A stretch of DNA of 64,000 bases from assembly GCF_004365915.1 (NCBI RefSeq), contig NZ_SODI01000001.1:3286001-3350000 (forward strand). Reading direction: 5' to 3'. Source of the stretch: Cryobacterium psychrophilum (GTDB lineage Bacteria > Actinomycetota > Actinomycetes > Actinomycetales > Microbacteriaceae). The position numbers and the translations under genes are program-made. The notes under the pieces are model-generated. The model had not been told where the DNA came from. It did not search any database and saw only the letters and a list, made by a program, of their open reading frames with translations. This document shows positions 1 through 64,000 of the stretch, piece by piece (position 1 is the first letter of the stretch; each line of letters starts with the position of its first letter).

Positions 1-958
1 GGAAGTACTCCTCGAGCTTGGGTGAGGGGTAGGGGATGTCGAATCCGGTGATGCGCAGAATGGGCGCGGCGAGGTAGAAGAAATTGCGCTCCGTGAGGCG
101 GGCGGCGACCTCGGCCCCGTAGCCGCCGAACTGGGCTGCCTCATGAATGACGGCGACCCGGCTGGTCTTACGCAGCGAGGCGCTCACCGTTTCGTCATCG
201 AAGGGCGAGAGGCTCCGCAGGTCGATGACCTCGATGGACAGCCCCTCCTTCGCCCCGAGTTCGGCCGTCGCGAGGGCCGTTTTCACCGTGGGGCCGTAGG
301 CGAGGAGGGTCACATCAGTGCCCTCACGCAGAACCACGGCGCTGGTCATGGGGGCGGTCTGCACGGGCAGGGTCAGCTCGGCCTTGCTCCAATAGCGACT
401 CTTGGGTTCCATGAAGATAACCGGGTCGTCGCTCGCGATGGCCTCTCGAAGCATCGAGTAGGCGTCAGCCGGATTTGACGGGGAGACCACCGTGAGGCCG
501 GGCGTTGCCGTCCAGTACGCCTCCGAGGAATCCGAGTGGTGCTCGACGCCACCGATATCGCCGGCGTAGGGAATGCGAATGACGATCGGCAGCTGGATCT
601 TGCCCCGGGTACGATTGCGCATTTTGGCCACGTGCGACACGATCTGCTGGAACGCCGGGTAGCTAAAGGCATCGAACTGCATCTCAACGACCGGGCGCAT
701 GCCATACATGGCCATGCCGATGGCCGTCCCGACGATGCCGGACTCGGCGAGCGGCGAGTCGCTCACCCGTGTCTCGCCGAACTCGGCGTAGAGGCCGTCG
801 GTCACGCGAAACACGCCGCCGAGCGGGCCGACGTCTTCACCGAACAGCACCACCGTCGGGTCGTCGGTCATGGCATCACGAATGGCGGCGTTGAGGGCGG
901 ATGCCATGGTGAGGGTTTCGGGGGCGCGTTGCGCGATCCCTGGAATCGGCTGGCTCAT
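1..958 (-). CDS. 2-oxo acid dehydrogenase E1 component, beta subunit (3' end cut by window edge)
   Basis: Beta subunit of the thiamine-diphosphate E1 enzyme that decarboxylates pyruvate or branched-chain 2-oxo acids and passes the acyl group to E2. The reading frame stays open from the ATG at 958 to the window edge, about 319 residues; the family is about 325-330, so only a short C-terminus is missing. Family blocks seen are VVLFGEDVGPLGGVFR near residue 35, EHHSDSSEAYW and PKSRYW. The ATG overlaps the stop of the alpha-subunit gene by 4 nt (ATGA), so the two are probably translationally coupled. Whether pyruvate or branched-chain acids are the substrate cannot be told from this subunit. Confidence 0.93.
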   Translation of the reverse strand, partial: MSQPIPGIAQRAPETLTMASALNAAIRDAMTDDPTVVLFGEDVGPLGGVFRVTDGLYAEFGETRVSDSPLAESGIVGTAIGMAMYGMRPVVEMQFDAFSYPAFQQIVSHVAKMRNRTRGKIQLPIVIRIPYAGDIGGVEHHSDSSEAYWTATPGLTVVSPSNPADAYSMLREAIASDDPVIFMEPKSRYWSKAELTLPVQTAPMTSAVVLREGTDVTLLAYGPTVKTALATAELGAKEGLSIEVIDLRSLSPFDDETVSASLRKTSRVAVIHEAAQFGGYGAEVAARLTERNFFYLAAPILRITGFDIPYPSPKLEEYF

Positions 959-2109
959 CGTTGGGTGCCCGTCTCTGTGGCCGATTCGGCGGCGGCCTGG
1001 TTGGCGTCGTCCTCGGCGAGTTCGGCGGCGAGGGCCGCTCTCTGCTCGGCGATTGCGGGCCGGGGGTTGGCATACACATGTTCAAACAGCTCGAGTGGAT
1101 CGACAACGGCCTTAACCGTCATGCACTCGCGGGTTGCGGCAGCCATGTCCTCGGCTTCCTGCGTGATCGAGGCTCGTTCGCTGTCCGAGAGGGCCCCCTC
1201 GGAGACGAGGTATTTCTCGAGGCGTTCGATGGGGTCACGGCCGCGCCACACGTCGACGTCTGCAGCATTGCGGTACCGGCTCGGGTCATCCGAATTGGTG
1301 TGTGCCTCGATGCGATAGGTGAGGCCCTCGATGAGCGTGGGACCCTGGCCCGAGCGGGCACGGTCAACGGCGGCGCTCGTCACCGCGAACATGGCGGCCA
1401 CGTCGTTGCCGTCAACGAAATATCCCGGCATGCCGTAGCCGATCGCCTTATCGGCGATCGTGCGGCAGGCCATCTGCTTGTCCAGCGGAACGCTGATGGC
1501 GAACTGGTTGTTCTGCACGAGAAAGACGACGGGCGCCTGCCACACGGCGGCGAAGTTGAACGCCTCGTGGGCGTCGCCCTCGCTGGTGGCGCCGTCGCCG
1601 AGCAGGGTGAGGGTGACGGTGCTGTCTCGCTTGAGCTTCGCGGCGGTCGCGAGGCCCACGGCGTGCAGGGCCTGGGTGGCCAGCGGCGTGGCCTGCGGGG
1701 CGATGCGGTGCTCGTTATAGTCGTAGCCACTGTGCCAGTCGCCGCGGAACGACGCGAGGATGTCTTCGGGCTTCACCCCGCGGGTGAGTAGCGCGATGCT
1801 GTCACGGTACGTGGGGAACAACCAGTCGCCTGAATCCAGCGAAGCGACGGCAGCGATCTCGCAGGCTTCTTGGCCGAGGGCCGACGGATAGGTGGCGAGG
1901 CGTCCCTGGCGGGTGAGGGCCGTCACCTGCACATCGAACCGACGGGCGATCACCATGCGCCGATACAGGCTCAGCAGCGTAGCGGTGTCCGGCAGGGTGA
2001 AGCCGCCGGTCTGGCTTTCATCGACCGCGTGCCCGGAATCATCAATCAACCGAAGGGGCGGTGGGGCCAGCACGGTGGGGATGCGCGTGCTCTCGACATT
2101 GAGGCTCAT
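955..2109 (-). CDS. pdhA: 2-oxo acid dehydrogenase E1 component, alpha subunit
   Basis: Alpha subunit of the E1 decarboxylase, about 384 residues, carrying the ThDP-binding motif: GDGATSEGD near residue 170 and the closing VQNNQFAIS about 30 residues later. The start is set at the ATG at 2109 (MSLNVESTRIP); the upstream in-frame codons add residues that do not look like the family. It lies 111 nt downstream of a co-directional Lrp-type regulator and is coupled to the beta subunit by an ATGA overlap. Automatic annotation usually names this family pdhA, but the Lrp neighbour and general family resemblance also allow a branched-chain (Bkd) enzyme. E2 and E3 are not in the window; E2 may follow the beta gene beyond position 1. 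Confidence 0.92.
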   Translation of the reverse strand: MSLNVESTRIPTVLAPPPLRLIDDSGHAVDESQTGGFTLPDTATLLSLYRRMVIARRFDVQVTALTRQGRLATYPSALGQEACEIAAVASLDSGDWLFPTYRDSIALLTRGVKPEDILASFRGDWHSGYDYNEHRIAPQATPLATQALHAVGLATAAKLKRDSTVTLTLLGDGATSEGDAHEAFNFAAVWQAPVVFLVQNNQFAISVPLDKQMACRTIADKAIGYGMPGYFVDGNDVAAMFAVTSAAVDRARSGQGPTLIEGLTYRIEAHTNSDDPSRYRNAADVDVWRGRDPIERLEKYLVSEGALSDSERASITQEAEDMAAATRECMTVKAVVDPLELFEHVYANPRPAIAEQRAALAAELAEDDANQAAAESATETGTQR

Positions 2110-2220
2110 GAGGCAATGGTGCGCTCTGGTTTCCGTCCCTGCCACATTGAAACAGCAGTTGTGAACAATTGGCCCAATACGCCTGGATGGCATGCCATTC
2201 GGCCCGTCGATACCGGCTCT

Positions 2221-2715
2221 TTAGCGCCAAACGTCCGGTACAGTTCCGGGCTGCCTGCCCACGATTTCCTCCAGGATGAGGTGGGACCGTGTGGAGACGA
2301 CACCGGGCATGATGTGGATATCCCGCAGGATGGCCTGGCTCAACAGCTCGTGCGAGGGGGCATTGACCGTGAGGATGATATCGATGTCGCCGCTGACCGC
2401 CTGGGCCTTCTCCACATAGGGCAGGGCCGCGAGCCGGGCCGCGATATCGCCCCAGGACACATTGCCGATCTTCACGATGACGAGGGCCGACACGTGCAGG
2501 CCGAGGGACTTGGGATCGGTTTGCGCCCCGAAGCCCGTGATGACTCCGCGGCTGACGAGTCGCTGCACCCGGGTGTGGGCCGCCGTGCGGGAGATGTGAA
2601 CCTGAACGGCGAGGGCGCGCATGGACAGGCGGGCATCGCGGCTGAGCTCGGCCACGATTTGCCGATCGATCCTGTCGAGATCGGAGGGGGTGTCGGATGC
2701 CGAATGTTGCGTCAT
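2221..2715 (-). CDS. Lrp/AsnC family transcriptional regulator
   Basis: A 164-residue protein with the two Lrp/AsnC parts: an N-terminal helix-turn-helix (about residues 18-62, beginning LDRIDRQIVAELSRDARLS) and a C-terminal ligand-binding RAM domain (about residues 75-150). It is encoded just upstream of the E1 alpha and beta genes, on the same strand, with a 111-nt gap. By analogy with BkdR-type regulators it probably controls this dehydrogenase operon in response to an amino acid. That link is inferred from position only; no operator was recognised in the gap. Confidence 0.9.
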   Translation of the reverse strand: MTQHSASDTPSDLDRIDRQIVAELSRDARLSMRALAVQVHISRTAAHTRVQRLVSRGVITGFGAQTDPKSLGLHVSALVIVKIGNVSWGDIAARLAALPYVEKAQAVSGDIDIILTVNAPSHELLSQAILRDIHIMPGVVSTRSHLILEEIVGRQPGTVPDVWR

Positions 2716-2745
2716 GGAAAACCTCGGAGTTGAGAGAGCGCCAGT

Positions 2746-3546
2746 CTATCGAGACTCGCGCGGCGCCGCCGGTGTGGACAGCGATGCCCGTAGAAGACGA
2801 AGATAGTGGTCTTTCGGCCAGTGACGGATGCGACGCGGTAGCGGTGGGTAGAGCGCCCGGGTCACGCGCATCACGCGATCGAAGCGGCGTTGCCGGGCTT
2901 TCGACCAGGGCAGGTCGAACATGTCCCGCACGTGGGGAGGCAGGAGGCCGGCGGTGATCAGGCGGCCCAGCGGAAGGGCCGCTCGCATCCAGAACGGACC
3001 GGTGCGCGTGTGAAGCAGCTCGTGCGCGACGGCACGCGTTGCAGCATCCGTCTTGAGGCCGGTCAGGCGCTGGGCCCAATAGGTGCGAAACGCGGCGCGA
3101 TCCTGCGGCCACAGGGAAACGGGCACCTGCAGAGCCGCACCAAGCTTTCGATAATCGCCGTAGAACGCGTCGGCCTCAGCGTCACCGAGGGGCCCGTAGA
3201 CGAGCTCGTGCATCGTCAGGGCGGAGTCGTAGAGGGTGGCTGCGACCCAGAGCTGCAACTCGGGGGAGAAGGCGCTGTAGGCGGGCGCGTCCGCTGTTCC
3301 GGCCGACTGAACGGGAACGTGGGCGTGGTTGACACGCCTGATCGCCGCGGCCACCTCTTCCGGCGTGCCGAAAGTCACGGCATACACGAAACTCAGGGTG
3401 TTGTTCAACCGGTCCTGCGGCCGGCCGGCAAAGTCGCTGTGGTCCGCGACGCCGTGGCCGATGGCGGGGTCGGCCAATTGCAGCAGGATGCTGCGGCCCC
3501 CCGCCGCGATGAGCACGGCGTTGCCGGCAATGTCGTTCATCGTCAT
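2746..3546 (-). CDS. Oxygenase MpaB-like (DUF2236) family protein
   Basis: About 266 residues resembling the DUF2236 / latex-clearing-protein-like family of putative haem oxygenases, common in actinobacteria. Family traits are the region after GRSILLQLADPAIGHGVADHS, the FVYAVTFGTPEEVAAAIRRVN block, and the VAATLYDSALTMHELVYGPL helix. The start is placed at the ATG at 3546 because TACACT (a -10-like hexamer) lies exactly 6 nt upstream and no ribosome binding site is visible, as expected for a leaderless transcript. A frame extension to 3609 looks non-coding. The substrate is unknown. Confidence 0.8.
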   Translation of the reverse strand: MTMNDIAGNAVLIAAGGRSILLQLADPAIGHGVADHSDFAGRPQDRLNNTLSFVYAVTFGTPEEVAAAIRRVNHAHVPVQSAGTADAPAYSAFSPELQLWVAATLYDSALTMHELVYGPLGDAEADAFYGDYRKLGAALQVPVSLWPQDRAAFRTYWAQRLTGLKTDAATRAVAHELLHTRTGPFWMRAALPLGRLITAGLLPPHVRDMFDLPWSKARQRRFDRVMRVTRALYPPLPRRIRHWPKDHYLRLLRASLSTPAAPRESR

Positions 3547-3552
3547 GGGCAG

Positions 3553-3558
3553 AGTGTA
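3553..3558 (-). promoter_or_regulatory. -10-like box of a leaderless promoter
   Basis: On the minus strand, TACACT is followed by 6 nt and then the ATG at 3546. The same TANNNT-6-nt-start spacing recurs at several genes in this window, for example 6378, 7563, 10282, 22742 and 54354. Confidence 0.5.
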
Positions 3559-3688
3559 TTGCCCGTGGTCTGTCAGTTTCTGGGAAGACTGCAGAAGAAT
3601 ATTTGCCACATGCGGAATAGACGTGGGTTATATGCGCTTGCATATATGCGAGGGGACACATGGTCCGCCCACAACTTGAGGAGAACGC

Positions 3689-4249
3689 ATGAGCGACACG
3701 ATGACGACAAACATTCCCGGCTACAAAACGGGCACCTGGACCATCGACAAGACGCACAGTTCCGTGGGCTTCAGCATTCGCCACATCATGATCAGCAAGG
3801 TCAAGGGCGCGTTCGAGGACTTCGACGCCACCTTCGTCACCGGTGAGAATCCGCTCGACAGCAGCGTGACCGCCACGGCCCAGGTCGCCTCGATCAACAC
3901 CACCGACGCCAACCGCGATGGCCACCTTCGCACCGGCGACTTCTTTGACGCCGAAACGTACCCCACGATCGACTTCGCGTCGACCGGTATGCGTGCCATC
4001 AAGGACGATTTCCTCGTGGACGGAAACCTCACCATCAAGGGCGTCACGAAGCCCGTCACATTCGACCTTGAATTCGGCGGTTTTGGTGCAGACCCTTACG
4101 GCAACTACAAGTTTGGCGCGACGGCCACCACACAGGTCAACCGCGAAGACTTCGGCCTCATCTACAATGCGGCCCTCGAGACCGGCGGCGTGCTGCTCGG
4201 CGACAAAATCACCATCACGCTTGAGCTGCAGGCCGCGCTCAACGCGTAA
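3689..4249 (+). CDS. YceI family protein
   Basis: A 186-residue YceI-like lipocalin-fold protein. Recognisable blocks are GTWTIDKTHSSVGFSIRHIMISKVKGAFEDF near the N-terminus, HLRTGDFFDAETYPTIDFAS in the middle, and DLEFGGFGADPYGNYKFGATA towards the end. Homologues bind isoprenoid-like lipids. There is no signal peptide, so it is probably cytoplasmic, as are many actinobacterial members. A clear ribosome binding site (GAGGAGAA) precedes the ATG. A strong hairpin terminator follows within 15 nt, so it appears to be transcribed alone. Confidence 0.92.
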   Translation: MSDTMTTNIPGYKTGTWTIDKTHSSVGFSIRHIMISKVKGAFEDFDATFVTGENPLDSSVTATAQVASINTTDANRDGHLRTGDFFDAETYPTIDFASTGMRAIKDDFLVDGNLTIKGVTKPVTFDLEFGGFGADPYGNYKFGATATTQVNREDFGLIYNAALETGGVLLGDKITITLELQAALNA

Positions 4250-4259
4250 CCCGTTCCAC

Positions 4260-4297
4260 CACAAGGGGGGTCCCGCTTGGGCGGGACCCCCCTTGTG
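4260..4297 (+). terminator. Rho-independent-type hairpin after the YceI gene
   Basis: Perfect 17-bp inverted repeat (4260-4276 and 4281-4297) with a 4-nt TTGG loop, starting 10 nt after the stop codon. No long T-run follows, but the position and stem length fit a terminator. Confidence 0.8.
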
Positions 4298-4385
4298 CGC
4301 CCCGATGTTCTCTCCGCTGTCCTGAACACTCGCCCGATTCACGCAGGGTAGGCTTTTTCGGGTCTGAAAGCCCGAACACACAGCG

Positions 4386-5270
4386 GTGAGTGCCGCGTCA
4401 GAGAACGGGTTTGCAGTCTTGCGCAATAAATTCAGGTCGAGTCCGGGCATTCTTATCGCAGCCCTGGCCCTTCTCGTCGGATCCGTCGGCGCCGCCGCCG
4501 CGAGTCCCGCGCCCGCGCCCGCGAGCGTTGCTCCGCACACCGACATCACCGGTGAAACCTTCGTGATCGCAACCGACACGACGTTCGCACCGTTCGAATA
4601 CCGCAGAGACGGCGAGCTGACCGGAATCGACATGGACCTTATCCGTGCTGTTGCCCAGCGCGAGGGCTTCACCGTTGAAATCCTGTCCGTCGGGTTTGAT
4701 GCCGCTCTTTAGGCCCTGCAGTCGAACCAGGTCGCCGGTGTGATCGCGGGTATGTCGATCGCCGACGAACGCAAGCAGATCTTTGACTTCTCCGACCCGT
4801 ACTTCGACTCGGGCGTGCAAATGGCCGTCGCTGAAGGGGACAGCGCCATCGCGGGCTACATGGATCTCCGTGGCGAGACCGTTGTGGCCAAGCGCGGCAG
4901 CGAGGGGGAGACGTTCGCCAACTCGATCAAGGATGAGTACGGCTTCACGGTCAAGGCCCTCGCCGATTCGGCGACGATGTACGACGACGTCAAGGCCGGC
5001 AACTCGGTTGCCGTATTCGACGACTATCCGGTCCTCGCCTACGGAATCAACCAGAACAACGGCCTCACGTCCGTTACCGAGAAAGAACAGGGCAGTTCCT
5101 ACGGCTTCGCCGTCATCGGCTTCGCGGAACTCATCTACCAGGGCCAGCAGATCTACGCCGCCAACTTCCGTACCGGTGAAACGCTGCTCATCGTTGTTGC
5201 CCTGTACTTCGTGGTCATCACCCTGCTCACAACACTCTCCAACACGCTCGACAAGAGGTTCAACAAATGA
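4386..5270 (+). pseudogene. Degenerate amino-acid ABC transporter: solute-binding domain joined to a permease remnant
   Basis: Starts like a secreted polar-amino-acid binding protein: hydrophobic signal near residues 20-40, then FVIATDTTFAPFEY. The frame is stopped by TAG at 4710-4712. The same frame resumes at once and reads on as binding-protein sequence (SNQVAGVIAGMSIADERKQ), so a CAG-to-TAG nonsense change is likely. Binding-domain sequence continues to SYGFAVIGF and then jumps into a short hydrophobic tail ([18 protein letters not shown]) ending in a typical permease C-terminus (DKRFNK). The end of the binding domain and most of the permease are missing, in frame. Family members of this kind can be binding-protein/permease fusions. 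It overlaps the equally damaged ATPase gene by 4 nt. Confidence 0.85.
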
Positions 5271-5602
5271 GCATCGCCAGCAAGATCAGTGTCCGGGCGC
5301 TCCGCAAGTCGTTCGGTTACAACGAAGTACTCAAGGGACTCGACGTCGAGATCGCCGAGGGCGAGGCCACCAGCGCGCTCGACCCCGAGATGGTCGGCGA
5401 GGTGCTTCAGGTCATCCGCGACCTGGCTAAGGAGGCCATGACCATGGTGGTCGTCACTCACGAAATGGGCTTTGCCCGGGAGGTGGCCGATCGGGTCATC
5501 TTCATGGCTGACGGTGTCATCGTGGAAGAGGGAACCCCCGAGCAACTCTTCGGTAACCCGCAGCAGGTGCGCACCCAGGACTTCCTCTCCAAGGTGCTCT
5601 AA
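5267..5602 (+). pseudogene. Internally deleted GlnQ-type ABC transporter ATPase
   Basis: 111 residues in an intact frame, against about 240-250 for the family. The N-terminus ([25 protein letters not shown]) and C-terminus ([20 protein letters not shown] and [14 protein letters not shown] with the H-loop His) are normal. Everything between, including Walker A, the Q-loop, the LSGGQ signature and Walker B, is gone by an in-frame deletion near residue 33. The product cannot bind or hydrolyse ATP as a normal family member does. It follows the broken transporter gene with an ATGA overlap, so both belong to one decayed glutamine/polar-amino-acid uptake operon. Confidence 0.88.
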
Positions 5603-5692
5603 ACGTCGATCCACCCGGATGATCGGCGTGGTTCTACTGGAACTCTTGGGTGAATCGTGTGCGCGCTGCGGTCATGCCGAGTGGTCAGGCGG

Positions 5693-6019
5693 CTATCGGG
5701 GGCGTGGGGGTGTCTCCGACTGGGCCGGTTCCGGCGTCACCCGCAGCCCGCCCGGTGTGTTTGACAGACGAACGAGTTCCTCGACCCAGGCGTGGTTGAG
5801 GCGGGGTTCCTTGCTGCCGAGGAAGTCGAATTGAAGTGGGATCGTCGGATGGATCCAGACGGAACTGTGACCGCTTCCTGCCGCCGCCGTGTACTCCCAC
5901 GAAAACGTGAAACTTTCCCCGCGGCGCACCTTGGACAGGATGACGACCTTGAGGTGAGCGAGCACCCGGTCGTCGAACTCGACGGAGATTGACGGGGTCC
6001 CGTAGATGAATTTACCCAT
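5693..6019 (-). CDS. Small conserved protein (DUF7882-like, Microbacteriaceae type)
   Basis: A 108-residue protein beginning MGKFIYGTPSISVEFDDR, with a central SFTFSWEY and WIHPTIPLQFDFLGS block. I recognise this pattern as a small protein family widespread in Microbacteriaceae (annotated DUF7882 as I recall); its function is not known. It follows the gene at 6022-6378 with a 2-nt gap, so the two form an operon. No signal peptide or membrane segment is seen. The C-terminus is proline-rich and probably disordered. Confidence 0.75.
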   Translation of the reverse strand: MGKFIYGTPSISVEFDDRVLAHLKVVILSKVRRGESFTFSWEYTAAAGSGHSSVWIHPTIPLQFDFLGSKEPRLNHAWVEELVRLSNTPGGLRVTPEPAQSETPPRPR

Positions 6020-6021
6020 GA

Positions 6022-6378
6022 CTACTGCCCCAGTCCGTTCTCGATTTCGCTGGTGAGGAGGTTGATGTCTTTGGCAGTGCGGCCGGCATCGCCATTGGTT
6101 TCGACGGTGCCGATGATGCCGATGATGGGCAGTTCCGGTAGCGGGAAACGTGCCGACTCTTCTTCCTCCATCATCCCGTCAACGTCGTCGACGCCGAACT
6201 GACTGTCCGGACTGAGAACGAGCGTGTGCACGGATGTGTCGTCGTTCTCGTCCAGCACGGTGACAGCCACAGTCACACTATTATCGGTATCGGACACAGA
6301 AGTGATGTAATCGAGAAGCGCTGTCGTGATGGCGTTGCTCGTGACAATAGACCCGCCGTCATACGTTATGCGTTTCAT
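6022..6378 (-). CDS. Hypothetical acidic protein, first gene of a two-gene operon
   Basis: 118 residues, strongly acidic (for example VLDENDDTS and DDVDGMMEEEESAR), with no membrane segment or signal peptide. I do not recognise a family. The ATG at 6378 has a -10-like TAACAT exactly 6 nt upstream and no ribosome binding site, which supports a leaderless start. The next gene begins 2 nt after its stop, so the two proteins probably act together. Confidence 0.65.
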   Translation of the reverse strand: MKRITYDGGSIVTSNAITTALLDYITSVSDTDNSVTVAVTVLDENDDTSVHTLVLSPDSQFGVDDVDGMMEEEESARFPLPELPIIGIIGTVETNGDAGRTAKDINLLTSEIENGLGQ

Positions 6379-6384
6379 GCTTCG

Positions 6385-6390
6385 ATGTTA
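6385..6390 (-). promoter_or_regulatory. -10-like box of a leaderless promoter
   Basis: TAACAT on the minus strand, followed by 6 nt and the ATG at 6378. Confidence 0.5.
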
Positions 6391-6525
6391 GCTTGATTGC
6401 TGCGGCGACGCGCGCGGCTATCGCCCCACTACGGGACCTCGCTGAGCAGGAAACCCTCCGGTCTTGAGGCGCCGTGACGTTCGCCGGGGATTTTCGAGGC
6501 GTGGGCTCACGCCGGGAAGCACGGC

Positions 6526-7563
6526 TCAGTCCGTTTCGCCCACAATCTCCTCACGCACCCGGCGCAGGTCTTCCATGAGCGAGCCGATGAGAATCCAGTG
6601 CTCGGGGTGCGGCGTGCCAATGACCAGGGGGGCGGTGAGCATCGGCTCTTCCTCCGGCACCATCTCCACGGCCGGGTCATCCGGGTTCTGCAGGAGAAGT
6701 CGAAGGTCGTGGGCGGCACGGCAGAGCTCGCCCGAAAAGGCCTGAACCGTCGGTTCAAGGTGTAGAGAATCGTCGTAGTGATCTCGCAGGGCCCGTGTCA
6801 TGCCGAGCGACCGTGTCACGAGCGCCTTCAGGCGTTCGTACTGTTCGATGTCGGCCCGAAGACTGTTGCGGTGTTTGGCGCCGCGTGGATTGAATGTCAG
6901 GCTTTCCTGTGCCCCGGTGATTGCTCCCTCCGCGGCGGTGAGCATCGGGCGCAGCAGTCGAGCCTTCAAGAGCAGTTCTTCGAGCTGAAAGTTCGTCTGC
7001 GGTGCGCGCAGCGACGCTGCCGCTCGGTCGAGCGTGTCGGCGACCTCCCGACCGAGCAGGGCGACGGCATCGTGTGCCGGAGCAAGCAGAACCGGCGGCA
7101 CGACGGCCACGTTGATGATGAGGGCAATTCCCGCACCGATGATGGTTTCCAGAATCCGGTAGATCGAGTATTCCGGAGTTGATGCGCCGATCGACAGCAC
7201 GAGCATGGCGCTGATCGGGATCTGATTGGCCGATCCGGGGGAGAGCCGCAGTGCCCAGGCGAGCAGGATGCACAGCACGATCGTCAGCAGAACGATCCAG
7301 GTGGACGATCCGAAGATGAGGCCGATGACGAAGGCGATGACCACGCCGCCGATGACACCGAGGCTGCGCTCGATGGCCTTGCCGACCGACTGGTTGACGC
7401 TGGGCTGAACGACGAATATCGCGGCTATTGCGGCAAAGATCGGCAACTCGCCGGGCAGCAGTAGCTGGGAAACAACCCACGCCAGGGCGACGGCCACGGA
7501 GGTCTTGACCACCTGCAGCGCCGGTAACCGTTGGGGAATTCGAAGACCAGCCGTAATTTGCAC
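6526..7563 (-). CDS. FUSC family (aromatic-acid-exporter-like) inner membrane protein
   Basis: 345 residues. The N-terminal half is a run of hydrophobic helices (VKTSVAVALAWVVSQLLLP, LPIFAAIAAIFVVQPSVNQSV, GVIGGVVIAFVIGLIFG, WIVLLTIVLCILLAWALRL), ending near residue 165. The rest is a soluble helical C-terminal domain. VQPSVNQSVGKAIERSLG is a typical FUSC block. Homologues include AaeB/YccS exporters, but the cargo here is unknown. The start is GTG at 7563, with TAACCT 6 nt upstream (leaderless arrangement). The gene stands alone. Confidence 0.85.
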   Translation of the reverse strand: MQITAGLRIPQRLPALQVVKTSVAVALAWVVSQLLLPGELPIFAAIAAIFVVQPSVNQSVGKAIERSLGVIGGVVIAFVIGLIFGSSTWIVLLTIVLCILLAWALRLSPGSANQIPISAMLVLSIGASTPEYSIYRILETIIGAGIALIINVAVVPPVLLAPAHDAVALLGREVADTLDRAAASLRAPQTNFQLEELLLKARLLRPMLTAAEGAITGAQESLTFNPRGAKHRNSLRADIEQYERLKALVTRSLGMTRALRDHYDDSLHLEPTVQAFSGELCRAAHDLRLLLQNPDDPAVEMVPEEEPMLTAPLVIGTPHPEHWILIGSLMEDLRRVREEIVGETD

Positions 7564-7569
7564 CCGTTC

Positions 7570-7575
7570 AGGTTA
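7570..7575 (-). promoter_or_regulatory. -10-like box of a leaderless promoter
   Basis: TAACCT on the minus strand, 6 nt before the GTG start of the FUSC-family gene. Confidence 0.5.
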
Positions 7576-7714
7576 ACCCGCCCGCCGCTCCGGGCGGTCA
7601 CCCGCTATCGACTGTCACTGTCGTCGGCACACCGAAACAGCGGGAATACTCGCCCGCGGCCCCGGCAGGCACCGCTTCCGGGCGAGGGGCAGGGCGCCGA
7701 TGGCCGGGTGAGTG

Positions 7715-8023
7715 TCAGTCGAAAATGCGCAGCAGCTGCCATTGCGGCGCCGCGTCCCCGGCCGCGCGCACGTCAAAGACGTGTGTCTCCCCATCGTCAG
7801 CGGTGGCCTGAAAGCGCCACCCGGCGATGTCCAGCGGGAGATGCCCGATTCCGTAGCTGTGTGGCTCGAAGGGTTTCCACCAGTCGGCCGTTCCCACGAG
7901 GGCGGTTGGGGTGTCGGTTACATGAAAGCGCCGGGATCTCCACACCAGGCGCTCGGGGGAACCGGACGCCCCGAGCCAGACCATGACCGATTCAGGAGGA
8001 ATCGGTACCGGTGCAGGGGACAT
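7715..8023 (-). CDS. Small DUF6504-like protein behind a LexA-like box
   Basis: 102 residues from the ATG at 8023, which has a GGTGG ribosome binding site; a longer frame to 8074 would run through the operator. The pattern ERLVWRSRRFHVTDTPTAL, then ADWWKPFEPHSYG, then the C-terminal DAAPQWQLLRIFD resembles the small DUF6504 domain often encoded beside Y-family DNA polymerase or ImuB genes. No polymerase gene is adjacent. A SOS-box-like palindrome lies 26-43 nt upstream, so damage induction is plausible. The function is unknown. Confidence 0.65.
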   Translation of the reverse strand: MSPAPVPIPPESVMVWLGASGSPERLVWRSRRFHVTDTPTALVGTADWWKPFEPHSYGIGHLPLDIAGWRFQATADDGETHVFDVRAAGDAAPQWQLLRIFD

Positions 8024-8048
8024 GAGCCACCACCTCGATTCGCATGTC

Positions 8049-8066
8049 ATCGAATAAGTATTCGAT
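8049..8066 (-). promoter_or_regulatory. LexA (SOS) box-like palindrome
   Basis: The sequence is ATCGAATAAGTATTCGAT: 7-bp arms around a 4-nt spacer. The core CGAAT-N4-ATTCG matches the general actinobacterial LexA pattern (CGAAC-N4-GTTCG) with one symmetric change. Confidence 0.5.
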
Positions 8067-8119
8067 AAACGCAACTATATCCCGGGACGGCTCCCGGAGC
8101 TAGTGCGATTCAGCTGCTA

Positions 8120-9301
8120 CTACGCCAGATCATCGTCGGTACGGGCGCCGAAGACGATTTCATCCCAGCTGGGCATCGAGGCGCGTCCGCGCTTTGCGGT
8201 GTTGCCCGTGGTGCGGCCCTGTGCGCGAGCCGCCTGGGTGGCCCACACGTTAGGCGTCGCCGCGGGCGTGGGGGTCGAATCCTTTGTGCTCGAGGCAGAC
8301 TCAGGCTCAGCCTCGGCAGGAGCCTCGTCCTGTGACCGTGACGGCGCGTGGGCGGTGGCATCCGCGCGAGCGTCGGCCGAGGATTCGGTTCGGCGGCGTC
8401 CATTTGATGCGGGAGACGCATTGGGCGACTGGTGCTGGCTGGACGCGTCGCCGAAGCTTGCGGCCTCACGTTCTCCACGGCGGCGGCGAAGGGATTCCAG
8501 CAGGTCCGCGGTTTCGTTCATGCTCACCGAGGGTTCGGCCGCACGCTTGATGGCGGCTTTGAATACGGCATCTGAGGTGCCGAGCGACCGCGAGTATGGG
8601 ATGGGGTCGATTGGTGCGGTGTCGTTCAGAATTTCGTCCGCGAGCGATTCCTTGAACGTGAAGGCACCGCTGTCGAAACGCGAGACATCGGAGGTGCTGG
8701 TCTCGGAACCCACGGCACGCAAGCGAGGGAGGAGCGAAGCCTTGAGCTCTCCCTGCTGTGACAGGGCGATGGCCTCGTTGCCGGCGGGGGAGAGCGTGTT
8801 CTTTTTTGGCTCGAAACCCCAACGGGCATCGTGGTCGATGCCGTCGGCAGTGAAGGAGAGCTTGATGATCCAGCCGTCACCGGGTTCTTTCCAGCTGGCC
8901 CAGCGCTCGTTGGATGCGCCGAGGGACGCGAGTCGGTCGCGAATGACGCCACCGAAGTTGGCATCTTCTCCAACCGGGTCAGGGTCGATCGCAGTATGCA
9001 CGGGCACGCTCAGCGCGCACGACACCATATATTCGCGTTCCGCTACGACGGGGCCTTCGAAGCGCCGAACGTAGTCGAGCGGGGCTCCCGTGACGGCCTC
9101 TACATCTTCCGCGGACATTCCGGAGCGAATATGCGCCTGCACCTCACGTGGCGACAGTTTGGGTGCGCTGGGCGCCTCCGTCTGGTTTTGACGAAGTTTG
9201 GATTGGAGAACCTCGTCGATGGCGATCCTAAATCGATCGCCATCTTCTGACGCTGCAAACAGCGCACCGTTCTCTACCCCGATGACCTTCAATTCCTGCA
9301 T
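8120..9301 (-). CDS. sepH: Septation protein SepH (DUF3071)
   Basis: 393 residues from the ATG at 9301, the family-typical start MQELKVIGVENGAL; upstream in-frame codons are not conserved. The N-terminal DUF3071 domain holds a helix-turn-helix-like stretch (LSPREVQAHIRSGMSAEDVE, about residues 50-90), followed by FEGPVVAEREYM. The C-terminal third is low-complexity Ser/Ala/Glu and probably disordered. In Streptomyces and mycobacteria SepH binds FtsZ and stimulates its assembly for division. It is transcribed away from the DUF4193 gene. Confidence 0.9.
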   Translation of the reverse strand: MQELKVIGVENGALFAASEDGDRFRIAIDEVLQSKLRQNQTEAPSAPKLSPREVQAHIRSGMSAEDVEAVTGAPLDYVRRFEGPVVAEREYMVSCALSVPVHTAIDPDPVGEDANFGGVIRDRLASLGASNERWASWKEPGDGWIIKLSFTADGIDHDARWGFEPKKNTLSPAGNEAIALSQQGELKASLLPRLRAVGSETSTSDVSRFDSGAFTFKESLADEILNDTAPIDPIPYSRSLGTSDAVFKAAIKRAAEPSVSMNETADLLESLRRRRGEREAASFGDASSQHQSPNASPASNGRRRTESSADARADATAHAPSRSQDEAPAEAEPESASSTKDSTPTPAATPNVWATQAARAQGRTTGNTAKRGRASMPSWDEIVFGARTDDDLA

Positions 9302-9497
9302 GGCGCAAGCCCTCTCGCGAATACCGTTAGCTGCAAGAATCGCATGCCTTGCTCCCTTTTTCCGGGAATACACCGGGCGTGCCGCAAGTTGATGAGAGTG
9401 TCGACCGAGAAGGCGGCGGGCGAGTTGCTATTTTCCCCGGAATGTTGCAAACTATGCCCGCCGATTTCGTTTATCGGCGTTACTGAAATGGATGGGC

Positions 9498-9791
9498 ATG
9501 GCAACCGACTACGACGCACCGCGGAAGACTGAAGACGACTCAGAGTCGATCGAGGCCCTCAAAGAACGCGTGCCTGACAAGATGTCGGGAAGTGTTGATA
9601 ACGACGACTCCGACAACCCGGGTGGGTTCGACCTCCCCGGTGCAGATTTGTCCGACCTGGATCTTGATGTTGTCGTTCTGCCTCCGCAGGCCGACGAATT
9701 CACCTGCGTAGAGTGCTTCCTCGTGAAGCACCGCTCGCAGGCTGGTCACCAGACCAAGCTGGGCACCGTCTGCCTGGAGTGCAGCTCCTAA
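9498..9791 (+). CDS. DUF4193 family protein
   Basis: 97 residues from the ATG at 9498 (MATDYDAPRKTEDDSES, the family start); an ATG 6 nt upstream is possible but atypical. The N-terminal two thirds are acidic and likely disordered. The C-terminus has two Cys pairs (FTCVECFLVKHRSQ and VCLECSS) that look like a zinc ribbon. The family is small, conserved across actinobacteria and of unknown function, possibly a nucleic-acid or RNA-polymerase-associated factor. It converges with the DUF3093 gene and overlaps its end by 4 nt. Confidence 0.88.
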   Translation: MATDYDAPRKTEDDSESIEALKERVPDKMSGSVDNDDSDNPGGFDLPGADLSDLDLDVVVLPPQADEFTCVECFLVKHRSQAGHQTKLGTVCLECSS

Positions 9792-10243
9792 GAACCCACG
9801 GCCGGCCGTCGTGATTCATTGATTGCGGCGGCCAGCTTCTCTGGGTGGCGGCTCGATACGAGCCAATACGGAGCAGGGTCTGTTTCATCAACGATGGGGA
9901 TTCTCACCACCGGATCCACCCAGCCCCGAATAAGCATCCACGCGCGAACGTCGAGGCGCGGTCCGCGTTCCTGGCGGGCTTCCGGCCCGCTGAAGGCGGT
10001 GACCTCTCCGACCAGGTCGACGGAAATCGTGGCGGGTCCAGCGGTGATGAGTCCGTTCTCGACCCTGACCACGGGCGACGCGATCACGAGAAGCGTGACA
10101 CAGCCGCCGTACAGGACCGCGGCCGTGATGAAACCGGCCTCCATGTTGATCGGGGCAAGCACGAGGATGCTGGCCGGGATCACCAGGGCGGTGACGATGA
10201 AGGACCACGCTGAGGCCCAGAGCTTTTCACGGTATTGAGGCAT
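9788..10243 (-). CDS. DUF3093 family membrane protein
   Basis: 151 residues with two N-terminal transmembrane helices (SAWSFIVTALVIPASILVLAPI and FITAAVLYGGCVTLLVIAS, residues about 11-60). A soluble domain follows with the family pattern ARQERGPRLDVRAWMLIRGWVDPVV and PYWLVSSRHPEKLAAAI. Function unknown. The family is usually encoded beside dut in actinobacteria, as here, where it is divergent from dut with a 38-nt gap. Confidence 0.85.
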   Translation of the reverse strand: MPQYREKLWASAWSFIVTALVIPASILVLAPINMEAGFITAAVLYGGCVTLLVIASPVVRVENGLITAGPATISVDLVGEVTAFSGPEARQERGPRLDVRAWMLIRGWVDPVVRIPIVDETDPAPYWLVSSRHPEKLAAAINESRRPAVGS

Positions 10244-10269
10244 GTCTCTATTCGATCAGAGATCTGGAC

Positions 10270-10275
10270 TACCCT
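10270..10275 (+). promoter_or_regulatory. -10-like box of a leaderless promoter for dut
   Basis: TACCCT, then 6 nt, then the GTG start of dut at 10282. Confidence 0.5.
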
Positions 10276-10281
10276 CGACAC

Positions 10282-10761
10282 GTGACACAAAGCGTCGAAG
10301 TACTGATTACCGCCTCCGTCCTCCCGAAATATGCCCATCCAGGCGATGCCGGTGCAGATCTATACTCTGCAGAAGCCCTCACACTGGAACCGGGTTCCCG
10401 TGCGCTCGTGTCCACGGGAGTGAGCATTGCGCTGCCTGACGGGTTTGCGGCCTTCGTGGTTCCGCGCAGCGGACTCGCGGTCAAGCACGGCATCACCATT
10501 GTGAATTCCCCGGGGACCGTGGATGCCGGCTACCGCGGTGAAATTAAGGTAGCCCTGCTCAACACCGATGCGAGTGAACCCTTTTCCATCGCTGTCGGCG
10601 ATCGGGTCGCGCAGTTGATTGTCATGCCGGTCGCACACGCCACGTTTATTCCCGTTGACCGGCTGCCAGGCAGCCAGCGCGGCGAGGGCGGTTTCGGTTC
10701 CACCGGCGTCTCCACTCGGGAACCCGCGCTCGATACACACCAGACAGGAGAATCTCGATGA
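10282..10761 (+). CDS. dut: Deoxyuridine 5'-triphosphate nucleotidohydrolase (dUTPase)
   Basis: Homotrimeric dUTPase that hydrolyses dUTP to dUMP and pyrophosphate, keeping uracil out of DNA and feeding thymidylate synthesis. 159 residues with all five motifs in order: HPGDAGADLYSA (I), VPRSGLAVKHGI (II), NSPGTVDAGYRGEI (III, with the catalytic Asp and Tyr), RVAQLIV (IV) and the C-terminal RGEGGFGSTG (V). The GTG start has no ribosome binding site but a -10-like TACCCT 6 nt away. The end overlaps the DUF3710 gene by 4 nt (ATGA), so it heads a dut-DUF3710-DUF3159 operon. Confidence 0.97.
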   Translation: MTQSVEVLITASVLPKYAHPGDAGADLYSAEALTLEPGSRALVSTGVSIALPDGFAAFVVPRSGLAVKHGITIVNSPGTVDAGYRGEIKVALLNTDASEPFSIAVGDRVAQLIVMPVAHATFIPVDRLPGSQRGEGGFGSTGVSTREPALDTHQTGESR

Positions 10762-11402
10762 GTGACATCGCCCCCTCGGACAAGTTTCCGGATATCCAGG
10801 TCAAGTCCGCTCCCGATGATCGCGAGGTCGAGGGCCCGTTCGACGAGGCTGAGGCCAACCCGGTTCGTCCATACGTCGACCTCGGCGGAATCAAGATTCT
10901 TCCCCGCGAAGGATTGCACCTGCGTCTTGAGATTGAGGAAGGCAGCAAGCGAGTCGTTGCCATTGGGCTGGACTTCGCCGGGTCGACGCTGCAGGTTCAA
11001 CCCTTTGCCGCCCCGCGGTCGAGCGGCCTCTGGCACGAGATCCGCGACCAGATTGCCGACCAGATCGGCAAGCAGGGCGGAACGACCACTCCCCGCGAAG
11101 GACCTTTCGGTCCGGAGCTTGTTGCGGAGATTCCCGTTGCGGCCGGACAGGATGCAGCCGGTCAAAGTACGGCGGGGGGTACCCGACTTGCTCGTTTCAT
11201 TGGCGTGGACGGTCCGCGCTGGTTCTTGCGCGGTGTGATCGCCGGCGAGGGCGCCATCGACCCGGAGGCCGCGGCCCAGGTTGAAGACCTGTTCCGCAGT
11301 ATCGTGGTCGTTCGTGGATCCACTCCCATGCCGCCCCGCGACCTGATTCCCCTGCGTATGCCGTCGACGTCATCCGGCGCCGCGACTCCCACAGACGTCT
11401 AA
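10758..11402 (+). CDS. DUF3710 family protein
   Basis: 214 residues. Family features are YVDLGGIKILPREGLHLRLE, the WHEIRDQIADQI helix, FGPELVAEIPV and RFIGVDGPRWFLRGVIAG. No membrane segment is seen. Function unknown; it is a conserved actinobacterial companion of dut. Its start overlaps the dut stop (ATGA) and the DUF3159 gene follows after 16 nt, so the three are co-transcribed. Confidence 0.88.
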   Translation: MSDIAPSDKFPDIQVKSAPDDREVEGPFDEAEANPVRPYVDLGGIKILPREGLHLRLEIEEGSKRVVAIGLDFAGSTLQVQPFAAPRSSGLWHEIRDQIADQIGKQGGTTTPREGPFGPELVAEIPVAAGQDAAGQSTAGGTRLARFIGVDGPRWFLRGVIAGEGAIDPEAAAQVEDLFRSIVVVRGSTPMPPRDLIPLRMPSTSSGAATPTDV

Positions 11403-11418
11403 AAATAGAGACAGACCC

Positions 11419-12225
11419 ATGACGGACCGACCAGACTCCGCTGACCGTCCGGACTCCGAACCGCACCAGGCCGTGCCCGACGAGACGGATGCCGCCCAGC
11501 CCACGGCATCGGGGGTCGTCGCCGATGGCATGGCAGCCGCTGCCCGTCGGGCCGGTTTCGGCTCGGCCGTCGACGGGGAACCCATCAACGGCAAGGCGCT
11601 CATGGTCGCGATGGGCGGCGTCCGCGGTCTGTTTGAGGCGGTGCTGCCGGGCCTCGTGTTTCTGGTGACGTACACGCTCACCATTGACCCGGGCCAGGAG
11701 CCCGCGAGCGACACGATTCGCACGCTGATCCCCGCGCTGGTCGCGCCGCTCCTTCTGGGGCTGCTCTTTGTGGCCCTGCGGGCCATCACCAGGCAGACGA
11801 CGACACCGGCCGTTGGCGGGCTCGTCGGCACGGGCCTGAGCGTGGCACTCGCGTTGTTCTCTGGCAAGGCCTCCGACTTCTTCCTGGTGGGCCTCTATAC
11901 CAATGCCGGATACGGAGCGGCACTGCTCATTTCGGTTCTGGTTGGCTGGCCGTTGGTCGGGCTGGCCGTGGGGTTTCTCATGGGCGACGGGGTCAACTGG
12001 CGTTCGGATCCGTCCAAGCGTCGGGTCCTGACGATTCTCACCCTGGCCTGGACCGGGCTTTTCCTGGCGCGACTTGCCGTGCAGCTGCCGCTCTATCTCG
12101 CCGATAACGTGGAATTGCTCGCGACCACGAAACTGCTCATGGGGCTTCCCCTGTACGCGCCGCTGCTGGTCGTGTCGTGGCTCATGGTTCGCTCGGTCTA
12201 CCGCAAGCCCGCCCCCGCGGCGTGA
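11419..12225 (+). CDS. DUF3159 family membrane protein
   Basis: 268 residues. A hydrophilic acidic N-terminus of about 50 residues precedes about six transmembrane helices, beginning at AVLPGLVFLVTYTLTI and ending at LPLYAPLLVVSWLMV. MVAMGGVRGLFEAVLPGL is the family signature. Function unknown; it is the third gene of the dut-DUF3710-DUF3159 operon, a typical actinobacterial arrangement. The operon probably ends here, before the acnA promoter region. Confidence 0.87.
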   Translation: MTDRPDSADRPDSEPHQAVPDETDAAQPTASGVVADGMAAAARRAGFGSAVDGEPINGKALMVAMGGVRGLFEAVLPGLVFLVTYTLTIDPGQEPASDTIRTLIPALVAPLLLGLLFVALRAITRQTTTPAVGGLVGTGLSVALALFSGKASDFFLVGLYTNAGYGAALLISVLVGWPLVGLAVGFLMGDGVNWRSDPSKRRVLTILTLAWTGLFLARLAVQLPLYLADNVELLATTKLLMGLPLYAPLLVVSWLMVRSVYRKPAPAA

Positions 12226-12245
12226 CGCGCGAACCCTGCTATGGT

Positions 12246-12263
12246 TATCTTGACGTCAAGATA
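12246..12263 (+). promoter_or_regulatory. Perfect palindrome, candidate operator of acnA
   Basis: TATCTTGACGTCAAGATA is an 18-bp perfect palindrome about 140 nt before the acnA start. A half-like TTCTTGACGG follows at 12266-12275. The size suits a dimeric repressor site, but I cannot name the regulator. Confidence 0.55.
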
Positions 12264-12405
12264 GTTTCTTGACGGAACGGAACGGAACGGGTCGGCTCCG
12301 GCAGTCGCTGGTTAGGCTTGCCTTGCTGGCACGATGGTGTGTCTGGCCACAAGGATTGAGGATTGCCGTCGGTACCCCGTCGGCTCCCACGAAGGAGAGG
12401 GCATC

Positions 12406-15252
12406 GTGTCTGCGGTTAACAGTTTTGGAGCAAAGGACACCCTACGTGTTGGTTCGACGGACTATGAAGTCTTTCGGGTCGACAAGGTCGCTGGCTACGA
12501 GAAGCTGCCATACAGTCTGAAGGTGCTGCTGGAGAATCTCCTCCGCACCGAAGACGGCGCCAACATCACGGCAGAGCACATTCGTGCCCTCGGCGAATGG
12601 GTGCCAACGAGCGACCCCAACACGGAGATCCAGTTCACCCCTGGCCGCGTGATCATGCAGGACTTCACCGGTGTTCCCTGCATCGTCGACCTCGCCACCA
12701 TGCGCGAAGCCGTTGCTGAACTCGGCGGCGACCCGAACAAGATCAACCCGCTCGCACCCGCCGAGCTCGTCATCGACCACTCCGTCATTGCCGACCTCTT
12801 CGGCAGCGATGACGCCCTTGAGCGCAACGTCGAGATCGAGTACCAGCGCAACGGCGAGCGCTACCAGTTCCTTCGCTGGGGCCAGACGGCATTCGACGAC
12901 TTCAAGGTTGTTCCCCCGGGAACCGGAATCGTGCACCAGGTCAACATTGAGTACCTGGCGCGCGTCACCATGACCCGCACCGTCAACGGCGTGCTCCAGG
13001 CATACCCCGACACCTGCGTCGGCACCGACTCGCACACCACCATGGTCAACGGTCTCGGCGTACTCGGCTGGGGCGTCGGCGGAATCGAAGCCGAGGCGGC
13101 CATGCTCGGCCAGCCCGTCTCCATGCTCATCCCCAAGGTCGTCGGCTTCAAGCTCAAGGGCTCGATCCCGAGTGGCGTCACGGCGACGGACGTCGTGCTG
13201 ACCATCACGCAGATGCTCCGCAAGCACGGCGTTGTCGGCAAGTTCGTCGAGTTCTACGGAGAGGGCGTCGCCCAGGTTCCGCTCGCCAACCGCGCCACCA
13301 TCGGCAATATGAGCCCCGAGTTCGGTTCGACCGCTGCCATGTTCCCGATCGACGATGTCACCCTCGGCTACCTGCGCCTCACCGGACGCAGCGACGAGCA
13401 GGTCGCGCTGGTCGAGGCCTACGCGAAGCTGCAGGGCCTGTGGCACGACGCCGACAAGGAACCGACATTCAGCGAATACCTGGAGATCGACCTCGGAACC
13501 GTTGTCCCCTCGATTGCCGGACCGAAACGCCCGCAGGACCGCGTTGAGCTCAGCGCGGCGAAGGCCCAGTTTGAACTCGACCTGCAGAACTACGCCGAGC
13601 AGGACATGACCCGGGTTGACGAGGCTGTCGACGGAACATTCCCCGCATCGGACCCCATCGGCTTCACCGCCGAGGACGAGCAGTTCTCGCAGCAGCCCTC
13701 GCAGCAGGTATCGCACACCCACGTGAGCCACGCTCCCGAGAGTGTGTCCCGGCCGATCCCGATCACCACGAAGGACGGCGCCAGCTACACGCTCGATCAC
13801 GGAGCCGTCGCCGTCGCCGCCATCACCTCGTGCACCAACACCTCAAACCCGAGCGTCATGCTGGCGGCGGGCCTCCTCGCCCGCAACGCGGTCGCCAAGG
13901 GCCTCAAATCCAAGCCGTGGGTCAAGACCACGCTGGCGCCGGGCTCCAAGGTCGTCACCGATTACTACGCCAAGGCCGGCCTCACGGACGACCTCGAAGC
14001 TCTCGGCTTCTACACGGTCGGCTACGGCTGCACCGTGTGTATCGGTAACACCGGCCCCCTGATCGAAGAGGTGTCCACGGCAATCAACGACAACGACCTC
14101 GCTGTCACCGCCGTGCTCTCCGGAAACCGCAACTTCGAAGGCCGGATCAGCCCGGACGTCAAGATGAACTACCTCGCGAGCCCGCCGCTCGTCATCGCCT
14201 ACGCCCTGGCCGGGTCGATGAACTTCGACTTCGACACGGATTCCCTGGGCACCGGCAGCGACGGCCAGGAGGTGTTCCTCAAAGACATCTGGCCCGAGAC
14301 CGCCGAGGTGCAGGCCACGATCGACAGCTCAATCGACACGGCCATGTTCACCAAGGAATACGGCGAGGTCTTCGCCGGCGACGATCGTTGGCGCGCACTG
14401 CCGACGCCCGAGAGCGAGGTGTTCGAATGGGACCCCGAGTCGACGTACGTGCGGAAGCCACCGTACTTCGACGGCATGACGATGGAGACCAGCCCGGTAA
14501 CCGACATCGTCGACGCCCGTGTGCTCGCCAAGCTCGGTGACTCCGTCACGACCGACCACATCAGCCCGGCCGGCAACATCAAGGCCGACAGCCCGGCCGG
14601 AGCGTACCTCGTGGAGCACGGCATAGCCAGGGGAGACTTCAACTCCTACGGCTCGCGTCGCGGCAACCACGAGATCATGATCCGTGGCACGTTCGCGAAC
14701 ATTCGTCTGCGCAACCTGCTGCTCGACAACGTGGAGGGTGGCTACACCCGGGACTTCACGCAGGTCGATGGCCCGCAGTCGTTCATCTACGACGCCAGCC
14801 AGAACTACCAGGCAGCCGGAACACCGCTCGTCATCTTCGGGGGCAAGGAGTACGGTTCCGGATCCTCCCGCGACTGGGCGGCCAAGGGCACAAGCCTTCT
14901 GGGCGTGAAGGCCGTCATCACCGAGAGCTTCGAGCGCATCCACCGCTCGAACCTGATCGGCATGGGCGTTGTTCCGCTGCAGTTCCCCGCCGGCGAGAGC
15001 TGGACGTCGCTGGGCCTCGACGGAACCGAGGTCGTATCGATCGCGGGACTTGAGGAGCTCAACAACGGCACCACGCCCAAGACGGTGCACGTCACCGCCA
15101 TGCCGAGCGATAACTCGCCGGCCGGCAAGGCCGTCGTTGAGTTCGATGCCGTCGTGCGCATCGACACGCCGGGTGAGGCGGACTACTACCGCAACGGTGG
15201 AATTCTGCAGTACGTGCTGCGTTCCCTCGTGGCAGAGCACGTAGCTTCCTAA
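12406..15252 (+). CDS. acnA: Aconitate hydratase A
   Basis: TCA-cycle enzyme interconverting citrate and isocitrate with a [4Fe-4S] cluster. 948 residues, normal for the AcnA/IRP1 type. The three cluster ligands are seen: Cys in [11 protein letters not shown] (about residue 475) and the Cys pair in [13 protein letters not shown] (about residue 541). Other blocks are [34 protein letters not shown] and [14 protein letters not shown]. The start is the GTG at 12406 behind GAAGGAGAG; an ATG 72 nt upstream would add non-conserved residues. It is transcribed alone, with a perfect palindrome in its promoter region. Confidence 0.97.
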
Positions 15253-15268
15253 CACCTGAGCAGTACCC

Positions 15269-15319
15269 CTTCAGGCGGCGCGTAGACTCGATTTATTCGG
15301 GCCTGCGCGCCGCCTGAAG
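15269..15319 (+). terminator. Inverted repeat between acnA and dxs, possible terminator
   Basis: Perfect 14-bp arms (15269-15282 and 15306-15319) around a 23-nt loop, starting 17 nt after the acnA stop. There is no T-run, so it may instead be a regulatory structure upstream of dxs. Confidence 0.5.
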
Positions 15320-15373
15320 TATGCGCCCCCCTGCACTTCGTGAGAACATGCACGACAACGAAAGGTGATGTGG

Positions 15374-17326
15374 ATGACTCTGCTGGAGACGATTTCCGGT
15401 CCTAGGGACCTCGACGGACTCTCACGAGCTGAACTCGTGCAGCTGGCCACGGAGGTTCGCGGCTTCCTCGTACGGGAGATCTCGAAGACGGGAGGGCACC
15501 TCGGCCCGAACCTCGGTGTGGTTGAACTCACGATCGCCATTCACCGGGTCTTCAATTCCCCGACGGACGCCATCGTGTTCGACACTGGTCACCAGTCCTA
15601 CGTTCACAAGCTCCTGACGGGCCGGCAGGACTTCAGCTTGCTGCGCCAGACGCACGGTCTTGCCGGGTATCCCCAACGTTCCGAATCGGAGCATGACATC
15701 GTTGAGAGTTCCCACGCGTCAAGCTCCCTGTCCTGGGCGGACGGAATCTCCCGCGCCTTCCAGATGACCGGTCAGACAAATCGGCACGTGATCGCTGTCG
15801 TGGGTGATGGCGCGCTGACCGGGGGAATGACCTGGGAAGCGCTCAACAACATCAGCGACGACAACACCCGCAAACTCATTATCGTGGTCAACGACAATGG
15901 CCGCTCCTATGCACCCACCATCGGCGGCATGGCCCGCTTCCTCAACACGGTGCGAACACGGGCCAGCTACCGGGACGCGTACCTCACGAGTCGCCAGGTC
16001 TTCGACAAGCTCGGCGCTCCCGGCCGGGCCCTGTATCGCGGCGTGCGCGGCGGGCTGCACGGCTTCCTCAGCCGGGTCACTAACAACGAGGCGCTGTACT
16101 CCAACCTGGACATCAAGTACATCGGCCCGGTCGACGGCCACGACGTCGAAGCCATGCGGGAGGCGCTGACCCAGGCCAAGAATTACGGCGCTCCCGTCAT
16201 CGTGCACGCGATCACGCAGAAGGGCAGGGGGTACAGCCCCGCCCTACTCGACGAAGCCGACCAGTTCCACGCCGTGGGCCAGATCGATCCGGAGACCGGT
16301 GAATCCCTCGCCGGGGCCGGTGGTGCGGCGTCGTGGACCTCCGTCTTCGCCGACGAAATGCTCGACCTCGCCACCCAGGATTCCCTGCTCGTGGGCATCA
16401 CCGCCGCGATGCTGCGCCCCACCGGACTGCACAAGATGGCGGAGCGGTTTCCCGACCGCGTGCACGACGTCGGAATTGCGGAGCAGCACGCGGTCACATC
16501 CGCTGCCGGGTTGGCGTTCGGCGGCCTGCATCCCGTCGTTGCCCTCTACGCGACCTTCATCAACCGTGCGTTCGATCAGGTGCTCATGGACGTGGCCCTG
16601 CACCGCGCGGGCGTCACCTTCGTACTGGACCGGGCAGGAGTGACCGGGCCGGACGGCCCGAGTCACCATGGCATGTGGGACCTCGCCATTCTGCAGGTCG
16701 TTCCGAATATTCGCCTCGCCGCGCCCCGAGACTCGATTCGGCTCCGGGAGGAGCTTCGTGAGGCCGTTCGCGTTGACGACGGACCGACGGTGTTGCGGTA
16801 CCCGAAGGGGAGCGTTGGCGTCGAGTTCGAAGCGATCAGACGCCTCGCTGACGGTGTTGACATCCTGCAGGAATCGACCGAGCAAGACGTGCTGATCGTG
16901 ACTGTGGGTCCGATGGCAGGCACGGGCCTCGACGTTGCTGATCGCCTGGCAGCGCAGGGAATCGGAGCAACCGTCGTCGACCCCCGCTGGGTCGTGCCGG
17001 TTCCGCGCAGCATCATCGACCTGGCCGCCGGTCACCGCCTCGTCGTAACGATCGAAGACGGCATTCGCGTCGGTGGAATCGGTACGCGGATCCGGCAGGA
17101 CCTGCGCGCCGCCGGTGTCGACACGGCGGTGACGGAACTGGGGCTCCCCGACGAGTTCCTCGATCACGGGACCCGGGCGGAGATCCTTGCGGCGACGGGC
17201 CTCACGCCGCAGCACATCGCGCGCGACGTGGTGGCCATGGTCCTGGGGAGCAAGCTGCCCCACGCGCGTGCCCTCGCCGAGGACCGAACGGAAACCGGGC
17301 CGATCTCGGTGACCCGCAGCGAGTAA
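15374..17326 (+). CDS. dxs: 1-deoxy-D-xylulose-5-phosphate synthase
   Basis: ThDP enzyme condensing pyruvate and glyceraldehyde-3-phosphate to DXP, the first step of the MEP isoprenoid pathway. 650 residues. The ThDP motif GDGALTGG is at residues 144-151. Substrate and cofactor blocks are FDTGHQSYVHKLLTGR, DVGIAEQHAVTSAAGLA and DRAGVTGPDGPSHHG. The start is set at ATG 15374, correctly spaced from GAAAGGTGA; GTG 15365 and ATG 15368 overlap that site. It converges with the beta-oxidation genes across a shared terminator. Confidence 0.96.
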   Translation: MTLLETISGPRDLDGLSRAELVQLATEVRGFLVREISKTGGHLGPNLGVVELTIAIHRVFNSPTDAIVFDTGHQSYVHKLLTGRQDFSLLRQTHGLAGYPQRSESEHDIVESSHASSSLSWADGISRAFQMTGQTNRHVIAVVGDGALTGGMTWEALNNISDDNTRKLIIVVNDNGRSYAPTIGGMARFLNTVRTRASYRDAYLTSRQVFDKLGAPGRALYRGVRGGLHGFLSRVTNNEALYSNLDIKYIGPVDGHDVEAMREALTQAKNYGAPVIVHAITQKGRGYSPALLDEADQFHAVGQIDPETGESLAGAGGAASWTSVFADEMLDLATQDSLLVGITAAMLRPTGLHKMAERFPDRVHDVGIAEQHAVTSAAGLAFGGLHPVVALYATFINRAFDQVLMDVALHRAGVTFVLDRAGVTGPDGPSHHGMWDLAILQVVPNIRLAAPRDSIRLREELREAVRVDDGPTVLRYPKGSVGVEFEAIRRLADGVDILQESTEQDVLIVTVGPMAGTGLDVADRLAAQGIGATVVDPRWVVPVPRSIIDLAAGHRLVVTIEDGIRVGGIGTRIRQDLRAAGVDTAVTELGLPDEFLDHGTRAEILAATGLTPQHIARDVVAMVLGSKLPHARALAEDRTETGPISVTRSE

Positions 17327-17345
17327 CGCACGCGGCTGCATACAC

Positions 17346-17383
17346 AGAAGAAGGGTTCCTCGCAGGCGAGGAACCCTTCTTCT
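17346..17383. terminator. Bidirectional terminator between dxs and the beta-oxidation genes
   Basis: Perfect 17-bp stem (17346-17362 and 17367-17383) with a 4-nt loop. The arms are A/T-rich at their outer ends (AGAAGAAG and CTTCTTCT), so it can serve both convergent units. Confidence 0.85.
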
Positions 17384-17411
17384 TCGTTAAGACACGCCGG
17401 GGCGTTGCCGC

Positions 17412-19592
17412 TTACCCGGCAACACTCTCGGCGGTGACGGATGACCCGACGCCACGAATCGAGGGCGTGTGGAACGTGCCGCCGAAGACCCGCTCGCTCG
17501 CGCCCACCCGGTCGAGGTACGGGGTGACCCCGCCCATCTGGAACGGGTAACCGGCGCCGAGGATCATGCACAGGTCGATGTCCTCTGCCGCGTGGACGAC
17601 ATCGCCGTCCAGCATCCGCTTGATCTCGTCGGCGAGGCCATCCTCGAACCGGCGCTGGAGTTCCGTTGCCGTCATGGGGGTGGTTCCGCCGGCGACGATC
17701 TTCAGGGCGGCCTTGTCGTAGCCCTTGATCTTGCCCTTCGCGTCACGCTCAAGGAGCGTGCCGTGTTCGGCGAGCCTGTGCAGGTTCGTGCTCTCGAAGA
17801 ACCGGTCGGGGAACGCGGCGTGATGGGTGTCCAGAACGTGCGCGCCCACCTTGAGGCCGACGAGTTCGAGAAGCTCGAACGGTGTCATCGGAAGACCGAA
17901 CGGTGCAATCGCCTCGGAGACGACATCGAAGGGTGTGCCGGTGTCGACGGCGTGCATGGCCTCGCCAAGCACCTTGGCGAGGATCCGGTTCACCACGAAT
18001 CCGGGAGTGTCCGTCGTGATCACGGCGTTCTTACGCAGCTTTCCGGCGACGACCATGGCCGTGGAGAGCGTGGCCTCGTTCGTCTGCGGCGTGTTGACGA
18101 CCTCGATGAGCGGCATCACGGCCACCGGATTGAAGAAGTGAAAACCCACGAGCCGTTCCGGGTGCTGCAGCTTGGCGCCGATCTGCTCGACGGAGAGCGA
18201 CGAGGTGTTCGTGGCGAGGATGGCGTCGGGCGAGATGTGCTTCTCAATCTCGGCGAAGACATCCTGTTTCACACCGAGCTCCTCGAAGACGGCCTCGATC
18301 ACCCAGTCGGCGTCGGCGAAGTCCGTCTTATCGGTGGTGCCGGTGACGAGGTGACGCAGCCGGTTCGCCTCGTCCGAGGAGATGCGGCCCTTGGTTTCGA
18401 GCTCGGCGATCTCGTTGTGGATGTAGGCGACGCCCTTGTCGACACGGGCCTGGTCGAGGTCGGTGATGACCACGGGAACGCGCAGGCGGCGAACGAAGAG
18501 CAGGGCGAACTGGCTGGCCATGAGACCGGCGCCGATGACGCCCACCTTGGTGATCGGGCGGGCGAGCGCCTTGTCCGGGGCGCCGGCGGGTCGTTTTGCC
18601 CGCTTCTGCACGAGGTTGAAGGCGTAGATGCTGGCCTGGAGCTGGTCGCCGGAGATCAGTTCGGCGAGGGCATCGTCTTCACGTTCGAAGCCCTCGGCAC
18701 GGGTTCCGGACTTCGCCGCGCGCAGCAGCTCGAGCGCCACGTACGGGGAACGAGCGACCGTCCCGATACGGCCCTCAAGCATCTTGCGGGCAATGCCAAT
18801 GGCGACGTCCCATTTGACGAGACGCTCAATCTTTCCCGGCTCGTTCGGACGTGACACCGTGACGGTACCCGCGATGACACCGTCGGCCCACTCAATGGAC
18901 TGCTCAAGAAAGCGAGCGGACGGGAACATGACATCGGCGATACCGAGCTTGAGGGCATCCGCTCCCTTCAGGGTCCGGTTGTTCTTGAGAGGGTTCTCAA
19001 TAATCACCTTGAGCGCGTTCTCGATGCCGATGAGGTTGGGGAGCAGATAGGAGCCACCCCAACCCGGGATCAGCCCGAGGAATACCTCCGGCAGCGCGAT
19101 GGCCGGGACCGTGGCGTCGACGGAACGGTACTGCGCGTTGAGGCCGATCTCAAGCCCGCCGCCGAGCGCGAGGCCGTTGATGAACACGAAGGAGGGAACG
19201 CCGAGCGTGGCCTGCTTGCCGAAGGCGTGGTGGCCCAGCTGGGTGAGCAGCTTGCCCACCTCGAGGGACGGGATCTCGGCGACTTTGCTCAGGTCGGCAC
19301 CGGCCGCGAGGATGAACGGCTTGCCGGTGACCGCCACGCCGTGAATCTCACCGCGGTCGGCCCGCGCCTTGAGAGCGTCCATGGTGGCCGCGAATTCGAG
19401 CAGCGACGCCGCGCCCAGCGTATTCGGGCGGGTGTGGTCGCGTCCGTTGTCGAGGGTAACGAGGGCGAGAACGCGCCCGTGGCTGATCTTCACGTCCCTG
19501 ACGAGGGAATGCGTGACGACCTCGTCGGCCGAAAGCTCCAGCAGCGGGGAGAAATCGAGGGAGTCGTAGTGGAGGGGGGCTGTATCGGTCAT
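17412..19592 (-). CDS. Bifunctional 3-hydroxyacyl-CoA dehydrogenase / enoyl-CoA hydratase
   Basis: Fatty-acid beta-oxidation alpha-type protein, about 726 residues. The N-terminal crotonase domain has GKPFILAAGADLSK (oxyanion-hole region), GLALGGGLEIGLNAQ and PEVFLGLIPGWGG. The central NAD-binding fold begins GVIGAGLMASQFALLF (about residue 355). The dehydrogenase active site is HFFNPVAVMPLIEVV, followed by the C-terminal helical domain (GFVVNRILA). The start is the ATG at 19592, which overlaps the thiolase stop by 4 nt. With that thiolase it catalyses the last three steps of the cycle. Confidence 0.94.
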   Translation of the reverse strand: MTDTAPLHYDSLDFSPLLELSADEVVTHSLVRDVKISHGRVLALVTLDNGRDHTRPNTLGAASLLEFAATMDALKARADRGEIHGVAVTGKPFILAAGADLSKVAEIPSLEVGKLLTQLGHHAFGKQATLGVPSFVFINGLALGGGLEIGLNAQYRSVDATVPAIALPEVFLGLIPGWGGSYLLPNLIGIENALKVIIENPLKNNRTLKGADALKLGIADVMFPSARFLEQSIEWADGVIAGTVTVSRPNEPGKIERLVKWDVAIGIARKMLEGRIGTVARSPYVALELLRAAKSGTRAEGFEREDDALAELISGDQLQASIYAFNLVQKRAKRPAGAPDKALARPITKVGVIGAGLMASQFALLFVRRLRVPVVITDLDQARVDKGVAYIHNEIAELETKGRISSDEANRLRHLVTGTTDKTDFADADWVIEAVFEELGVKQDVFAEIEKHISPDAILATNTSSLSVEQIGAKLQHPERLVGFHFFNPVAVMPLIEVVNTPQTNEATLSTAMVVAGKLRKNAVITTDTPGFVVNRILAKVLGEAMHAVDTGTPFDVVSEAIAPFGLPMTPFELLELVGLKVGAHVLDTHHAAFPDRFFESTNLHRLAEHGTLLERDAKGKIKGYDKAALKIVAGGTTPMTATELQRRFEDGLADEIKRMLDGDVVHAAEDIDLCMILGAGYPFQMGGVTPYLDRVGASERVFGGTFHTPSIRGVGSSVTAESVAG

Positions 19593-20794
19593 CGTTTCGC
19601 TGCCTTCTTGTTGAAGTGCGGGTTTTCCCAAATGACGGTGCCGCCCTGGCCGAGGCCGACGCACATGGCGGTGAGTCCGTAGCGCACCTCGGGGTGCGAC
19701 TCGAACTGGTGGGCGAGCTGGTTCATCAGGCGTACGCCGGAGCTGGCCAGCGGATGCCCGATGGCGATCGCGCCGCCGTACTCGTTCACGCGGGAGTCCT
19801 CGTCGTCAATACCGAAGTGATCGAGGAAGGAGATGACCTGCACGGCGAAGGCTTCATTGAGCTCGAACAGGCCGATTTCGGTGATGCTCAGGCCGGCCTT
19901 GCGCAGCGCCTTCTCGGTGGACGGCACGGGGCCCAGGCCCATTACTTCGGGTTCAACGCCGGCGAAACCGAAGCTCACCATTCTCATCTTGACGCTCAGG
20001 CCGAGCTCCTTGGCCGTTGCCCCGCTTGCGAGCAGGCACGCGGATGCTCCGTCGTTGAGTCCGGACGCGTTCCCGGCCGTGACGCGGCCGTGTGCCCGGA
20101 AGGGCGTACGCAGCGCGGAGAGGCCCTCCAGGGTGGTTTCCGGGCGGGGCCCTTCGTCCATTGTGGCCAGGCCCCAGCCGGATTCGCTGCGGGTGGCGAC
20201 TGGAATCAGATCGGGCTGGATCTTCCCGGCGGCGTAGGCAGCGGCGACCTTCTGCTGGCTGCGCAGGGCGAAGCGGTCCGAGCGTTCCTTCGTGTACGAG
20301 GGGAACCGATCGTGCAGGTTCTCTGCGGTGAGGCCCATGTTGAGGGCGTCCTCGCTGACGAGCCGCTCAGAGAGGAAACGCGGGTTCGGATCAACGCCGG
20401 AACCCATCGGGTGCCGGCCCATGTGTTCCACACCGCCGGCGATCGCGAGGTCATAGGCGCCGAAACCGATGGAGCCGCCCATCGTGGTGACAGCGGTCAT
20501 CGCGCCGGCACACATCCGGTCGATGGCGAAGCCGGGCACCGATGTGGGCAGGCCGGCGAGGAGCGCCGCCGTGCGCCCGAGGGTGAGTCCCTGGTCGCCG
20601 GTCTGCGTTGTTGCGGCGATGGCCACTTCATCGATCCGCTCACCCGGAACTCCGGGGTTGCGTTCCATGAGTCCAATGATGGCTTTCACCACCAGATCAT
20701 CGGCGCGGGTGTTCCAATACATGCCTTTTTCGCCGGCGCGTCCGAACGGGGTTCGAACCCCGTCCACAAAGACAACTTCTGCTTTCTCGGCCAC
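19589..20794 (-). CDS. Acetyl-CoA acyltransferase (thiolase), beta-oxidation
   Basis: 401 residues, normal for a degradative thiolase that cleaves 3-ketoacyl-CoA to acetyl-CoA and a shortened acyl-CoA. Catalytic blocks: nucleophilic Cys in IDRMCAGAMTAV, IAGGVEHMGRHPMG, His in YGGAIAIGHPLASSG, and the C-terminal Cys in AMCVGLGQGG. The start is GTG 20794 behind GGAGG. It is the first gene of a two-gene operon, coupled by ATGA to the hydratase/dehydrogenase gene. Confidence 0.95.
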   Translation of the reverse strand: MAEKAEVVFVDGVRTPFGRAGEKGMYWNTRADDLVVKAIIGLMERNPGVPGERIDEVAIAATTQTGDQGLTLGRTAALLAGLPTSVPGFAIDRMCAGAMTAVTTMGGSIGFGAYDLAIAGGVEHMGRHPMGSGVDPNPRFLSERLVSEDALNMGLTAENLHDRFPSYTKERSDRFALRSQQKVAAAYAAGKIQPDLIPVATRSESGWGLATMDEGPRPETTLEGLSALRTPFRAHGRVTAGNASGLNDGASACLLASGATAKELGLSVKMRMVSFGFAGVEPEVMGLGPVPSTEKALRKAGLSITEIGLFELNEAFAVQVISFLDHFGIDDEDSRVNEYGGAIAIGHPLASSGVRLMNQLAHQFESHPEVRYGLTAMCVGLGQGGTVIWENPHFNKKAAKR

Positions 20795-20870
20795 AATGCC
20801 TCCATCACTCGATCAGGTCTTCACCGATCCTAGGGGTGCAGTATTTACGGGAGGAATCGTTTGACTGTTC

Positions 20871-22070
20871 CTACGACTCGGATTCCTCAGAGTCGACCGC
20901 CGCCTGTGGGGTTTCTACAAACGCAGCGGCAATTAATTGTGCGGTCGCGTCAATTTGCCACGGTCGCGCGCCCAAAGTGGAGAGTGCGTCACTCAGAGAT
21001 GCCGCATCAGCGGGAACCGGAGGGGCCCAGCAGACGCGGCGCAGGTACTCCGGGGTGAGCAGGTTCTCAAGAGGAATGGACCACTCTGCGGTCAATACCG
21101 TGAGCGCGGCGCGAGCGGCACGAAGGCGGGTATCGGCCTCCGGATTGCGCTCTGCCCACGCCCGGGGCGGGGGCAGAGTGTCGGTGTGGGGTTTCGCCTG
21201 CGGCATATCGGTGCTCGTCTGGGCGGCTTTAAGGGCGGCCCACCAACGGTCGAGCTCATTGCGGCTCGCCCGCCCGGTGAATTCACGCAGCGCCGCGAGG
21301 GCCTGCCTGGTGGTGGGGAGTACCCGGGCCGCGGCAATGATCGAGGCGTCGGGGACCAGGCGGCCGGGCGATACGTCGCTCTCGCGGGCGAGGTCGTCCC
21401 TGGCGATCCACAACTCGCGGGCCGCCGTGAGGTTGCGCTGGCCGCGCAGGGAGTGGATGCCCGACAAACGGCGCCAGGGGTCGACCCGGGCGGCCAGGGC
21501 GGGCTTTTCGAGCACGGCGAGAAATTCCTGGGCGGCGAGGTCTGTCTTACCGGACTCGACGAGCAGGTCGACCATGTTGTCGCGCAGGTCGGGGAGCAGC
21601 TCCACGTCGAGCGCCGCGTACACGAGCCAGGACTCGGGGAGAGGCCTGGTCGACCAATTGGCGGCGGAATGTTCCTTGGCCAGGTGGATGCCGAGCAGTT
21701 CCTCCACGACGGTGCCGAGGCCAACGCGGGGGAGGCCCAGGAGCCTGGCCGCGAGTTCGGTATCGAAGATGCGGCCCGGGTTGAGCCCCACCTCGCGCAG
21801 GCAGGCGAGGTCCTGGCTGGCCGCGTGCAGAATCCACTCCTCGTGGGCAAGCGCGTCGTTCAGCTCCTTGAAGTCACCGATCAGGGGGGGATCGAACAGG
21901 AAGGTACCGGCGCCTCGCCGGAAGATCTGAATCAGGTATGCGCGCTGCGAGTAGGTGAAGCCGGATGCCCGCTCCGCGTCGACGCCGACCGGACCGTTGC
22001 CGGCGGCCAATTCAGCAGTCGCGGCCAGGTAGGCCTCTCGAGTGTCGATAACGGTGTGTGTCGAGTTCAT
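20871..22070 (-). CDS. rnd: Ribonuclease D-like 3'-5' exonuclease
   Basis: 399 residues. The N-terminal DEDD-family exonuclease domain has GPVGVDAERASGFTY (Exo I), ILHAASQDLACLREVG and FDTELAARLLG (Exo II), and YAALDVELLPDL (Exo III). The HRDC domain lies around residues 205-290 (KPALAARVDPWRRL onwards). A further C-terminal helical segment is typical of actinobacterial members. It trims the 3' ends of structured RNAs such as tRNA precursors. The start is ATG 22070 behind AGCAGGG. It sits downstream of the DUF3000 gene on the same strand, a common actinobacterial order. Confidence 0.92.
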   Translation of the reverse strand: MNSTHTVIDTREAYLAATAELAAGNGPVGVDAERASGFTYSQRAYLIQIFRRGAGTFLFDPPLIGDFKELNDALAHEEWILHAASQDLACLREVGLNPGRIFDTELAARLLGLPRVGLGTVVEELLGIHLAKEHSAANWSTRPLPESWLVYAALDVELLPDLRDNMVDLLVESGKTDLAAQEFLAVLEKPALAARVDPWRRLSGIHSLRGQRNLTAARELWIARDDLARESDVSPGRLVPDASIIAAARVLPTTRQALAALREFTGRASRNELDRWWAALKAAQTSTDMPQAKPHTDTLPPPRAWAERNPEADTRLRAARAALTVLTAEWSIPLENLLTPEYLRRVCWAPPVPADAASLSDALSTLGARPWQIDATAQLIAAAFVETPQAAVDSEESES

Positions 22071-22145
22071 ACCCTGCTTTTCGGTGTGCTGTTGTCGTGC
22101 TGGCCTGTGCGACCGCTACATTCATTCTCTCGCTCGAGCGATCGA

Positions 22146-22742
22146 TCAGCCACCACCACGAGCAGCCCGGCGGGCTGACAGCATGCTCACGCTTTCACCC
22201 AGAGGCGGAAGCCCGGCGATCATACAGAGCAGTTCGCCCCACCCCTCCACGTGAGCGGTCAGGTTGTGGTCGAGGGGAGTCCACGACGCCCGCAGCTCTA
22301 TTTGGGCGCCATCGCCCTGTTGTGCAAGCTCACCAAAGCCGGACGAGATGATCTTGGTGGCTGTTCCAGAGGCCGCGGTGTACCGCGCCCCCCTGGCGGT
22401 GAGGGCGTCGATGAGCCAGGTCCACGTAACTTCGGCCAGGAAGGGGTCGAGGCCTATCTCGACTTCGAGCGGCGCCTGGGCGAAACACACGACGCGGAAG
22501 CGTCCGCCCCAACCCTCCGGTTCGTCGGGGTCGTACAGCAGAATGAAGCGACCGGTGCCCCGGTCGGAGTCGCTGCCGGGACGCACGGGATTCACGTCGG
22601 CCGAGAGGGCGATCGCATAGGGGGCGAGACTGCCGGGAGCAGGAATCTCGCTCATGATCAGGTCGGCTCGACTCGTGGCACGTCGAATAGCATCAACGGC
22701 AGCTGCGAACTCCAATGGGAGCGATTCCTCAGTTTCGGACAC
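22146..22742 (-). CDS. DUF3000 family protein
   Basis: 198 residues of the actinobacterial DUF3000 family: DLIMSEIPAPGSLAPYAIALSA, then a FILLYDPDEPEGWGGRFRVVCF core, then EVTWTWLIDAL. No membrane segment. Function unknown; conserved next to rnd. The GTG at 22742 has TAGTCT exactly 6 nt upstream and no ribosome binding site, a leaderless arrangement. It is divergent from the membrane hydrolase gene. Confidence 0.87.
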   Translation of the reverse strand: MSETEESLPLEFAAAVDAIRRATSRADLIMSEIPAPGSLAPYAIALSADVNPVRPGSDSDRGTGRFILLYDPDEPEGWGGRFRVVCFAQAPLEVEIGLDPFLAEVTWTWLIDALTARGARYTAASGTATKIISSGFGELAQQGDGAQIELRASWTPLDHNLTAHVEGWGELLCMIAGLPPLGESVSMLSARRAARGGG

Positions 22743-22748
22743 TTCTGC

Positions 22749-22754
22749 AGACTA
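22749..22754 (-). promoter_or_regulatory. -10-like box of a leaderless promoter
   Basis: TAGTCT on the minus strand, 6 nt before the GTG start of the DUF3000 gene. Confidence 0.5.
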
Positions 22755-22807
22755 GAGTTTTTTCTGGGTGTTGTCTGCGAGGCACGCCGGGCGAGCAGGA
22801 GGTACGC

Positions 22808-24019
22808 GTGAGCGGCAAACCAGGGTACGGAGCAGGAGTGCGGCGTGCGGCGGGCGTCTCGGGGATCGTCGTCGCGGGGCTGGGGATGGCCGTGGCGGCC
22901 GCGACGGGCGTTCTGGCCGCAGTCATGGCACGCACCATCGTCACTCCGCCCACGGAGCGACCCGATGACACCCCGGTGATCGCTGTCGACGACGTGGCCG
23001 GCACCATCACCCTGCAGCCGACCGCCGATTCGATGCTCCCCGGGGAATACAGCTTCTTCTTCAGCGCCGGAACCGGCCACGCGAGGCTCGGTGAGATTCT
23101 GGCAACGGACGTAAAGGGCGTCACCCGACGCGTCCTCTCCGTCGACTACGGCGACCTCGCCGCCGCCGAGCAGGGCCGGTTGAGCGGATGGTTCTACCTC
23201 GGCCCCGAGGACCTCGGCCTACCGTTCGAAACCGTCTCTGTTCCGCTGGACGTGGGGGCAGGAGCGCCGGCGTGGTTGATTCCGGCCGAGGTGCCGAGCG
23301 ACCGCTGGGTGATCCAGGTGCACGGTCGGGCCGTGACGAGGCCGGAGGGACTGCGCGCCGTGCCGGTCTTTCGGCAGGCGGGGTACACCTCGCTCCTGAT
23401 CTCCTACCGAAACGACGGGGAGGCCCCGTTCAGCGGGGACGGTCGCTACGCCCTGGGAGACACGGAATGGCGCGACGTTGACGCGGCCATCGAGTTTGCG
23501 GCGAGCCGTGGTGCGCGCAGTATCGTGCTTATGGGGTGGTCCATGGGTGGCGCGATCGTGCTGCAGACGGCGACACGCACACGGCACCTGGACCTGCTCG
23601 CGGGAGTCGTGCTCGAATCCCCGGTGATCGACTGGGCCGACGTTGTTGCCTTTCAGGGCGTTGCGCTCAGGCTGCCGACCTTCATCGCCAGCGTGGCCAT
23701 GCAGGTCATGGGACGCCGTTGGGGTGGGCTGGTTACCGGCCAGGCCGTTCCGATCGACTTTCGTCGGCTCGACTTCGTGGCGAGGGCCGACGAGCTGGAA
23801 CTGCCCATGTTGCTCCTGCACAGCAACGATGACGGCTTCGTGCCCGTGACCGGGTCGCGCTCGCTTGCCACGATTCGCAATGACATTGTCACGTTCGTGC
23901 CGTTTGGTGTGGCCCGCCACACCAAGCTGTGGAACTACGACCGGCCCCGGTTCAACAGCACGATCTCCACCTGGCTGGTCGAACTGCCGCTGCGGAGTCC
24001 GACCAGCACAGAGGACTAG
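22808..24019 (+). CDS. Membrane-anchored alpha/beta hydrolase
   Basis: 403 residues. The N-terminal transmembrane anchor is about residues 12-42 (AAGVSGIVVAGLGMAVAAAT), with the hydrolase domain outside the membrane by inference. The nucleophile elbow is GWSMGGAI (GxSxG). LLLHSNDDGFVPVTGS supplies the acid and VARHTKLWNY the likely catalytic His. A WVIQVHGRAVTRPEGLRA block gives the oxyanion-hole region. The start is GTG 22808 behind GCAGGAGG. Substrate unknown. Its last 4 nt overlap the end of the convergent sufE-like gene. Confidence 0.85.
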   Translation: MSGKPGYGAGVRRAAGVSGIVVAGLGMAVAAATGVLAAVMARTIVTPPTERPDDTPVIAVDDVAGTITLQPTADSMLPGEYSFFFSAGTGHARLGEILATDVKGVTRRVLSVDYGDLAAAEQGRLSGWFYLGPEDLGLPFETVSVPLDVGAGAPAWLIPAEVPSDRWVIQVHGRAVTRPEGLRAVPVFRQAGYTSLLISYRNDGEAPFSGDGRYALGDTEWRDVDAAIEFAASRGARSIVLMGWSMGGAIVLQTATRTRHLDLLAGVVLESPVIDWADVVAFQGVALRLPTFIASVAMQVMGRRWGGLVTGQAVPIDFRRLDFVARADELELPMLLLHSNDDGFVPVTGSRSLATIRNDIVTFVPFGVARHTKLWNYDRPRFNSTISTWLVELPLRSPTSTED

Positions 24020-24456
24020 AGTCCGGTGCGCTCCCGCACCTGACGCTTCGACCGGGCCAGCAGGGCCGACATGCCGCGAATGCGCAGCGGAGACACCGCT
24101 TGGGTCAGACCAATCGACTGCGGGTAGTCGTCGGGAACCGCGAGCACCTGTTCGGGGGTGAGCCCGTCGAGGCCCTGCACCAGAATCGAGGCGAACCCGC
24201 GGGTGGTCGGCGACTCTCTCGGCGCCGTCGCGTAGAGGTGGAACGTGTTCTCGGCATCCACTTCGACGAAAATAAAGACGGGGGATTGGCACTCGACCAC
24301 GCGTTCAAAGAGGTCGGGATGGTCGCGGTACCGCTCGGGGAGTTCCGGCAGCTCGTTCGAGAATTCGAGCAGCAGCTGCAGGCGGTCGGGCTGCTCCAGT
24401 GCCAGGAAGTCCTCGCGGATGTCGGCCAGCTGCGCCGGAAGCGCCGCTTCGGTCAT
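24016..24456 (-). CDS. SufE family protein (cysteine desulfurization acceptor)
   Basis: 146 residues of the SufE fold, which accepts persulfide sulfur from a cysteine desulfurase. Family features: [28 protein letters not shown], the acceptor Cys in [15 protein letters not shown], and [21 protein letters not shown]. The start is the ATG at 24456 ([10 protein letters not shown]), overlapping the stop of the sulfurtransferase gene by 4 nt, so the two are coupled. Their pairing suggests a common role in sulfur transfer. Confidence 0.92.
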
Positions 24457-25358
24457 CGACGTGCCGGCGGGGTCTCGCCGGGCTCGGTGCCGAGGACGAT
24501 GGGCACGCCGACGGCATTTCCCCATTCGGTCCATGAGCCGTCGTAGTTGCGTACGCCCTCAAAGCCGAGCAGGTGCGTGAGCACGAACCAGGTGTGGCTC
24601 GACCGCTCCCCGATGCGGCAGTACGCAATCACGTTGTCCCCCTCGGTCAGCCCGGCCTCGCCCTTGTAGATGGCGTCGAGTTCCGCCCGCGCCTTGAATG
24701 TGGAGTCTGCCGCGGCTGCTCGCGCCCACGGTACGGATGCCGCGGAGGGGATGTGGCCGCCGCGCAGGGCGCCCTCCTCGGGGTAGGCCGGCATGTGCGT
24801 GCGTTCGCCGCTGTACTCCTCGGGGGAACGCACATCGATCAACGGGTTGCCGAAGTGTGCGAGCACGTCGTCGCGGAAGGCGCGGATGGGGGCGTCGTTA
24901 CGTTCAACGACCGGGTAGGCGGCCGGAGCGACCTGGGGCCGTTCCGTGGTGACCTCGCGACCCTCTGCGACCCAGTTGTCTCGGCCGCCGTCGAGCAGAC
25001 GAACGTCGGCGTGGCCGAACAGGGTGAACACCCAGAGTGCATACGCGGCCCACCAGTTGCTCTTGTCGCCGTAGATGACGACGGTGGCGTCGCGGGAGAT
25101 GCCCTTGTCGCCCAGCATCGTCGCGAACGCGGTTGCGTCGATGAAGTCACGGGTGACCGGGTCGTTCAGTTCGGTGTGCCAGTCAATTTTCACTGAACCG
25201 CGGATGTGACCGGTTTCATAGAGCAGCACGTCCTCGTCGGATTCGACGACGACGAGACCGTCGGTGCCGAGGTGCGCCTGCAACCATTCGGCGGAGACGA
25301 GACGTTCGGGGTGGGCGTATTCGGCGAATTTCGGTGCGGGATCGAGCGCGATGGACAT
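24453..25358 (-). CDS. Sulfurtransferase (thiosulfate/3-mercaptopyruvate type)
   Basis: 301 residues with two rhodanese domains. The inactive N-terminal domain includes [17 protein letters not shown]. The active C-terminal domain includes the catalytic Cys in [16 protein letters not shown]. The loop CRIGERS resembles actinobacterial SseA/CysA-type thiosulfate sulfurtransferases. A GGAGG site precedes the ATG at 25358. It is co-transcribed with the overlapping sufE-like gene; both are divergent from zapE. Confidence 0.93.
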
Positions 25359-25520
25359 GAAACCTCCAGAAGGGGGACGGTTCTGACGCTTCCTCAGCGC
25401 TGAGCGCGGATTAGGCTTGTCATCAGCCCCCCGATAAATCTACGCGGTATGGGCGCCGTTCACATTCCCACGGCTTTCGTTGCACGAGATGACGACCACG
25501 CAGAAGACGAGTAATCCGCA

Positions 25521-26597
25521 ATGACGCCACAGAACCAGTTCCAACCCCAGCTGCACACGCACACCGAGGTGCCGAGATTGGGCGAGCGCTCTCCGGATAT
25601 CACCGGTGCGGAAATTGTTGCAGAGCTCGTTCCGCCGCCACAGTTCGAGCACGCCTCGTTCGAGTCGTACCGACCCGACCACGACTACCCCTCGCAGGTT
25701 GGGGCGGTGGAGCGCCTGCACTCGTTCAGCGCCGCAGCGAGCGGGCAGCGCCCCGGCGGGTTCTTCTCCCGTGGACGCAAGGTCAAGCCGGAATTGCCTG
25801 GCATCTACCTGGACGGTGGTTTCGGCGTGGGCAAGACCCATCTCCTCGCCGCTCTCTGGCACGAAGCGCAGAGTCCCAAGTACTTCGGCACGTTCATTGA
25901 ATACACGGCCCTCGTGGGCGCACTCGGTTATCAGGAGACGATCAAGGAGCTCCGCAGCGCGAAGCTCATCTGCATCGACGAGTTCGAGCTTGATGACCCG
26001 GGGGACACCATGGTGATGACCCGGCTGCTCGGCGAACTTGTCGCCACCGGCACGCGCGTCGCCGCAACGTCCAATACGCCGCCGAATTCCCTCGGTGAGG
26101 GTCGATTCGCGGCCCAGGACTTTCTGAGGGAGATCCAGGCAATGTCCGCGAACTTCGAGACGGTGCGCATCGACGGTCTCGACTATCGCCGGCGCAACGC
26201 CTCCGGGCAGGCCACCTCGATCGATCAGGAAGACCTCGAGCACATGGTCACCGCGATGCAACAGCGCGGCTCCCGGTTCACCGAAGACAGTTTCGGGGCG
26301 CTCATTCGGCACCTCGGTACCGTGCACCCGTCCAAGTACGTCAAGATCATCCGCGACGTCGACGTCATCGCGCTCACCGACGCCTATCTGCTGACCGACC
26401 AAACGGATGCCCTGCGGCTCGTGGCCTTCATCGACCGCGTGTACGACGCGGAGATTCCGATCATCGCGAGCGGGCTGCCGCTCAACGAGGTTTTTGACGT
26501 TGAAATGATGGCGGGCGGCTATCGCAAGAAGTACCAGCGTTCCCAGTCGCGCATGGTCGCCCTGACCACCGGGGAGCTTCCGCCGCACGCGGAATAG
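25521..26597 (+). CDS. zapE: Cell division protein ZapE (AFG1-like ATPase)
   Basis: 358 residues. AAA+-type P-loop ATPase with Walker A LDGGFGVGKTHLLAAL (about residue 95) and Walker B LICIDEFELDDPGDT (about residue 150). Sensor region: AATSNTPPNSLGEGRFAAQDF. RLVAFIDRVYDAEIP near the C-terminus is typical of the family. In E. coli, ZapE associates with the FtsZ ring under stress; the actinobacterial role is less clear. It is transcribed divergently from the sulfurtransferase operon. Confidence 0.93.
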   Translation: MTPQNQFQPQLHTHTEVPRLGERSPDITGAEIVAELVPPPQFEHASFESYRPDHDYPSQVGAVERLHSFSAAASGQRPGGFFSRGRKVKPELPGIYLDGGFGVGKTHLLAALWHEAQSPKYFGTFIEYTALVGALGYQETIKELRSAKLICIDEFELDDPGDTMVMTRLLGELVATGTRVAATSNTPPNSLGEGRFAAQDFLREIQAMSANFETVRIDGLDYRRRNASGQATSIDQEDLEHMVTAMQQRGSRFTEDSFGALIRHLGTVHPSKYVKIIRDVDVIALTDAYLLTDQTDALRLVAFIDRVYDAEIPIIASGLPLNEVFDVEMMAGGYRKKYQRSQSRMVALTTGELPPHAE

Positions 26598-26662
26598 GCC
26601 CGCGGCATCCTCATAGACCGGGGAATGGCCCGAAACACGGTCTTAACATGTCGGCCAACCGC

Positions 26663-26700
26663 GTAACACTCGCGAAACACATCGGAACGTTGGTGGAAAC
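26663..26700 (+). promoter_or_regulatory. GlnR-like binding box upstream of the ammonium transporter
   Basis: GTAAC, 6 nt, GAAAC, 6 nt, GAACG, 6 nt, GAAAC: four 5-bp blocks at 11-bp periodicity. The first pair matches the actinobacterial GlnR pattern GTnAC-n6-GAAAC exactly; the second matches in its GAAAC half. It lies 97-134 nt upstream of the transporter start. Confidence 0.7.
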
Positions 26701-26796
26701 GTCGCAGCCGGATACTGAAAAAGTACCCGATGCGGCACACCGAGCGTTGAGTCCTCGAGGTACACCCTGAAAATCGAGAAGGTGTGAGGACAATCT

Positions 26797-28020
26797 ATGG
26801 ACACGGGAAGTATTTCATGGGGGATCATGGCCACGGCCCTGGTTCTATTTATGACACCGGGCGTCGCCTTCTTCTACGGCGGACTCGTCAAGGCGCAGAG
26901 CGTCGTCAGCATGATGATGATGAGCTTCGGCGCACTGGGCCTGATCAGCGTTCTCTGGATCCTCTACGGGTTCAACATGAGCGCGGTCGACGGGCCGACG
27001 CAGTTCGCAGGCAACCCGTTCGCTGACTTCGGGCTGGGCGGCCTCGCCACCGGAGAGACGGCCAACACAGACCTGCTCGGCGCAACGTTCGGCGCCACCT
27101 TCGCCATCATCACGGTCGCGCTGATCTCCGGTGCCGTCGCCGACCGCGCGAAGTTCGGTTCCTGGATGATCTTTGCTGGCGTCTGGTCAACACTCGTCTA
27201 CTTCCCGGTCGCAGCCTGGGTCTGGGGTGGCGGCTGGATCATGCAACTCGGCGAGACCCTGAACCTCCCCGGCGTCATCGACTACGCCGGTGGTACAGCC
27301 GTGCACATCAATGCCGGTGCCGCAGCCCTCGCCCTCGCCCTGGTGCTCGGCAAGCGCGTCGGGTTCCAGAAGGGCATCACCAAGCCCCACAACGTTCCGC
27401 TCGTTCTCATCGGTGCGGCGGTGCTGTGGTTTGGCTGGTTCGGTTTCAACGCGGGCGCCGAATGGCTCAACGGTCTCGAAAACGTGGGCATCATCGTCGT
27501 CAACACCCTCGGAGCCACCGCCGCAGCCATTCTCGGCTGGATGCTCGTGGAGAAGTTCAAGGACGGCAAGGCCACGTCGGTCGGCGCCGCATCGGGCGCC
27601 GTCGCCGGCCTCGTCGCCATCACACCGGCCTGCGCCAACCTCGAGCCGGGCTGGGCGTTGCTCCTCGGTCTCGTCGCCGGCACCGTCTGCGCCATGGCGA
27701 TTGAGATGAAGTTCAAGCTCGGTTTCGATGACTCCCTCGACGTTGTCGGAATCCACCTCGTTGGTGGAATCATCGGTACCCTCTACCTCGGCTTCTTCGC
27801 CATCGACACCGGCCTGTTCACCGGCGGCGGAGACCTCGGTCAGCTCGCGGTACAGGCCATCGCGGCCTTCGGCGTGCTCATCTACTCCTTCATCGTTGCC
27901 TACCTGCTGGGTCTCGCGATTGAGAAGACCATCGGCTTCCGCGTCAAGAACGAAGACGAACTCGCCGGCATCGACACCTTCGTGCACGGCGAAGAGGGCT
28001 ACGCGCTCGACCGCGTCTAG
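26797..28020 (+). CDS. amt: Ammonium transporter (Amt/MEP/Rh family)
   Basis: 407 residues with about eleven transmembrane helices. Family marks: MTPGVAFFYGGLVKAQSVVSMMMMSFGALG at the N-terminus, YAGGTAVHINAGAAALALALVLGKR (with the first pore His), GFNAGAE, and DDSLDVVGIHLVGGIIGTLYLG (with the second pore His). It imports ammonium and is expected to be shut by a PII protein. No glnK follows; a hairpin terminator lies 17 nt after the stop, so the gene is monocistronic. The upstream GlnR-like box predicts nitrogen-limitation control. Confidence 0.97.
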   Translation: MDTGSISWGIMATALVLFMTPGVAFFYGGLVKAQSVVSMMMMSFGALGLISVLWILYGFNMSAVDGPTQFAGNPFADFGLGGLATGETANTDLLGATFGATFAIITVALISGAVADRAKFGSWMIFAGVWSTLVYFPVAAWVWGGGWIMQLGETLNLPGVIDYAGGTAVHINAGAAALALALVLGKRVGFQKGITKPHNVPLVLIGAAVLWFGWFGFNAGAEWLNGLENVGIIVVNTLGATAAAILGWMLVEKFKDGKATSVGAASGAVAGLVAITPACANLEPGWALLLGLVAGTVCAMAIEMKFKLGFDDSLDVVGIHLVGGIIGTLYLGFFAIDTGLFTGGGDLGQLAVQAIAAFGVLIYSFIVAYLLGLAIEKTIGFRVKNEDELAGIDTFVHGEEGYALDRV

Positions 28021-28036
28021 CGTCGATTCACCTTCC

Positions 28037-28084
28037 ACGACAGGCCTGGGGCACAATCCGCAACGGATGCCCCGGGCCTGTCGT
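28037..28084. terminator. Hairpin terminator between amt and marP
   Basis: 17-bp arms (28037-28053 and 28068-28084) with one G:U pair and a 14-nt loop, between two convergent genes. Confidence 0.75.
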
Positions 28085-28196
28085 CGTCCCCGAAAGCATG
28101 AATCCGGGAGGGGGCAGAAGCCGGATGACTGGTTCGCGTACCTGGGACAGTCGTCCGGGTCGCGGACTGGTGAGGGGTGCCGGCGGGTCAGCCGTG

Positions 28197-29378
28197 TCAG
28201 CCGCGGATGCAGGTACCGGAGGAGACACCGGCGCCCAGCCCGGAGGCCTGCGCCACAACGGGTGCGATCTCCTCGAGTGAGAGCGCATACCCGACGTTGT
28301 CGGTCTCGGCAGACTTCGCGAAGATCACGCCGGCCACGAGGCCGGACTCACTGAGCAGCGGGCCGCCGGACTCACCCTGTTGCACGTCCGAAGCGAGGGT
28401 GTAGACCTCGCGGTTGCTCGGGTCCTGCCCGTAAATGTCGGCAACGCTCAGCGTGCCGAGGGACAGCACGCGGGCGGGATCGGAGACGAAGGGGCCGCCG
28501 AAGGGATACCCGTCAGCCACGGCGCCGCTGCCGGCCGGCAGATCCTCACCGAGCTCAAGCGCGGGAGCCGAGAGACCGTCAACGGCGATGATGGCGAGGT
28601 CGTCCACGGAGTCGAAGTACACGACCTTGCCGGGGAGCGCACCACCAGACGGGGATTCGATGACCGGCTCCGTCACGCCGGCGACGACGTGTGCGTTGGT
28701 GAGCACCCGATTGGGAGCCACCACGAATCCGGTTCCGGACTGGCTCTGGCCGCAGGCGTAGGCGGTGCCGGTGATCAGCATCACGGACTGCGCGGCGACG
28801 GCGAGCGCCGGGTTGCTTGTGTCAGCATCCGCAGGCTCGGGGGTCGGACCGGAGAACGCTTCGACGATGCGGGGGAGCCCCTCCTGAACGGCGAGCGAGC
28901 GCAGCTGCGCCAGCAGGCTCTTCACCGGATCGGGCGTCAGATCGTCGATGCCGCCGATGACGGTCGATGAGGCTATAGCGGGGGACAGGTAGGGAACCCC
29001 GAGCGCGCCAACGCTGAAGGCGACCATCGACGCGATGAGAGCGGAGGCGACCCCACTGAAGACGCCGCCGAGCAGGCGGTCGATGATGCCGAGTGGGGTG
29101 CGGTGGGCGACGCGTCCGATGGCGTTGCCGACGGACGTTCCCACGGAGAACCCGATCGCGACAAGAACGATCGCTGCGCCGATCGCGGCCGGGGTGCGCC
29201 ACTCCGGTGCCGGGATCCACGTTCCCACGAGCGGTACGACAAAGAACGCGGCCAGTCCACCGGCAGCGGCGCCGATGATGCCGCTGAGGCTGCGCACGAG
29301 TCCGCTGCGAAAGCCGTTCACGAGGGCACCGAGCAGCAGCACTATGAGCAAGAGGTCAAGAACCGTGGAACCGGTCAT
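28197..29378 (-). CDS. MarP-type membrane serine protease (CvpA-like domain plus trypsin-like domain)
   Basis: 393 residues. Four N-terminal transmembrane helices (residues about 5-125) form a CvpA/colicin-V-production-like module. The extracytoplasmic trypsin-fold domain follows. Catalytic triad candidates: His in TNAHVVAGVTE, Asp in VDDLAIIAVDG, Ser in QGESGGPLL. A Cys pair (YACGQS and GTCIRG) matches the regulatory disulfide known in MarP. In Mycobacterium tuberculosis, MarP supports acid and oxidative stress survival by processing cell-wall hydrolases. A GGGAG site precedes the ATG at 29378. Confidence 0.92.
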   Translation of the reverse strand: MTGSTVLDLLLIVLLLGALVNGFRSGLVRSLSGIIGAAAGGLAAFFVVPLVGTWIPAPEWRTPAAIGAAIVLVAIGFSVGTSVGNAIGRVAHRTPLGIIDRLLGGVFSGVASALIASMVAFSVGALGVPYLSPAIASSTVIGGIDDLTPDPVKSLLAQLRSLAVQEGLPRIVEAFSGPTPEPADADTSNPALAVAAQSVMLITGTAYACGQSQSGTGFVVAPNRVLTNAHVVAGVTEPVIESPSGGALPGKVVYFDSVDDLAIIAVDGLSAPALELGEDLPAGSGAVADGYPFGGPFVSDPARVLSLGTLSVADIYGQDPSNREVYTLASDVQQGESGGPLLSESGLVAGVIFAKSAETDNVGYALSLEEIAPVVAQASGLGAGVSSGTCIRG

Positions 29379-29599
29379 GCATGCTCCCTTCGGGTGTCGG
29401 CGAATCGTCGAGGTTTTCCCACCCGAACGGTTTGTTTAGCTATTGATGGTGACACAGGCCTCCTGCGGGAACGCTGGACAAAGCGCGTGTTCTGGCCGGG
29501 GGACGCGAGTGTTGCAGCATCGTGACCCTGTGCGCGGACTCGATGCTCGCTGAGTGCGCGGTGAGGGTCTGCGACGTGCGTGTGGGGTCTGGCGCGTGT

Positions 29600-29930
29600 C
29601 AGCGGATCTTCGTCAGGGCGGTGAACGACATCGTGGCGCCGGTCCGTTCTGACAGGTCTAATAGAGCAGGTCGTGGCCGCCGGGCAGGTCTCCGAACGTG
29701 TTGCGCGAGCTGTTGAGCATGGCAACGATCCCGTCCACGCGGTACAGGCCCGAATGCACGCCGGTGAGGGTGATGAGCGTTCCGTCGGCCCCACTCTCTC
29801 CAGCGCAACTATTCAGCGTGCTCACCGCCGAGGCCGGCGGTCGCGGCGGCGAGTGGCTGGCCGATCTCGTTGCCGGGAATGTTTTTCTCCAACGGTGACG
29901 GCACGAATTGGAGCTATCCCGGGCCAACAT
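29600..29930 (-). pseudogene. Fragmented remnant of a protein-coding gene, family unknown
   Basis: Protein-like pieces appear in successive minus-strand frames. GNEIGQPLAAATAGLGG (about 29840-29880) is in one frame. TLITLTGVHSGLYRVDG then NSSRNTFGDLPGGHDLLY is in another, ending at TAG 29658-29660. MSFTALTKIR, ending at TGA near 29600, is in a third. Read together they suggest one gene broken by frameshifts and perhaps a CAG-to-TAG stop. I could not assign a family. Confidence 0.4.
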
Positions 29931-29997
29931 CCTGGGGGTCTGCAGGAAAGCGCGGTCGATGGGGACCGGGTGGCGGCGACAACCGGTCCCCGGGGAG

Positions 29998-30651
29998 CTA
30001 GTCGGCCGTGGTGATCGCGGTGTCGATGGGCGTGGCGCCGTCGGTGAACTCGATGAACCGACCGACCGTGGCGGGCTCGTTCAGCACAGCAGCGGCGACG
30101 AGGGCAACATTCTCCCTCGATGTCGATTCCGTGGACGGGCCGGTGCCGACGGTGACCAGGCCGGTGGCGGCGTCGAGGTTCAGTGCGCTCGGGCCGAGGA
30201 TGGTCCAGGCGAGGTCGGTGCCACGCAGGTAATCGTCCGCGGCGGCCTTGGCCTCGTAGTAGGCGAACATCCCATCGTCGGGGCTCGCTCCATGGTCGGC
30301 ACGCGAGCCCTTATAGGAGACCATGACGTATCGGCGCACGCCGGCCTGGTGGGCGGCGTCCATCGACCGGATGGCCGCGTCGCGATCGACCGCGTAGGTG
30401 CGTTCGGTGCCGCCGCCACCGGCGCCGGCGGACCAGACGAGGGAGTCGAAGCCGGCGAGCAGGGTGGCGAGTTCTTCGGCCGACAGGGTTTCGACATCCG
30501 CCACCAGGGGAGTGGCGCCCGTGGCGCTGATATCTGCCTCCTGGTCGGGGTTGCGAATGAATGAGGTGACGTCATCGCCCGAGTTGCTGAGGTTCCGAGC
30601 CAGGTGTAGGGCAATTTTTCCGTGCCCGCCGATGATCGCGATGCGTGTCAT
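29998..30651 (-). CDS. NAD(P)-binding SDR/NmrA-like protein
   Basis: 217 residues. Rossmann start MTRIAIIGGHGKIALHLARNL with a glycine-rich GxxGxxA-type loop, then LVADVETLS, FDSLVWSAGAGGGG, and GVRRYVMVSYKGSRADHG in the substrate region, and YYEAKAAADDYLR with the Tyr/Lys positions seen in atypical SDRs. YwnB and NmrA-like proteins are the nearest remembered relatives; substrate unknown. GGGAG precedes the ATG at 30651. The promoter region has a 21-bp tandem duplication and a perfect operator-like inverted repeat. Confidence 0.85.
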   Translation of the reverse strand: MTRIAIIGGHGKIALHLARNLSNSGDDVTSFIRNPDQEADISATGATPLVADVETLSAEELATLLAGFDSLVWSAGAGGGGTERTYAVDRDAAIRSMDAAHQAGVRRYVMVSYKGSRADHGASPDDGMFAYYEAKAAADDYLRGTDLAWTILGPSALNLDAATGLVTVGTGPSTESTSRENVALVAAAVLNEPATVGRFIEFTDGATPIDTAITTAD

Positions 30652-30663
30652 GTTCGTCTCCCT

Positions 30664-30705
30664 TAGTTGAGTGTGTGCTGCTCATAGTTGAGTGTGTGCT
30701 GCTCA
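30664..30705. repeat. Tandem duplication of 21 bp in a promoter region
   Basis: Two adjacent perfect 21-bp copies (30664-30684 and 30685-30705), beginning TAGTTGAGTG, just upstream of the SDR gene. Exact identity suggests a recent duplication. Confidence 0.9.
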
Positions 30706-30718
30706 CGCTATGCGCGGT

Positions 30719-30739
30719 ACCTGAACGCCGCGTTCAGGT
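30719..30739. promoter_or_regulatory. Operator-like inverted repeat upstream of the SDR gene
   Basis: Perfect 9-bp arms ACCTGAACG and CGTTCAGGT separated by CCG. Size and symmetry suit a TetR-, MarR- or HxlR-type repressor; no such regulator gene is adjacent. Confidence 0.5.
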
Positions 30740-30790
30740 GTAATCAACGTGACGGAGCCGACTGAGGCACCTGATCCGGGGAGAGACACA

Positions 30791-30817
30791 AAAAAGGCCC
30801 CGATTTCTCGGGGCCTT
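30791..30817 (-). terminator. Rho-independent terminator of tRNA-Val(CAC)
   Basis: 9-bp stem (30794-30802 and 30809-30817), followed on the minus strand by a T-run (complement of AAAAA at 30789-30795), 8 nt downstream of the tRNA. Confidence 0.85.
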
Positions 30818-30824
30818 GCTTTGT

Positions 30825-30896
30825 GGGCGATGCGGGACTTGAACCCACGACCTCTTCCGTGTGAAGGAAGCGCGCTACCAGCTGCGCCAATCGCCC
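30825..30896 (-). tRNA. tRNA-Val (CAC)
   Basis: 72-nt cloverleaf on the minus strand. Acceptor GGGCGAT pairs with ATCGCCC. The anticodon loop TTCACAC between CTTCC and GGAAG gives anticodon CAC (valine, GUG codons). The T-loop contains TTCAAGT. No encoded CCA. Confidence 0.95.
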
Positions 30897-31094
30897 AAAC
30901 AGCAATACACTCTTGTCAAACTCAACACGAACGACTGCGACTTTTGATACTAGCCCAGACCAGAGGTCCCGCGCACATCGAGGCGTTCGACGACGCCAGA
31001 TTCGTCGTGCGCAACACGCCGGTGGCGTGTCAGTTTGAATTCCGCATGAACTATCCGCTACAGTCATGACGTAAGCAAAAACGCTTACAGCAGT

Positions 31095-31166
31095 GCGGAT
31101 GTGGCGCAGTGGTAGCGCATCACCTTGCCAAGGTGAGGGTCGCGAGTTCGAATCTCGTCATCCGCT
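31095..31166 (+). tRNA. tRNA-Gly (GCC)
   Basis: 72-nt cloverleaf. Acceptor GCGGATG pairs with CATCCGC, with discriminator T. The anticodon loop TTGCCAA gives GCC (glycine). First of a Gly-Cys-Val tRNA cluster. Confidence 0.95.
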
Positions 31167-31225
31167 CGAGTGACATGGAATCGGCCGAAAGGCCGGTTCC
31201 ACTTCATTTGGAGTGAACCCAACAC

Positions 31226-31296
31226 GGTGGATTGGCCGAGAGGCGAGGCAGCGGCCTGCAAAGCCGTATACACGGGTTCGAATCCCGTATCCACCT
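31226..31296 (+). tRNA. tRNA-Cys (GCA)
   Basis: 71-nt cloverleaf. Acceptor GGTGGAT pairs with ATCCACC, with discriminator T. The anticodon loop CTGCAAA gives GCA (cysteine). It lies 59 nt after tRNA-Gly. Confidence 0.94.
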
Positions 31297-31325
31297 CCAT
31301 TCCTGGTTGTAGTACCCCAGGACAT

Positions 31326-31397
31326 GGGCGATTGGCGCAGCGGTAGCGCGCTTCCCTGACACGGAAGAGGTCACTGGTTCGATCCCAGTATCGCCCA
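31326..31397 (+). tRNA. tRNA-Val (GAC), integration target of the mobile element
   Basis: 72-nt cloverleaf. Acceptor GGGCGAT pairs with ATCGCCC, with discriminator A. The anticodon loop CTGACAC gives GAC (valine). Its last 25 nt are inside the 27-bp sequence repeated at 53717-53743, so the element integrated here and left a complete tRNA gene at attL. Confidence 0.95.
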
Positions 31398-31399
31398 CA
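31373..31399. repeat. attL core (27 bp, within tRNA-Val)
   Basis: Begins ACTGGTTCGATCCC at 31373 and ends CGCCCACA at 31399; identical over 27 bp to 53717-53743. It covers the T-arm and 3' acceptor of the tRNA and 2 nt beyond. Confidence 0.93.
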
Positions 31400-31403
31400 A
31401 GAT

Positions 31404-31431
31404 AAAACCCCCGGGAAACCGGGGGTTTTTT
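31404..31431 (+). terminator. Terminator of the tRNA cluster supplied by the element
   Basis: Stem of AAAACCCCCGG with CCGGGGGTTTTTT around a GAAA loop. It lies just inside attL, so it belongs to the element; an equivalent hairpin follows attR at 53758-53784. Confidence 0.9.
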
Positions 31432-31459
31432 GTGTTTATCGGGACTCTACAGAAGCTCC

Positions 31460-31477
31460 GTGGTACCAGCGTGGTAC
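31460..31477. repeat. Left candidate integrase arm site
   Basis: GTGGTACCAGCGTGGTAC, holding GTGGTAC twice. It matches 53583-53600 at the other end of the element in 17 of 18 positions, in the same orientation. Confidence 0.55.
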
Positions 31478-31655
31478 GCGCCACCAAGTGGTCGGGTCCT
31501 GTTGCGCCATACGCGGTCAACCAGCTAGAGTCGCAATCTCATAGACATTGCCCTTAAAACATCAACACGGGGCGGGCCAAAGGCGGCCAAACTTGAGGAC
31601 GCGTGCCAATCGGGCACACGGCGGAGCTCGAGCCTGAGATGGCTCACCGGTGGTC

Positions 31656-31683
31656 CCTTGCTAAAAGCAATCGCTTAGCAAGG
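31656..31683 (+). promoter_or_regulatory. Inverted repeat covering the ribosome binding site of the excisionase-like gene
   Basis: Perfect 9-bp arms CCTTGCTAA (31656-31664) and TTAGCAAGG (31675-31683). The right arm contains the AAGG that serves the GTG at 31691. It could be an RNA hairpin that hides the site, or a protein operator. The rest of the 31432-31690 gap shows no gene. Confidence 0.55.
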
Positions 31684-31690
31684 ATGACCT

Positions 31691-31906
31691 GTGCCTAAAA
31701 CACCCCCGATGACTGACCCGCTCGCAAACGACATGCTGCGCGCCTACTCTTTGCCCGATGTGGCCGAACGCCTTGACGTGAGCCTTAAGACCGTCCGACG
31801 CATGATCGACGCAGGCGAATTGAAGATCTTTCGCCCCCATCGCAACGGCCGCACTGTCCGCGTCAGCGAGCGGTCTCTCCGCGATCTCTTCGCCCACGCC
31901 GCCTAA
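31691..31906 (+). CDS. Excisionase-like small helix-turn-helix protein
   Basis: 71 residues. After about 15 residues comes a winged-helix of the MerR/excisionase type: YSLPDVAERLDVSLKTVRRM, IDAGELKIFRPH, RNGRTVRVSERSLRDLF. This is the usual Xis or recombination-directionality layout in actinobacterial elements. GTG start with AAGGA 7 nt away. Located beside attL at the opposite end from the integrase, it probably promotes excision and may also regulate neighbouring genes. Confidence 0.75.
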   Translation: MPKTPPMTDPLANDMLRAYSLPDVAERLDVSLKTVRRMIDAGELKIFRPHRNGRTVRVSERSLRDLFAHAA

Positions 31907-31988
31907 TAGCCCGGCCTCTCTCGCGCCCCGGCAAAAAAGAACGCCCGACGTGTCGCGCGTTCGTGATCCCTTAAGGAACCAAATTCAC

Positions 31989-32633
31989 ATGGTCAAGGTA
32001 GCAAAATCAGTACCAAAAGGTCCCCGTCGCCCCCGTCGCTTCTCTGTGGTGTCGAACTTCATCCGCCGAATCGACATCGAGACGGCCTTCGACCGCCCCA
32101 ACGTCGTACGCTATGCCGGCTGCGTACACGACAAGGACTTTGAGACGGCGACTCATGGGCACGCATTCGCCGAGTTCAAGGACGGACGCACGGTCGACCA
32201 GGTCAAGGACTTCTTCGACAAGCCCGTCATCGTCACACCTCTCGTCGGTAAGAGCGGTGACACGACCTCGTTTGCCCGGGCCGTGCGATATCTCACGCAT
32301 GAACATCAGAGCCAGCAGGCCCTCGGCAAATACCATTACCCAGACACGGATGTGTTCGTCTCCGAAGGCTTCGACTGGCGCACCGAAGTGAACGCGCTGA
32401 CGGCGCGGGAAAACAACACCGCTAGGCCCAACGTGCGCCAGATCCGGCTCGACGTAATGCATGGCCGAATGACCGCGCGGGATGTGCGCGAGCGCCACCC
32501 GGATGTGTACTTGGACCGCGGCCCCGAGCTCCGTCGTCTCGAAGAAGACTTCCACGAATACTGCCGCGCGAGGCTGCAAGAGCAACACCTCCTCGAAGCG
32601 GCGGCCGGCCTTCCCATTACTGTCCTCTCCTGA
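31989..32633 (+). CDS. Rolling-circle replication initiator (Rep_2-like HUH protein)
   Basis: 214 residues from the ATG at 31989, which has AAGGAAC upstream. Pattern of pMV158-type Rep proteins: a metal-binding HUH motif in ATHGHAFAEFKDGRTVDQVKDF, then AVRYLTHEHQSQQALGKYHY with the presumed nicking Tyr. In such proteins this Tyr nicks the double-strand origin and stays attached to the 5' end. Its presence shows the excised circle can probably replicate, as in integrative plasmids. The C-terminal part has a possible helix-turn-helix (HGRMTARDVRERHPDVY). Confidence 0.78.
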   Translation: MVKVAKSVPKGPRRPRRFSVVSNFIRRIDIETAFDRPNVVRYAGCVHDKDFETATHGHAFAEFKDGRTVDQVKDFFDKPVIVTPLVGKSGDTTSFARAVRYLTHEHQSQQALGKYHYPDTDVFVSEGFDWRTEVNALTARENNTARPNVRQIRLDVMHGRMTARDVRERHPDVYLDRGPELRRLEEDFHEYCRARLQEQHLLEAAAGLPITVLS

Positions 32634-32698
32634 GCCCCCATATACCGAGCCCTCTGGAAGGGCTGATCAAAATTTACATCGACGAAACAGAGGACTCA

Positions 32699-33016
32699 AT
32701 GAGCACCATCGAAGAAGAGATTGCAGCGGTCAAGCATGCTGCGCAGAAGAAGCTCAGCCGCCTGCGCGAGCGTGAACGGAAAGTGCAGCTAGCACTCGAC
32801 CTGCGAGTCGTCGCATTACTGCGGGAGAAGAACCCGAACGCTTACGAGACGGTGCGCGTCGAGGCCCGGGCGCAGCTCAATGCCGAGGCGGCCAGGCGAG
32901 CTGAGCGTGCTCGCCGGCTGCCGCGTTCGCCTACTGATGCTCAGCAGGCTGAGTTGATCGGTAGCGACGATGCCCGTGTTCGCATCACCGAGCACGGCGT
33001 CGTGGGCGCGCAGTGA
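32699..33016 (+). CDS. Small coiled-coil protein, mobilization region
   Basis: 105 residues, highly charged and mostly helical. A probable coiled coil runs from about residue 3 to 75 (EEEIAAVKHAAQKKLSRLRERERKVQLALDLR). No family recognised. It lies between rep and mobC on the same strand, where actinobacterial plasmids often carry small accessory DNA-processing proteins. Any mobilization role is inferred from position. Confidence 0.6.
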   Translation: MSTIEEEIAAVKHAAQKKLSRLRERERKVQLALDLRVVALLREKNPNAYETVRVEARAQLNAEAARRAERARRLPRSPTDAQQAELIGSDDARVRITEHGVVGAQ

Positions 33017-33044
33017 TGGGCGGTCAGCGCATCGCGCGCGGCGA

Positions 33045-33173
33045 GTGCTCGGGTGCGTCAGCACCCGAGCACGATGCCGTGCCTCGGGTTTGGGGATCGA
33101 AGGGGAAGGGCGCAGCCCTGCCCCTCGCAAGCGGCATCCTGTCGGACGAGCGCAGCGATGTCCGACAGGATGC
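33045..33173. other. Candidate origin of transfer (oriT): cluster of three hairpins
   Basis: Three successive inverted repeats in the 214-nt gap before mobC. First: 12-bp perfect arms 33045-33056 and 33061-33072, GTCA loop. Second: 10-bp arms 33102-33111 and 33115-33124 with one mismatch. Third: 14-bp perfect arms 33134-33147 and 33160-33173. Hairpins immediately upstream of mobC and relaxase genes are typical of oriT regions. Confidence 0.55.
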
Positions 33174-33230
33174 CTGCTTGCCTTCTCTGGAAACAACCAC
33201 TTTCAGTCCTGCGTCATTGGGGGTGTCACC

Positions 33231-33644
33231 ATGAGCGGTGGAGCTGCGAGGCAACGAGCGCCGGTGTCACGTCACCAGCGTATCGACACGCGGTTTAGCG
33301 ACGCTGAACTCGCGTTGGTCGAGCGAGTAGCTGGACGCCGGGGGATCGCCCCCTCGGCGTTCGTGCGAGGCGCGGCCTGCGCCGCGGCGAGCACGATGGA
33401 GGGGCGTGCCCCCGACGACCAAAAGGCGTCAGCGACGGCGAAGCCGTCGCTGACGCCCGAGCAGGTCGCTGTCATCGACGCGACGCGCATCGAAGTAAAA
33501 CGGGCAGGCGTCAACTTGAACCAACTGATGCGTGCTTCGCACCAGGGCGTCCTCGACCTCGGGGCACTCGCCCCGGTGGTCGAGGCGCTGGCTGAGCAGG
33601 TCGGGCGGGCCATCGAAGTGTTTGGAGGGAAGGGGCAGCCATGA
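33231..33644 (+). CDS. MobC-like mobilization accessory protein
   Basis: 137 residues from ATG 33231. The N-terminal ribbon-helix-helix-like part (SRHQRIDTRFSDAELALVERVAG, RGIAPSAFVRGAAC) is of the MobC/relaxosome type. The C-terminal part has RIEVKRAGVNLNQLMRASH, a motif common in MobC families (the GxNLNQL pattern). It should help the relaxase melt or recognise oriT. The stop overlaps the relaxase start by 4 nt. A perfect 15-bp hairpin is embedded in its coding sequence at 33425-33457. Confidence 0.8.
   Translation: MSGGAARQRAPVSRHQRIDTRFSDAELALVERVAGRRGIAPSAFVRGAACAAASTMEGRAPDDQKASATAKPSLTPEQVAVIDATRIEVKRAGVNLNQLMRASHQGVLDLGALAPVVEALAEQVGRAIEVFGGKGQP
33425..33457. repeat. Perfect hairpin inside the mobC coding sequence
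   Basis: 15-bp perfect arms (33425-33439 and 33443-33457) around GAA, in frame inside the gene and encoding the stretch SATAKPSLT between its two domains. Confidence 0.85.
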
Positions 33645-35161
33645 GCGTTACAGATGTAAAGCCTGACTACGACCTCGGCACGAGTGCTGACTACCTCGTC
33701 TTCGGTGTCGGCGCGAAGAAAAGGAAGCACACCGCCGCAGGCTCAAACCGCATCGTGCCAGGCTTCTATTGCGACGCTCCGTGCGTCGAGGCGTTCGTGG
33801 CATTGGGTGACGAGCTCGCCAAACAGAACAGCCGAAAGGTGAAAGCGCAAAGCTACGTGCTGTCGTTCTCGCCCGAGGAGTTCGATGTGGATAGCCCCGC
33901 TGATCTTCAACGAGTCGGCGACGCGGGATTCTTGCTCGCGAAGAAGATGCATCCGAACTCCGCGTGTCTCGTCGTCGTACACGCCGATGGCAAGGGTCGT
34001 GCAGCGCACGCGCACATCAAGGTACTGAACCACGACACTGCGACCGGCATGGCCCTACGTGATTTCCGCGTGCACTGGCGGGTGAAGAAGGCCAACGATG
34101 AGCTGATGCGAGACCTTGGCATGCAGGTAGTTGAAGCGAAACCAAAGCAACCCACGGACGCCTGGGTCACCAGGCGAAACGAACTGCCCCAGTACGAGCA
34201 GCAGCTCGGCGATGTGTGTGCTGAAGCAAAGTTCGAGGCGCTGGCCGCGACATTGGCCGCCCCCTCGCCCAGCATGGCAAGGTTTACAGCGCGGTTCACA
34301 GCGGCATGTCAGGCTCGAGGCGTCGAGCTGGTCACCGATGAGTACAAGGTCAAGAGCGGCAATCGTGGGGGCAAGCAAGAGGGCGCTACCGTGGTGGGCT
34401 TCACCTTCAAGATGCGGGACGACACGACGCCGAAGCGCCGTATCCGCAGGCGCAAAGCCTCGGCACTGTCGTCCGAGTTCACACACGACGCGATCACCGC
34501 CGCATTCGACGCGAAGCAAATGCAGCCGCAGGAAGGCGTGCCCGCCCAAGTTCCTGTGCGCCGGCAGCCCAAGCGCCCCCGCATGGCGCAGCAGAAAACC
34601 GCAGCCACGATTTCCGGTGGCATGGCTCCGGCTCCGGCTCCGGCTCAGGCTGAGTCGGAAGCGCGGCAGTCCGCTGCTGCAGTGAAGCCGGCAAACTCGT
34701 GGAAGGAGCAGATGCAGGCAGCGCTTGAAGAAGCCAACGCGCAGGGTAACGCCGAGAGCAACCGGATGATCACGGAGTACCTCCGGGAGAAGGAGGCGGT
34801 GGCGGCTACCAAGTGCGAGCAGCATGCTCAGCAGGCAGAAGCAGCTCTCCAGTCAGAACCCGCGCACCGGCCGCAGAGAAACCCGCCGTTGGAGGGTCTC
34901 CGGAAGCTCGACGAGGAGACCCTAGAAGCCGCAGCGAGCGCCCATGAGCCAGAGCAAACTCCTGAGGAGGCGGCGGAGCCGGAGACGATCAACGAGGCCG
35001 AAACCATCTTCGAGCGGGGCCACAGTCCTTCTCCGTGGACGGACAGTGAGAACCCGTATCTGACTAAGAATCGGAAGAGAATGCAGCGCATCCGTGCGGA
35101 ACTTGCCGACGCGGACGATGAGACTTTTGAGAGCGCCGACACCAGGACACCAGGCGATTAG
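33641..35161 (+). CDS. Relaxase / mobilization nuclease
   Basis: 506 residues. The N-terminal relaxase core (about residues 1-170) has SYVLSFSPEEFDVDSP, with a helix near GDAGFLLAKKMHPNSACLVVVHADGKG, and an HUH-type metal motif in GRAAHAHIKVLNHD. The likely catalytic Tyr is near the N-terminus (SADYLVFGVG). The C-terminal half is Ala/Glu-rich and probably coiled or disordered. It would nick oriT and pilot the strand into a recipient using another element's secretion system. Coupled by ATGA overlap to mobC. Confidence 0.8.
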   Translation: MSVTDVKPDYDLGTSADYLVFGVGAKKRKHTAAGSNRIVPGFYCDAPCVEAFVALGDELAKQNSRKVKAQSYVLSFSPEEFDVDSPADLQRVGDAGFLLAKKMHPNSACLVVVHADGKGRAAHAHIKVLNHDTATGMALRDFRVHWRVKKANDELMRDLGMQVVEAKPKQPTDAWVTRRNELPQYEQQLGDVCAEAKFEALAATLAAPSPSMARFTARFTAACQARGVELVTDEYKVKSGNRGGKQEGATVVGFTFKMRDDTTPKRRIRRRKASALSSEFTHDAITAAFDAKQMQPQEGVPAQVPVRRQPKRPRMAQQKTAATISGGMAPAPAPAQAESEARQSAAAVKPANSWKEQMQAALEEANAQGNAESNRMITEYLREKEAVAATKCEQHAQQAEAALQSEPAHRPQRNPPLEGLRKLDEETLEAAASAHEPEQTPEEAAEPETINEAETIFERGHSPSPWTDSENPYLTKNRKRMQRIRAELADADDETFESADTRTPGD

Positions 35162-35180
35162 GTGGCCAAGAAGCACATAA

Positions 35181-35591
35181 TTCTCTAAGATCGAACACCC
35201 GCGAGGGATAACTGAGGCGTGGTTACTGGGTCTCTTCGCAATCTTGTCGCTCGAGAACGTCACAGCATTCCTAGGCTGGGACGAGGAATCTGTTCGCGCT
35301 GCCGTCGCAGAGGGGCACCCGCACGCGGTCGAAATCTCAGGCTGGCTCCGTTTCCCGACATGGCAGTTCAGTGTTGGATCGCGCACGAAACCAATTCCGG
35401 GCCTCACCGAGATCATCCACGTCGTCCAAGTCATCACCCCGAGATGGACGTGGCACAGCGTCGCCGGATTCATGACGACACCCCAGTCAGACCTCGTGGC
35501 TAAGGGACGAAAAACCCCGGGCGCATGGCTGCGTGACGGAGGCGACGTCAACGACGTGATCGAGACAGTCGAGGCAGACGATTGGCGATGA
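35181..35591 (+). pseudogene. Possible 5'-truncated antitoxin-like gene (MbcA/Xre C-terminal type)
   Basis: Coding-like sequence runs from just after the stop at 35178-35180 (EHPRGITEAWLLGLFAILSLENVTAFLGW) to 35591. There is no good start codon upstream; the first usable start is a TTG at 35244 without a ribosome binding site. The C-terminal part WHSVAGFMTTPQSDLV and TPGAWLRDGGDVNDVIE resembles the DUF2384/MbcA antitoxin tail that interacts with RES- or MbcT-type toxins. No toxin gene is adjacent. It may be a truncated relic or a functional protein with an unusual start. Confidence 0.45.
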
Positions 35592-35851
35592 GCACCTAAC
35601 GCCGGCATCCCAAGGCGCGCGCATTTATCCCGACAGTTGTTCGTATATGAGTCGACTACTGTGCAAGCGCCTATTTTCCTAGACTCGGTAGCCGCGGGAA
35701 TTCCTCCCGCGAACTATCATCGGTGTCTTCTAGAGCACGCATGAGGAAACAGTGAATGAATCAAATTGGCGGAGCTAGGAGCTGAAATGTGCAGAGGAAA
35801 TGGATTAATGAATGACACGGTAAGAGCCATCGCAGATTCGGAGGGCCGGTC

Positions 35852-36820
35852 GTGAGCCCCCGGACCAGCTTGCTCGCGTTCCAGGCTGAAAAGGACCTCG
35901 AGAACTACCTGCTGGTCCATCTATCGCTGCTCCTGTCGGATCTGGGACAGGGCCTCTTGATTATCGGAAAACAGGTAGCGACGGCTTTCGATCGTCGTAT
36001 CGATCTTCTCGCGATCGATGCGACAGGGGCCATCCACGTCATCGAACTGAAGCTGGGCGGGACTACCCCTCAGATCGTCAGCCAAATCACCGACTACCTT
36101 TACTGGATCCGGAAACTCAGTAGGGACGATATCATTCGCGTCGTCGCTCAAAATCGGCTGGGCATAAACTTAAAGGTTGCTTTCCAGGAGCGCTTTGGTC
36201 ACCCGCTACCAGCGGCAGTCAACGAGGCGCAGGTTCTCACGATCGTCGCGGCGTCCATCGACCTCAAAACTCAACGCAGTATCCTGGCAATCCGGAATCC
36301 TGGACTTTCGACCACAATGTTCCGCTACGTCGTCCAGTCCGGCGCCGTCAGCCTCATCCCGTGCTGTCTTGATGGTCAGGACGTGGAGGCCTCTCAGGCC
36401 GAGACGATACCCCAGGCTCTCCGAAAACATTCGACGGCGCCGGTGTCGCTTGGGCCACCGACCTACAGGGTGCTCATTCACGACAGCGTCCGAGAGTTCT
36501 GGCTGACCCACGCTCATCTTTTCGCCTCGCCCATCGTGACCTTTGAATTCGTCTTCAAGGAGTATGAGAAATGGGTCCGCGCGCAAGTGACCGAAGGCAG
36601 GCAGCCAACCTCCGACCAGATGGGGCTATTTGGTCGGGAGCTGTTTGCGCTCACCGGGGAGTCCGGAGAGTGGACCCGAGTTTATTTTCCTCCTGGGATC
36701 GATGTGAACACCCTCGCGACCTTGACAAACCTGCCGTTAACTCGGACAGTCATCGGGGGAGTCAATTACCGTGCTGTGGCATACCGGAGAAATCCGGACT
36801 ACCAAGCATCTGCAGCTTAA
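35852..36820 (+). CDS. DUF91/NucS-like PD-(D/E)XK endonuclease
   Basis: 322 residues. The nuclease core lies near the N-terminus: FDRRIDLLAIDATGAIHVIELKLGG gives Asp51, Glu65 and Lys67 of a PD-(D/E)XK site, followed by QIVSQITDYLYWIRKL, as in the NucS/DUF91 catalytic domain. The C-terminal 200 residues are not recognised and may bind DNA or sense something. NucS proper has its own N-terminal domain, so this is a different architecture. GTG start behind GGAGGG. As cargo on the element, a DNA-degrading defence role is plausible but unproven. Confidence 0.7.
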   Translation: MSPRTSLLAFQAEKDLENYLLVHLSLLLSDLGQGLLIIGKQVATAFDRRIDLLAIDATGAIHVIELKLGGTTPQIVSQITDYLYWIRKLSRDDIIRVVAQNRLGINLKVAFQERFGHPLPAAVNEAQVLTIVAASIDLKTQRSILAIRNPGLSTTMFRYVVQSGAVSLIPCCLDGQDVEASQAETIPQALRKHSTAPVSLGPPTYRVLIHDSVREFWLTHAHLFASPIVTFEFVFKEYEKWVRAQVTEGRQPTSDQMGLFGRELFALTGESGEWTRVYFPPGIDVNTLATLTNLPLTRTVIGGVNYRAVAYRRNPDYQASAA

Positions 36821-36925
36821 CGAGGATTACGTTATCGCTCGACTCGTTTGCTCGACTCGTTTGCGCGGCTTGTGTGACCAGAGAGTGCGTGACCAGATCG
36901 TCTCGGAAGCGCGCAAGACACGCTG

Positions 36926-37447
36926 CTACTTCAAACTAAGCGTTGCCATTACCTCTGCTGCCAGCTCTCCCTTCAGATAGGGGCGGGGAAGGTTAAATAC
37001 GCGCGCACCCCATGACGTCATTTCACTCTGGTAGCCAGGCTGTGCTTTCTTTCCTGATAGCGCATGGACGGGCGGGGCATAGATTGCGAGAGCAGCCATC
37101 TTCGCTTCGAACTGCGCCCTGCCGTGCTCAACCTCGCTTTTGGGCAGGTCAGCTGCGCTTGGGGTCGGCCGTCGGACAAGGTCCGCAAATCCGACGCCTG
37201 CCTCAGGAGCAGTTCGCTCTAAATGTCGATCGCCATCACTGAGCGTCATCAGGCCGACTTTGACCAGCATCATGATGCGACCGCGCGCGCCTTGGCCCTG
37301 ATAGTAGTGACCTGCCGTGACGCTCGTCAGCGAGGGATTGATCCCCACTATCACTGCCCGCGGCCGAGGAGGCCAGACTTCGGCCAGCGTGAGCACCTCA
37401 GCGCCCATCCATTCGACGCGCTCCTGATACCCAATGAGGTCGGTCAT
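36926..37447 (-). CDS. Uracil-DNA glycosylase family (MUG-like) protein
   Basis: 173 residues. RPRAVIVGINPSLTSVTAGHYYQGQG is the GINP motif of the mismatch-specific glycosylase branch, followed by GVGFADLVRRPTPSAADLPKSE and a C-terminal VFNLPRPY block in place of the usual NPSG motif. Such enzymes remove uracil or damaged bases; some defence and anti-defence systems use this fold. It is encoded opposite to the DUF91-like nuclease, convergent with a 105-nt gap. Confidence 0.75.
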   Translation of the reverse strand: MTDLIGYQERVEWMGAEVLTLAEVWPPRPRAVIVGINPSLTSVTAGHYYQGQGARGRIMMLVKVGLMTLSDGDRHLERTAPEAGVGFADLVRRPTPSAADLPKSEVEHGRAQFEAKMAALAIYAPPVHALSGKKAQPGYQSEMTSWGARVFNLPRPYLKGELAAEVMATLSLK

Positions 37448-37849
37448 ACCGTTGGCCTTCCGCTTTGTCGCTTGCTGCGCCGAGCGACCGACAAGTTCTG
37501 CCCGTCGTCGTGACTACTTGGCGATACGCCTCATTGTAGGGATAAGTGCGATTATCGGGGGTAAAAAACCACCCCCTTGAAGTGACATGTGGCTGAGCAG
37601 AAAAAGGGGTATCCACGCGTGGAATCGCTGTACTGACTCGATGGAGCAGGTGCTGTCAGGGCGACGTCACTGTTTTGCCACCGCTCTGCGTCTGGCGGTG
37701 GAAGTCCAGACCGAAAATCGAACTGTAAGCTGGCGTCAGACTTGGGGAGTCGCCATAGATTATGGGCACTCGGGGCGGTGTCCGGTACGCGATTGGATTC
37801 AATCTCGAGCCGAGGTTCGCGACCCTCGTCCCGATCGAAAGGAATCTCC
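37448..37849. other. 402-nt divergent intergenic region, no gene seen
   Basis: Lies between the divergent starts of the glycosylase-like gene and the lipoprotein gene, so it should hold both promoters. The only structure seen is a short G/C inverted repeat (GGGGGT at 37557-37562 with ACCCCC at 37571-37576). Confidence 0.5.
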
Positions 37850-38479
37850 GTGCGCACTCCCGCGTCCGCTCTGTTCACTGCTGCCATTTGCTCTGCGCTT
37901 CTTCTCACCGGTTGCGCCGGCCCCGTCGAAGGCAAGATCGAGCCGAAGGCCAGTGCTGAGCCTTCCGCCGCGGACACAGCCGCGGCCACGGACGAAGCAG
38001 AAGCGCCCACCGCCAAACTCGGTACCCGCACCAACCCGTTCCCGACGGGCACCGCAGGTAAGCACGCCTCCGATTCGGTGTGGACATTTAGCGCCGGCGA
38101 GACGGATACTGACGCCTGGCCTGAAATCTTGGCCGTCAATGAGTACAACGAGGCGCCGGCAGAGGGAAACGGCTACATCACCGTCCCTGTGACGGTGCAG
38201 GTGGATGACGTCGCAGCCGTAGTAGATGGCGCTGACCCGTCATACTCCTTCGACGTCTCGTACGTCACCGCGTCAGGCAACACGTACGACGGCACCACGT
38301 GCTTGGGGGTATTGCCCGATCCCGGTGAGTTGTACAACGTCGGAGTGATGTACGGCGGGGCTCAGGCTGGATTCATTGGTTGTGCCCAGGTTCCCACCGC
38401 AGACATTCCCGGCGGAGCCTGGGTCGTCTCCTCGCTTGTGGCCGGCTCGACCGCGTTCTTTGCGGGACCCGCTTCCTGA
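37850..38479 (+). CDS. Lipoprotein of unknown function
   Basis: 209 residues from the GTG at 37850 (GAAAGGAA upstream). The signal peptide ends in a lipobox, ALLLTGCAGP, so Cys near residue 22 would be lipidated and the protein held on the outer face of the membrane. A Ser/Ala/Glu-rich linker follows, then a beta-rich domain (NGYITVPVTVQVDDVAAV, SYSFDVSYVTASGNTYDGTTC) with two Cys residues, reminiscent of DUF4352-type domains. Its role on the element is unknown; surface exclusion is one possibility. Confidence 0.75.
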   Translation: MRTPASALFTAAICSALLLTGCAGPVEGKIEPKASAEPSAADTAAATDEAEAPTAKLGTRTNPFPTGTAGKHASDSVWTFSAGETDTDAWPEILAVNEYNEAPAEGNGYITVPVTVQVDDVAAVVDGADPSYSFDVSYVTASGNTYDGTTCLGVLPDPGELYNVGVMYGGAQAGFIGCAQVPTADIPGGAWVVSSLVAGSTAFFAGPAS

Positions 38480-38558
38480 GGTCAACGCGACGCGCGTGTC
38501 GCGCGTGGTTCAGGACGTTCGCGCCCTCGGAATGCGCAGGTGATCGAGCATCGCGGTC

Positions 38559-39287
38559 CTACGCGCTCAGCGCGACGAGCAGCCGCTCGATTCCCAGGTC
38601 CGCCCCGTCGATGGTGGTGATGATGGTCCCATCCATGCGGATAGCTCCGATCGCGTTCTTGAGCAACTCGCGGTCCCGCTTGCTCGTTTGCCCGGCAAGT
38701 TGATCGCCACGGGTGATGAGGGTGGTGAGAACAGCGAAGTCGATGAGGTGCCGCTTGACACCCTGGTCAAGTGGGACGGTGTACGCGGCCGCTTTGAGGA
38801 CGAGCGCTCCGAGCAGGTTCGGCCGCCAGATCAGCGCCTCGCGCCCGTCATGGTTGACGGTGACCAGCTCTGCCCTGTCGATGGCTTGGTTGGATCCTCG
38901 GGCTTCCAGGGTGGTACCACCGGTGACACCAGTTCGTGCTGCGGCCCTCTCACCGACGTGCTCTGGAATGAGAAGGTCGAGGGTGGCATCGCCACGTATC
39001 CAGCGGTGCTGATGCCCTTCAGGACTTTGGCCGGCGGACTCGAAGCCGATGTCGACGAGGGCCTTGGTGACATCATGGAGAATGGACGGCTGTGCGCGCA
39101 CATCCAAGACGGCGTCCGCGTCGTCGGTCGGTCGGTTCGGCGTGACTCCGCGTTCGATGCACCAGAGGTGCACCATTTGACCGCCGACCAGGCACCAGTT
39201 GTTCGGCACCTTCTCGGCCAGGTCGAAGAGGGCGTGCCAGGCCTGCGAAGACTTGTTACCGAGTACCAGCATCTGGATGACTGTCAC
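38559..39287 (-). CDS. Nucleotidyltransferase toxin-like protein (AbiEii/MenT type)
   Basis: 242 residues. The nucleotidyltransferase signature lies near the N-terminus: WCLVGGQMVHLWCIERG, then RPTDDADAVLDVR, the GG and Asp-x-Asp positions of the DUF1814/AbiEii fold. ALVLKAAAYTVPLDQGVKRHLIDFAVL is the downstream helix with the Lys typical of this fold. MenT relatives transfer pyrimidines to tRNA acceptor ends, blocking translation. Its start overlaps the stop of the HTH protein gene by 4 nt, so it forms a type IV-like toxin-antitoxin or abortive-infection pair. Confidence 0.78.
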   Translation of the reverse strand: MTVIQMLVLGNKSSQAWHALFDLAEKVPNNWCLVGGQMVHLWCIERGVTPNRPTDDADAVLDVRAQPSILHDVTKALVDIGFESAGQSPEGHQHRWIRGDATLDLLIPEHVGERAAARTGVTGGTTLEARGSNQAIDRAELVTVNHDGREALIWRPNLLGALVLKAAAYTVPLDQGVKRHLIDFAVLTTLITRGDQLAGQTSKRDRELLKNAIGAIRMDGTIITTIDGADLGIERLLVALSA

Positions 39288-39946
39288 CGATTGCTCAGCA
39301 TCTCTTTGACCCGCTGGCTCTCTCGCGGACCAGCATGGTCAGCAAGGTCAGCGAGGACCAGACCCAGCGGCGCTCGCCCGTCGGCGTCCGCTTGGACGCG
39401 AGCTAGATGGAGCCACACATTCGCGTTCTTTGCACTTTTCGCGTTCTTTACTTCCACCAGCAAGTACTCGCGAATCAACTCTTTGGCGACTTCGGGGTCA
39501 ACGTACGCTTCGACCTCATGCTCGCTGCTGAGGCCCGCGCGGTCGTCGCTGATTCCCGAGAGGACGACACGAGCATCTGTGCGAAGGTCAGCGAGGTCAT
39601 CCGGGTTCGCGTGCAAGGCACGCACCGGAGCGCGTTCCCGTAGCCAGCCGGAAAGCAGGAGATCTGGCGTGGCTGTGCGCGTGAGAGCAATGCACTTGAA
39701 TTCAAGTCGCCAGCGCGCTGTCGCGTCTATGTTCTCGGGCTCGATCCCCGACAACAGAGCGATGAGCGACCATGAGTTGGTCATGCTCAGCGGGCGAGAC
39801 AGCGGAGCCTGGCGACGGAGCTCTGCTTCGTCGATGACCCAGCTCGAGCCGATCTTGTCGGCGTGGATTTTTCCCGTGCGAATGAGCTGGTGCACGCGCC
39901 CGACAGAGATGCCCTGGCGGGCGGCATACTCTTTGACACTCAACAT
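39284..39946 (-). CDS. HTH protein, presumed antitoxin/repressor of the nucleotidyltransferase pair
   Basis: 220 residues from the ATG at 39946 (MLSVKEYAARQGISVGRVHQ). The N-terminal winged helix is of the excisionase/MerR type (residues 1-45). The rest is an unrecognised domain, with EVEAYVDPEVAKELIREYLLVEV near the C-terminus. The upstream partner in AbiE-like systems is a DNA-binding antitoxin, which fits. The start codon lies inside a perfect 14-bp inverted repeat, and TACCCT sits 6 nt upstream, suggesting a leaderless, self-repressed promoter. Confidence 0.72.
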   Translation of the reverse strand: MLSVKEYAARQGISVGRVHQLIRTGKIHADKIGSSWVIDEAELRRQAPLSRPLSMTNSWSLIALLSGIEPENIDATARWRLEFKCIALTRTATPDLLLSGWLRERAPVRALHANPDDLADLRTDARVVLSGISDDRAGLSSEHEVEAYVDPEVAKELIREYLLVEVKNAKSAKNANVWLHLARVQADADGRAPLGLVLADLADHAGPRESQRVKEMLSNR

Positions 39947-39981
39947 GTCACAAGGGTACAACCGCTAGTACCCTTGTGACA
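39946..39981 (-). promoter_or_regulatory. Operator overlapping the -10 box and start codon of the antitoxin gene
   Basis: Perfect 14-bp arms, TGTCACAAGGGTAC (39946-39959) and its complement (39968-39981), with an 8-nt spacer. On the minus strand the arm contains TACCCT 6 nt before the ATG at 39946. Confidence 0.7.
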
Positions 39982-40439
39982 AGTGGGCCGCGGAATGGCG
40001 GACACAGCACAGTGGGCTTGACGCAGAAGATGCGCAACATACGGCAGACAGCCGTTGAAACGCTCCGATCTGGAGTATTGCTAGGGCATGGGCAGTGACG
40101 GGCCAGGGCCGAGAACTCATCAGTTGCGCAGTGCGTATCGCGCGCGTTGCTGTCGCAAGGGGGCGTAGCAACACCTTTTTGGAGAGGTGTAGTTGGGGTC
40201 GTCTCAGCTCCGCCCCAATCGCCGAGCGGACCGGAGGTAGGGTGCTCTTCCGGGGTTGGATGTGCGGGTTTAGTGCAGCTTGGAGCGCTTGACTGCGGCG
40301 CCCTGCGAACGTTAAGAAACCGTGCGGTTGGTTTTCCTGCTAACCTCAGCCCGGGAATCGCTGGCAAGGTTCGCTCCGGGACTCCCGGGATGCGAACGGG
40401 GGTCGACGGCCCTTTCATTTACGAAAGGTAAAAGATTTC
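39982..40439. other. 458-nt intergenic region without a recognisable gene
   Basis: Between the divergent toxin-antitoxin and secreted-protein genes. No protein-like frame stands out. A small inverted repeat (ACACCT at 40171-40176 with AGGTGT at 40185-40190) may be a weak terminator. The last 20 nt carry the GAAAGG site for the next gene. Confidence 0.5.
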
Positions 40440-41396
40440 ATGATGTTCACTAAGAAGCGACTAGGGGCCGGTGTCGGTCTGGGTCTGAGCTTGGCTATAT
40501 CAGTCGGTGTTGGTAGTTGGGGAGCCGTTCCGGCGTTCGCTACTACGACCGATGAAACGCTGAACTCGGTATCTGCCGCGACACCAGAGACAATCGCCAA
40601 CGCGGCAGTAGTGCCAACGGCTGTGGCGAGCGAGAACGCGATTCATTCCACCGTAGGGAGGGTGGACGTGACCATCCCCGTTGACCCGGCCGCCGGGATC
40701 ACACTCGACGCTGACGGGCGATCCGTCTCTATTGGGTTGCCTTTTACGCCGGACGCAAGCTCAGCGAAAGTTGAGCAGGAAGGTGTCGTGTCGTATGACA
40801 ACAACAATGGTTCGACCACCGTCCCGGTTGTTCAGACAGATGGCAGCGTGCAAATCAACACTGTCATCGACAATGCCGCCGCACCAACAAGGTACGAGTA
40901 CCCGATCACGCTACCCGCGTTTGCGAACCTTACGGCTGTCCCTGACGGCTCCGTCAACATAACGGATGCTGCCGGTGCTGCGTTCGCCAGTATCGCCGCG
41001 CCGTGGGCCAAAGGCGCTAACGGGTCCAAAGTGGCCACACGTTACGAGATCAGCGGCACTTCGCTCATACAGATCGTGGAGCACAACGTTCGCGGCACGG
41101 TTTACCCGGTCGTAGCTGACCCAACAGTGAGCTATCTCTGGTGGGGCGTAGCCTACAAACTCAGTAATTCTGAGACAAGAGATCTCGCAGCCAATTTCGG
41201 TCCCGCCTATTTCATAAACGCAGTTTGTGGTTTCACTGGTCCTGCTGCGCCAATTTGTGCTCTAGCGGTGAACATCCGACTGTGGACGTGGCAGAAGCCA
41301 GTAAACGATGCTGCTAGGCAAGGGCGGTGCGCTCAACTCAACTATCCCTACGGATCAGGGCCCGCACTATGGAACGTGACAAACGAACGCTGCTAG
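40440..41396 (+). CDS. Secreted protein of unknown function
   Basis: 318 residues with a clear signal peptide: KKR, a hydrophobic core (LGLSLAISVGVGSWG), and a probable cut after PAFA. The middle is beta-rich (VDVTIPVDPAAGITLDADGR, TRYEISGTSLIQIVEHN) and ends YPVVADPTVSYLWW, a pattern I have seen in actinobacterial surface and toxin-like proteins. The C-terminal 75 residues have four Cys and a GPAAPICALAVN hydrophobic helix. A small membrane-protein gene follows, and a 65-bp duplication spans the junction. A bacteriocin-like or contact toxin is one guess; there is no direct evidence. Confidence 0.7.
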   Translation: MMFTKKRLGAGVGLGLSLAISVGVGSWGAVPAFATTTDETLNSVSAATPETIANAAVVPTAVASENAIHSTVGRVDVTIPVDPAAGITLDADGRSVSIGLPFTPDASSAKVEQEGVVSYDNNNGSTTVPVVQTDGSVQINTVIDNAAAPTRYEYPITLPAFANLTAVPDGSVNITDAAGAAFASIAAPWAKGANGSKVATRYEISGTSLIQIVEHNVRGTVYPVVADPTVSYLWWGVAYKLSNSETRDLAANFGPAYFINAVCGFTGPAAPICALAVNIRLWTWQKPVNDAARQGRCAQLNYPYGSGPALWNVTNERC

Positions 41397-41473
41397 CCAT
41401 GGGCGTTACGCTCAACTTGCTTATCTCTACGGACCGGAGCCCGAATTATGAAACACGACAAACGATCTCTGCT
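41330..41473 (+). repeat. Diverged 65-bp tandem duplication at a gene junction
   Basis: Copies 41330-41394 and 41409-41473 align without gaps at about 77% identity (15 mismatches by eye). Copy 1 encodes the end of the secreted protein; copy 2 holds the start of the small membrane gene. Copy 1 also contains an equivalent start (ATGGAACGTGACAAACG). Confidence 0.8.
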
Positions 41474-41657
41474 GGTACAGCTTCTGATTGCAGTGGCTGG
41501 CAGTGTCATAACGTTATTCTTCCTCCTACTTGGAGGAACGGAAGGCCCGCTTGTTTGGGTCATTCCACTGACCATCTTCGTGTCGTGGTCAGTGATTGGA
41601 ATCATTAGATCCCGACGCTCACCATCTTCGCCATCAAGTCGCCGTAATTCTCCTTAA
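41448..41657 (+). CDS. Small two-helix membrane protein next to the secreted protein
   Basis: 69 residues. Two transmembrane helices (LLVQLLIAVAGSVITLFFLLL and PLVWVIPLTIFVSWSVIGII) and a basic, Ser-rich tail, as in small immunity-type membrane proteins. The start ATG is 51 nt after the stop of the secreted-protein gene. A 24-bp hairpin terminator follows at once, so the two genes probably form one operon. No family recognised. Confidence 0.65.
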   Translation: MKHDKRSLLVQLLIAVAGSVITLFFLLLGGTEGPLVWVIPLTIFVSWSVIGIIRSRRSPSSPSSRRNSP

Positions 41658-41663
41658 CAGAGG

Positions 41664-41717
41664 GCAAAACGGTACAGCTCGCCTCCCACGTACGGGAGGC
41701 GAGCTGTACCGTTTTGC
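41664..41717. terminator. Long hairpin terminator
   Basis: Perfect 24-bp stem (41664-41687 and 41694-41717) with a 6-nt loop. The outer arms GCAAAAC and GTTTTGC give T-rich ends in both directions, suiting the convergent genes on each side. Confidence 0.88.
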
Positions 41718-41797
41718 TCTCATCGATGTGGTACCAGCAGGTATGCGAGATGGCGCGGTAGTGCAGCCTGCATCACCGCGCCAGGATGGGATCGCGC

Positions 41798-41920
41798 CTA
41801 GACTTGGTGTCGGTCTATCCACTCCGCGAAGTAGCGTGGCCAGTCTTCGTACTCCATGGCCTCTACAAGTTGTTCGATGAATGCGCGGAGCTGAGGAGGC
41901 GCTTGCCGGCTTGGCGTGCC
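41798..41920 (-). pseudogene. Gene fragment downstream of the nucleotidyltransferase gene
   Basis: The minus frame reads APPQLRAFIEQLVEAMEYED, then WPRYFAEWIDRHQV before a stop at 41798. It looks protein-like but has no start or ribosome binding site and begins inside the end of the neighbouring gene. Possibly the tail of a lost partner gene. Confidence 0.3.
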
Positions 41921-41921
41921 A

Positions 41922-42560
41922 CTACGGGTGCTGGACTGTCGTCGAGAGTGCCGTCGGGCTTAGCGTCGGGAGTTCACCGATCAGGACCTCGCTGTCGTTG
42001 AGCCACAGATCGACAAGCGCATCACCGCGTCCGGCGGATTCCGCGAGGCCACCCACGGTGATCTGGATCACCTGTGCCGGGTTGCCAGTCCAGAGCTCCA
42101 CGCGTCGCCCCAACTCGTCGACGAAGTCCTCGCGGAGACTCGCGGGTATCTCGTCCGGGTACACGACCAGCAGGTCGACGTCGGAGTCGGCTGTGGCTTC
42201 ACCTCGTTCGACCGACCCATACAGCACGACAGCGGTTCCGTTCGGGGCGCTCTCGTTGGCAAGATCGCGGATGCGCTGACGGAACTCAGTCAAAGCGTTA
42301 AGCGCCGACTCCACGGTCGACCAGAGCAGGTGCTCCCGATTCACACGGTAGAGCGTCTCCGCCTGCCGGGATGCTGCCAGCACGAGCCCGACCCGAGTCA
42401 AACGCTCCAAGGCTCCCCGCACGCCTCTGATGCTCACCGTTCCGCCGAGGAGACGTTCGATCTGGCGACCGTTTACCGACGCCGACCCGCGCGCGAGGGC
42501 AGTCAGGACTGCGCCCTCGGTTCGACCGAAGACAGTGACAAGCGGCATCCCGAGATTCAT
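41922..42560 (-). CDS. MNT-type nucleotidyltransferase with winged-helix N-terminus
   Basis: 212 residues from ATG 42560 (GGAGG at the right distance; the TTG further upstream overlaps that site). The N-terminal winged helix (FGRTEGAVLTALARGSASVN to LTRVGLVLA) is followed by a minimal nucleotidyltransferase: VVLYGSVERGEATADSDVDLLVVYPD, the GSxxRG...DxD signature. MNT proteins often neutralise HEPN toxins, but no HEPN gene is adjacent. The HTH may repress its own promoter, which carries a small inverted repeat. Confidence 0.75.
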   Translation of the reverse strand: MNLGMPLVTVFGRTEGAVLTALARGSASVNGRQIERLLGGTVSIRGVRGALERLTRVGLVLAASRQAETLYRVNREHLLWSTVESALNALTEFRQRIRDLANESAPNGTAVVLYGSVERGEATADSDVDLLVVYPDEIPASLREDFVDELGRRVELWTGNPAQVIQITVGGLAESAGRGDALVDLWLNDSEVLIGELPTLSPTALSTTVQHP

Positions 42561-42582
42561 TGAGTCCTCCAAGTAGGCTGTG

Positions 42583-42601
42583 AACCTGATACCTACAGGT
42601 T
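42583..42601 (-). promoter_or_regulatory. Inverted repeat upstream of the nucleotidyltransferase gene
   Basis: AACCTG and CAGGTT separated by 7 nt, inside a region where TGATACCT occurs twice (about 42587-42594 and 42607-42614). Candidate operator. The remaining gap to 42769 shows no gene. Confidence 0.4.
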
Positions 42602-42769
42602 ACACGTGATACCTAAATGGCTCAAGTGTTCAGGTAACTCTCGGATAGAGGTCATGACATCGCGACCAGGTACTGAGCTTCTGTAGCTTGTCCCACTCGG
42701 CTGGCGGCGCGGGTGCTGGAACGGTGGTCGATGAGAACAGTAGCTAGCTAGCTCGCCCGAGGGCAGCTC

Positions 42770-43174
42770 TTACTCCGCGACATATTCCTGGCGAACAGAT
42801 CCGTCTGTGGCGAGTTCGATGTGCCTGAAATCGCGGTCGGAGTTCAAGACCACAGCATCGTTGGCAACGGCGTATGCAGCGATATGACAGTCAAAGGCTC
42901 CCGCGGCGCGCATCAGCCCGCTCTCCCACATGGCCTGCTGAATATCGAGCGCGTCTTTCTCAGTCGGGTGCTCCCACGCCGCCAGCAGCGTCTCCATGTC
43001 TTCTCGCAGCTCGGCGTACTCATCGCGCGATCGCGCGGAATGGCAGTACTCCAGGACCTGCGGCGGGCAGGTGATGATCAGATGATTCGGCGTAATCTCT
43101 CTGAGTCGCTGCGCAATGGCGGTGCTGCGACCGGCCTTCTGCCAGATGCTGTTGTCGACCAGGTACGTCGTCAC
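42770..43174 (-). CDS. vapC: PIN-domain ribonuclease toxin VapC
   Basis: 134 residues. PIN-domain acidic residues: Asp in TTYLVDNSIWQKAG, Glu in PPQVLEYCHSA, Asp in GAFDCHIAAYAVAND and Asp in LNSDRDFRHIE. It should be a Mg-dependent RNase cutting tRNA or rRNA. The start overlaps the stop of the antitoxin gene by 4 nt, the standard vapBC order. Likely an addiction module that stabilises the element. Confidence 0.9.
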   Translation of the reverse strand: MTTYLVDNSIWQKAGRSTAIAQRLREITPNHLIITCPPQVLEYCHSARSRDEYAELREDMETLLAAWEHPTEKDALDIQQAMWESGLMRAAGAFDCHIAAYAVANDAVVLNSDRDFRHIELATDGSVRQEYVAE

Positions 43175-43392
43175 AGCTCGTCGCTGACGGCCAGCGGCGT
43201 GATGGTGGGAGCATCAATCTGGTCCGGCTCGAAGCGACGGCCGATGATGCGCTCGACGGCAGAGGGCTGCCGGCGCACGGCGATCAGGGTCCGGAGCGCA
43301 AGATCAACCGTCTCGCGATTGGAGGAGGTTCCGGCCAGCAGTTTGGCCTGCTTGAGCTCGGCCTGGTTTATGTCGATTGACGTGATGGCCAT
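43171..43392 (-). CDS. vapB: Antitoxin VapB
   Basis: 73 residues from ATG 43392 behind GGAGG. The N-terminal ribbon-helix-helix has MAITSIDINQAELKQAKLLA and SSNRETVDLALRTLI. The C-terminal toxin-binding tail is RRFEPDQIDAPTITP. It precedes and overlaps vapC. A decayed second copy of its 3' part lies at 45114-45176, about 81% identical. The 43393-43670 gap upstream should hold the promoter; no operator was recognised. Confidence 0.88.
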   Translation of the reverse strand: MAITSIDINQAELKQAKLLAGTSSNRETVDLALRTLIAVRRQPSAVERIIGRRFEPDQIDAPTITPLAVSDEL

Positions 43393-43670
43393 GGCGCCTC
43401 CTTCTTGCTTTATATAAGTAAGTATATAAGAACAGCGCGAAGCCGTCCAGCGGGTGAGGGCGGGGATGTCGCTGATATCCGGCGGCGGCGGATAATAGAC
43501 AGACGCTCTGGGACCTGGCACACAGCACACGAGACGCGGCTGAATCAACGCCGGCCCGCGTGGAAGCAGCGAGCAGCCTGGCAGCGATCGAGCAGCTTCG
43601 TGGCGAGATCCCGGCTGATCACCTGGTGCTGTTCGTCCGCCGAGCTCGTCAGTAGGAAGCAGGTCAGTCA

Positions 43671-44418
43671 ATGACTACCGAGAAGCTGAATCAGGTTGAG
43701 CCGGACCAAGGGAACGAGTTCGTGCCCCGACCGTTCAGCCTCACACCGGACGAGCTCGGTGATCTCGCCGTGACCGTGGCGAAGATACCTACTTCAGTGC
43801 TGGCATGGGTGCGATACCCAGCGATCGCCGTCCGCGTGCAGGGACTCGCTGTGGCCTGGACATCTCGTGCCGTCTACATCGTGTGGGAGGACCGAGGCAC
43901 TCATCGAGCGTGGGTATGGGCGTCCGCTGTCGAGCGCGCGGCTGCTGGTGGCCCTCCGGCTGGTCCTAGTAGTAATAGTAATATTCCTACTACTACTACT
44001 CCCGCTGGTCTTGCTCCTGCCTCGGTCGCTGCGGCGGGTCTTACCGCTGGCCCAACATCAGCCTCAGACACCCGAGACGACCGCTCTCGGCACAGCGCCG
44101 CTGGTGCACCTCGTCAACGCACAGCTCGCTCTTTTCGGTGCAGAGTTTGTGAGCGCGATGGCCAAGCCAGCTGGTCCGTTTGGCGCGGTCGCGTTCGGCT
44201 CGATTGATGGCCACCGCGTGCGCCTGGACTTCCACGTCGAACCGGCGACGGGCATGTGCATTGTGCTGATGGCGAGGACTGCGCTGACGACGAGCACTGT
44301 GCTGATGGCAAACACAGAGGCGGAAGACTTGGCCGAGCGAAGCAGCGCTTCGACGTTTGAAGAAGCCATCGAGGCGTACCCGTGGGCCGCGGCACTTGAG
44401 ACACTGGAGCTGGATTAG
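43671..44418 (+). pseudogene. Probable frameshifted gene of unknown function
   Basis: The N-terminal part in the first frame (to about 43950) looks genuine: NEFVPRPFSLTPDELGDLAV, RVQGLAVAWTSRAVYIVWED. From about 44100 the coding signal moves to the next frame: LFGAEFVSAMAKPAGPFGAV, then IDGHRVRLDFHVEPATG and a C-terminal TFEEAIEAYPWAAALETLEL. Between them lies a trinucleotide-rich stretch (43965-44000, AGT/AAT then ACT repeats). A single frameshift in the linker would join both parts into one protein of about 245 residues. Alternatively the second frame starts at 43867 as its own protein with a hydrophobic segment encoded by the repeats. No family recognised. Confidence 0.5.
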
Positions 44419-44502
44419 CCGCACTGCGCTGTGTGGGCCGATCGGTCGGTGATGATCATCGCCGCGGCGATCCTGGTGGAAGAGCGCGCAGTTGTTCCAG
44501 CC

Positions 44503-44891
44503 TCACCCGCTGAACGCATCGTCGATCAGGGCCTGCACAGCGCGTCCGACCTCGTCAAAACGGCCGTCTCGGATCGCATTGACAGGCGTGTCGTTGCTCA
44601 ACAACGGGTTAGCCCCGATGAACCATAAACGCGCAACCTGCTCACCCTCGACAGCGGCGATTTGTGCCACTGCTCATAGGCAAAGGCCAGCCGCTTCATT
44701 GCTGCTGGGCGCGGCTGGGGTCCGCCCTCTTTGGCCCACGTGCGTGGGGCCGAGGTGTCCTTGGTGCCAGCAAGCGCCGCCACCAGCGTCCCGCCCAGGG
44801 CCGCGTTCAGGCGTCTGGTGATCTCCCGGATACTCAGTGCTATTGTGCTGGCTGCTGCTGTCTCATCAGGTTCTTCCAAGGGGTCTTCCAT
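44503..44891 (-). pseudogene. Frameshifted antitoxin-like gene (MbcA/Xre-type)
   Basis: The frame from ATG 44891 reads SIREITRRLNAALGGTLVAA and LAGTKDTSAPRTWAKEGGPQ, then LAFAYEQW. It shifts there. The neighbouring frame continues as IAAVEGEQVARLWFIGANPL and TPVNAIRDGRFDEVGRAVQA down to a TGA at 44503-44505. Restoring one G in CAGTGGCAC (about 44664) would join the two. The intact protein would be about 130 residues, a widespread antitoxin-like family paired with RES-type toxins. Only a very short open stretch follows, so a toxin partner is absent. Confidence 0.75.
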
Positions 44892-45037
44892 TTCACGAAG
44901 CTCGGCGAAGGCTTCCACTCGACCAGCACGGCAAGCCTCCGCGACGCCACCACCAAAACGTTGGCATGAAACGCGGGACGGTTCAAGGTCCTTCCCAACC
45001 ACAGGAAGTCATGCGTGGTCTCCGGACCCTCTCGCAG

Positions 45038-45087
45038 CGGTTGATAAAGTTATCACCGCCCACGCCGGCTGATAACTTTATCAACCG
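45038..45087. repeat. Perfect 18-bp inverted repeat
   Basis: Arms 45038-45055 (CGGTTGATAAAGTTATCA) and 45070-45087, with a 14-nt spacer. It is A/T-rich against the local background. Each arm is itself nearly palindromic around TGATAAAGTTATCA. It lies between two decayed antitoxin genes. Confidence 0.85.
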
Positions 45088-45113
45088 TTCTGGTCGGGGT
45101 CGGCGTGACGGTC

Positions 45114-45176
45114 GGCGTGAGTGTCGGTGCGTCAATCTGGTCAGGCTCGAGGCTACGGCTGGTGAGGCCCTCGACG
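45114..45176 (-). pseudogene. Relic of a second vapB gene
   Basis: Aligns without gaps to 43196-43258 in vapB with about 12 mismatches in 63 nt, and preserves the tail EPDQIDAPT. No intact start or upstream part is seen, and no second vapC follows. Confidence 0.6.
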
Positions 45177-45269
45177 ACGGGGGCCCGTCCGGCGTTGCCT
45201 GTGGCCACCTGGCTGGTGGCCGTAATCTCGGCGTCGTCAGGGGGTCGCCTGCTCGCTGGCTGCGCGAAC

Positions 45270-45572
45270 CTACCTCTGTTCGTTGGACAGGCCGATGTGG
45301 TCGTCCATCAGCGCCCGCCCGGCGATCGAGTTCCACGGGTCGGTGCTGGCGATAACCGTGTTGACCATGCCCGGCGACCTGAGCACAGCAAGCAACGAGT
45401 CCAAGCGTGGAGCGCCAGTACCGGCCTCGATACCCCGAAGAGTATCCCGGGTGACATGTGCACGCTCGGCGAGCCGCGTGGCGCTGAGTCCCTGGAGCTT
45501 GCGCCAACGGGTGATGTTCGCGCCGAGCTCGCGGAGCATTCTTGTTCGGGCTGGCGAACGTCTGGTGACCAT
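45270..45572 (-). CDS. XRE-family helix-turn-helix regulator
   Basis: 100 residues from ATG 45572 (MVTRRSPARTRMLRELGANI). XRE/Cro domain in residues about 15-65 (RWRKLQGLSATRLAERAHVT, RDTLRGIEAG) and a short tail. It resembles HipB-like regulators, but no hipA follows; downstream is a vapB relic. It is divergent from the methyltransferase-helicase-nuclease operon, so it may act like a controller protein of that operon. This is inferred from position only. Confidence 0.75.
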   Translation of the reverse strand: MVTRRSPARTRMLRELGANITRWRKLQGLSATRLAERAHVTRDTLRGIEAGTGAPRLDSLLAVLRSPGMVNTVIASTDPWNSIAGRALMDDHIGLSNEQR

Positions 45573-45933
45573 GGTTGCTCTCGTGAAGTGACAGCTATAT
45601 CTGTCAATTATGCTGCGTATCGCACTTATGTGTGTCATAGCGGGAACTCTGTAGGAATCGATCAAAGACCAGCTTGTGAATGTCTATTAATTTGTATTAA
45701 TTCTATTAATGACTTCCTCCGAGCCCCCGGAACCGGTTGAAAGTGTCCCAGCGGACGACGATCGGCGGCAGTCTCGCACCGGCCCCTACTGCGTGTGATT
45801 CATGGTCGACTCGATTGTCGCGTCGCGCGCTGAGGCAGCAAGTGCAGTGGCGCTCACGCATGGTCAATAAGCTGGAGACAACCGACATCGGTGGCAGTTG
45901 CAGTATTGGGAAAGTGAAAGAAAGAGTGGATCA
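45573..45933. other. 361-nt divergent regulatory region with TATTAAT repeats
   Basis: Promoter region between the XRE gene and the restriction operon. Three copies of TATTAAT start at 45685, 45695 and 45704 (about one helical turn apart), in the most A/T-rich stretch nearby. They are candidate operator or UP-type elements. No gene seen. Confidence 0.5.
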
Positions 45934-48630
45934 GTGAGGCTCAACCTCAAGGCGGTCGAAGAACGCGTCGCGCCCATGGGCAATCGGGAGTTCTACGACC
46001 GTGAGTTCATTTTCGAGTTGCTCCTCGGCTACGGCCGTTCGCAGAGCAACATCACACGGCTCCGAAATGGCTCCCTAAACGTCGCCGAGAACAAGACGCA
46101 CGACGTGGTTCAGAAGAACGTCGTCTACTTCCGTGAAACCACAGGTGACCCGCTCGCTGTCATCGACAGCCTTCGCACCTCAGCGACCGTGGTCCGGCAC
46201 AACACCCGGTTCGTGATCGTCACCGACTACAACGAGCTGCTCGCCGTCGACACCAAGACGGGTGAGAACCTGATGATCCCGATCCGGGACATCGGCAAGC
46301 ACTTCACTTTCTTTCTCCCCTGGGCCGGTATGGAAAAGGCCCAGTACGTCGCCGAGGCTCACGCCGACGTCAAGGCTGCCGAGCGGATGGGCAAACTCTT
46401 TGACGAGCTGCTCGCAGCCAACCCCGACCTGATTGAGGCACCGAACGGCCGCCACGCCCTCAACGTGTTCTTCACCAGGCTGCTGTTCTGCTTCTTCGCC
46501 GAAGACACAGGGATCTTCACCGAGAGCCAGTTCACCAACGCGGTCGGTTCCCACACCCAGGCCGATGGCTCAGACGTCGCGGAGTTCCTGACCGCTGTCT
46601 TCACCGCGCTCGACACGCCGCAGTCGGCTGACAAGCCCGCTCACCTTGCAGGGTTTCCATACGTCAACGGACGACTCTTCACCATGGCCCCGGAGCACGT
46701 GGTCCCCGCGTTTACGAAGAAGGCCCGCGACCAGCTCATCGAGTCCGGCAAACTGATCTGGCGTGAGATCAACCCCGATATCTTCGGGTCGATGTTCCAA
46801 GCCATCGTTACCCCCGGCAAGCGCTCTGACCTAGGTCAGCATTACACCTCGGTGCCAAACATCCTCAAGACGATTGAGCCCCTTTTCCTCAACCGACTTC
46901 GGGACGAGTTCGACTCTGCGTTTGGCAATGCGAAGAAGCTCAGCGCGCTGCTCGAACGGATCAGCGCGATCAAGGTCTTCGACCCTGCATGTGGATCGGG
47001 GAACTTCCTTGTGATCGCTTACAAGGAGCTTCGCCGTTTGGAGCACGCGATCCTGGAGCGCTTGTTCGAGATCGACTCGAAGCATCAGGTCCTGTACGCC
47101 GAGTCAAGAATCAATATCGAGAACTCCTACGGGATCGAGATCGACGACTTCGCCGTTGAGGTGGCGATCCTCTCACTCTGGATCGCCAAGCACCAAATGA
47201 ATACCGAGTTCAAGGAGAAATTTAATGTTTCCATCCCACTCATACCTCTGAATGAGACCGGCCAGATCAAGACGGGCAACGCCACTCGCGTCGACTGGAA
47301 TCAGATCTGCCCCAACAAAGGGACGGAGGAGATCTATCTCATCGGAAATCCTCCGTACTACGGATCAACAAGGCAGTCGACTCCCCAGAAAGCGGACTTC
47401 GGGTTCGTATTCGGAACACGTCCGTACTCCAAGAACCTCAATTACATCGCCCTCTGGTTTGTCAAAGGCGCTGAATACATCGCGCGCAGTCAAGCTGAGC
47501 TCGCATTCGTAACTACAAGGACTGTGTCACAGGGAGAACACGTTGCGCTCATGTTTCCTCAAATATTCAATCTGGATCTGGAGATCGGCTTTGCCTATAC
47601 CGGGTTCCAATGGGACAACAACGCAAAGGGAAATGCCGATGTCACCGTCGCCGTGATCGGCTTGCGAAGAGCGGGAGAGCGCCAGAAATTCCTCTTCACG
47701 GATGATCTTCAGATCGCGGCGTCAAATATCAATGGCTATCTCGCGGACGGCAAGAACATCTACGTTCATTCGCGCTCGAAGCCGCTTTCGGCGCTGCCCC
47801 CCATGGAAAAGGGTTCACAACCAACCGACGGCGGCAACTTGGTTCTTGAGCCTCACGACCGGGATGCAATCCTCGATGAGGATCCGCAGGCCGCTCATTT
47901 CCTCAAGACCTTTCTTGGCTCTCTGGAGTTTATCAACGGGTTAGACCGGTACTGCGTGTGGGTGGCCCCAGGCGAAGAGGAGTTAGCCCTAAGTATCGTG
48001 CCACTGCAGCATCGTTTCGAAAAAACGTCGGAAATGCGCAGGGCAAGCCCGAAGTCCGCCACCCAGAAGATCTCATCAATGCCGTTCCGCTTTGGTGAGG
48101 TCCGCTACAAGCCTACGGAATCGATTATTGTCCCCGCTGCGTCTTCGGGGCTTCGCGACTACATTCCTGTCGGGTATCTGGGGCCGGACACTGTGATTTC
48201 TAATGCCGCGTTCGCTGCATACGATGCTGCGCCCTGGGTATTTGCGATCATCACCTCTAAAGCACACATGACATGGGTGCGGGCCGTCGCTGGAAGAATG
48301 CGAATCAACTACCGTTACTCCAACACAATCGTCTACAACAACTTCCCGATTCCTCCGTTGGGCGACGCGATGAAGGAGCGGCTTACCGTTGCCGCACTGC
48401 GAGTACTCGACGTGCGCGAGTATCACTGTGAGAAGACCCTCGCCGAGTTGTACGACCCGAACCTCATGCCCGCAGATCTGCGTGCCGCGCACGCTGAGAT
48501 CGACGCACTGGTTGACTCGCTCTACTCCAGGCGCGGGTACGAGACAGACGAGCAGCGACTGTCGGACCTCTTCGCCATGTATGAAAAGATGACCGCGGAC
48601 GAAGCAGCCAATGGGGGCAAGACGAAATGA
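45934..48630 (+). CDS. MmeI/YeeA-type N6-adenine DNA methyltransferase of a restriction-like operon
   Basis: 898 residues from the GTG at 45934 (AAGAAAGAG upstream); a TTG 36 nt earlier is possible. Motif I is DPACGSGNF (350-358) and the catalytic motif IV is NPPY (472-475), marking an adenine-N6 enzyme. The N-terminal 150 residues (FYDREFIFELLLGYGRSQSN, RFVIVTDYNELLAVDTKTG) carry no MmeI-like nuclease motif. Target-recognition and helical regions follow (GFQWDNNAKGNADVTV, MRINYRYSNTIVYNNFP). As I recall, Bacillus subtilis YeeA has the same layout. It overlaps the helicase gene by 4 nt. Confidence 0.85.
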   Translation: MRLNLKAVEERVAPMGNREFYDREFIFELLLGYGRSQSNITRLRNGSLNVAENKTHDVVQKNVVYFRETTGDPLAVIDSLRTSATVVRHNTRFVIVTDYNELLAVDTKTGENLMIPIRDIGKHFTFFLPWAGMEKAQYVAEAHADVKAAERMGKLFDELLAANPDLIEAPNGRHALNVFFTRLLFCFFAEDTGIFTESQFTNAVGSHTQADGSDVAEFLTAVFTALDTPQSADKPAHLAGFPYVNGRLFTMAPEHVVPAFTKKARDQLIESGKLIWREINPDIFGSMFQAIVTPGKRSDLGQHYTSVPNILKTIEPLFLNRLRDEFDSAFGNAKKLSALLERISAIKVFDPACGSGNFLVIAYKELRRLEHAILERLFEIDSKHQVLYAESRINIENSYGIEIDDFAVEVAILSLWIAKHQMNTEFKEKFNVSIPLIPLNETGQIKTGNATRVDWNQICPNKGTEEIYLIGNPPYYGSTRQSTPQKADFGFVFGTRPYSKNLNYIALWFVKGAEYIARSQAELAFVTTRTVSQGEHVALMFPQIFNLDLEIGFAYTGFQWDNNAKGNADVTVAVIGLRRAGERQKFLFTDDLQIAASNINGYLADGKNIYVHSRSKPLSALPPMEKGSQPTDGGNLVLEPHDRDAILDEDPQAAHFLKTFLGSLEFINGLDRYCVWVAPGEEELALSIVPLQHRFEKTSEMRRASPKSATQKISSMPFRFGEVRYKPTESIIVPAASSGLRDYIPVGYLGPDTVISNAAFAAYDAAPWVFAIITSKAHMTWVRAVAGRMRINYRYSNTIVYNNFPIPPLGDAMKERLTVAALRVLDVREYHCEKTLAELYDPNLMPADLRAAHAEIDALVDSLYSRRGYETDEQRLSDLFAMYEKMTADEAANGGKTK

Positions 48631-50597
48631 ACCAACCACTCAACGTCGTTGACGTGACGTACGCCCGAACGGGCGCATCTGTGCACACCGACGCAATGGG
48701 AATGCGCGAGATGCAGCAGCGCGTCTTCGCCAAGCGCGATGCTCAGCATCTCCTGATCAAAGCGCCTCCGGCGTCGGGTAAGTCTCGTGCGCTCATGTTC
48801 GTTGCGCTCGACAAGCTCTACAATCAGGGCCGCAAGAAGGTCATCGTTGCAGTCCCCGAACGCTCGATCGGTGCGTCGTTCGCCGCGACGAACCTGACCG
48901 ATCGCGGGTTCTTCGCCGACTGGGAGATCAAGCCTGAGCACAACCTCTGCACACCCGGTTCGTCGGCGGGCAAAGTAGCAGCGTTTATCAAGTTTCTTGA
49001 GGGCCCCGACGCGGCGTTGGTCTGCACGCACGCCACCTTGAGGTTCGCGTTTGAGAGACTCGCTCCTGACGTATTCAACGGCACCGTGCTTGCGATCGAC
49101 GAGTTTCACCACGTATCCGCCGACATCGAGGCCAACCGGCTGGGAGCCTTGCTCCGTGACGTCATGAACGGCTCCGACGTGCACATCGTTGCAATGACCG
49201 GCTCCTACTTCCGCGGTGATTCGGTGCCCGTGCTGACTGCGGACGACGAGGCGCAGTTTACGCCGGTCACGTTTAACTACTACGACCAACTCAACGGCTA
49301 CGAGCACCTCAAGTCCTTGGGTATCGGTCACCATTTCTACCAAGGGCGTTACACCGATGCCATTGGCGAAGTCCTAGATCTCGACAAGAAGACCATCCTG
49401 CACATCCCTAACGTGAACTCGGGGGAGTCGACCAAGGACAAGATCGAGGAGGTCGGGTTCATCATCGATTCGATGGGTGACTACATCGAGACTGAAGAAA
49501 CTGGCATTATTCGCATCCGCCGCAAGGACACCGGTCAGATTCTGCGGGTCGCGGACCTGGTCAACGACGCGGACCAGCGGAAGCGAGCGGAGACGCAGCA
49601 CTATCTCTCCACCGTCGCTTCGAAGGACCGGGACGGAGTCGACATCATCATCGCGCTCGGCATGGCAAAGGAAGGTTTTGACTGGCCATTCGCCGAGCAC
49701 GCCCTGACCGTCGGCTATCGGGCCTCTTTGACCGAGGTAATCCAGATCATCGGCCGGGTCACCAGGGACAGCCCAGGCAAGCAACACGCTCAGTTCACAA
49801 ACCTCATCGCCCAACCCGACGCGGCCACCGACGAGGTTAAGTACTCGGTCAACAACATACTCAAAGCGATTACAGCGTCGCTCCTGATGGAACAGGTCCT
49901 GGCCCCAAACTTTACGTTCAAGACCAAGACCGGCAACGACGACGCCCCCAAACCTGGCGAGTTGCGGATCAAGGGTTTCAAAGAGCCTTCGACCGACCGG
50001 GTGAAGCAAATCGTGAAGACCGACCTCAACGACCTCAAGGCCACCATCCTCCAGGACGACACCTTCGCAAAGGCTGCTGCGGGAAGCCTCGACCCCGAGG
50101 TGACCAATAAGGTACTGATTCCGAAAATAATCCGCGAACGGTATCCCGATCTCGACGAAGCGCAGGTCGAGGAAGTGCGTCAGCAGGTCGTTGTGGACTC
50201 CGTTATCAAGAACGGCGAAATGCGCGAGGTCGGCGACAAGCGGTTCATCAGGATGGCGGACAAGTTCGTCAACATCGACGAGATCGACATCAACCTCATT
50301 GACTCCGTCAACCCGTTCCAGCGGGCCTTCGAGGTCATGAGCAAGTCGGTGACGCCGAGTGTGCTGCGCATCATCTCCGATGCCATCACTGCTACGCGGG
50401 TCGAGATCAGCGAAGAAGAAGCCCGGGTTCTGTGGCCGAAGATCCAGGTTTGGGCGAAGGTCAACGGCCGTAAGCCCGACGTCCGGAGTGATAACCCGAT
50501 GGAGAAACGCTATGCCGAAGCAATCCTGTTCCTCCAGAGGCTGAAGCAGCGGCATCAGGCTGCGAAACGAGCGATATTGGTGGGTAACGAGGCATGA
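48627..50597 (+). CDS. DEAD/DEAH-like superfamily 2 helicase of the same operon
   Basis: 656 residues. Walker A APPASGKS (46-53), Walker B with DEFH in place of DEAH (158-161), motif III MTGSY (190-194), and motif VI QIIGRVTR (373-380) in a second RecA domain (GMAKEGFDWPFAEHALTVGY). A C-terminal 180-residue region ends LWPKIQVWAKVNGRKPD, reminiscent of helicase-associated repeats also seen in the next protein. It probably translocates on or remodels DNA using ATP to activate the nuclease. Four-nt overlaps link it to both neighbours. It corresponds in position to YeeB of B. subtilis, from memory. Confidence 0.85.
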   Translation: MNQPLNVVDVTYARTGASVHTDAMGMREMQQRVFAKRDAQHLLIKAPPASGKSRALMFVALDKLYNQGRKKVIVAVPERSIGASFAATNLTDRGFFADWEIKPEHNLCTPGSSAGKVAAFIKFLEGPDAALVCTHATLRFAFERLAPDVFNGTVLAIDEFHHVSADIEANRLGALLRDVMNGSDVHIVAMTGSYFRGDSVPVLTADDEAQFTPVTFNYYDQLNGYEHLKSLGIGHHFYQGRYTDAIGEVLDLDKKTILHIPNVNSGESTKDKIEEVGFIIDSMGDYIETEETGIIRIRRKDTGQILRVADLVNDADQRKRAETQHYLSTVASKDRDGVDIIIALGMAKEGFDWPFAEHALTVGYRASLTEVIQIIGRVTRDSPGKQHAQFTNLIAQPDAATDEVKYSVNNILKAITASLLMEQVLAPNFTFKTKTGNDDAPKPGELRIKGFKEPSTDRVKQIVKTDLNDLKATILQDDTFAKAAAGSLDPEVTNKVLIPKIIRERYPDLDEAQVEEVRQQVVVDSVIKNGEMREVGDKRFIRMADKFVNIDEIDINLIDSVNPFQRAFEVMSKSVTPSVLRIISDAITATRVEISEEEARVLWPKIQVWAKVNGRKPDVRSDNPMEKRYAEAILFLQRLKQRHQAAKRAILVGNEA

Positions 50598-51796
50598 CCA
50601 CAACCGAGACCGAAAACCGCAAGAGTCATCCACCTGCTCCAGGGGCGGACTTACAGTGGCTCATCGATTCCGACGTCGACGGGCTTCTGGACATGGCGGA
50701 GAAGCCCAAGAAGGTCACGTCCAGTGACCGCCTGGAGCGGGCGTTCCTGGAGGTCGTGGAGTTCCGTCGCACCCACGACCGGGTGCCCAGCTCGACAACC
50801 CGGGAGATCGCCGAACGCAAGCTCGGCGCTCGGCTGGATGGCATTCTTGCTGACGAAGCGAAGACCACCGCGCTGAAGCACCTAGACGAGTTCGGGCTCT
50901 TGGAGATCGCCCAGACACCCGCTTCGATCGACGATCTACTCGGCAGCGACGATCTTGATCTTCTCGGCGATGACTCGGGTTTGTTGGATGTTTCGGACCT
51001 ACCGCAGCGTAAGGCGCCGGAAGCACCGGACTCGATCGCGAAGCGGACGAAGGCCGAAGGTTTCGAGGCATTCGAGCCGTTGTTCAAGGCTAAGCACGAG
51101 GAATTAGCAGACGGCACGTACCGGTTGATCCCGTTCCCCGGTGTGCGCAGCATCGAAGGGGGCAACTTCTTCGTGCTTAACGGCGTGATGCTCTTCGTCG
51201 CCGAGGTCGGGGAGACAACCTTCACGGTCGTGGGCGGCAAGCAGGAGCAAAAGCAGCGTCTACGCGTGATCTTCGAGAACGGCACCGAGTCCTCGATGTA
51301 CCGCCAGTCGCTTTCGATTCGGCTCCACGAGGCCGACGGACAGGCTTTGGCACGTGCGGGTCACGACCTCACTGAAGTGGGTGATGCCGACAAGGAGAGC
51401 GGCCACATCTACGTGCTTCGCTCGCGCAGCGACAACCCCCAGATCGCTGCGATGCAAGACCTCTACAAGATCGGGTTCTCTCGGAACAGTGTCGAGAAAC
51501 GGATCGCGAACGCGGCCAACGCGCCGACCTATCTCATGGCGCCGGTCGACATCGTCGCGGACTACCGGACCTACAACCTCAAGCCCTCCGCCCTGGAGCA
51601 TCTCTTACACCGCGCGTTCGCTGAGGTCCGCCTTGACGTCACCCAGATTGACACGAAGGGTCGCAAATACGACCCATCGGAGTGGTTCGTCGTACCGCTG
51701 AAGGTGATCAACCAAGCGATCAACATGATCATGTCCGGCGAGATCGTTGACTACGTGTACAGCGCAACGTCGCAACAGCTCGTGCAGCGTGACTGA
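50594..51796 (+). CDS. GIY-YIG nuclease (T5orf172-like), presumed restriction effector
   Basis: 400 residues. The C-terminal GIY-YIG domain has HIYVL (271-275, the GIY strand), YKIGFS (291-296, the YIG strand), Arg303 in VEKRIANA and Glu335 in ALEHLLHRAF, the expected catalytic set. The N-terminal region (RAFLEVVEFRRTHDRVPSST) looks like a helicase-associated helical repeat. An acidic linker near residues 113-135 separates the two. Third gene of the operon, starting within the helicase stop. It would cut unmodified DNA while the methyltransferase protects host sites. Confidence 0.85.
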   Translation: MTTTETENRKSHPPAPGADLQWLIDSDVDGLLDMAEKPKKVTSSDRLERAFLEVVEFRRTHDRVPSSTTREIAERKLGARLDGILADEAKTTALKHLDEFGLLEIAQTPASIDDLLGSDDLDLLGDDSGLLDVSDLPQRKAPEAPDSIAKRTKAEGFEAFEPLFKAKHEELADGTYRLIPFPGVRSIEGGNFFVLNGVMLFVAEVGETTFTVVGGKQEQKQRLRVIFENGTESSMYRQSLSIRLHEADGQALARAGHDLTEVGDADKESGHIYVLRSRSDNPQIAAMQDLYKIGFSRNSVEKRIANAANAPTYLMAPVDIVADYRTYNLKPSALEHLLHRAFAEVRLDVTQIDTKGRKYDPSEWFVVPLKVINQAINMIMSGEIVDYVYSATSQQLVQRD

Positions 51797-52023
51797 TGGG
51801 CGTCGAGATGGGCTGTGGCGCGCAGACGGGGATAAGCTCACTCGCATCACGGCCACGGTCATCGGCCTCGAGGCGCAGCTGGAGTCTTACATGAGTCAGA
51901 CCCGCCGATGCTGATGGGCGACAGTAGAAAAGCCTATGGGCCCGGAGAGCAGCGTTATCATGCGGGGCTGCCCATGGCTGTGGGCCGTGTTCTTGGACAG
52001 TGTGTACCTGGTCATGTACCTGC

Positions 52024-52047
52024 ATGTACCTGCAGGTGCAGGTACAT
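52024..52047. repeat. Inverted repeat of the TGTACCTG motif
   Basis: ATGTACCTGC (52024-52033) and GCAGGTACAT (52038-52047) with a 4-nt centre, following two further direct TGTACCTG copies. Confidence 0.8.
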
Positions 52048-52249
52048 CGTTTCCGTTGATTCTTCAGGGTTCTTGGGGGTATTTGACGCAGTTTTCGGTG
52101 TACCTGGTGGGGTGAGTAAACTCTTGAATCTCGGCTCTCAAAGGGCGCATAACAGTGTGTATGAATGTGTACATTACCCTCACTGCCTCGGTAAATGATT
52201 GACCTGTGCGCGGGCGCAGGAGGCTAAATCTTGATTTGAAGCGGCAAGA

Positions 52250-52330
52250 GAATGTGCACGGCCACGACTCAAGAATCTGTGTAATACCGCCTGATTCGGG
52301 GGTTGTGGCCGTACACATTCTTAGGTCCTT
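52250..52330. repeat. Long imperfect inverted repeat
   Basis: 19-bp arms (52250-52268 and 52312-52330) with two or three mismatches and a 43-nt loop. The arms begin GAATGTGCACGGCC and end GGCCGTACACATTC. Confidence 0.75.
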
Positions 52331-52398
52331 CAGAATGTGTGGAATGTGTACGCGACGGACAGAGGGGGACTGGCAGCGACTTCAGGCTTGTTCGTCGT

Positions 52399-53568
52399 CT
52401 AAGCGGTCGTGCGACGGCTCATGCGCGCTGCAAGTTCGTCGTCGCGGTTGCCGCTGTGCTGGTAACGCATCGCAGCCTTCTCGGAAGCATGGCCGAGGCG
52501 GGCCATCGTCTCCTTCACGGTCGCGCCGGCTTGGGCGTAACGAGTGCCGGCGTAGTGTCTAAGGCCATGGAACGGCAGGTCTTCCCGCCCGGCTGCAATG
52601 ACGGCCTTGTGCCAGTGTCGCCAGAAGGTGCTCTGACCGAGGTGACGAACGCCGTCAGCGGATGGAAAGAGCAAAGCATCGCCGATCTTGTCCCGCATGT
52701 GCTCGGCGATGATCTCGGCATCTTCGCCGAAGATCGCGAGAGTGCGCACGCCTGCCAGACTCTTGGTGCCGCCCACGGTCCTGCCGGCGCTCGTTTTCAC
52801 GACGGCCTCGGCGATGGTCAGCCGGACAGCCGAGACGGCGCCGCCCTCGCTGCGCTCGATCTTCACGTTCTTTGCGCGCAACTCGGTCGCCTCGCCGAAG
52901 CGGAGACCTCCGATAGCGGCGACGATGACGAGGGCACGGTACTCGGGTTTGATGCTCGTCAGGATGACCTCCAGCTCTTCGTCTGTCGGGGGTATTACCT
53001 TCTTACCGGTGTTCGTGCTCTGCCCGCCTTTGACCTGGCAAGGATTCACGTCGACGATGCCGTCTTGTACGGCGGTCGCCATGATCGAGTTCAACAGGCC
53101 GTACGCACGACTCGTTTGCGTCGCCTTGCCGGTCGCGAGTTGGCCAGCGCGCCACTGGCGCACTGTGGCCGGAGTGATGGCGCTGGCGGTGAGGGGGAGG
53201 AGGTCGGCGAGGGGCCCACCCTTGCTATTGGACCCCTTCGCTCCAGGCGACCGCAGCATCCGTTCGTACTCTTCGCGGGTGCGCGTGCGCAGCCGCTCGC
53301 CTTTGCTGTTCGTGCGGGTCGTGACCCACTTGCCGGCGTACTCGCCAAGCGTGACCGACCGCTCGGCCTGCTTCACGGCGGCTACGTCGGGATGTACCCA
53401 CTTGCCGGATGCGATCTCGACTTTGCGCTCGGCAAGCCAGTGGCGAGCCGCCCCCCGCGTCCTAAAGGTTGCAGGGGCCGAGTATCGCTTCCTGTCCGGT
53501 GCGGTGTATCTGGCGCGGAGGTTTCCACTTGGCAGGGTGTCGATGATTCCGAAGGACTCGCGAGCCAT
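52399..53568 (-). CDS. int: Tyrosine-type site-specific integrase
   Basis: 389 residues. The N-terminal arm-binding part (LRARYTAPDRKRYSAPATFR) and SAM-like core-binding domain (about residues 75-165) precede the catalytic domain. Catalytic residues: Arg in AAIGGLRFGEATEL, His-x-x-Arg in PFHGLRHYAGTRYA, His in ARLGHASEKAAM and the nucleophile Tyr in MRYQHS. It lies 149 nt from the attR core and is read inward. One of the candidate arm sites sits 15-32 nt upstream of its start, so binding could also regulate it. Confidence 0.95.
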   Translation of the reverse strand: MARESFGIIDTLPSGNLRARYTAPDRKRYSAPATFRTRGAARHWLAERKVEIASGKWVHPDVAAVKQAERSVTLGEYAGKWVTTRTNSKGERLRTRTREEYERMLRSPGAKGSNSKGGPLADLLPLTASAITPATVRQWRAGQLATGKATQTSRAYGLLNSIMATAVQDGIVDVNPCQVKGGQSTNTGKKVIPPTDEELEVILTSIKPEYRALVIVAAIGGLRFGEATELRAKNVKIERSEGGAVSAVRLTIAEAVVKTSAGRTVGGTKSLAGVRTLAIFGEDAEIIAEHMRDKIGDALLFPSADGVRHLGQSTFWRHWHKAVIAAGREDLPFHGLRHYAGTRYAQAGATVKETMARLGHASEKAAMRYQHSGNRDDELAARMSRRTTA

Positions 53569-53582
53569 TGGGTCTCCTTGTT

Positions 53583-53600
53583 GTGGTACCTGCGTGGTAC
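53583..53600. repeat. Right candidate integrase arm site
   Basis: GTGGTACCTGCGTGGTAC; 17 of 18 positions match the copy at 31460-31477 in the same orientation. It overlaps the presumed integrase promoter. Confidence 0.55.
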
Positions 53601-53716
53601 TCGTTGAGGGGTTTCATGGTATTTCTTGACCGCTCCTGACCCTACTCGAGATCCCATGATCCCAGTCAAGAAGGTGCTTTGCGGTATCCTCTGCATGTTC
53701 TACCAGTCTACACGAT

Positions 53717-53743
53717 ACTGGTTCGATCCCAGTATCGCCCACA
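53717..53743. repeat. attR core (27 bp copy of the tRNA-Val 3' end)
   Basis: Identical over 27 bp to 31373-31399. Only the tRNA 3' end is present here, so this copy is not a functional tRNA. Confidence 0.93.
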
Positions 53744-53757
53744 GTAAAAACAGTAAG

Positions 53758-53784
53758 AACCCCCGGTAAATCGGGGGTTTTTTT
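53758..53784 (+). terminator. Original tRNA-Val terminator, displaced by the element
   Basis: AACCCCCG and CGGGGGTT stem with a following T-run, 15 nt after the attR core. It now has no tRNA in front of it; the element carries an equivalent hairpin at attL. Confidence 0.8.
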
Positions 53785-53844
53785 GTGCCTCAAAACGCGA
53801 CAGCGGTGAGCTTGTCACGGGCGCCCTTCCGTGCGGAGATCTTG

Positions 53845-54342
53845 TCAGGCCCGACCAGGGTTGACATCGTTATTTCCTGCCCCGCCGTTGCCGACGCCGT
53901 TGCCGCCCTTTCCGTCGCCGGCGTTTGCCGCATCGGGCGTGATGGCGAGGGAAGTGGTCTCCTCCGTGGACGTCGGCACGTCGGCCGCCTCCGCGTCAGA
54001 GTCGTCAATGCCGGTGATCGTCGTCTTGTTGGTGGTGCAGGTGAGACCGTACGTCCCGGCCCCAGATTCGAGCTTGTTTCCCTTGATGCCCCAGTTGCAG
54101 CGGTACACGGCGGTCGTCGAGGCGCCCAGGGTGGTCTTTGAACCATCGCATGTGGCCTGCCACATGGCCTCGGTCTTCTGGAGGTGGTAACCCGGGCAAA
54201 TGGTCGAGGTTGGCCCCGTTGCGGGGTTCAGCGCGCCGCAGATTGGGACGCGCAGGGCCGGCGTTCCCGAGTACCCGCCAACGAAGTACGCCGGTGCCGA
54301 GAGGATAACGAGCCCCGGTAGCGCGGGGTTTTTCTGTGCCAT
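53845..54342 (-). CDS. Hypothetical protein, possibly a truncated secreted protein
   Basis: 165 residues with several Cys (RVPICGALNP, TICPGYHLQ, WQATCDGSK, VYRCNWGIKG, YGLTCTTNK) and a Gly/Asn-rich C-terminus. The Cys-rich middle suggests an extracytoplasmic fold. The N-terminus has only a weak hydrophobic stretch (LPGLVILSAPAYFVG) and no ribosome binding site. It may have lost its signal peptide, or the true start is elsewhere. First gene outside the element on the right; no family recognised. Confidence 0.5.
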   Translation of the reverse strand: MAQKNPALPGLVILSAPAYFVGGYSGTPALRVPICGALNPATGPTSTICPGYHLQKTEAMWQATCDGSKTTLGASTTAVYRCNWGIKGNKLESGAGTYGLTCTTNKTTITGIDDSDAEAADVPTSTEETTSLAITPDAANAGDGKGGNGVGNGGAGNNDVNPGRA

Positions 54343-54347
54343 AGCCT
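54342..54347 (+). promoter_or_regulatory. -10-like box of a leaderless promoter
   Basis: TAGCCT, 6 nt, then the ATG of the DUF2269-like gene at 54354. Confidence 0.5.
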
Positions 54348-54353
54348 GTGGGA

Positions 54354-54794
54354 ATGGAAACTCTCTTCTCTATCCTTCATGTTGTCGCCGGCGTTTTCAT
54401 TGTTGGCCCCATGGCTATCTTGCCGATGACGGGCATGCGTGCCATTCGAGCACGAGAAGCCGGACAGGTTCAGACTCTCGCCAAGTCCGTCTCCGTCTTC
54501 ACCCTCTTGTCGCTCGTCGTCGTTCTATTCGGTTTTGCCCTGCTGGGCACGAGCGACCACAACAGCTTCTCCACCACCTGGGTCTGGCTCTCCACAGTCT
54601 TCTATGCGGTCGCCCTCGGCCTCAACCTGTTTCTCGTCGTACCGGCGTTGCGTTCCGCGGCGGAGAATGTCACCACCGCAGCGGGCAGCGCAGCCACGGG
54701 CAAGGTCGCAGGCTATGCCCGAATCGCTGCGGGTTCCGGCATCGTCTCACTTCTGCTCGTCGCCGTTGTCGTGCTCATGGTCTGGCGCCCATAG
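54354..54794 (+). CDS. DUF2269-like integral membrane protein
   Basis: 146 residues from ATG 54354. Four transmembrane helices: FSILHVVAGVFIVGPMAILP, VFTLLSLVVVLFGFALLG, WLSTVFYAVALGLNLFLVVP and GSGIVSLLLVAVVVLMVW. The H-x-x-x-G pattern in the first helix fits the DUF2269 family, whose function is unknown. The TANNNT-6-nt-ATG arrangement and lack of a ribosome binding site suggest a leaderless mRNA. Confidence 0.75.
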   Translation: METLFSILHVVAGVFIVGPMAILPMTGMRAIRAREAGQVQTLAKSVSVFTLLSLVVVLFGFALLGTSDHNSFSTTWVWLSTVFYAVALGLNLFLVVPALRSAAENVTTAAGSAATGKVAGYARIAAGSGIVSLLLVAVVVLMVWRP

Positions 54795-54961
54795 GCCTCT
54801 CCCTGGTCGACGGGACGGGGCGCCGTTCGGGCCCTGCGCGGGGCGCGCCGCGGCGGCCACGGACGTGTGCCCGGCCGTTTCACCGGGCCGCGCTCCGTGA
54901 GTGAGACCACGCATGTCGTGTGACTCATGTGCGATATCCATACTGTTTTGTTGCCACGTCC

Positions 54962-54992
54962 AGGCTGGCCTCCGCTTCGGCGGGGCCAGCCT
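54962..54992. terminator. Hairpin terminator upstream of thrS
   Basis: 13-bp stem with one bulged T (54962-54975 and 54980-54992, TTCG loop) followed by TTT. It lies in the 296-nt gap between the DUF2269-like gene and thrS, where no gene is seen. Confidence 0.7.
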
Positions 54993-55090
54993 TTGGCGTG
55001 TGGTTCCCTCGGAGCCCCGCCGGACTGGACCTGCGCCCTCGTGCGCGCCACTAAAGTTAAAGGGTCCGCAATAAACAGGGAGTTACACAC

Positions 55091-57097
55091 GTGGTTGACG
55101 GCTTCGCGCTATTCACCGACCGATCCGTTGTCGCCATGCGCGTCAATGGCGAGCTGAAAGATCTGGCCGCCACGGTCGAGACGACGGACGTCGTCGAACC
55201 GGTGACTATCGGCTCGGCCGATGGTCTCAGCATCCTGCGCCACTCGGCAGCACACGTACTGGCCCAGGCCGTCCAGACGGTCAACCCGGCGGCACGCCTG
55301 GGCATTGGCCCGCCCGTCACCGATGGGTTCTACTACGACTTCGACGTCGAAGTGCCGTTCACCCCCGACGACATGAAGTCGCTCCAGAAGGCCATGGACC
55401 GCATCATTCGGCAGGGTCAGCGTTTCGTGCGCCGAGTTGTAACGGATGCCGACGCTCGCGCCGAACTCGCCGCCGAGCCCTACAAACTTGAGCTCATCGG
55501 ACTGAAGGGTGGAACCGCGGCCACGGAGACGGAGTCCGGCGATGCCGGCGAGTCCGTGGAGGTCGGCGGCGCTGAACTCACGATCTACGACAACGTTGAC
55601 CCGAAGACCGGCGAGACGGTGTGGAAAGACCTCTGCAGGGGACCCCACCTGCCCAACACTCGCATGATCGGCAACGGGTATTCACTGACCCGCCTCGCCG
55701 CCGCCTACTGGCGCGGCTCCGAGAAGAACCCGCAGCTGCAGCGCATCTACGGAACCGCCTGGCCCACCAAAGACGAGCTGCGCGCCCACCAGGCGCGCCT
55801 CGAAGAGGCCGCCAAGCGTGATCATCGCAAGCTCGGCGCCGAACTCGATCTCTTCAGTTTTCCTGAAGAGATCGGCTCCGGTCTCGCTGTCTTCCATCCC
55901 AAGGGCGGCGTCATTCGCCAGGAGATGGAAAGCTACTCGCGCAAGCGTCACACCGAGGCCGGTTACGACTTCGTCTATTCACCGCACATCACCAAGTCGA
56001 CCCTCTTCGAAACGTCGGGCCACCTCGACTGGTACCGCGAGGGCATGTTTCCGCCGATGCACCTCGATGCGGAACGCGACGAGACCGGCCACGTGACCCG
56101 GCAGGGTGTGGACTACTACCTCAAGCCGATGAACTGCCCGTTCCACAACCTCATCTTCAAATCGAGTGGCCGCAGCTACCGCGAATTGCCCATGCGCCTC
56201 TTCGAGTTCGGGTCGGTCTACCGCTACGAGAAATCCGGCGTGCTCAACGGGCTGACCCGCGTGCGCGGCATGACGCAGGACGACGCCCACATCTACACCA
56301 CTCGCGACGGAATGAAGGAGGAGCTCACCAGCACGCTCAACTTTGTGCTGCAGCTCCTCGCCGACTACGGACTCAGCGACTACTACCTCGAGCTCTCCAC
56401 CAGAGATCCCAAGAAGTTCGTCGGCAGTGACGACGCCTGGGAGGAAGCCACCCAGACCCTGCGTGAGGTCGCAGAGGCATCCGGTCTCGACCTCGTCGCC
56501 GACCCCGGAGGCGCCGCGTTCTACGGCCCCAAGATCTCCGTGCAGGCGAAGGATGCCATCGGTCGCACGTGGCAGATGTCCACGATCCAGCTCGACTTCA
56601 ACCTGCCAGAGCGCTTCGACCTCGAGTACACGGCCAGTGACGGAACCCGCCAGCGTCCCGTCATGATTCACCGTGCCCTGTTCGGTTCCATTGAGCGTTT
56701 CTTCGCGGTTCTCACCGAGCACTACGCCGGGGCGTTCCCGGTGTGGCTGTCTCCGGTTCAGGTCGTCGGGATTCCCGTGTCTGAGCAGTACGGCGAATTC
56801 CTCGACGGCGTCATCGCTTCGCTCAAGCAGGCGGGCGTTCGTGCCGAGGTCGATCACTCCGACGACCGCATGCAGAAGAAGATTCGCACGCACACCAAGG
56901 CCAAGGTGCCGTTCCAGCTCATCGTCGGCGAGGAAGACCAGGCCAACAACGCGGTCAGCTTCCGGTTCCGTGACGGCACCCAGCTCAACGGGGTGCCGGT
57001 CGCCGACGCGATTCGTCGCATCCTCGACGCCATCGAGACCCGTGCCCAGGTGTTGACCGCACCCGAGTCGCTCGCGGCCGACGCCGGACAGGCGTGA
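55091..57097 (+). CDS. thrS: Threonine--tRNA ligase
   Basis: 668 residues. The N-terminal TGS domain (about 1-65) is followed by the editing/second N-domain: [17 protein letters not shown] and [15 protein letters not shown]. The class II core has motif 2 in [24 protein letters not shown] and motif 3 near [13 protein letters not shown]. Zinc ligands include Cys in [13 protein letters not shown]. The C-terminal anticodon-binding domain is at about 560-660. GTG start with GGGAG upstream. The HIT gene follows after 1 nt, so it leads an operon. Confidence 0.97.
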
Positions 57098-57098
57098 C

Positions 57099-57671
57099 AT
57101 GACGGTTGACGACGGCATGGATCTCGATAACCCTCTGCTGGAAAACTCCGCCGATTTTGCGGCCGTCCCTGATGCCTTCCAGCGTCTGTGGACACCGCAC
57201 CGCATGGTGTACATTCAGGACGGGCAGCAGCCACACCCCGATGACTGCCCGTTCTGCCTGGCGCCCGCCATGGACGACGAGAAAGCGCTCATTGTGGCCA
57301 GGGGCACGTACGCCTATGTGCTGTTGAACCTCTTCCCGTACAACAGCGGCCACCTGCTCGTGTGCCCGTATCGTCATGTCGCGACCTATGACGAGGCCTC
57401 ACCCGAGGAAGTCGCCGAGATCGGCAGCCTCACCCAGACGGCCATGCGTGTGCTCACGCAGGTTTCGAACTGCGACGGCTTCAACATCGGCATGAACCAG
57501 GGCCGCATCGCGGGTGCGGGAATTGCCGAGCACCTGCACCAGCACATCGTGCCCAGGTGGGCCCTCGACTCCAACTTCTTTCCCATTATCGCCGGCACCA
57601 AGGCCATTCCGAAGCTCCTCGGCGAGACGCGCCGTGAGATAGCGGATGCCTGGCCGAACGACGAAGGCTAG
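57099..57671 (+). CDS. HIT family nucleotide phosphorylase/hydrolase
   Basis: 190 residues. The HIT motif is AEHLHQHIVPRW (H-x-H-x-H), with a zinc-type CPFCLAP near residue 50 and the LLNLFPYNSGHLLVCPYRHV block. Relatives are mycobacterial Ap4A phosphorylases, so a diadenosine tetraphosphate substrate is likely but not proven. It follows thrS directly, which fits removal of Ap4A made by aminoacyl-tRNA synthetases. Confidence 0.92.
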   Translation: MTVDDGMDLDNPLLENSADFAAVPDAFQRLWTPHRMVYIQDGQQPHPDDCPFCLAPAMDDEKALIVARGTYAYVLLNLFPYNSGHLLVCPYRHVATYDEASPEEVAEIGSLTQTAMRVLTQVSNCDGFNIGMNQGRIAGAGIAEHLHQHIVPRWALDSNFFPIIAGTKAIPKLLGETRREIADAWPNDEG

Positions 57672-57731
57672 TTCCCTGCCCCGGTTCGGGGCGTGAAATT
57701 TCTGACCCAGTGCAAGGAATAGGATCATCAA

Positions 57732-58634
57732 ATGACTGAAAACACTTCCTCAGAGCAGTTCGGTTCCAGCCGCGTCAAGCGTGGCCTCGCCGAAATGCTC
57801 AAGGGCGGCGTCATCATGGACGTCGTCACCGCTGCCCAGGCTCGTCTTGCCGAAGACGCCGGCGCTGTAGCCGTAATGGCCCTCGAGCGCGTTCCCGCTG
57901 ACATCCGCTCGCAGGGTGGCGTTGCCCGCATGAGCGACCCCGACCTGATCGACAGCATCATCGCCGAGGTCAACATTCCGGTGATGGCCAAGACACGCAT
58001 TGGCCACTTCGTCGAGGCGCAGATTCTTGAGGCGCTGGACGTCGACTACATCGACGAGTCCGAGGTGCTGAGCCCCGCTGACTACAAGAACCACATCGAC
58101 AAGTGGAACTTCACGACTCCCTTTGTCTGTGGCGCGACCAACCTCGGTGAGGCGCTTCGTCGCATCACCGAAGGTGCGGCCATGATTCGCTCCAAGGGTG
58201 AAGCCGGCACCGGCGACGTCTCTGAGGCGACCAAGCACATTCGCACCATCAGGGGGGAAATTGCGCGACTGGCGTCAATGGGCAAGGACGAGCTCTATGT
58301 AGCTGCCAAAGAGCTGCAGGCACCGTACGAGCTCGTCGCCGAGATCGCCGCAACCGGAAAGCTCCCCGTGGTGTTGTTCACCGCGGGAGGCGTCGCCACG
58401 CCCGCCGACGCGGCAATGATGATGCAGCTCGGCGCGGACGGAGTGTTCGTCGGCTCCGGTATTTTCAAGTCGGGTAACCCTGAGCAGCGTGCGGCCGCCA
58501 TCGTGAAGGCCGTCGCCTTCTACGATGACGCCAAGGTCCTCGCTCAGGTCTCTCGCGGACTCGGCGAGGCCATGGTCGGCATCAACGTGACCGACCTCGC
58601 GGCACCGCACCGCCTGTCAGAGCGCGGCTGGTAA
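57732..58634 (+). CDS. pdxS: Pyridoxal 5'-phosphate synthase subunit PdxS
   Basis: 300 residues, a (beta/alpha)8 lyase that builds PLP from ribose 5-phosphate, glyceraldehyde 3-phosphate and ammonia supplied by PdxT. Key parts: [20 protein letters not shown], Schiff-base Lys in [16 protein letters not shown], phosphate loop [11 protein letters not shown], and second Lys region [20 protein letters not shown]. Start is ATG 57732. Followed by pdxT after 11 nt: the DXP-independent vitamin B6 pathway. Confidence 0.97.
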
Positions 58635-58645
58635 CCACAGCCTTC

Positions 58646-59251
58646 ATGACAGTTGCAACACCGGTCGGCGTGCTCGCGCTGCAAGGAGACTTTCGCGAGC
58701 ACGCCGACGTTCTTCGTACCCTCGGCGCCACGGTTGAGCTGGTTCGGCGTCCGGAGGAACTCGCGCGCGTCGGTGGCCTGGTGATCCCGGGCGGCGAGTC
58801 AAGCGTGATGGACAAACTCGCTCGCATGTTTGATCTCTTCGATCCGCTGCAGTCAGCCGTGCGTGCCGGCATGCCCGTATACGGAACCTGTGCGGGCCTG
58901 ATCATGCTCGCTGACACAGTGCTCGATGGCATGAAGGGGCAGCAGAGCATCGGCGGCCTCGACATCGAGGTGCGCCGCAACGCCTTCGGCTCGCAGAACG
59001 AATCCTTCGAAACCGACCTTCAGGTGGCGAGTCTCGGAGACGCGCCGGTGCACGCCGCCTTCATTCGCGCGCCCGTGGTCGAGCGCGTCGGGCCGTTGGC
59101 TACGTCCCTCGCCACGCTCTCCGACGGTCGCTGCGTGGCCGTGGAGCAGGGCAACCTGCTCGGCACGTCATTCCACCCGGAGATGACGGGCGAGTACCGC
59201 TTTCACGAGTACTTCCTGCAGAAGGTTGCCTCCGCAGCATTTCGTCGATAG
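58646..59251 (+). CDS. pdxT: Pyridoxal 5'-phosphate synthase glutaminase subunit PdxT
   Basis: 201 residues, class I glutamine amidotransferase that feeds ammonia to PdxS. Catalytic triad: Cys in VYGTCAGLIMLAD, His and Glu in FHPEMTGEYRFHEYF. VLALQGDFREHADVLRTLG and IPGGESSVMDKLARM are family blocks. It lies directly after pdxS and is surely co-transcribed. Confidence 0.97.
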   Translation: MTVATPVGVLALQGDFREHADVLRTLGATVELVRRPEELARVGGLVIPGGESSVMDKLARMFDLFDPLQSAVRAGMPVYGTCAGLIMLADTVLDGMKGQQSIGGLDIEVRRNAFGSQNESFETDLQVASLGDAPVHAAFIRAPVVERVGPLATSLATLSDGRCVAVEQGNLLGTSFHPEMTGEYRFHEYFLQKVASAAFRR

Positions 59252-59318
59252 GGCCTCGGGTCGATAGTGTCTATCAACGATCACTTTCGGTTACACCCTG
59301 GTGGGAAATGAGTCAACG

Positions 59319-59909
59319 ATGACCAAGTATGTGGCCCTGTTGCGGGGCATCAATGTGAATGATGGCATCACGATTGCCATGAGCGACCTGGGCGACCTGT
59401 TTCGGGAACTCGGCTTCTCCGATGTGCACACCGTGCTCGCGAGCGGAAACGTACTGTTCCGAACGGGCACCGGCCCCGTGGACTCCGACGAAGAAATTGA
59501 CCCCAAGGTCGCGGCGGCCGATGTTGCCGAGCGGAAGGCGGTCGTCGAGACCGCGCTTCGCGAACGCTTCGGATACGAGGCCGGCATCGTGCTCGTCGAG
59601 GTGGAGCGCCTCGACCGCATTATTCGGGCTTACCCCTTCGATGGGGAGCGCGACGGCTGGCAGCCCTACGTCATGTTCGCCTCCGACCGGTCGGCACTGA
59701 CCGAACTGGCCGGACACGCCAGGGAGCTCGACGGCAACGAAGAGCGAATCGAACTCGGTCACGGCGTGCTGTATTGGGAAGTGCGCAAGTCCGTGGGCGC
59801 CAAGAGTCACTTCAGTAAGAAGAGCGGCAAGCCGAAGTACCGCGAGATGACGACGACCCGCAACCTCCACACGCTCAACAACCTCATCCACGCCGACAGC
59901 CCGGCCTGA
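59319..59909 (+). CDS. DUF1697 family protein
   Basis: 196 residues from ATG 59319 (MTKYVALLRGINVNDGITIA), the family-typical start; an ATG-like site 18 nt upstream is less likely. The family core is FRELGFSDVHTVLASGNVLF, then FGYEAGIVLVEVERLDRI, and the C-terminal HFSKKSGKPKYREMTTTRNLHTLNNL. Function unknown. It lies between pdxT and yebC on the same strand and may have its own promoter. Confidence 0.9.
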   Translation: MTKYVALLRGINVNDGITIAMSDLGDLFRELGFSDVHTVLASGNVLFRTGTGPVDSDEEIDPKVAAADVAERKAVVETALRERFGYEAGIVLVEVERLDRIIRAYPFDGERDGWQPYVMFASDRSALTELAGHARELDGNEERIELGHGVLYWEVRKSVGAKSHFSKKSGKPKYREMTTTRNLHTLNNLIHADSPA

Positions 59910-60074
59910 GGCCACACGCCCAGCTTCCACGTGCTTCCGGCGGCCCCGGGCTAGAATAGAGGGCGCACCGCGGTGCCACAGTCACAGTCATTCAGTCACA
60001 TCGTCATTCAGTAACACAGTCACTGACTCACGCAGTACTGGCGAACTACGAGCGAGCAACTCAACGGGAGATTC

Positions 60075-60839
60075 ATGTCCGGGCATTCCAAATGGGCCAC
60101 AACGAAGCACCAAAAAGCCGTCACCGACTCTCGCCGGGCCAAGGCCTTCGCGAAGCTCATCAAGAACATCGAGGTCGCGGCCCGCATGGGCGGGGCAGAC
60201 CTGTCCGGTAACCCCACCCTGGTCGACGCCATCCAGAAGGCGAAGAAGACCTCCGTTCCCAACGACAATATCGATCGCGCCGTCAAACGCGGTGCCGGGC
60301 TGTCGGGCGAGCAGGTCGACTACACGACCATCATGTACGAGGGCTATGCCGCCCACGGTGTGGCCATCATGATCGAGTGCCTGACCGACAACAAGAACCG
60401 TGCGGCGGCCGAGGTGCGCACGACCATGGCACGCAACGGCGGCCAGATGGCGGACCCGGGCAGTGTTGCCTACAACTTCCACCGCAAGGGCGTCGTGGTC
60501 GTCAAGCACAGCCCCGCCATCACCGAAGACGACATCATGCTCGCCGTGCTCGACGCGGGTGCCGAAGAGGTCATTGATGAGGGCGAAACCTTTGAGGTGC
60601 TCTCGGAGGCACACGATCTCGTGGCGACACGAAGCGCCCTGCAGGCCGCGGGAATCGACTACGAATCGGCTGATATTGCCTTCGTGCCGTCCCTCAAGGT
60701 CGAGGTGGATGTCGAGACCGCACGCAAGGTGTTCCGTTTGATCGACGCGATGGAAGATCTCGACGACGTTCAGAACATCTACAGCAACTATGACATCTCA
60801 CCCGAGGTTCACGCCCAGCTCCAAGTCGACTCCGAGTAA
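60075..60839 (+). CDS. YebC/PmpR family DNA-binding regulatory protein
   Basis: 254 residues. Start [23 protein letters not shown] is the YebC hallmark. It continues with [41 protein letters not shown] and the C-terminal [12 protein letters not shown]. Relatives are transcription regulators, or translation factors that relieve ribosome stalling. CGGGAG precedes the ATG. It is followed after 5 nt by ruvC, the common bacterial order. Confidence 0.95.
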
Positions 60840-60844
60840 CGCCG

Positions 60845-61459
60845 GTGGCGGTCCGGGTGCTTGGAATCGACCCGGGCCTGACCCGGTGCGGTGTGGGCGT
60901 CGTTGACGTTGCCGGCAACCGTTCGGCGCGCCTCGTTGACGTCACGGTGCTGCGCAGCGGGCTCGATGTTCCCCTGGAACAGCGCCTGCTTGTGCTTGCC
61001 GAGGGTCTCGAAGAGATGCTCGACCGCCACAAGCCGCAATTCGTGGCCATCGAGCGCGTGTTTGCGCAGAACAATGTGCGCACCGTGATGGGAACGGCCC
61101 ACCTCAGTGGGGTCGCCCTGCTCCTGGCCGCGCGGCGGGGACTGCCCGTCACCCTGCACACGCCGAGCGAGGTCAAGGCAGCCATTACCGGGTACGGTTC
61201 CGCGGACAAGAAGCAGGTCGGAACGATGGTCGCTCGCATCCTCGGCCTCACGGAGGTCCCGAAACCGGCCGACGCGGCGGATGCCCTCGCGCTCGCTATC
61301 TGCCATGCGTGGCGAACGGGAATTGCCGGGGGGACGCTCCCGACGAGCGGTGCAGCGCCCGAAGGCGGCCCCGCAGAGCAGACTCCCGCGCAGAAAGCGT
61401 GGCGCGCCGCCGAGCGCGGCGCGTCGGTGTCGGCGGTGCCCCGTAGTCTTAAGCGGTGA
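60845..61459 (+). CDS. ruvC: Holliday junction endonuclease RuvC
   Basis: 204 residues; resolves Holliday junctions together with RuvAB. Acidic active-site residues: Asp in [14 protein letters not shown], Glu in [12 protein letters not shown], and the C-terminal Asp pair in [15 protein letters not shown]. The tail after residue 170 is Ala/Pro-rich. GTG start 5 nt after yebC. Its stop overlaps the ruvA GTG start by 4 nt. Confidence 0.96.
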
Positions 61460-62088
61460 TCTCTTCCGTACATGGCCTCGTCCTCTCCGCCGTTGGTTCC
61501 ACGGTCGTGATAGAAATCGGGGGAGTGGGCCTCGGCGTGCAGGTCACACCGGCCACCGCCCTGTCCCTGCGTATCAACGACGAGGCCCGCCTGCTCACGA
61601 CGCTCATAGTTCGAGAGGATTCCCTCACGCTCTACGGGTTTCCGAGCAACGACGAGCTTGCGGTGTTCGAGCTGCTTGTGGGTGTCACGGGGGTTGGTCC
61701 GAAATCGGCCCTCGGGGTGCTCGCGGTGCTCAGCCCCAACGAGATCGCCCAGGCGGTTGCCGACGATGCCGACGCCGTGTTCCGTAAGGTCAGCGGTATC
61801 GGGCCCAAAACCGCCAAACTCATCGTGCTGAGCCTGGCCGGCAAGCTAGCCATCACGGCCCAGACGCCGGCATCGACCAGACCAACCGGCAGCGCCACGG
61901 TGGCGTCGAGTGTGCAGGCGGCCCTCATCGGACTCGGCTGGTCAGAGCGTGTCGCTGCAGAGGCGGTCGATGAGACGCTGAAAACCCTGGACGCGGCCCC
62001 GGATGCGGTTCCACCAACGGTGGCCATGGTGCTTCGCCTGGCCCTCGGACGGCTCGGCCCCGCACAGAACCCGGGGCACCGGTCATGA
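61456..62088 (+). CDS. ruvA: Holliday junction branch migration subunit RuvA
   Basis: 210 residues. Domain I is an OB fold ([20 protein letters not shown]). Domain II has two helix-hairpin-helix motifs ([20 protein letters not shown] and [19 protein letters not shown]). Domain III is C-terminal and binds RuvB ([19 protein letters not shown]). GTG start inside the ruvC stop; overlaps ruvB by 4 nt. Confidence 0.96.
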
Positions 62089-63119
62089 CGACCGATCCGG
62101 GAGTCGAGGTCACCAACCCCACGCTCGCGAGCGAAACCGAGCTCGCGTTTGAGGGTGCCCTTCGACCGACGAGCCTGGGCGAATTCGTGGGCCAGCAGAA
62201 GGTTCGTGGCCAGCTCCAGCTCATGCTCACGGCCGCCACCATGCAGAATCGCACCCCCGACCATATTCTGCTCGCTGGCCCTCCGGGCCTGGGTAAAACC
62301 ACGCTTGCGATGATCATCGCCTACGAGGGAAACCGGCCGCTTCGCATGTCGAGTGGTCCGGCGATCCAGCACGCCGGCGACCTCGCCGCCGTGCTGTCAT
62401 CACTGGTGCCCGGCGAGGTGCTGTTTATCGACGAGATTCACCGCATGGCCCGTTCGGCCGAAGAAATGCTGTACCTTGCGATGGAAGACTTCCGGATCGA
62501 CATCATGGTGGGTAAGGGTGCGGGCGCCACGTCGGTTCCGCTTGAGCTTGCCCCCTTCACGCTCGTTGGGGCAACGACGCGCTCTGGACTGCTCCCGAAC
62601 CCGCTCCGCGATCGCTTCGGGTTCACCGCGAACCTCGAGTTTTATGCCGAGAGCGAACTTGAGCAGGTACTCGGCCGGGCGGCGCAGCTGATCAACCTTC
62701 CGATCGGACAGCGCGCCCTGGCCGAGATTGCCGGCCGTTGCCGCGGCACACCCCGCATCGCCAATCGGCTGCTCCGCCGCGTGCGGGACTACGCGCTCGT
62801 GCATGGCCACGACGCCGACCTCACCGCCGTACACGCGGCGCTGGAGCTCTACGACGTAGATGAAATCGGTCTCGACCGCCTCGACCGCGAGGTGATGAAG
62901 ATCATTCTGACCCGATTCGGTGGGGGACCGGTTGGCCTCAATACCCTGTCGGTTTCGGTCGGCGAGGAGTCGGAAACCATCGAGGCGGTCGTGGAGCCCT
63001 TCCTCGTGAGGATAGGCTTCCTCACGCGCACCCCGCGAGGGCGGGTGGCGACTGGCGCAGCGTGGCGACATTTCGGTCTGAATGATCCTCAGGTCGCCCT
63101 CACCCTGGATGACCTATAA
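62085..63119 (+). CDS. ruvB: Holliday junction branch migration ATPase RuvB
   Basis: 344 residues. AAA+ motor with Walker [16 protein letters not shown], Walker [20 protein letters not shown], sensor 1 [12 protein letters not shown], and the winged-helix C-terminus ending in [20 protein letters not shown]. It drives branch migration with RuvA. Coupled by ATGA overlap to ruvA; yajC follows after 74 nt. Confidence 0.97.
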
Positions 63120-63193
63120 TTCAAGTTGGCTCGTTATGAGTCCCCACACAAACTTCGGCCCCGTCGGCCGCTATCGGAAGGTCTCACAATTTT

Positions 63194-63592
63194 ATGGATC
63201 CGTTGACACTCGTCATGCTTGGCGTTCTGGCAATGCTCGTCTTCTTCATGTTCCGCAACGGTCGCAAGCGCAAGCGCGACCAGGAAGCACTGCAGGCCAC
63301 CATGGTCGCCGGTGCTGACGTTATGACCAACTTCGGAATGTACGGCACCATCGTGTCGATCGACGAAGAAGAGAACAAGGTGGCGCTGCTCATCGCCCCC
63401 GGCACCATCGTGAACATCCACCGCCAGACCATCGCTCGCGTGGTTGAGCCGGTCGTGGACAAGGCCGACGAGGAATCCGATGACGACGTTCTCGCGGAGA
63501 GTCCCGTTATCGAGTCCCTCGGCGAACCCGAGTTCGGGCAGCGCGTCGACAGCGACGACAATGACAACCAGCCCAAAAAGGGCGACGCGTAA
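63194..63592 (+). CDS. yajC: Preprotein translocase subunit YajC
   Basis: 132 residues. One N-terminal transmembrane helix (LTLVMLGVLAMLVFFMFRNGR), then the YajC core GADVMTNFGMYGTIVSID and VALLIAPGTIVNIHRQTIARVVEP, and an acidic tail. Accessory partner of SecDF. GGAAGG precedes the ATG. A hairpin separates it from secD. Confidence 0.93.
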   Translation: MDPLTLVMLGVLAMLVFFMFRNGRKRKRDQEALQATMVAGADVMTNFGMYGTIVSIDEEENKVALLIAPGTIVNIHRQTIARVVEPVVDKADEESDDDVLAESPVIESLGEPEFGQRVDSDDNDNQPKKGDA

Positions 63593-63604
63593 CAAACCCC
63601 TCAC

Positions 63605-63632
63605 CGTGCCCACGCCTACTGGCGTGGGCACG
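63605..63632 (+). terminator. Hairpin between yajC and secD
   Basis: Perfect 12-bp arms (63605-63616 and 63621-63632) with a TACT loop. No T-run follows, so it may attenuate expression or only stabilise mRNA within the operon. Confidence 0.55.
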
Positions 63633-63654
63633 AGCATAGAAAGCTGAGTTCAAG

Positions 63655-64000
63655 GTGGCTAAGTCGTCCCCGGCCAAGAAGGCCTGGCGTTCCCTGACAT
63701 GGCTTGGCGTGATCATCGTCGGCCTCATCGCCTTCAACGCCGTTGGCGCCGTCAACGGGAACGGATCGTGGTCGCCCAAGCTCGCGCTCGATCTCGAGGG
63801 CGGCACACAGATCATCCTCGAGCCCAAGATTGAAGCCGGGGAAACCGTCTCCCAGGAGCAGTTGAACCAGGCCGTTTCGATCATCCGCCAGCGCATTGAC
63901 TCTGCCGGTGTCTCCGAGTCGGAGATCAACACCCAGGGTGGCACGAACATTGTGGTCTCGATCCCCGGAACACCCGACGACGCCACGATCAACCGCATCG
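63655..64000 (+). CDS. secD: Protein translocase subunit SecD (5' part, cut by window edge)
   Basis: The frame from GTG 63655 is open to the window edge, 115 residues of a usual 550-600. The first transmembrane helix is SLTWLGVIIVGLIAFNAVG, followed by the SecD hallmark KLALDLEGGTQIILEPK and the start of the P1 domain (QLNQAVSIIRQRIDSAGVSE). With SecF it uses the proton gradient to help complete protein export. Confidence 0.93.
   Translation, partial: MAKSSPAKKAWRSLTWLGVIIVGLIAFNAVGAVNGNGSWSPKLALDLEGGTQIILEPKIEAGETVSQEQLNQAVSIIRQRIDSAGVSESEINTQGGTNIVVSIPGTPDDATINRI

Follow-up and report, generated by a model that had tools for sequence, protein, structure and literature searches.

The question raised by this locus is whether three tightly packed genes of Cryobacterium psychrophilum, lying in the 64,000-nucleotide stretch of DNA analysed here (the window), encode a restriction-modification system in which modification, motor and nuclease are divided among three proteins, as an earlier note on this DNA had proposed. 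The three plus-strand open reading frames described in that note are in place, the motifs it named are present in their translations, and both junctions (methyltransferase/helicase and helicase/GIY-YIG nuclease) are 4-nt overlaps:

45934..48630, plus strand, MmeI-like N6-adenine DNA methyltransferase with a fused target-recognition domain (from ORFs, Pfam and alignment)
48627..50597, plus strand, SF2 helicase/translocase of the YeeB type, 656 aa
50594..51796, plus strand, GIY-YIG (T5orf172/MUG113) nuclease of the YeeC type, 400 aa

For the methyltransferase, we prefer the GTG start at 45934, giving 898 aa, over the upstream alternative TTG at 45898, where the mechanically called frame begins, because the N-termini of the actinobacterial family start near the same residue in the alignment. 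Our reading, to which we assign a probability of roughly 0.7, is that the locus encodes an intact restriction-modification system made up of three proteins, probably dependent on ATP and belonging to the MmeI-methyltransferase/translocase/GIY-YIG class (OspHL35III; DnmA-YeeB-YeeC), and it is very likely that the three proteins jointly destroy unmarked foreign DNA.

The methyltransferase matches the Pfam models MmeI_N, MmeI_hel, MmeI_Mtase (317 bits), MmeI_TRD and MmeI_C, and its residues 87-888 align with MmeI itself (PDB 5hr4, 570 bits) over the methyltransferase, helical spacer, target-recognition and C-terminal domains. Its N-terminal domain lacks the PD-ExK motif, as judged from the alignment columns of the triad given as D70, E80 and K82 in the excerpts of the MmeI literature available to us, which bears out the suggestion that the N-terminus is without the type IIL nuclease and leads us to reject a type IIL (MmeI) enzyme with nuclease and methyltransferase in one polypeptide. 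Whereas MmeI fuses the PD-ExK nuclease, any cutting by the window system would need other proteins. We note that annotation pipelines label the methyltransferases of this class as type IIG/IIL restriction enzymes despite the missing nuclease motif.

None of 88 trio methyltransferases, the window copy included, has the PD-ExK residues in the D, E and K columns. For comparison, methyltransferases of at least 800 aa were drawn from four phyla by their methyltransferase domain (PF20473), with 13 of the 84 fetched regions dropped before the motif count because their methyltransferase ORF was shorter than 800 aa (L114 and L013 are the same methyltransferase). The triad columns were filled in 0 of 24 of these proteins with a helicase, as against 41 of 47 without one, and four out of four Bacillota methyltransferases without a helicase have the triad by inspection, bringing the latter count to 45/51 in all. 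Four of the six helicase-less methyltransferases that also lack the triad adjoin a gene for a PLD nuclease and SNF2 helicase, the arrangement of the AchA6III type (Blow et al. 2016, PMC4752239, as far as excerpted); like the window, this type has an MmeI-like methyltransferase without a nuclease motif and a separate motor and nuclease but, unlike the window, the PLD nuclease and the SNF2-type helicase form one protein. In the PF20473-drawn sample, there was neither a GIY-YIG gene of the trio family without a helicase nor a helicase-bearing locus with a PD-ExK methyltransferase; the regions of L128 and L135 stop within the helicase, hence no GIY-YIG gene is visible there. We used alignment columns rather than a regular expression because the latter is poorer, finding 37 of the 47 standalone methyltransferases and 2 of the 88 trio ones (chance matches, L040 and L073). 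Fisher values are descriptive, as species share ancestry. In these samples, loss of the fused nuclease is coupled to the presence of the partner genes.

Starting from the helicase, we compared the best 80 loci of 584 confirmed relatives, which are thus the most similar ones. Within these best 80, the GIY-YIG gene lies directly downstream of the helicase in every case, at a spacing of −302 to +130 nt when counted from the mechanically called starts, and the methyltransferase is present at 71, the other nine contigs ending less than 2.5 kb upstream. At six of these nine, the 1.2-2.4 kb upstream of the helicase hold no methyltransferase fragment, so that here the methyltransferase is either not directly adjacent or absent. 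A single search returned at least 8000 helicase relatives at E <= 1e-60, and the trio class is very widespread. The joint search that the earlier note had suggested as a check therefore gives a broad and conserved co-occurrence, recurring across many bacterial phyla and in one archaeal MAG; the trio is accordingly not a product of chance, and the proposal of a split modification/motor/nuclease restriction system is supported.

The helicase carries the motifs APPASGKS, DEFH, TGS and QIIGRVTR, with a further conserved C-terminal part past the motor, and GKS, DEFH, TGS, G376, R377 and R380 are identical in 78/78 rows of the family alignment. Pfam places DEAD above its cut-off and ResIII and Helicase_C below theirs, with no match to a nuclease domain in this protein. 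Foldseek, run with a predicted model of mediocre quality (pLDDT 71), returned HsdR of EcoR124I, a type I motor, at ranks 1-7, whereas the top 50 rows of a second structure aligner held RIG-I-like, DEAD-box, Mfd and RadD chains and no HsdR. Because the two aligners disagree on HsdR and the model is mediocre, we take this comparison to support only a common SF2 core. The GIY-YIG protein is predicted to consist of a helical N-terminal part, a small beta-barrel (about residues 172-255) and the C-terminal GIY-YIG domain (about 268-390), and matches MUG113 and T5orf172, both of which we take to be members of the GIY-YIG superfamily. In its family alignment, Y273, K292, G294, R303, E335, H339 and W364 are identical in all 69 rows, such that the catalytic set (Y273, R303, E335) is indeed intact, while Y291 of the YKIG motif is found in 41 of the 69, with H or F in the remainder. 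At the family-conserved columns of the three proteins (232 in the methyltransferase, 294 in the helicase and 73 in the GIY-YIG protein), the window copies have no gap.

In type I and type ISP enzymes, an SF2 motor and a nuclease are coupled to recognition and methylation, through HsdS and the motor-nuclease HsdR in the former and within one polypeptide in the latter. The window system differs from both in having its motor and nuclease on separate proteins, the nuclease being of the GIY-YIG kind. Type ISP, a single nuclease-motor-methyltransferase-TRD polypeptide, is ruled out by the three ORFs, and type I by the fusion of the recognition domain to the methyltransferase and by a helicase with no nuclease-domain hit in Pfam; any likeness to their mechanism would be one of logic only. 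The description given for OspHL35III, the prototype in the excerpted text of Blow et al. 2016 (PMC4752239), is of an architecture identical to that of the window, with no difference at this level of description. Bacillus subtilis DnmA-YeeB-YeeC, in which DnmA makes m6A at GACGAG, shares the three kinds of gene and their order with the window according to the available parts of PMC7261158 and PMC9973331, in agreement with the resemblance to yeeA-yeeB-yeeC suggested in the earlier note; Fernandez 2023 describes conserved synteny for loci of this type, and Morgan 2009, as cited by Nye 2020, proposed a type I-like system for the architecture. The OspHL35III-type trio is thus already known, the window copy being another member, and the idea of a poorly described type is not supported, given its treatment in Blow et al. 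2016 and also in the excerpted Nye 2020 and Fernandez 2023. The match to a previously characterised system extends to the architecture and not to the mechanism; in the open-licence papers covered, we found no biochemical cleavage, ATPase or cutting mechanism for the trio class.

For the system as we read it, we infer cleavage by the trio and its dependence on ATP. Judging from MmeI and DnmA, the methyltransferase, which alone has a recognition domain, would methylate a single adenine in a short asymmetric site, on one strand only, and the N-terminal domain that forms the nuclease in MmeI, here without the triad, would probably act as a docking platform. On unmarked DNA, the site-bound methyltransferase would recruit the helicase, which would then translocate on DNA with ATP, and the GIY-YIG protein would cut. 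Cutting would require two unmarked sites in opposite orientation, a rule proposed on logical grounds: marking of one strand leaves all sites unmarked on one daughter duplex, and such a rule would be the simplest guard against self-cutting. Type III and type ISP enzymes need two unmarked sites in opposite orientation. The full scheme, in which a methyltransferase with a dead nuclease domain gates the sites and loads an SF2 translocase, and the GIY-YIG protein cuts only where opposed complexes meet, is one we put forward tentatively, at a little short of even odds.

The three proteins could instead defend the cell without specific cleavage, the methyltransferase marking self while its two partners halt replication or target phage intermediates in the manner of BREX or DISARM, which likewise couple methyltransferases with helicases. 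Among five proteins examined with PADLOC, the methyltransferase weakly matches the DrmMI and PglX models and the helicase PbeA, and B. subtilis phages show no avoidance of the DnmA motif (Fernandez 2023, as excerpted). Against this stand the invariance of the GIY-YIG catalytic set and the replacement of the fused PD-ExK nuclease by a motor and a nuclease on partner proteins, both of which point to DNA cutting. The operon lies within a 22.3-kb mobilizable island inserted in tRNA-Val:

31326..31398, plus strand, tRNA-Val (gac), the attachment gene
31373..31399, plus strand, left attachment repeat, 27 nt, at the 3' end of tRNA-Val
31950..32633, plus strand, plasmid-type replication initiator (Rep_OBD)
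32970..33644, plus strand, NikA-like mobilization protein (below the Pfam cut-off)
33641..35161, plus strand, MobA/VirD2-like relaxase
52399..53568, minus strand, tyrosine-recombinase integrase
53717..53743, plus strand, right attachment repeat, identical 27 nt, just past the integrase gene

Among 18 island proteins scanned with Pfam, a subset of the island ORFs, there was no hallmark of DISARM (DrmAB) or BREX (PglZ, BrxC), and we consider defence without specific cleavage unlikely. The island is absent from this tRNA-Val site in 16 of 16 relatives examined. Relatives occur on 228 of 72,556 plasmid records, and 50,697 phage records gave two fragmentary helicase matches only. A 7.7-kb circle, pP76, carries the trio and two transposase-like ORFs, with no obvious replication gene in its ORF list; it may be an assembly product and is hence no proof that three genes suffice.

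The locus could also be a relic, with the methyltransferase a working orphan regulator and the function of helicase and nuclease lost, as Fernandez 2023 and Nye 2020 concluded for dnmA. In the available parts of these two papers, deleting dnmA, yeeB or yeeC made no difference to any of three phages, loss of dnmA left transformation unchanged, and the authors termed this locus, which shows no restriction phenotype, a relic. The same excerpts of Fernandez 2023 report missing stretches in the C-terminal domains of YeeB and YeeC, whereas the window copies, compared here by description, lack no family-conserved column and keep all catalytic residues; that paper also cites higher sensitivity to some phages upon deletion of the Vibrio homologues (V. 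crassostreae). Comparison of five trios of one genus points further away from decay. Their helicases are 82-95% identical to that of the window and their methyltransferase N- and C-domains 75-92% and 77-83%, as against 39-60% in the recognition domain, and all five sets of putative specificity residues differ. Decay of motor and nuclease predicts the opposite of helicases more than 80% identical beside diverging recognition domains, a pattern of restriction-type specificity switching. In 61 rows of the methyltransferase alignment, the position 6 residue pairs are K-D in 24 and E-R in 24, with opposite charges in 56/56 rows having two charged residues, and the specificity pairs agree with the MmeI code as excerpted. 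By that code, the window residues K626/Q629 would specify G at position 2 and A758/R794 a purine at position 4, with A predicted at position 5, while A735/N757 (position 3) and R790/N792 (position 6) fall outside the excerpted part of it; as the prediction is partial and weak, no recognition motif is claimed. Taken together, we regard a relic as quite improbable here.

That a solitary methyltransferase merely adjoins an independent helicase-nuclease module, for example a type IV-like one cutting modified DNA, is very improbable: methyltransferase and helicase are separable (in 28 of 71 loci, among the best 80 of 584, they are set apart by 150 bp or more or by intervening genes, and in L046 the methyltransferase lies downstream of the nuclease), but the methyltransferase-drawn sample holds neither the GIY-YIG gene without the helicase nor a helicase locus with a PD-ExK methyltransferase.

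In the excerpted literature, the trio class has been functionally tested only in B. subtilis, with no effect, and, as cited, in Vibrio, with an effect on phages. If the three-protein scheme holds, the class would represent a split form of ATP-dependent restriction with interchangeable effectors, in which a GIY-YIG cutter follows the logic of type III and type ISP enzymes, and its specificity would be swapped by exchanging the recognition domain alone. The partner proteins probably do the cutting that annotation assigns to the methyltransferase, and the intact window copy, carried by a small mobilizable island, provides a handy test set together with four differently specific sisters in the genus.

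The ORF listing of the window holds three genes as an earlier note on this DNA had described them, joined by two 4-nt overlaps:

45934..48630, + strand: methyltransferase (MTase)
48627..50597, + strand: superfamily 2 (SF2) helicase
50594..51796, + strand: GIY-YIG protein

The MTase, 898 aa when counted from the GTG at 45934, matched all five Pfam MmeI domains, and its residues 87–888 align with the type IIL restriction enzyme MmeI of PDB 5hr4 at 570 bits. The second protein is an SF2 helicase with a Pfam DEAD match and intact motor motifs, and the third matched Pfam MUG113 and T5orf172. In PADLOC, the MTase scored 937 bits as a type IIG enzyme, with weak matches only for the helicase and the GIY-YIG protein, while NCBIfam returned nothing above cut-off for any of the three. 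The AlphaFold model of the helicase (pLDDT 71) supports the SF2 core only. The GIY-YIG protein (AlphaFold pLDDT 84) has, at about residues 172–255, a predicted small β-barrel of weak EF-P/CarD likeness between its helical N-terminal part and its nuclease domain; this barrel may serve to bind DNA or protein. Catalytic residues are invariant across the 78 helicase and 69 GIY-YIG rows of the family alignments, and the window proteins show no gaps in family-conserved columns, with 2 substitutions in 294 columns (helicase), 1 in 73 (GIY-YIG protein) and 6 in 232 (MTase).

Joint conservation of the three genes, which the earlier note had left to be checked, was borne out in a genome scan with the window helicase as query. 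The best 80 of 584 confirmed relatives span Actinomycetota, Bacteroidota, Pseudomonadota, Campylobacterota, Bacillota, Planctomycetes, Chlamydiae, Saccharibacteria, a Methanosarcinaceae MAG and others; among these 80 loci the GIY-YIG gene lies immediately 3′ of the helicase in all 80 (spacing −302 to +130 nt, measured from mechanical starts) and an MTase was found at 71. In 39 aligned members, the helicase is at least 60% identical to that of the window. At the nine loci without an MTase, the contig stops 0–2.4 kb upstream of the helicase, under a whole MTase gene length; in six of them this stretch is 1.2 kb or longer yet shows no MTase fragment, and adjacency is therefore unconfirmed at those six. 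The MTase and helicase lie less than 150 nt apart at 42 of the 71 loci, and at one (L046) the MTase follows the nuclease gene. At 28 (e.g., L032, L043, L044, L053, L066 and L067), they are separated by at least 150 bp, mostly holding accessory ORFs, some with a by-eye likeness to Fic, RhuM-type or AlbA/ATP-binding regulators; L078, and probably L006, have a gap with no clear extra gene. The boundary between the MTase and helicase genes may be a hot spot for insertion.

For the reciprocal comparison, MTases were collected by the MmeI_Mtase model, blind to neighboring genes, from genomes of the window's phylum (396) and class (394), Pseudomonadota (398), Bacteroidota (296) and Bacillota (299), with phylum names taken from the loci serving as centers and excluding the helicase-found loci (own genome, G396–G398). 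This gave 84 + 4 = 88 regions, with an MTase of at least 800 aa in 71 of the first 84. The helicase is present in 27 of the 88 (window's phylum/class 2/19, Pseudomonadota 21/30, Bacteroidota 4/35, Bacillota 0/4), with the GIY-YIG gene in 25 of these and the remaining two regions stopping inside the helicase. Among the 88, GIY-YIG genes of the trio's family occur only together with the helicase. Scored at the alignment positions of MmeI D70, E80 and K82, the PD-ExK nuclease triad occurs in 41 of the 47 helicase-free MTases, versus 0 of the 24 accompanied by the helicase (MTase-drawn, at least 800 aa), and in 0 of 64 of the helicase-drawn set, window included (one locus, L013/L114, is entered twice in these counts), in agreement with the earlier description of an MTase lacking the nuclease of type IIL enzymes. 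The four Bacillota MTases, none with a helicase, show a PD-ExK motif on inspection. Beside four of the six helicase-free MTases lacking the triad (L109, L121, L122 and L124), the adjoining gene encodes a PLD-nuclease/SNF2-helicase protein, a layout that fits the AchA6III type in the available text of Blow 2016 (PMC4752239). The fifth, L115, is of the MTase subtype common to those four and has no such protein among the two neighbors scanned; the sixth, L186, is missing most of its N-terminal region in the alignment. From the triad distribution and the neighboring genes, therefore, the MmeI scaffold either has its own nuclease or adjoins separate motor and nuclease genes, with the exceptions listed. 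A further region (L119, 4988–10393, + strand) encodes an MmeI-type MTase with the triad inside a 1801-aa open frame that includes an extra part.

The trio had been put forward as a candidate of a poorly described type, which is not supported as regards its architecture; this is already named in the S4 figure legend of Blow 2016, and the available portion of Fernandez 2023 (PMC9973331) describes its synteny as conserved. The window trio therefore belongs to a known class, of which it is a well-preserved, newly found copy. In that portion of Fernandez 2023, single deletions in B. subtilis gave no phage phenotype with three phages, and V. crassostreae dnmA and yeeB deletions are cited from Piel as increasing sensitivity to some phages. 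The B. subtilis YeeB and YeeC are reported there to lack stretches of their C-terminal domains. DnmA methylates the 3′ adenine of the asymmetric site GACGAG, according to the available text of Nye 2020 (PMC7261158), and the title of Morgan 2009 gives single-strand modification as the protection mode of MmeI-family enzymes. We propose that the nuclease-dead N-terminal domain of the MTase would dock the helicase and the GIY-YIG protein, of which the former would move along DNA and the latter would cut. Because marking on one strand would mean that replication yields, for every site, one daughter with no mark, a requirement for two opposed unmarked sites would be the simplest safeguard. Type III and ISP enzymes need two such sites.

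The trio is carried on an island, with the following features:

31373–31399 and 53717–53743: 27-nt direct repeat, at the 3′ end of tRNA-Val and beyond the integrase gene (52399..53568, − strand)
31399–53743: island, 22.3 kb, in tRNA-Val (gac)
35852–36820: YhcG-like nuclease, under cut-off
36926–37447, − strand: UDG-superfamily protein
41922–42572, − strand: nucleotidyltransferase
42770–43671, − strand: VapBC-like pair

The distance from tRNA-Val to thrS is 79–2890 bp in all 16 genus relatives with that stretch fetched, versus 23.6 kb in the window, and those 16 show no homology to 31440–53700 save one 45-bp match in L206. Since its genes also include a Rep_OBD protein, a NikA-like protein (under cut-off) and a MobA-type relaxase, the island looks, from its gene content, like an integrative mobilizable element, possibly with wider defense cargo. 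Helicase relatives occur in 228 of 72,556 plasmid records (E ≤ 1e-50), 115 of them predicted conjugative. Of 50,697 phage records, two have one, in both cases as a fragment. The circular 7,677-bp record of Pediococcus pentosaceus pP76 (L210) holds only the trio and two transposase-like ORFs, with no obvious replication gene in its ORF list, and is an excised circle, a tiny plasmid or an assembly product.

Across 12 loci with helicase identity above 70% and present in all three alignments, mean identity to the window is 82% for the helicase, 64% for the GIY-YIG protein, and 77, 72, 51 and 79% for the N-terminal, catalytic, recognition and C-terminal domains of the MTase, respectively. Of 57 genomes in the genus to which the window belongs, five (its own included) encode a full-length family helicase, and two more have weak partial matches. 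The four sister trios have helicases 82–95% identical to the window's, and recognition domains 39–60% identical, and all five differ in their residue set at MmeI's DNA-reading positions. In the 61-row MTase alignment, whose rows share ancestry such that test values are descriptive, K-D and E-R, the two pairs linked to G:C and C:G in the available text of Callahan 2016, each fill position 6 in 24 rows. All 56 rows in which both position-6 residues are charged have opposite charges there. At position 3, all 15 rows with R or K have D as the partner, and D does not occur in the other 46. Many recognition domains serving one shared motor and nuclease would be expected of restriction, and less of a conserved regulator.
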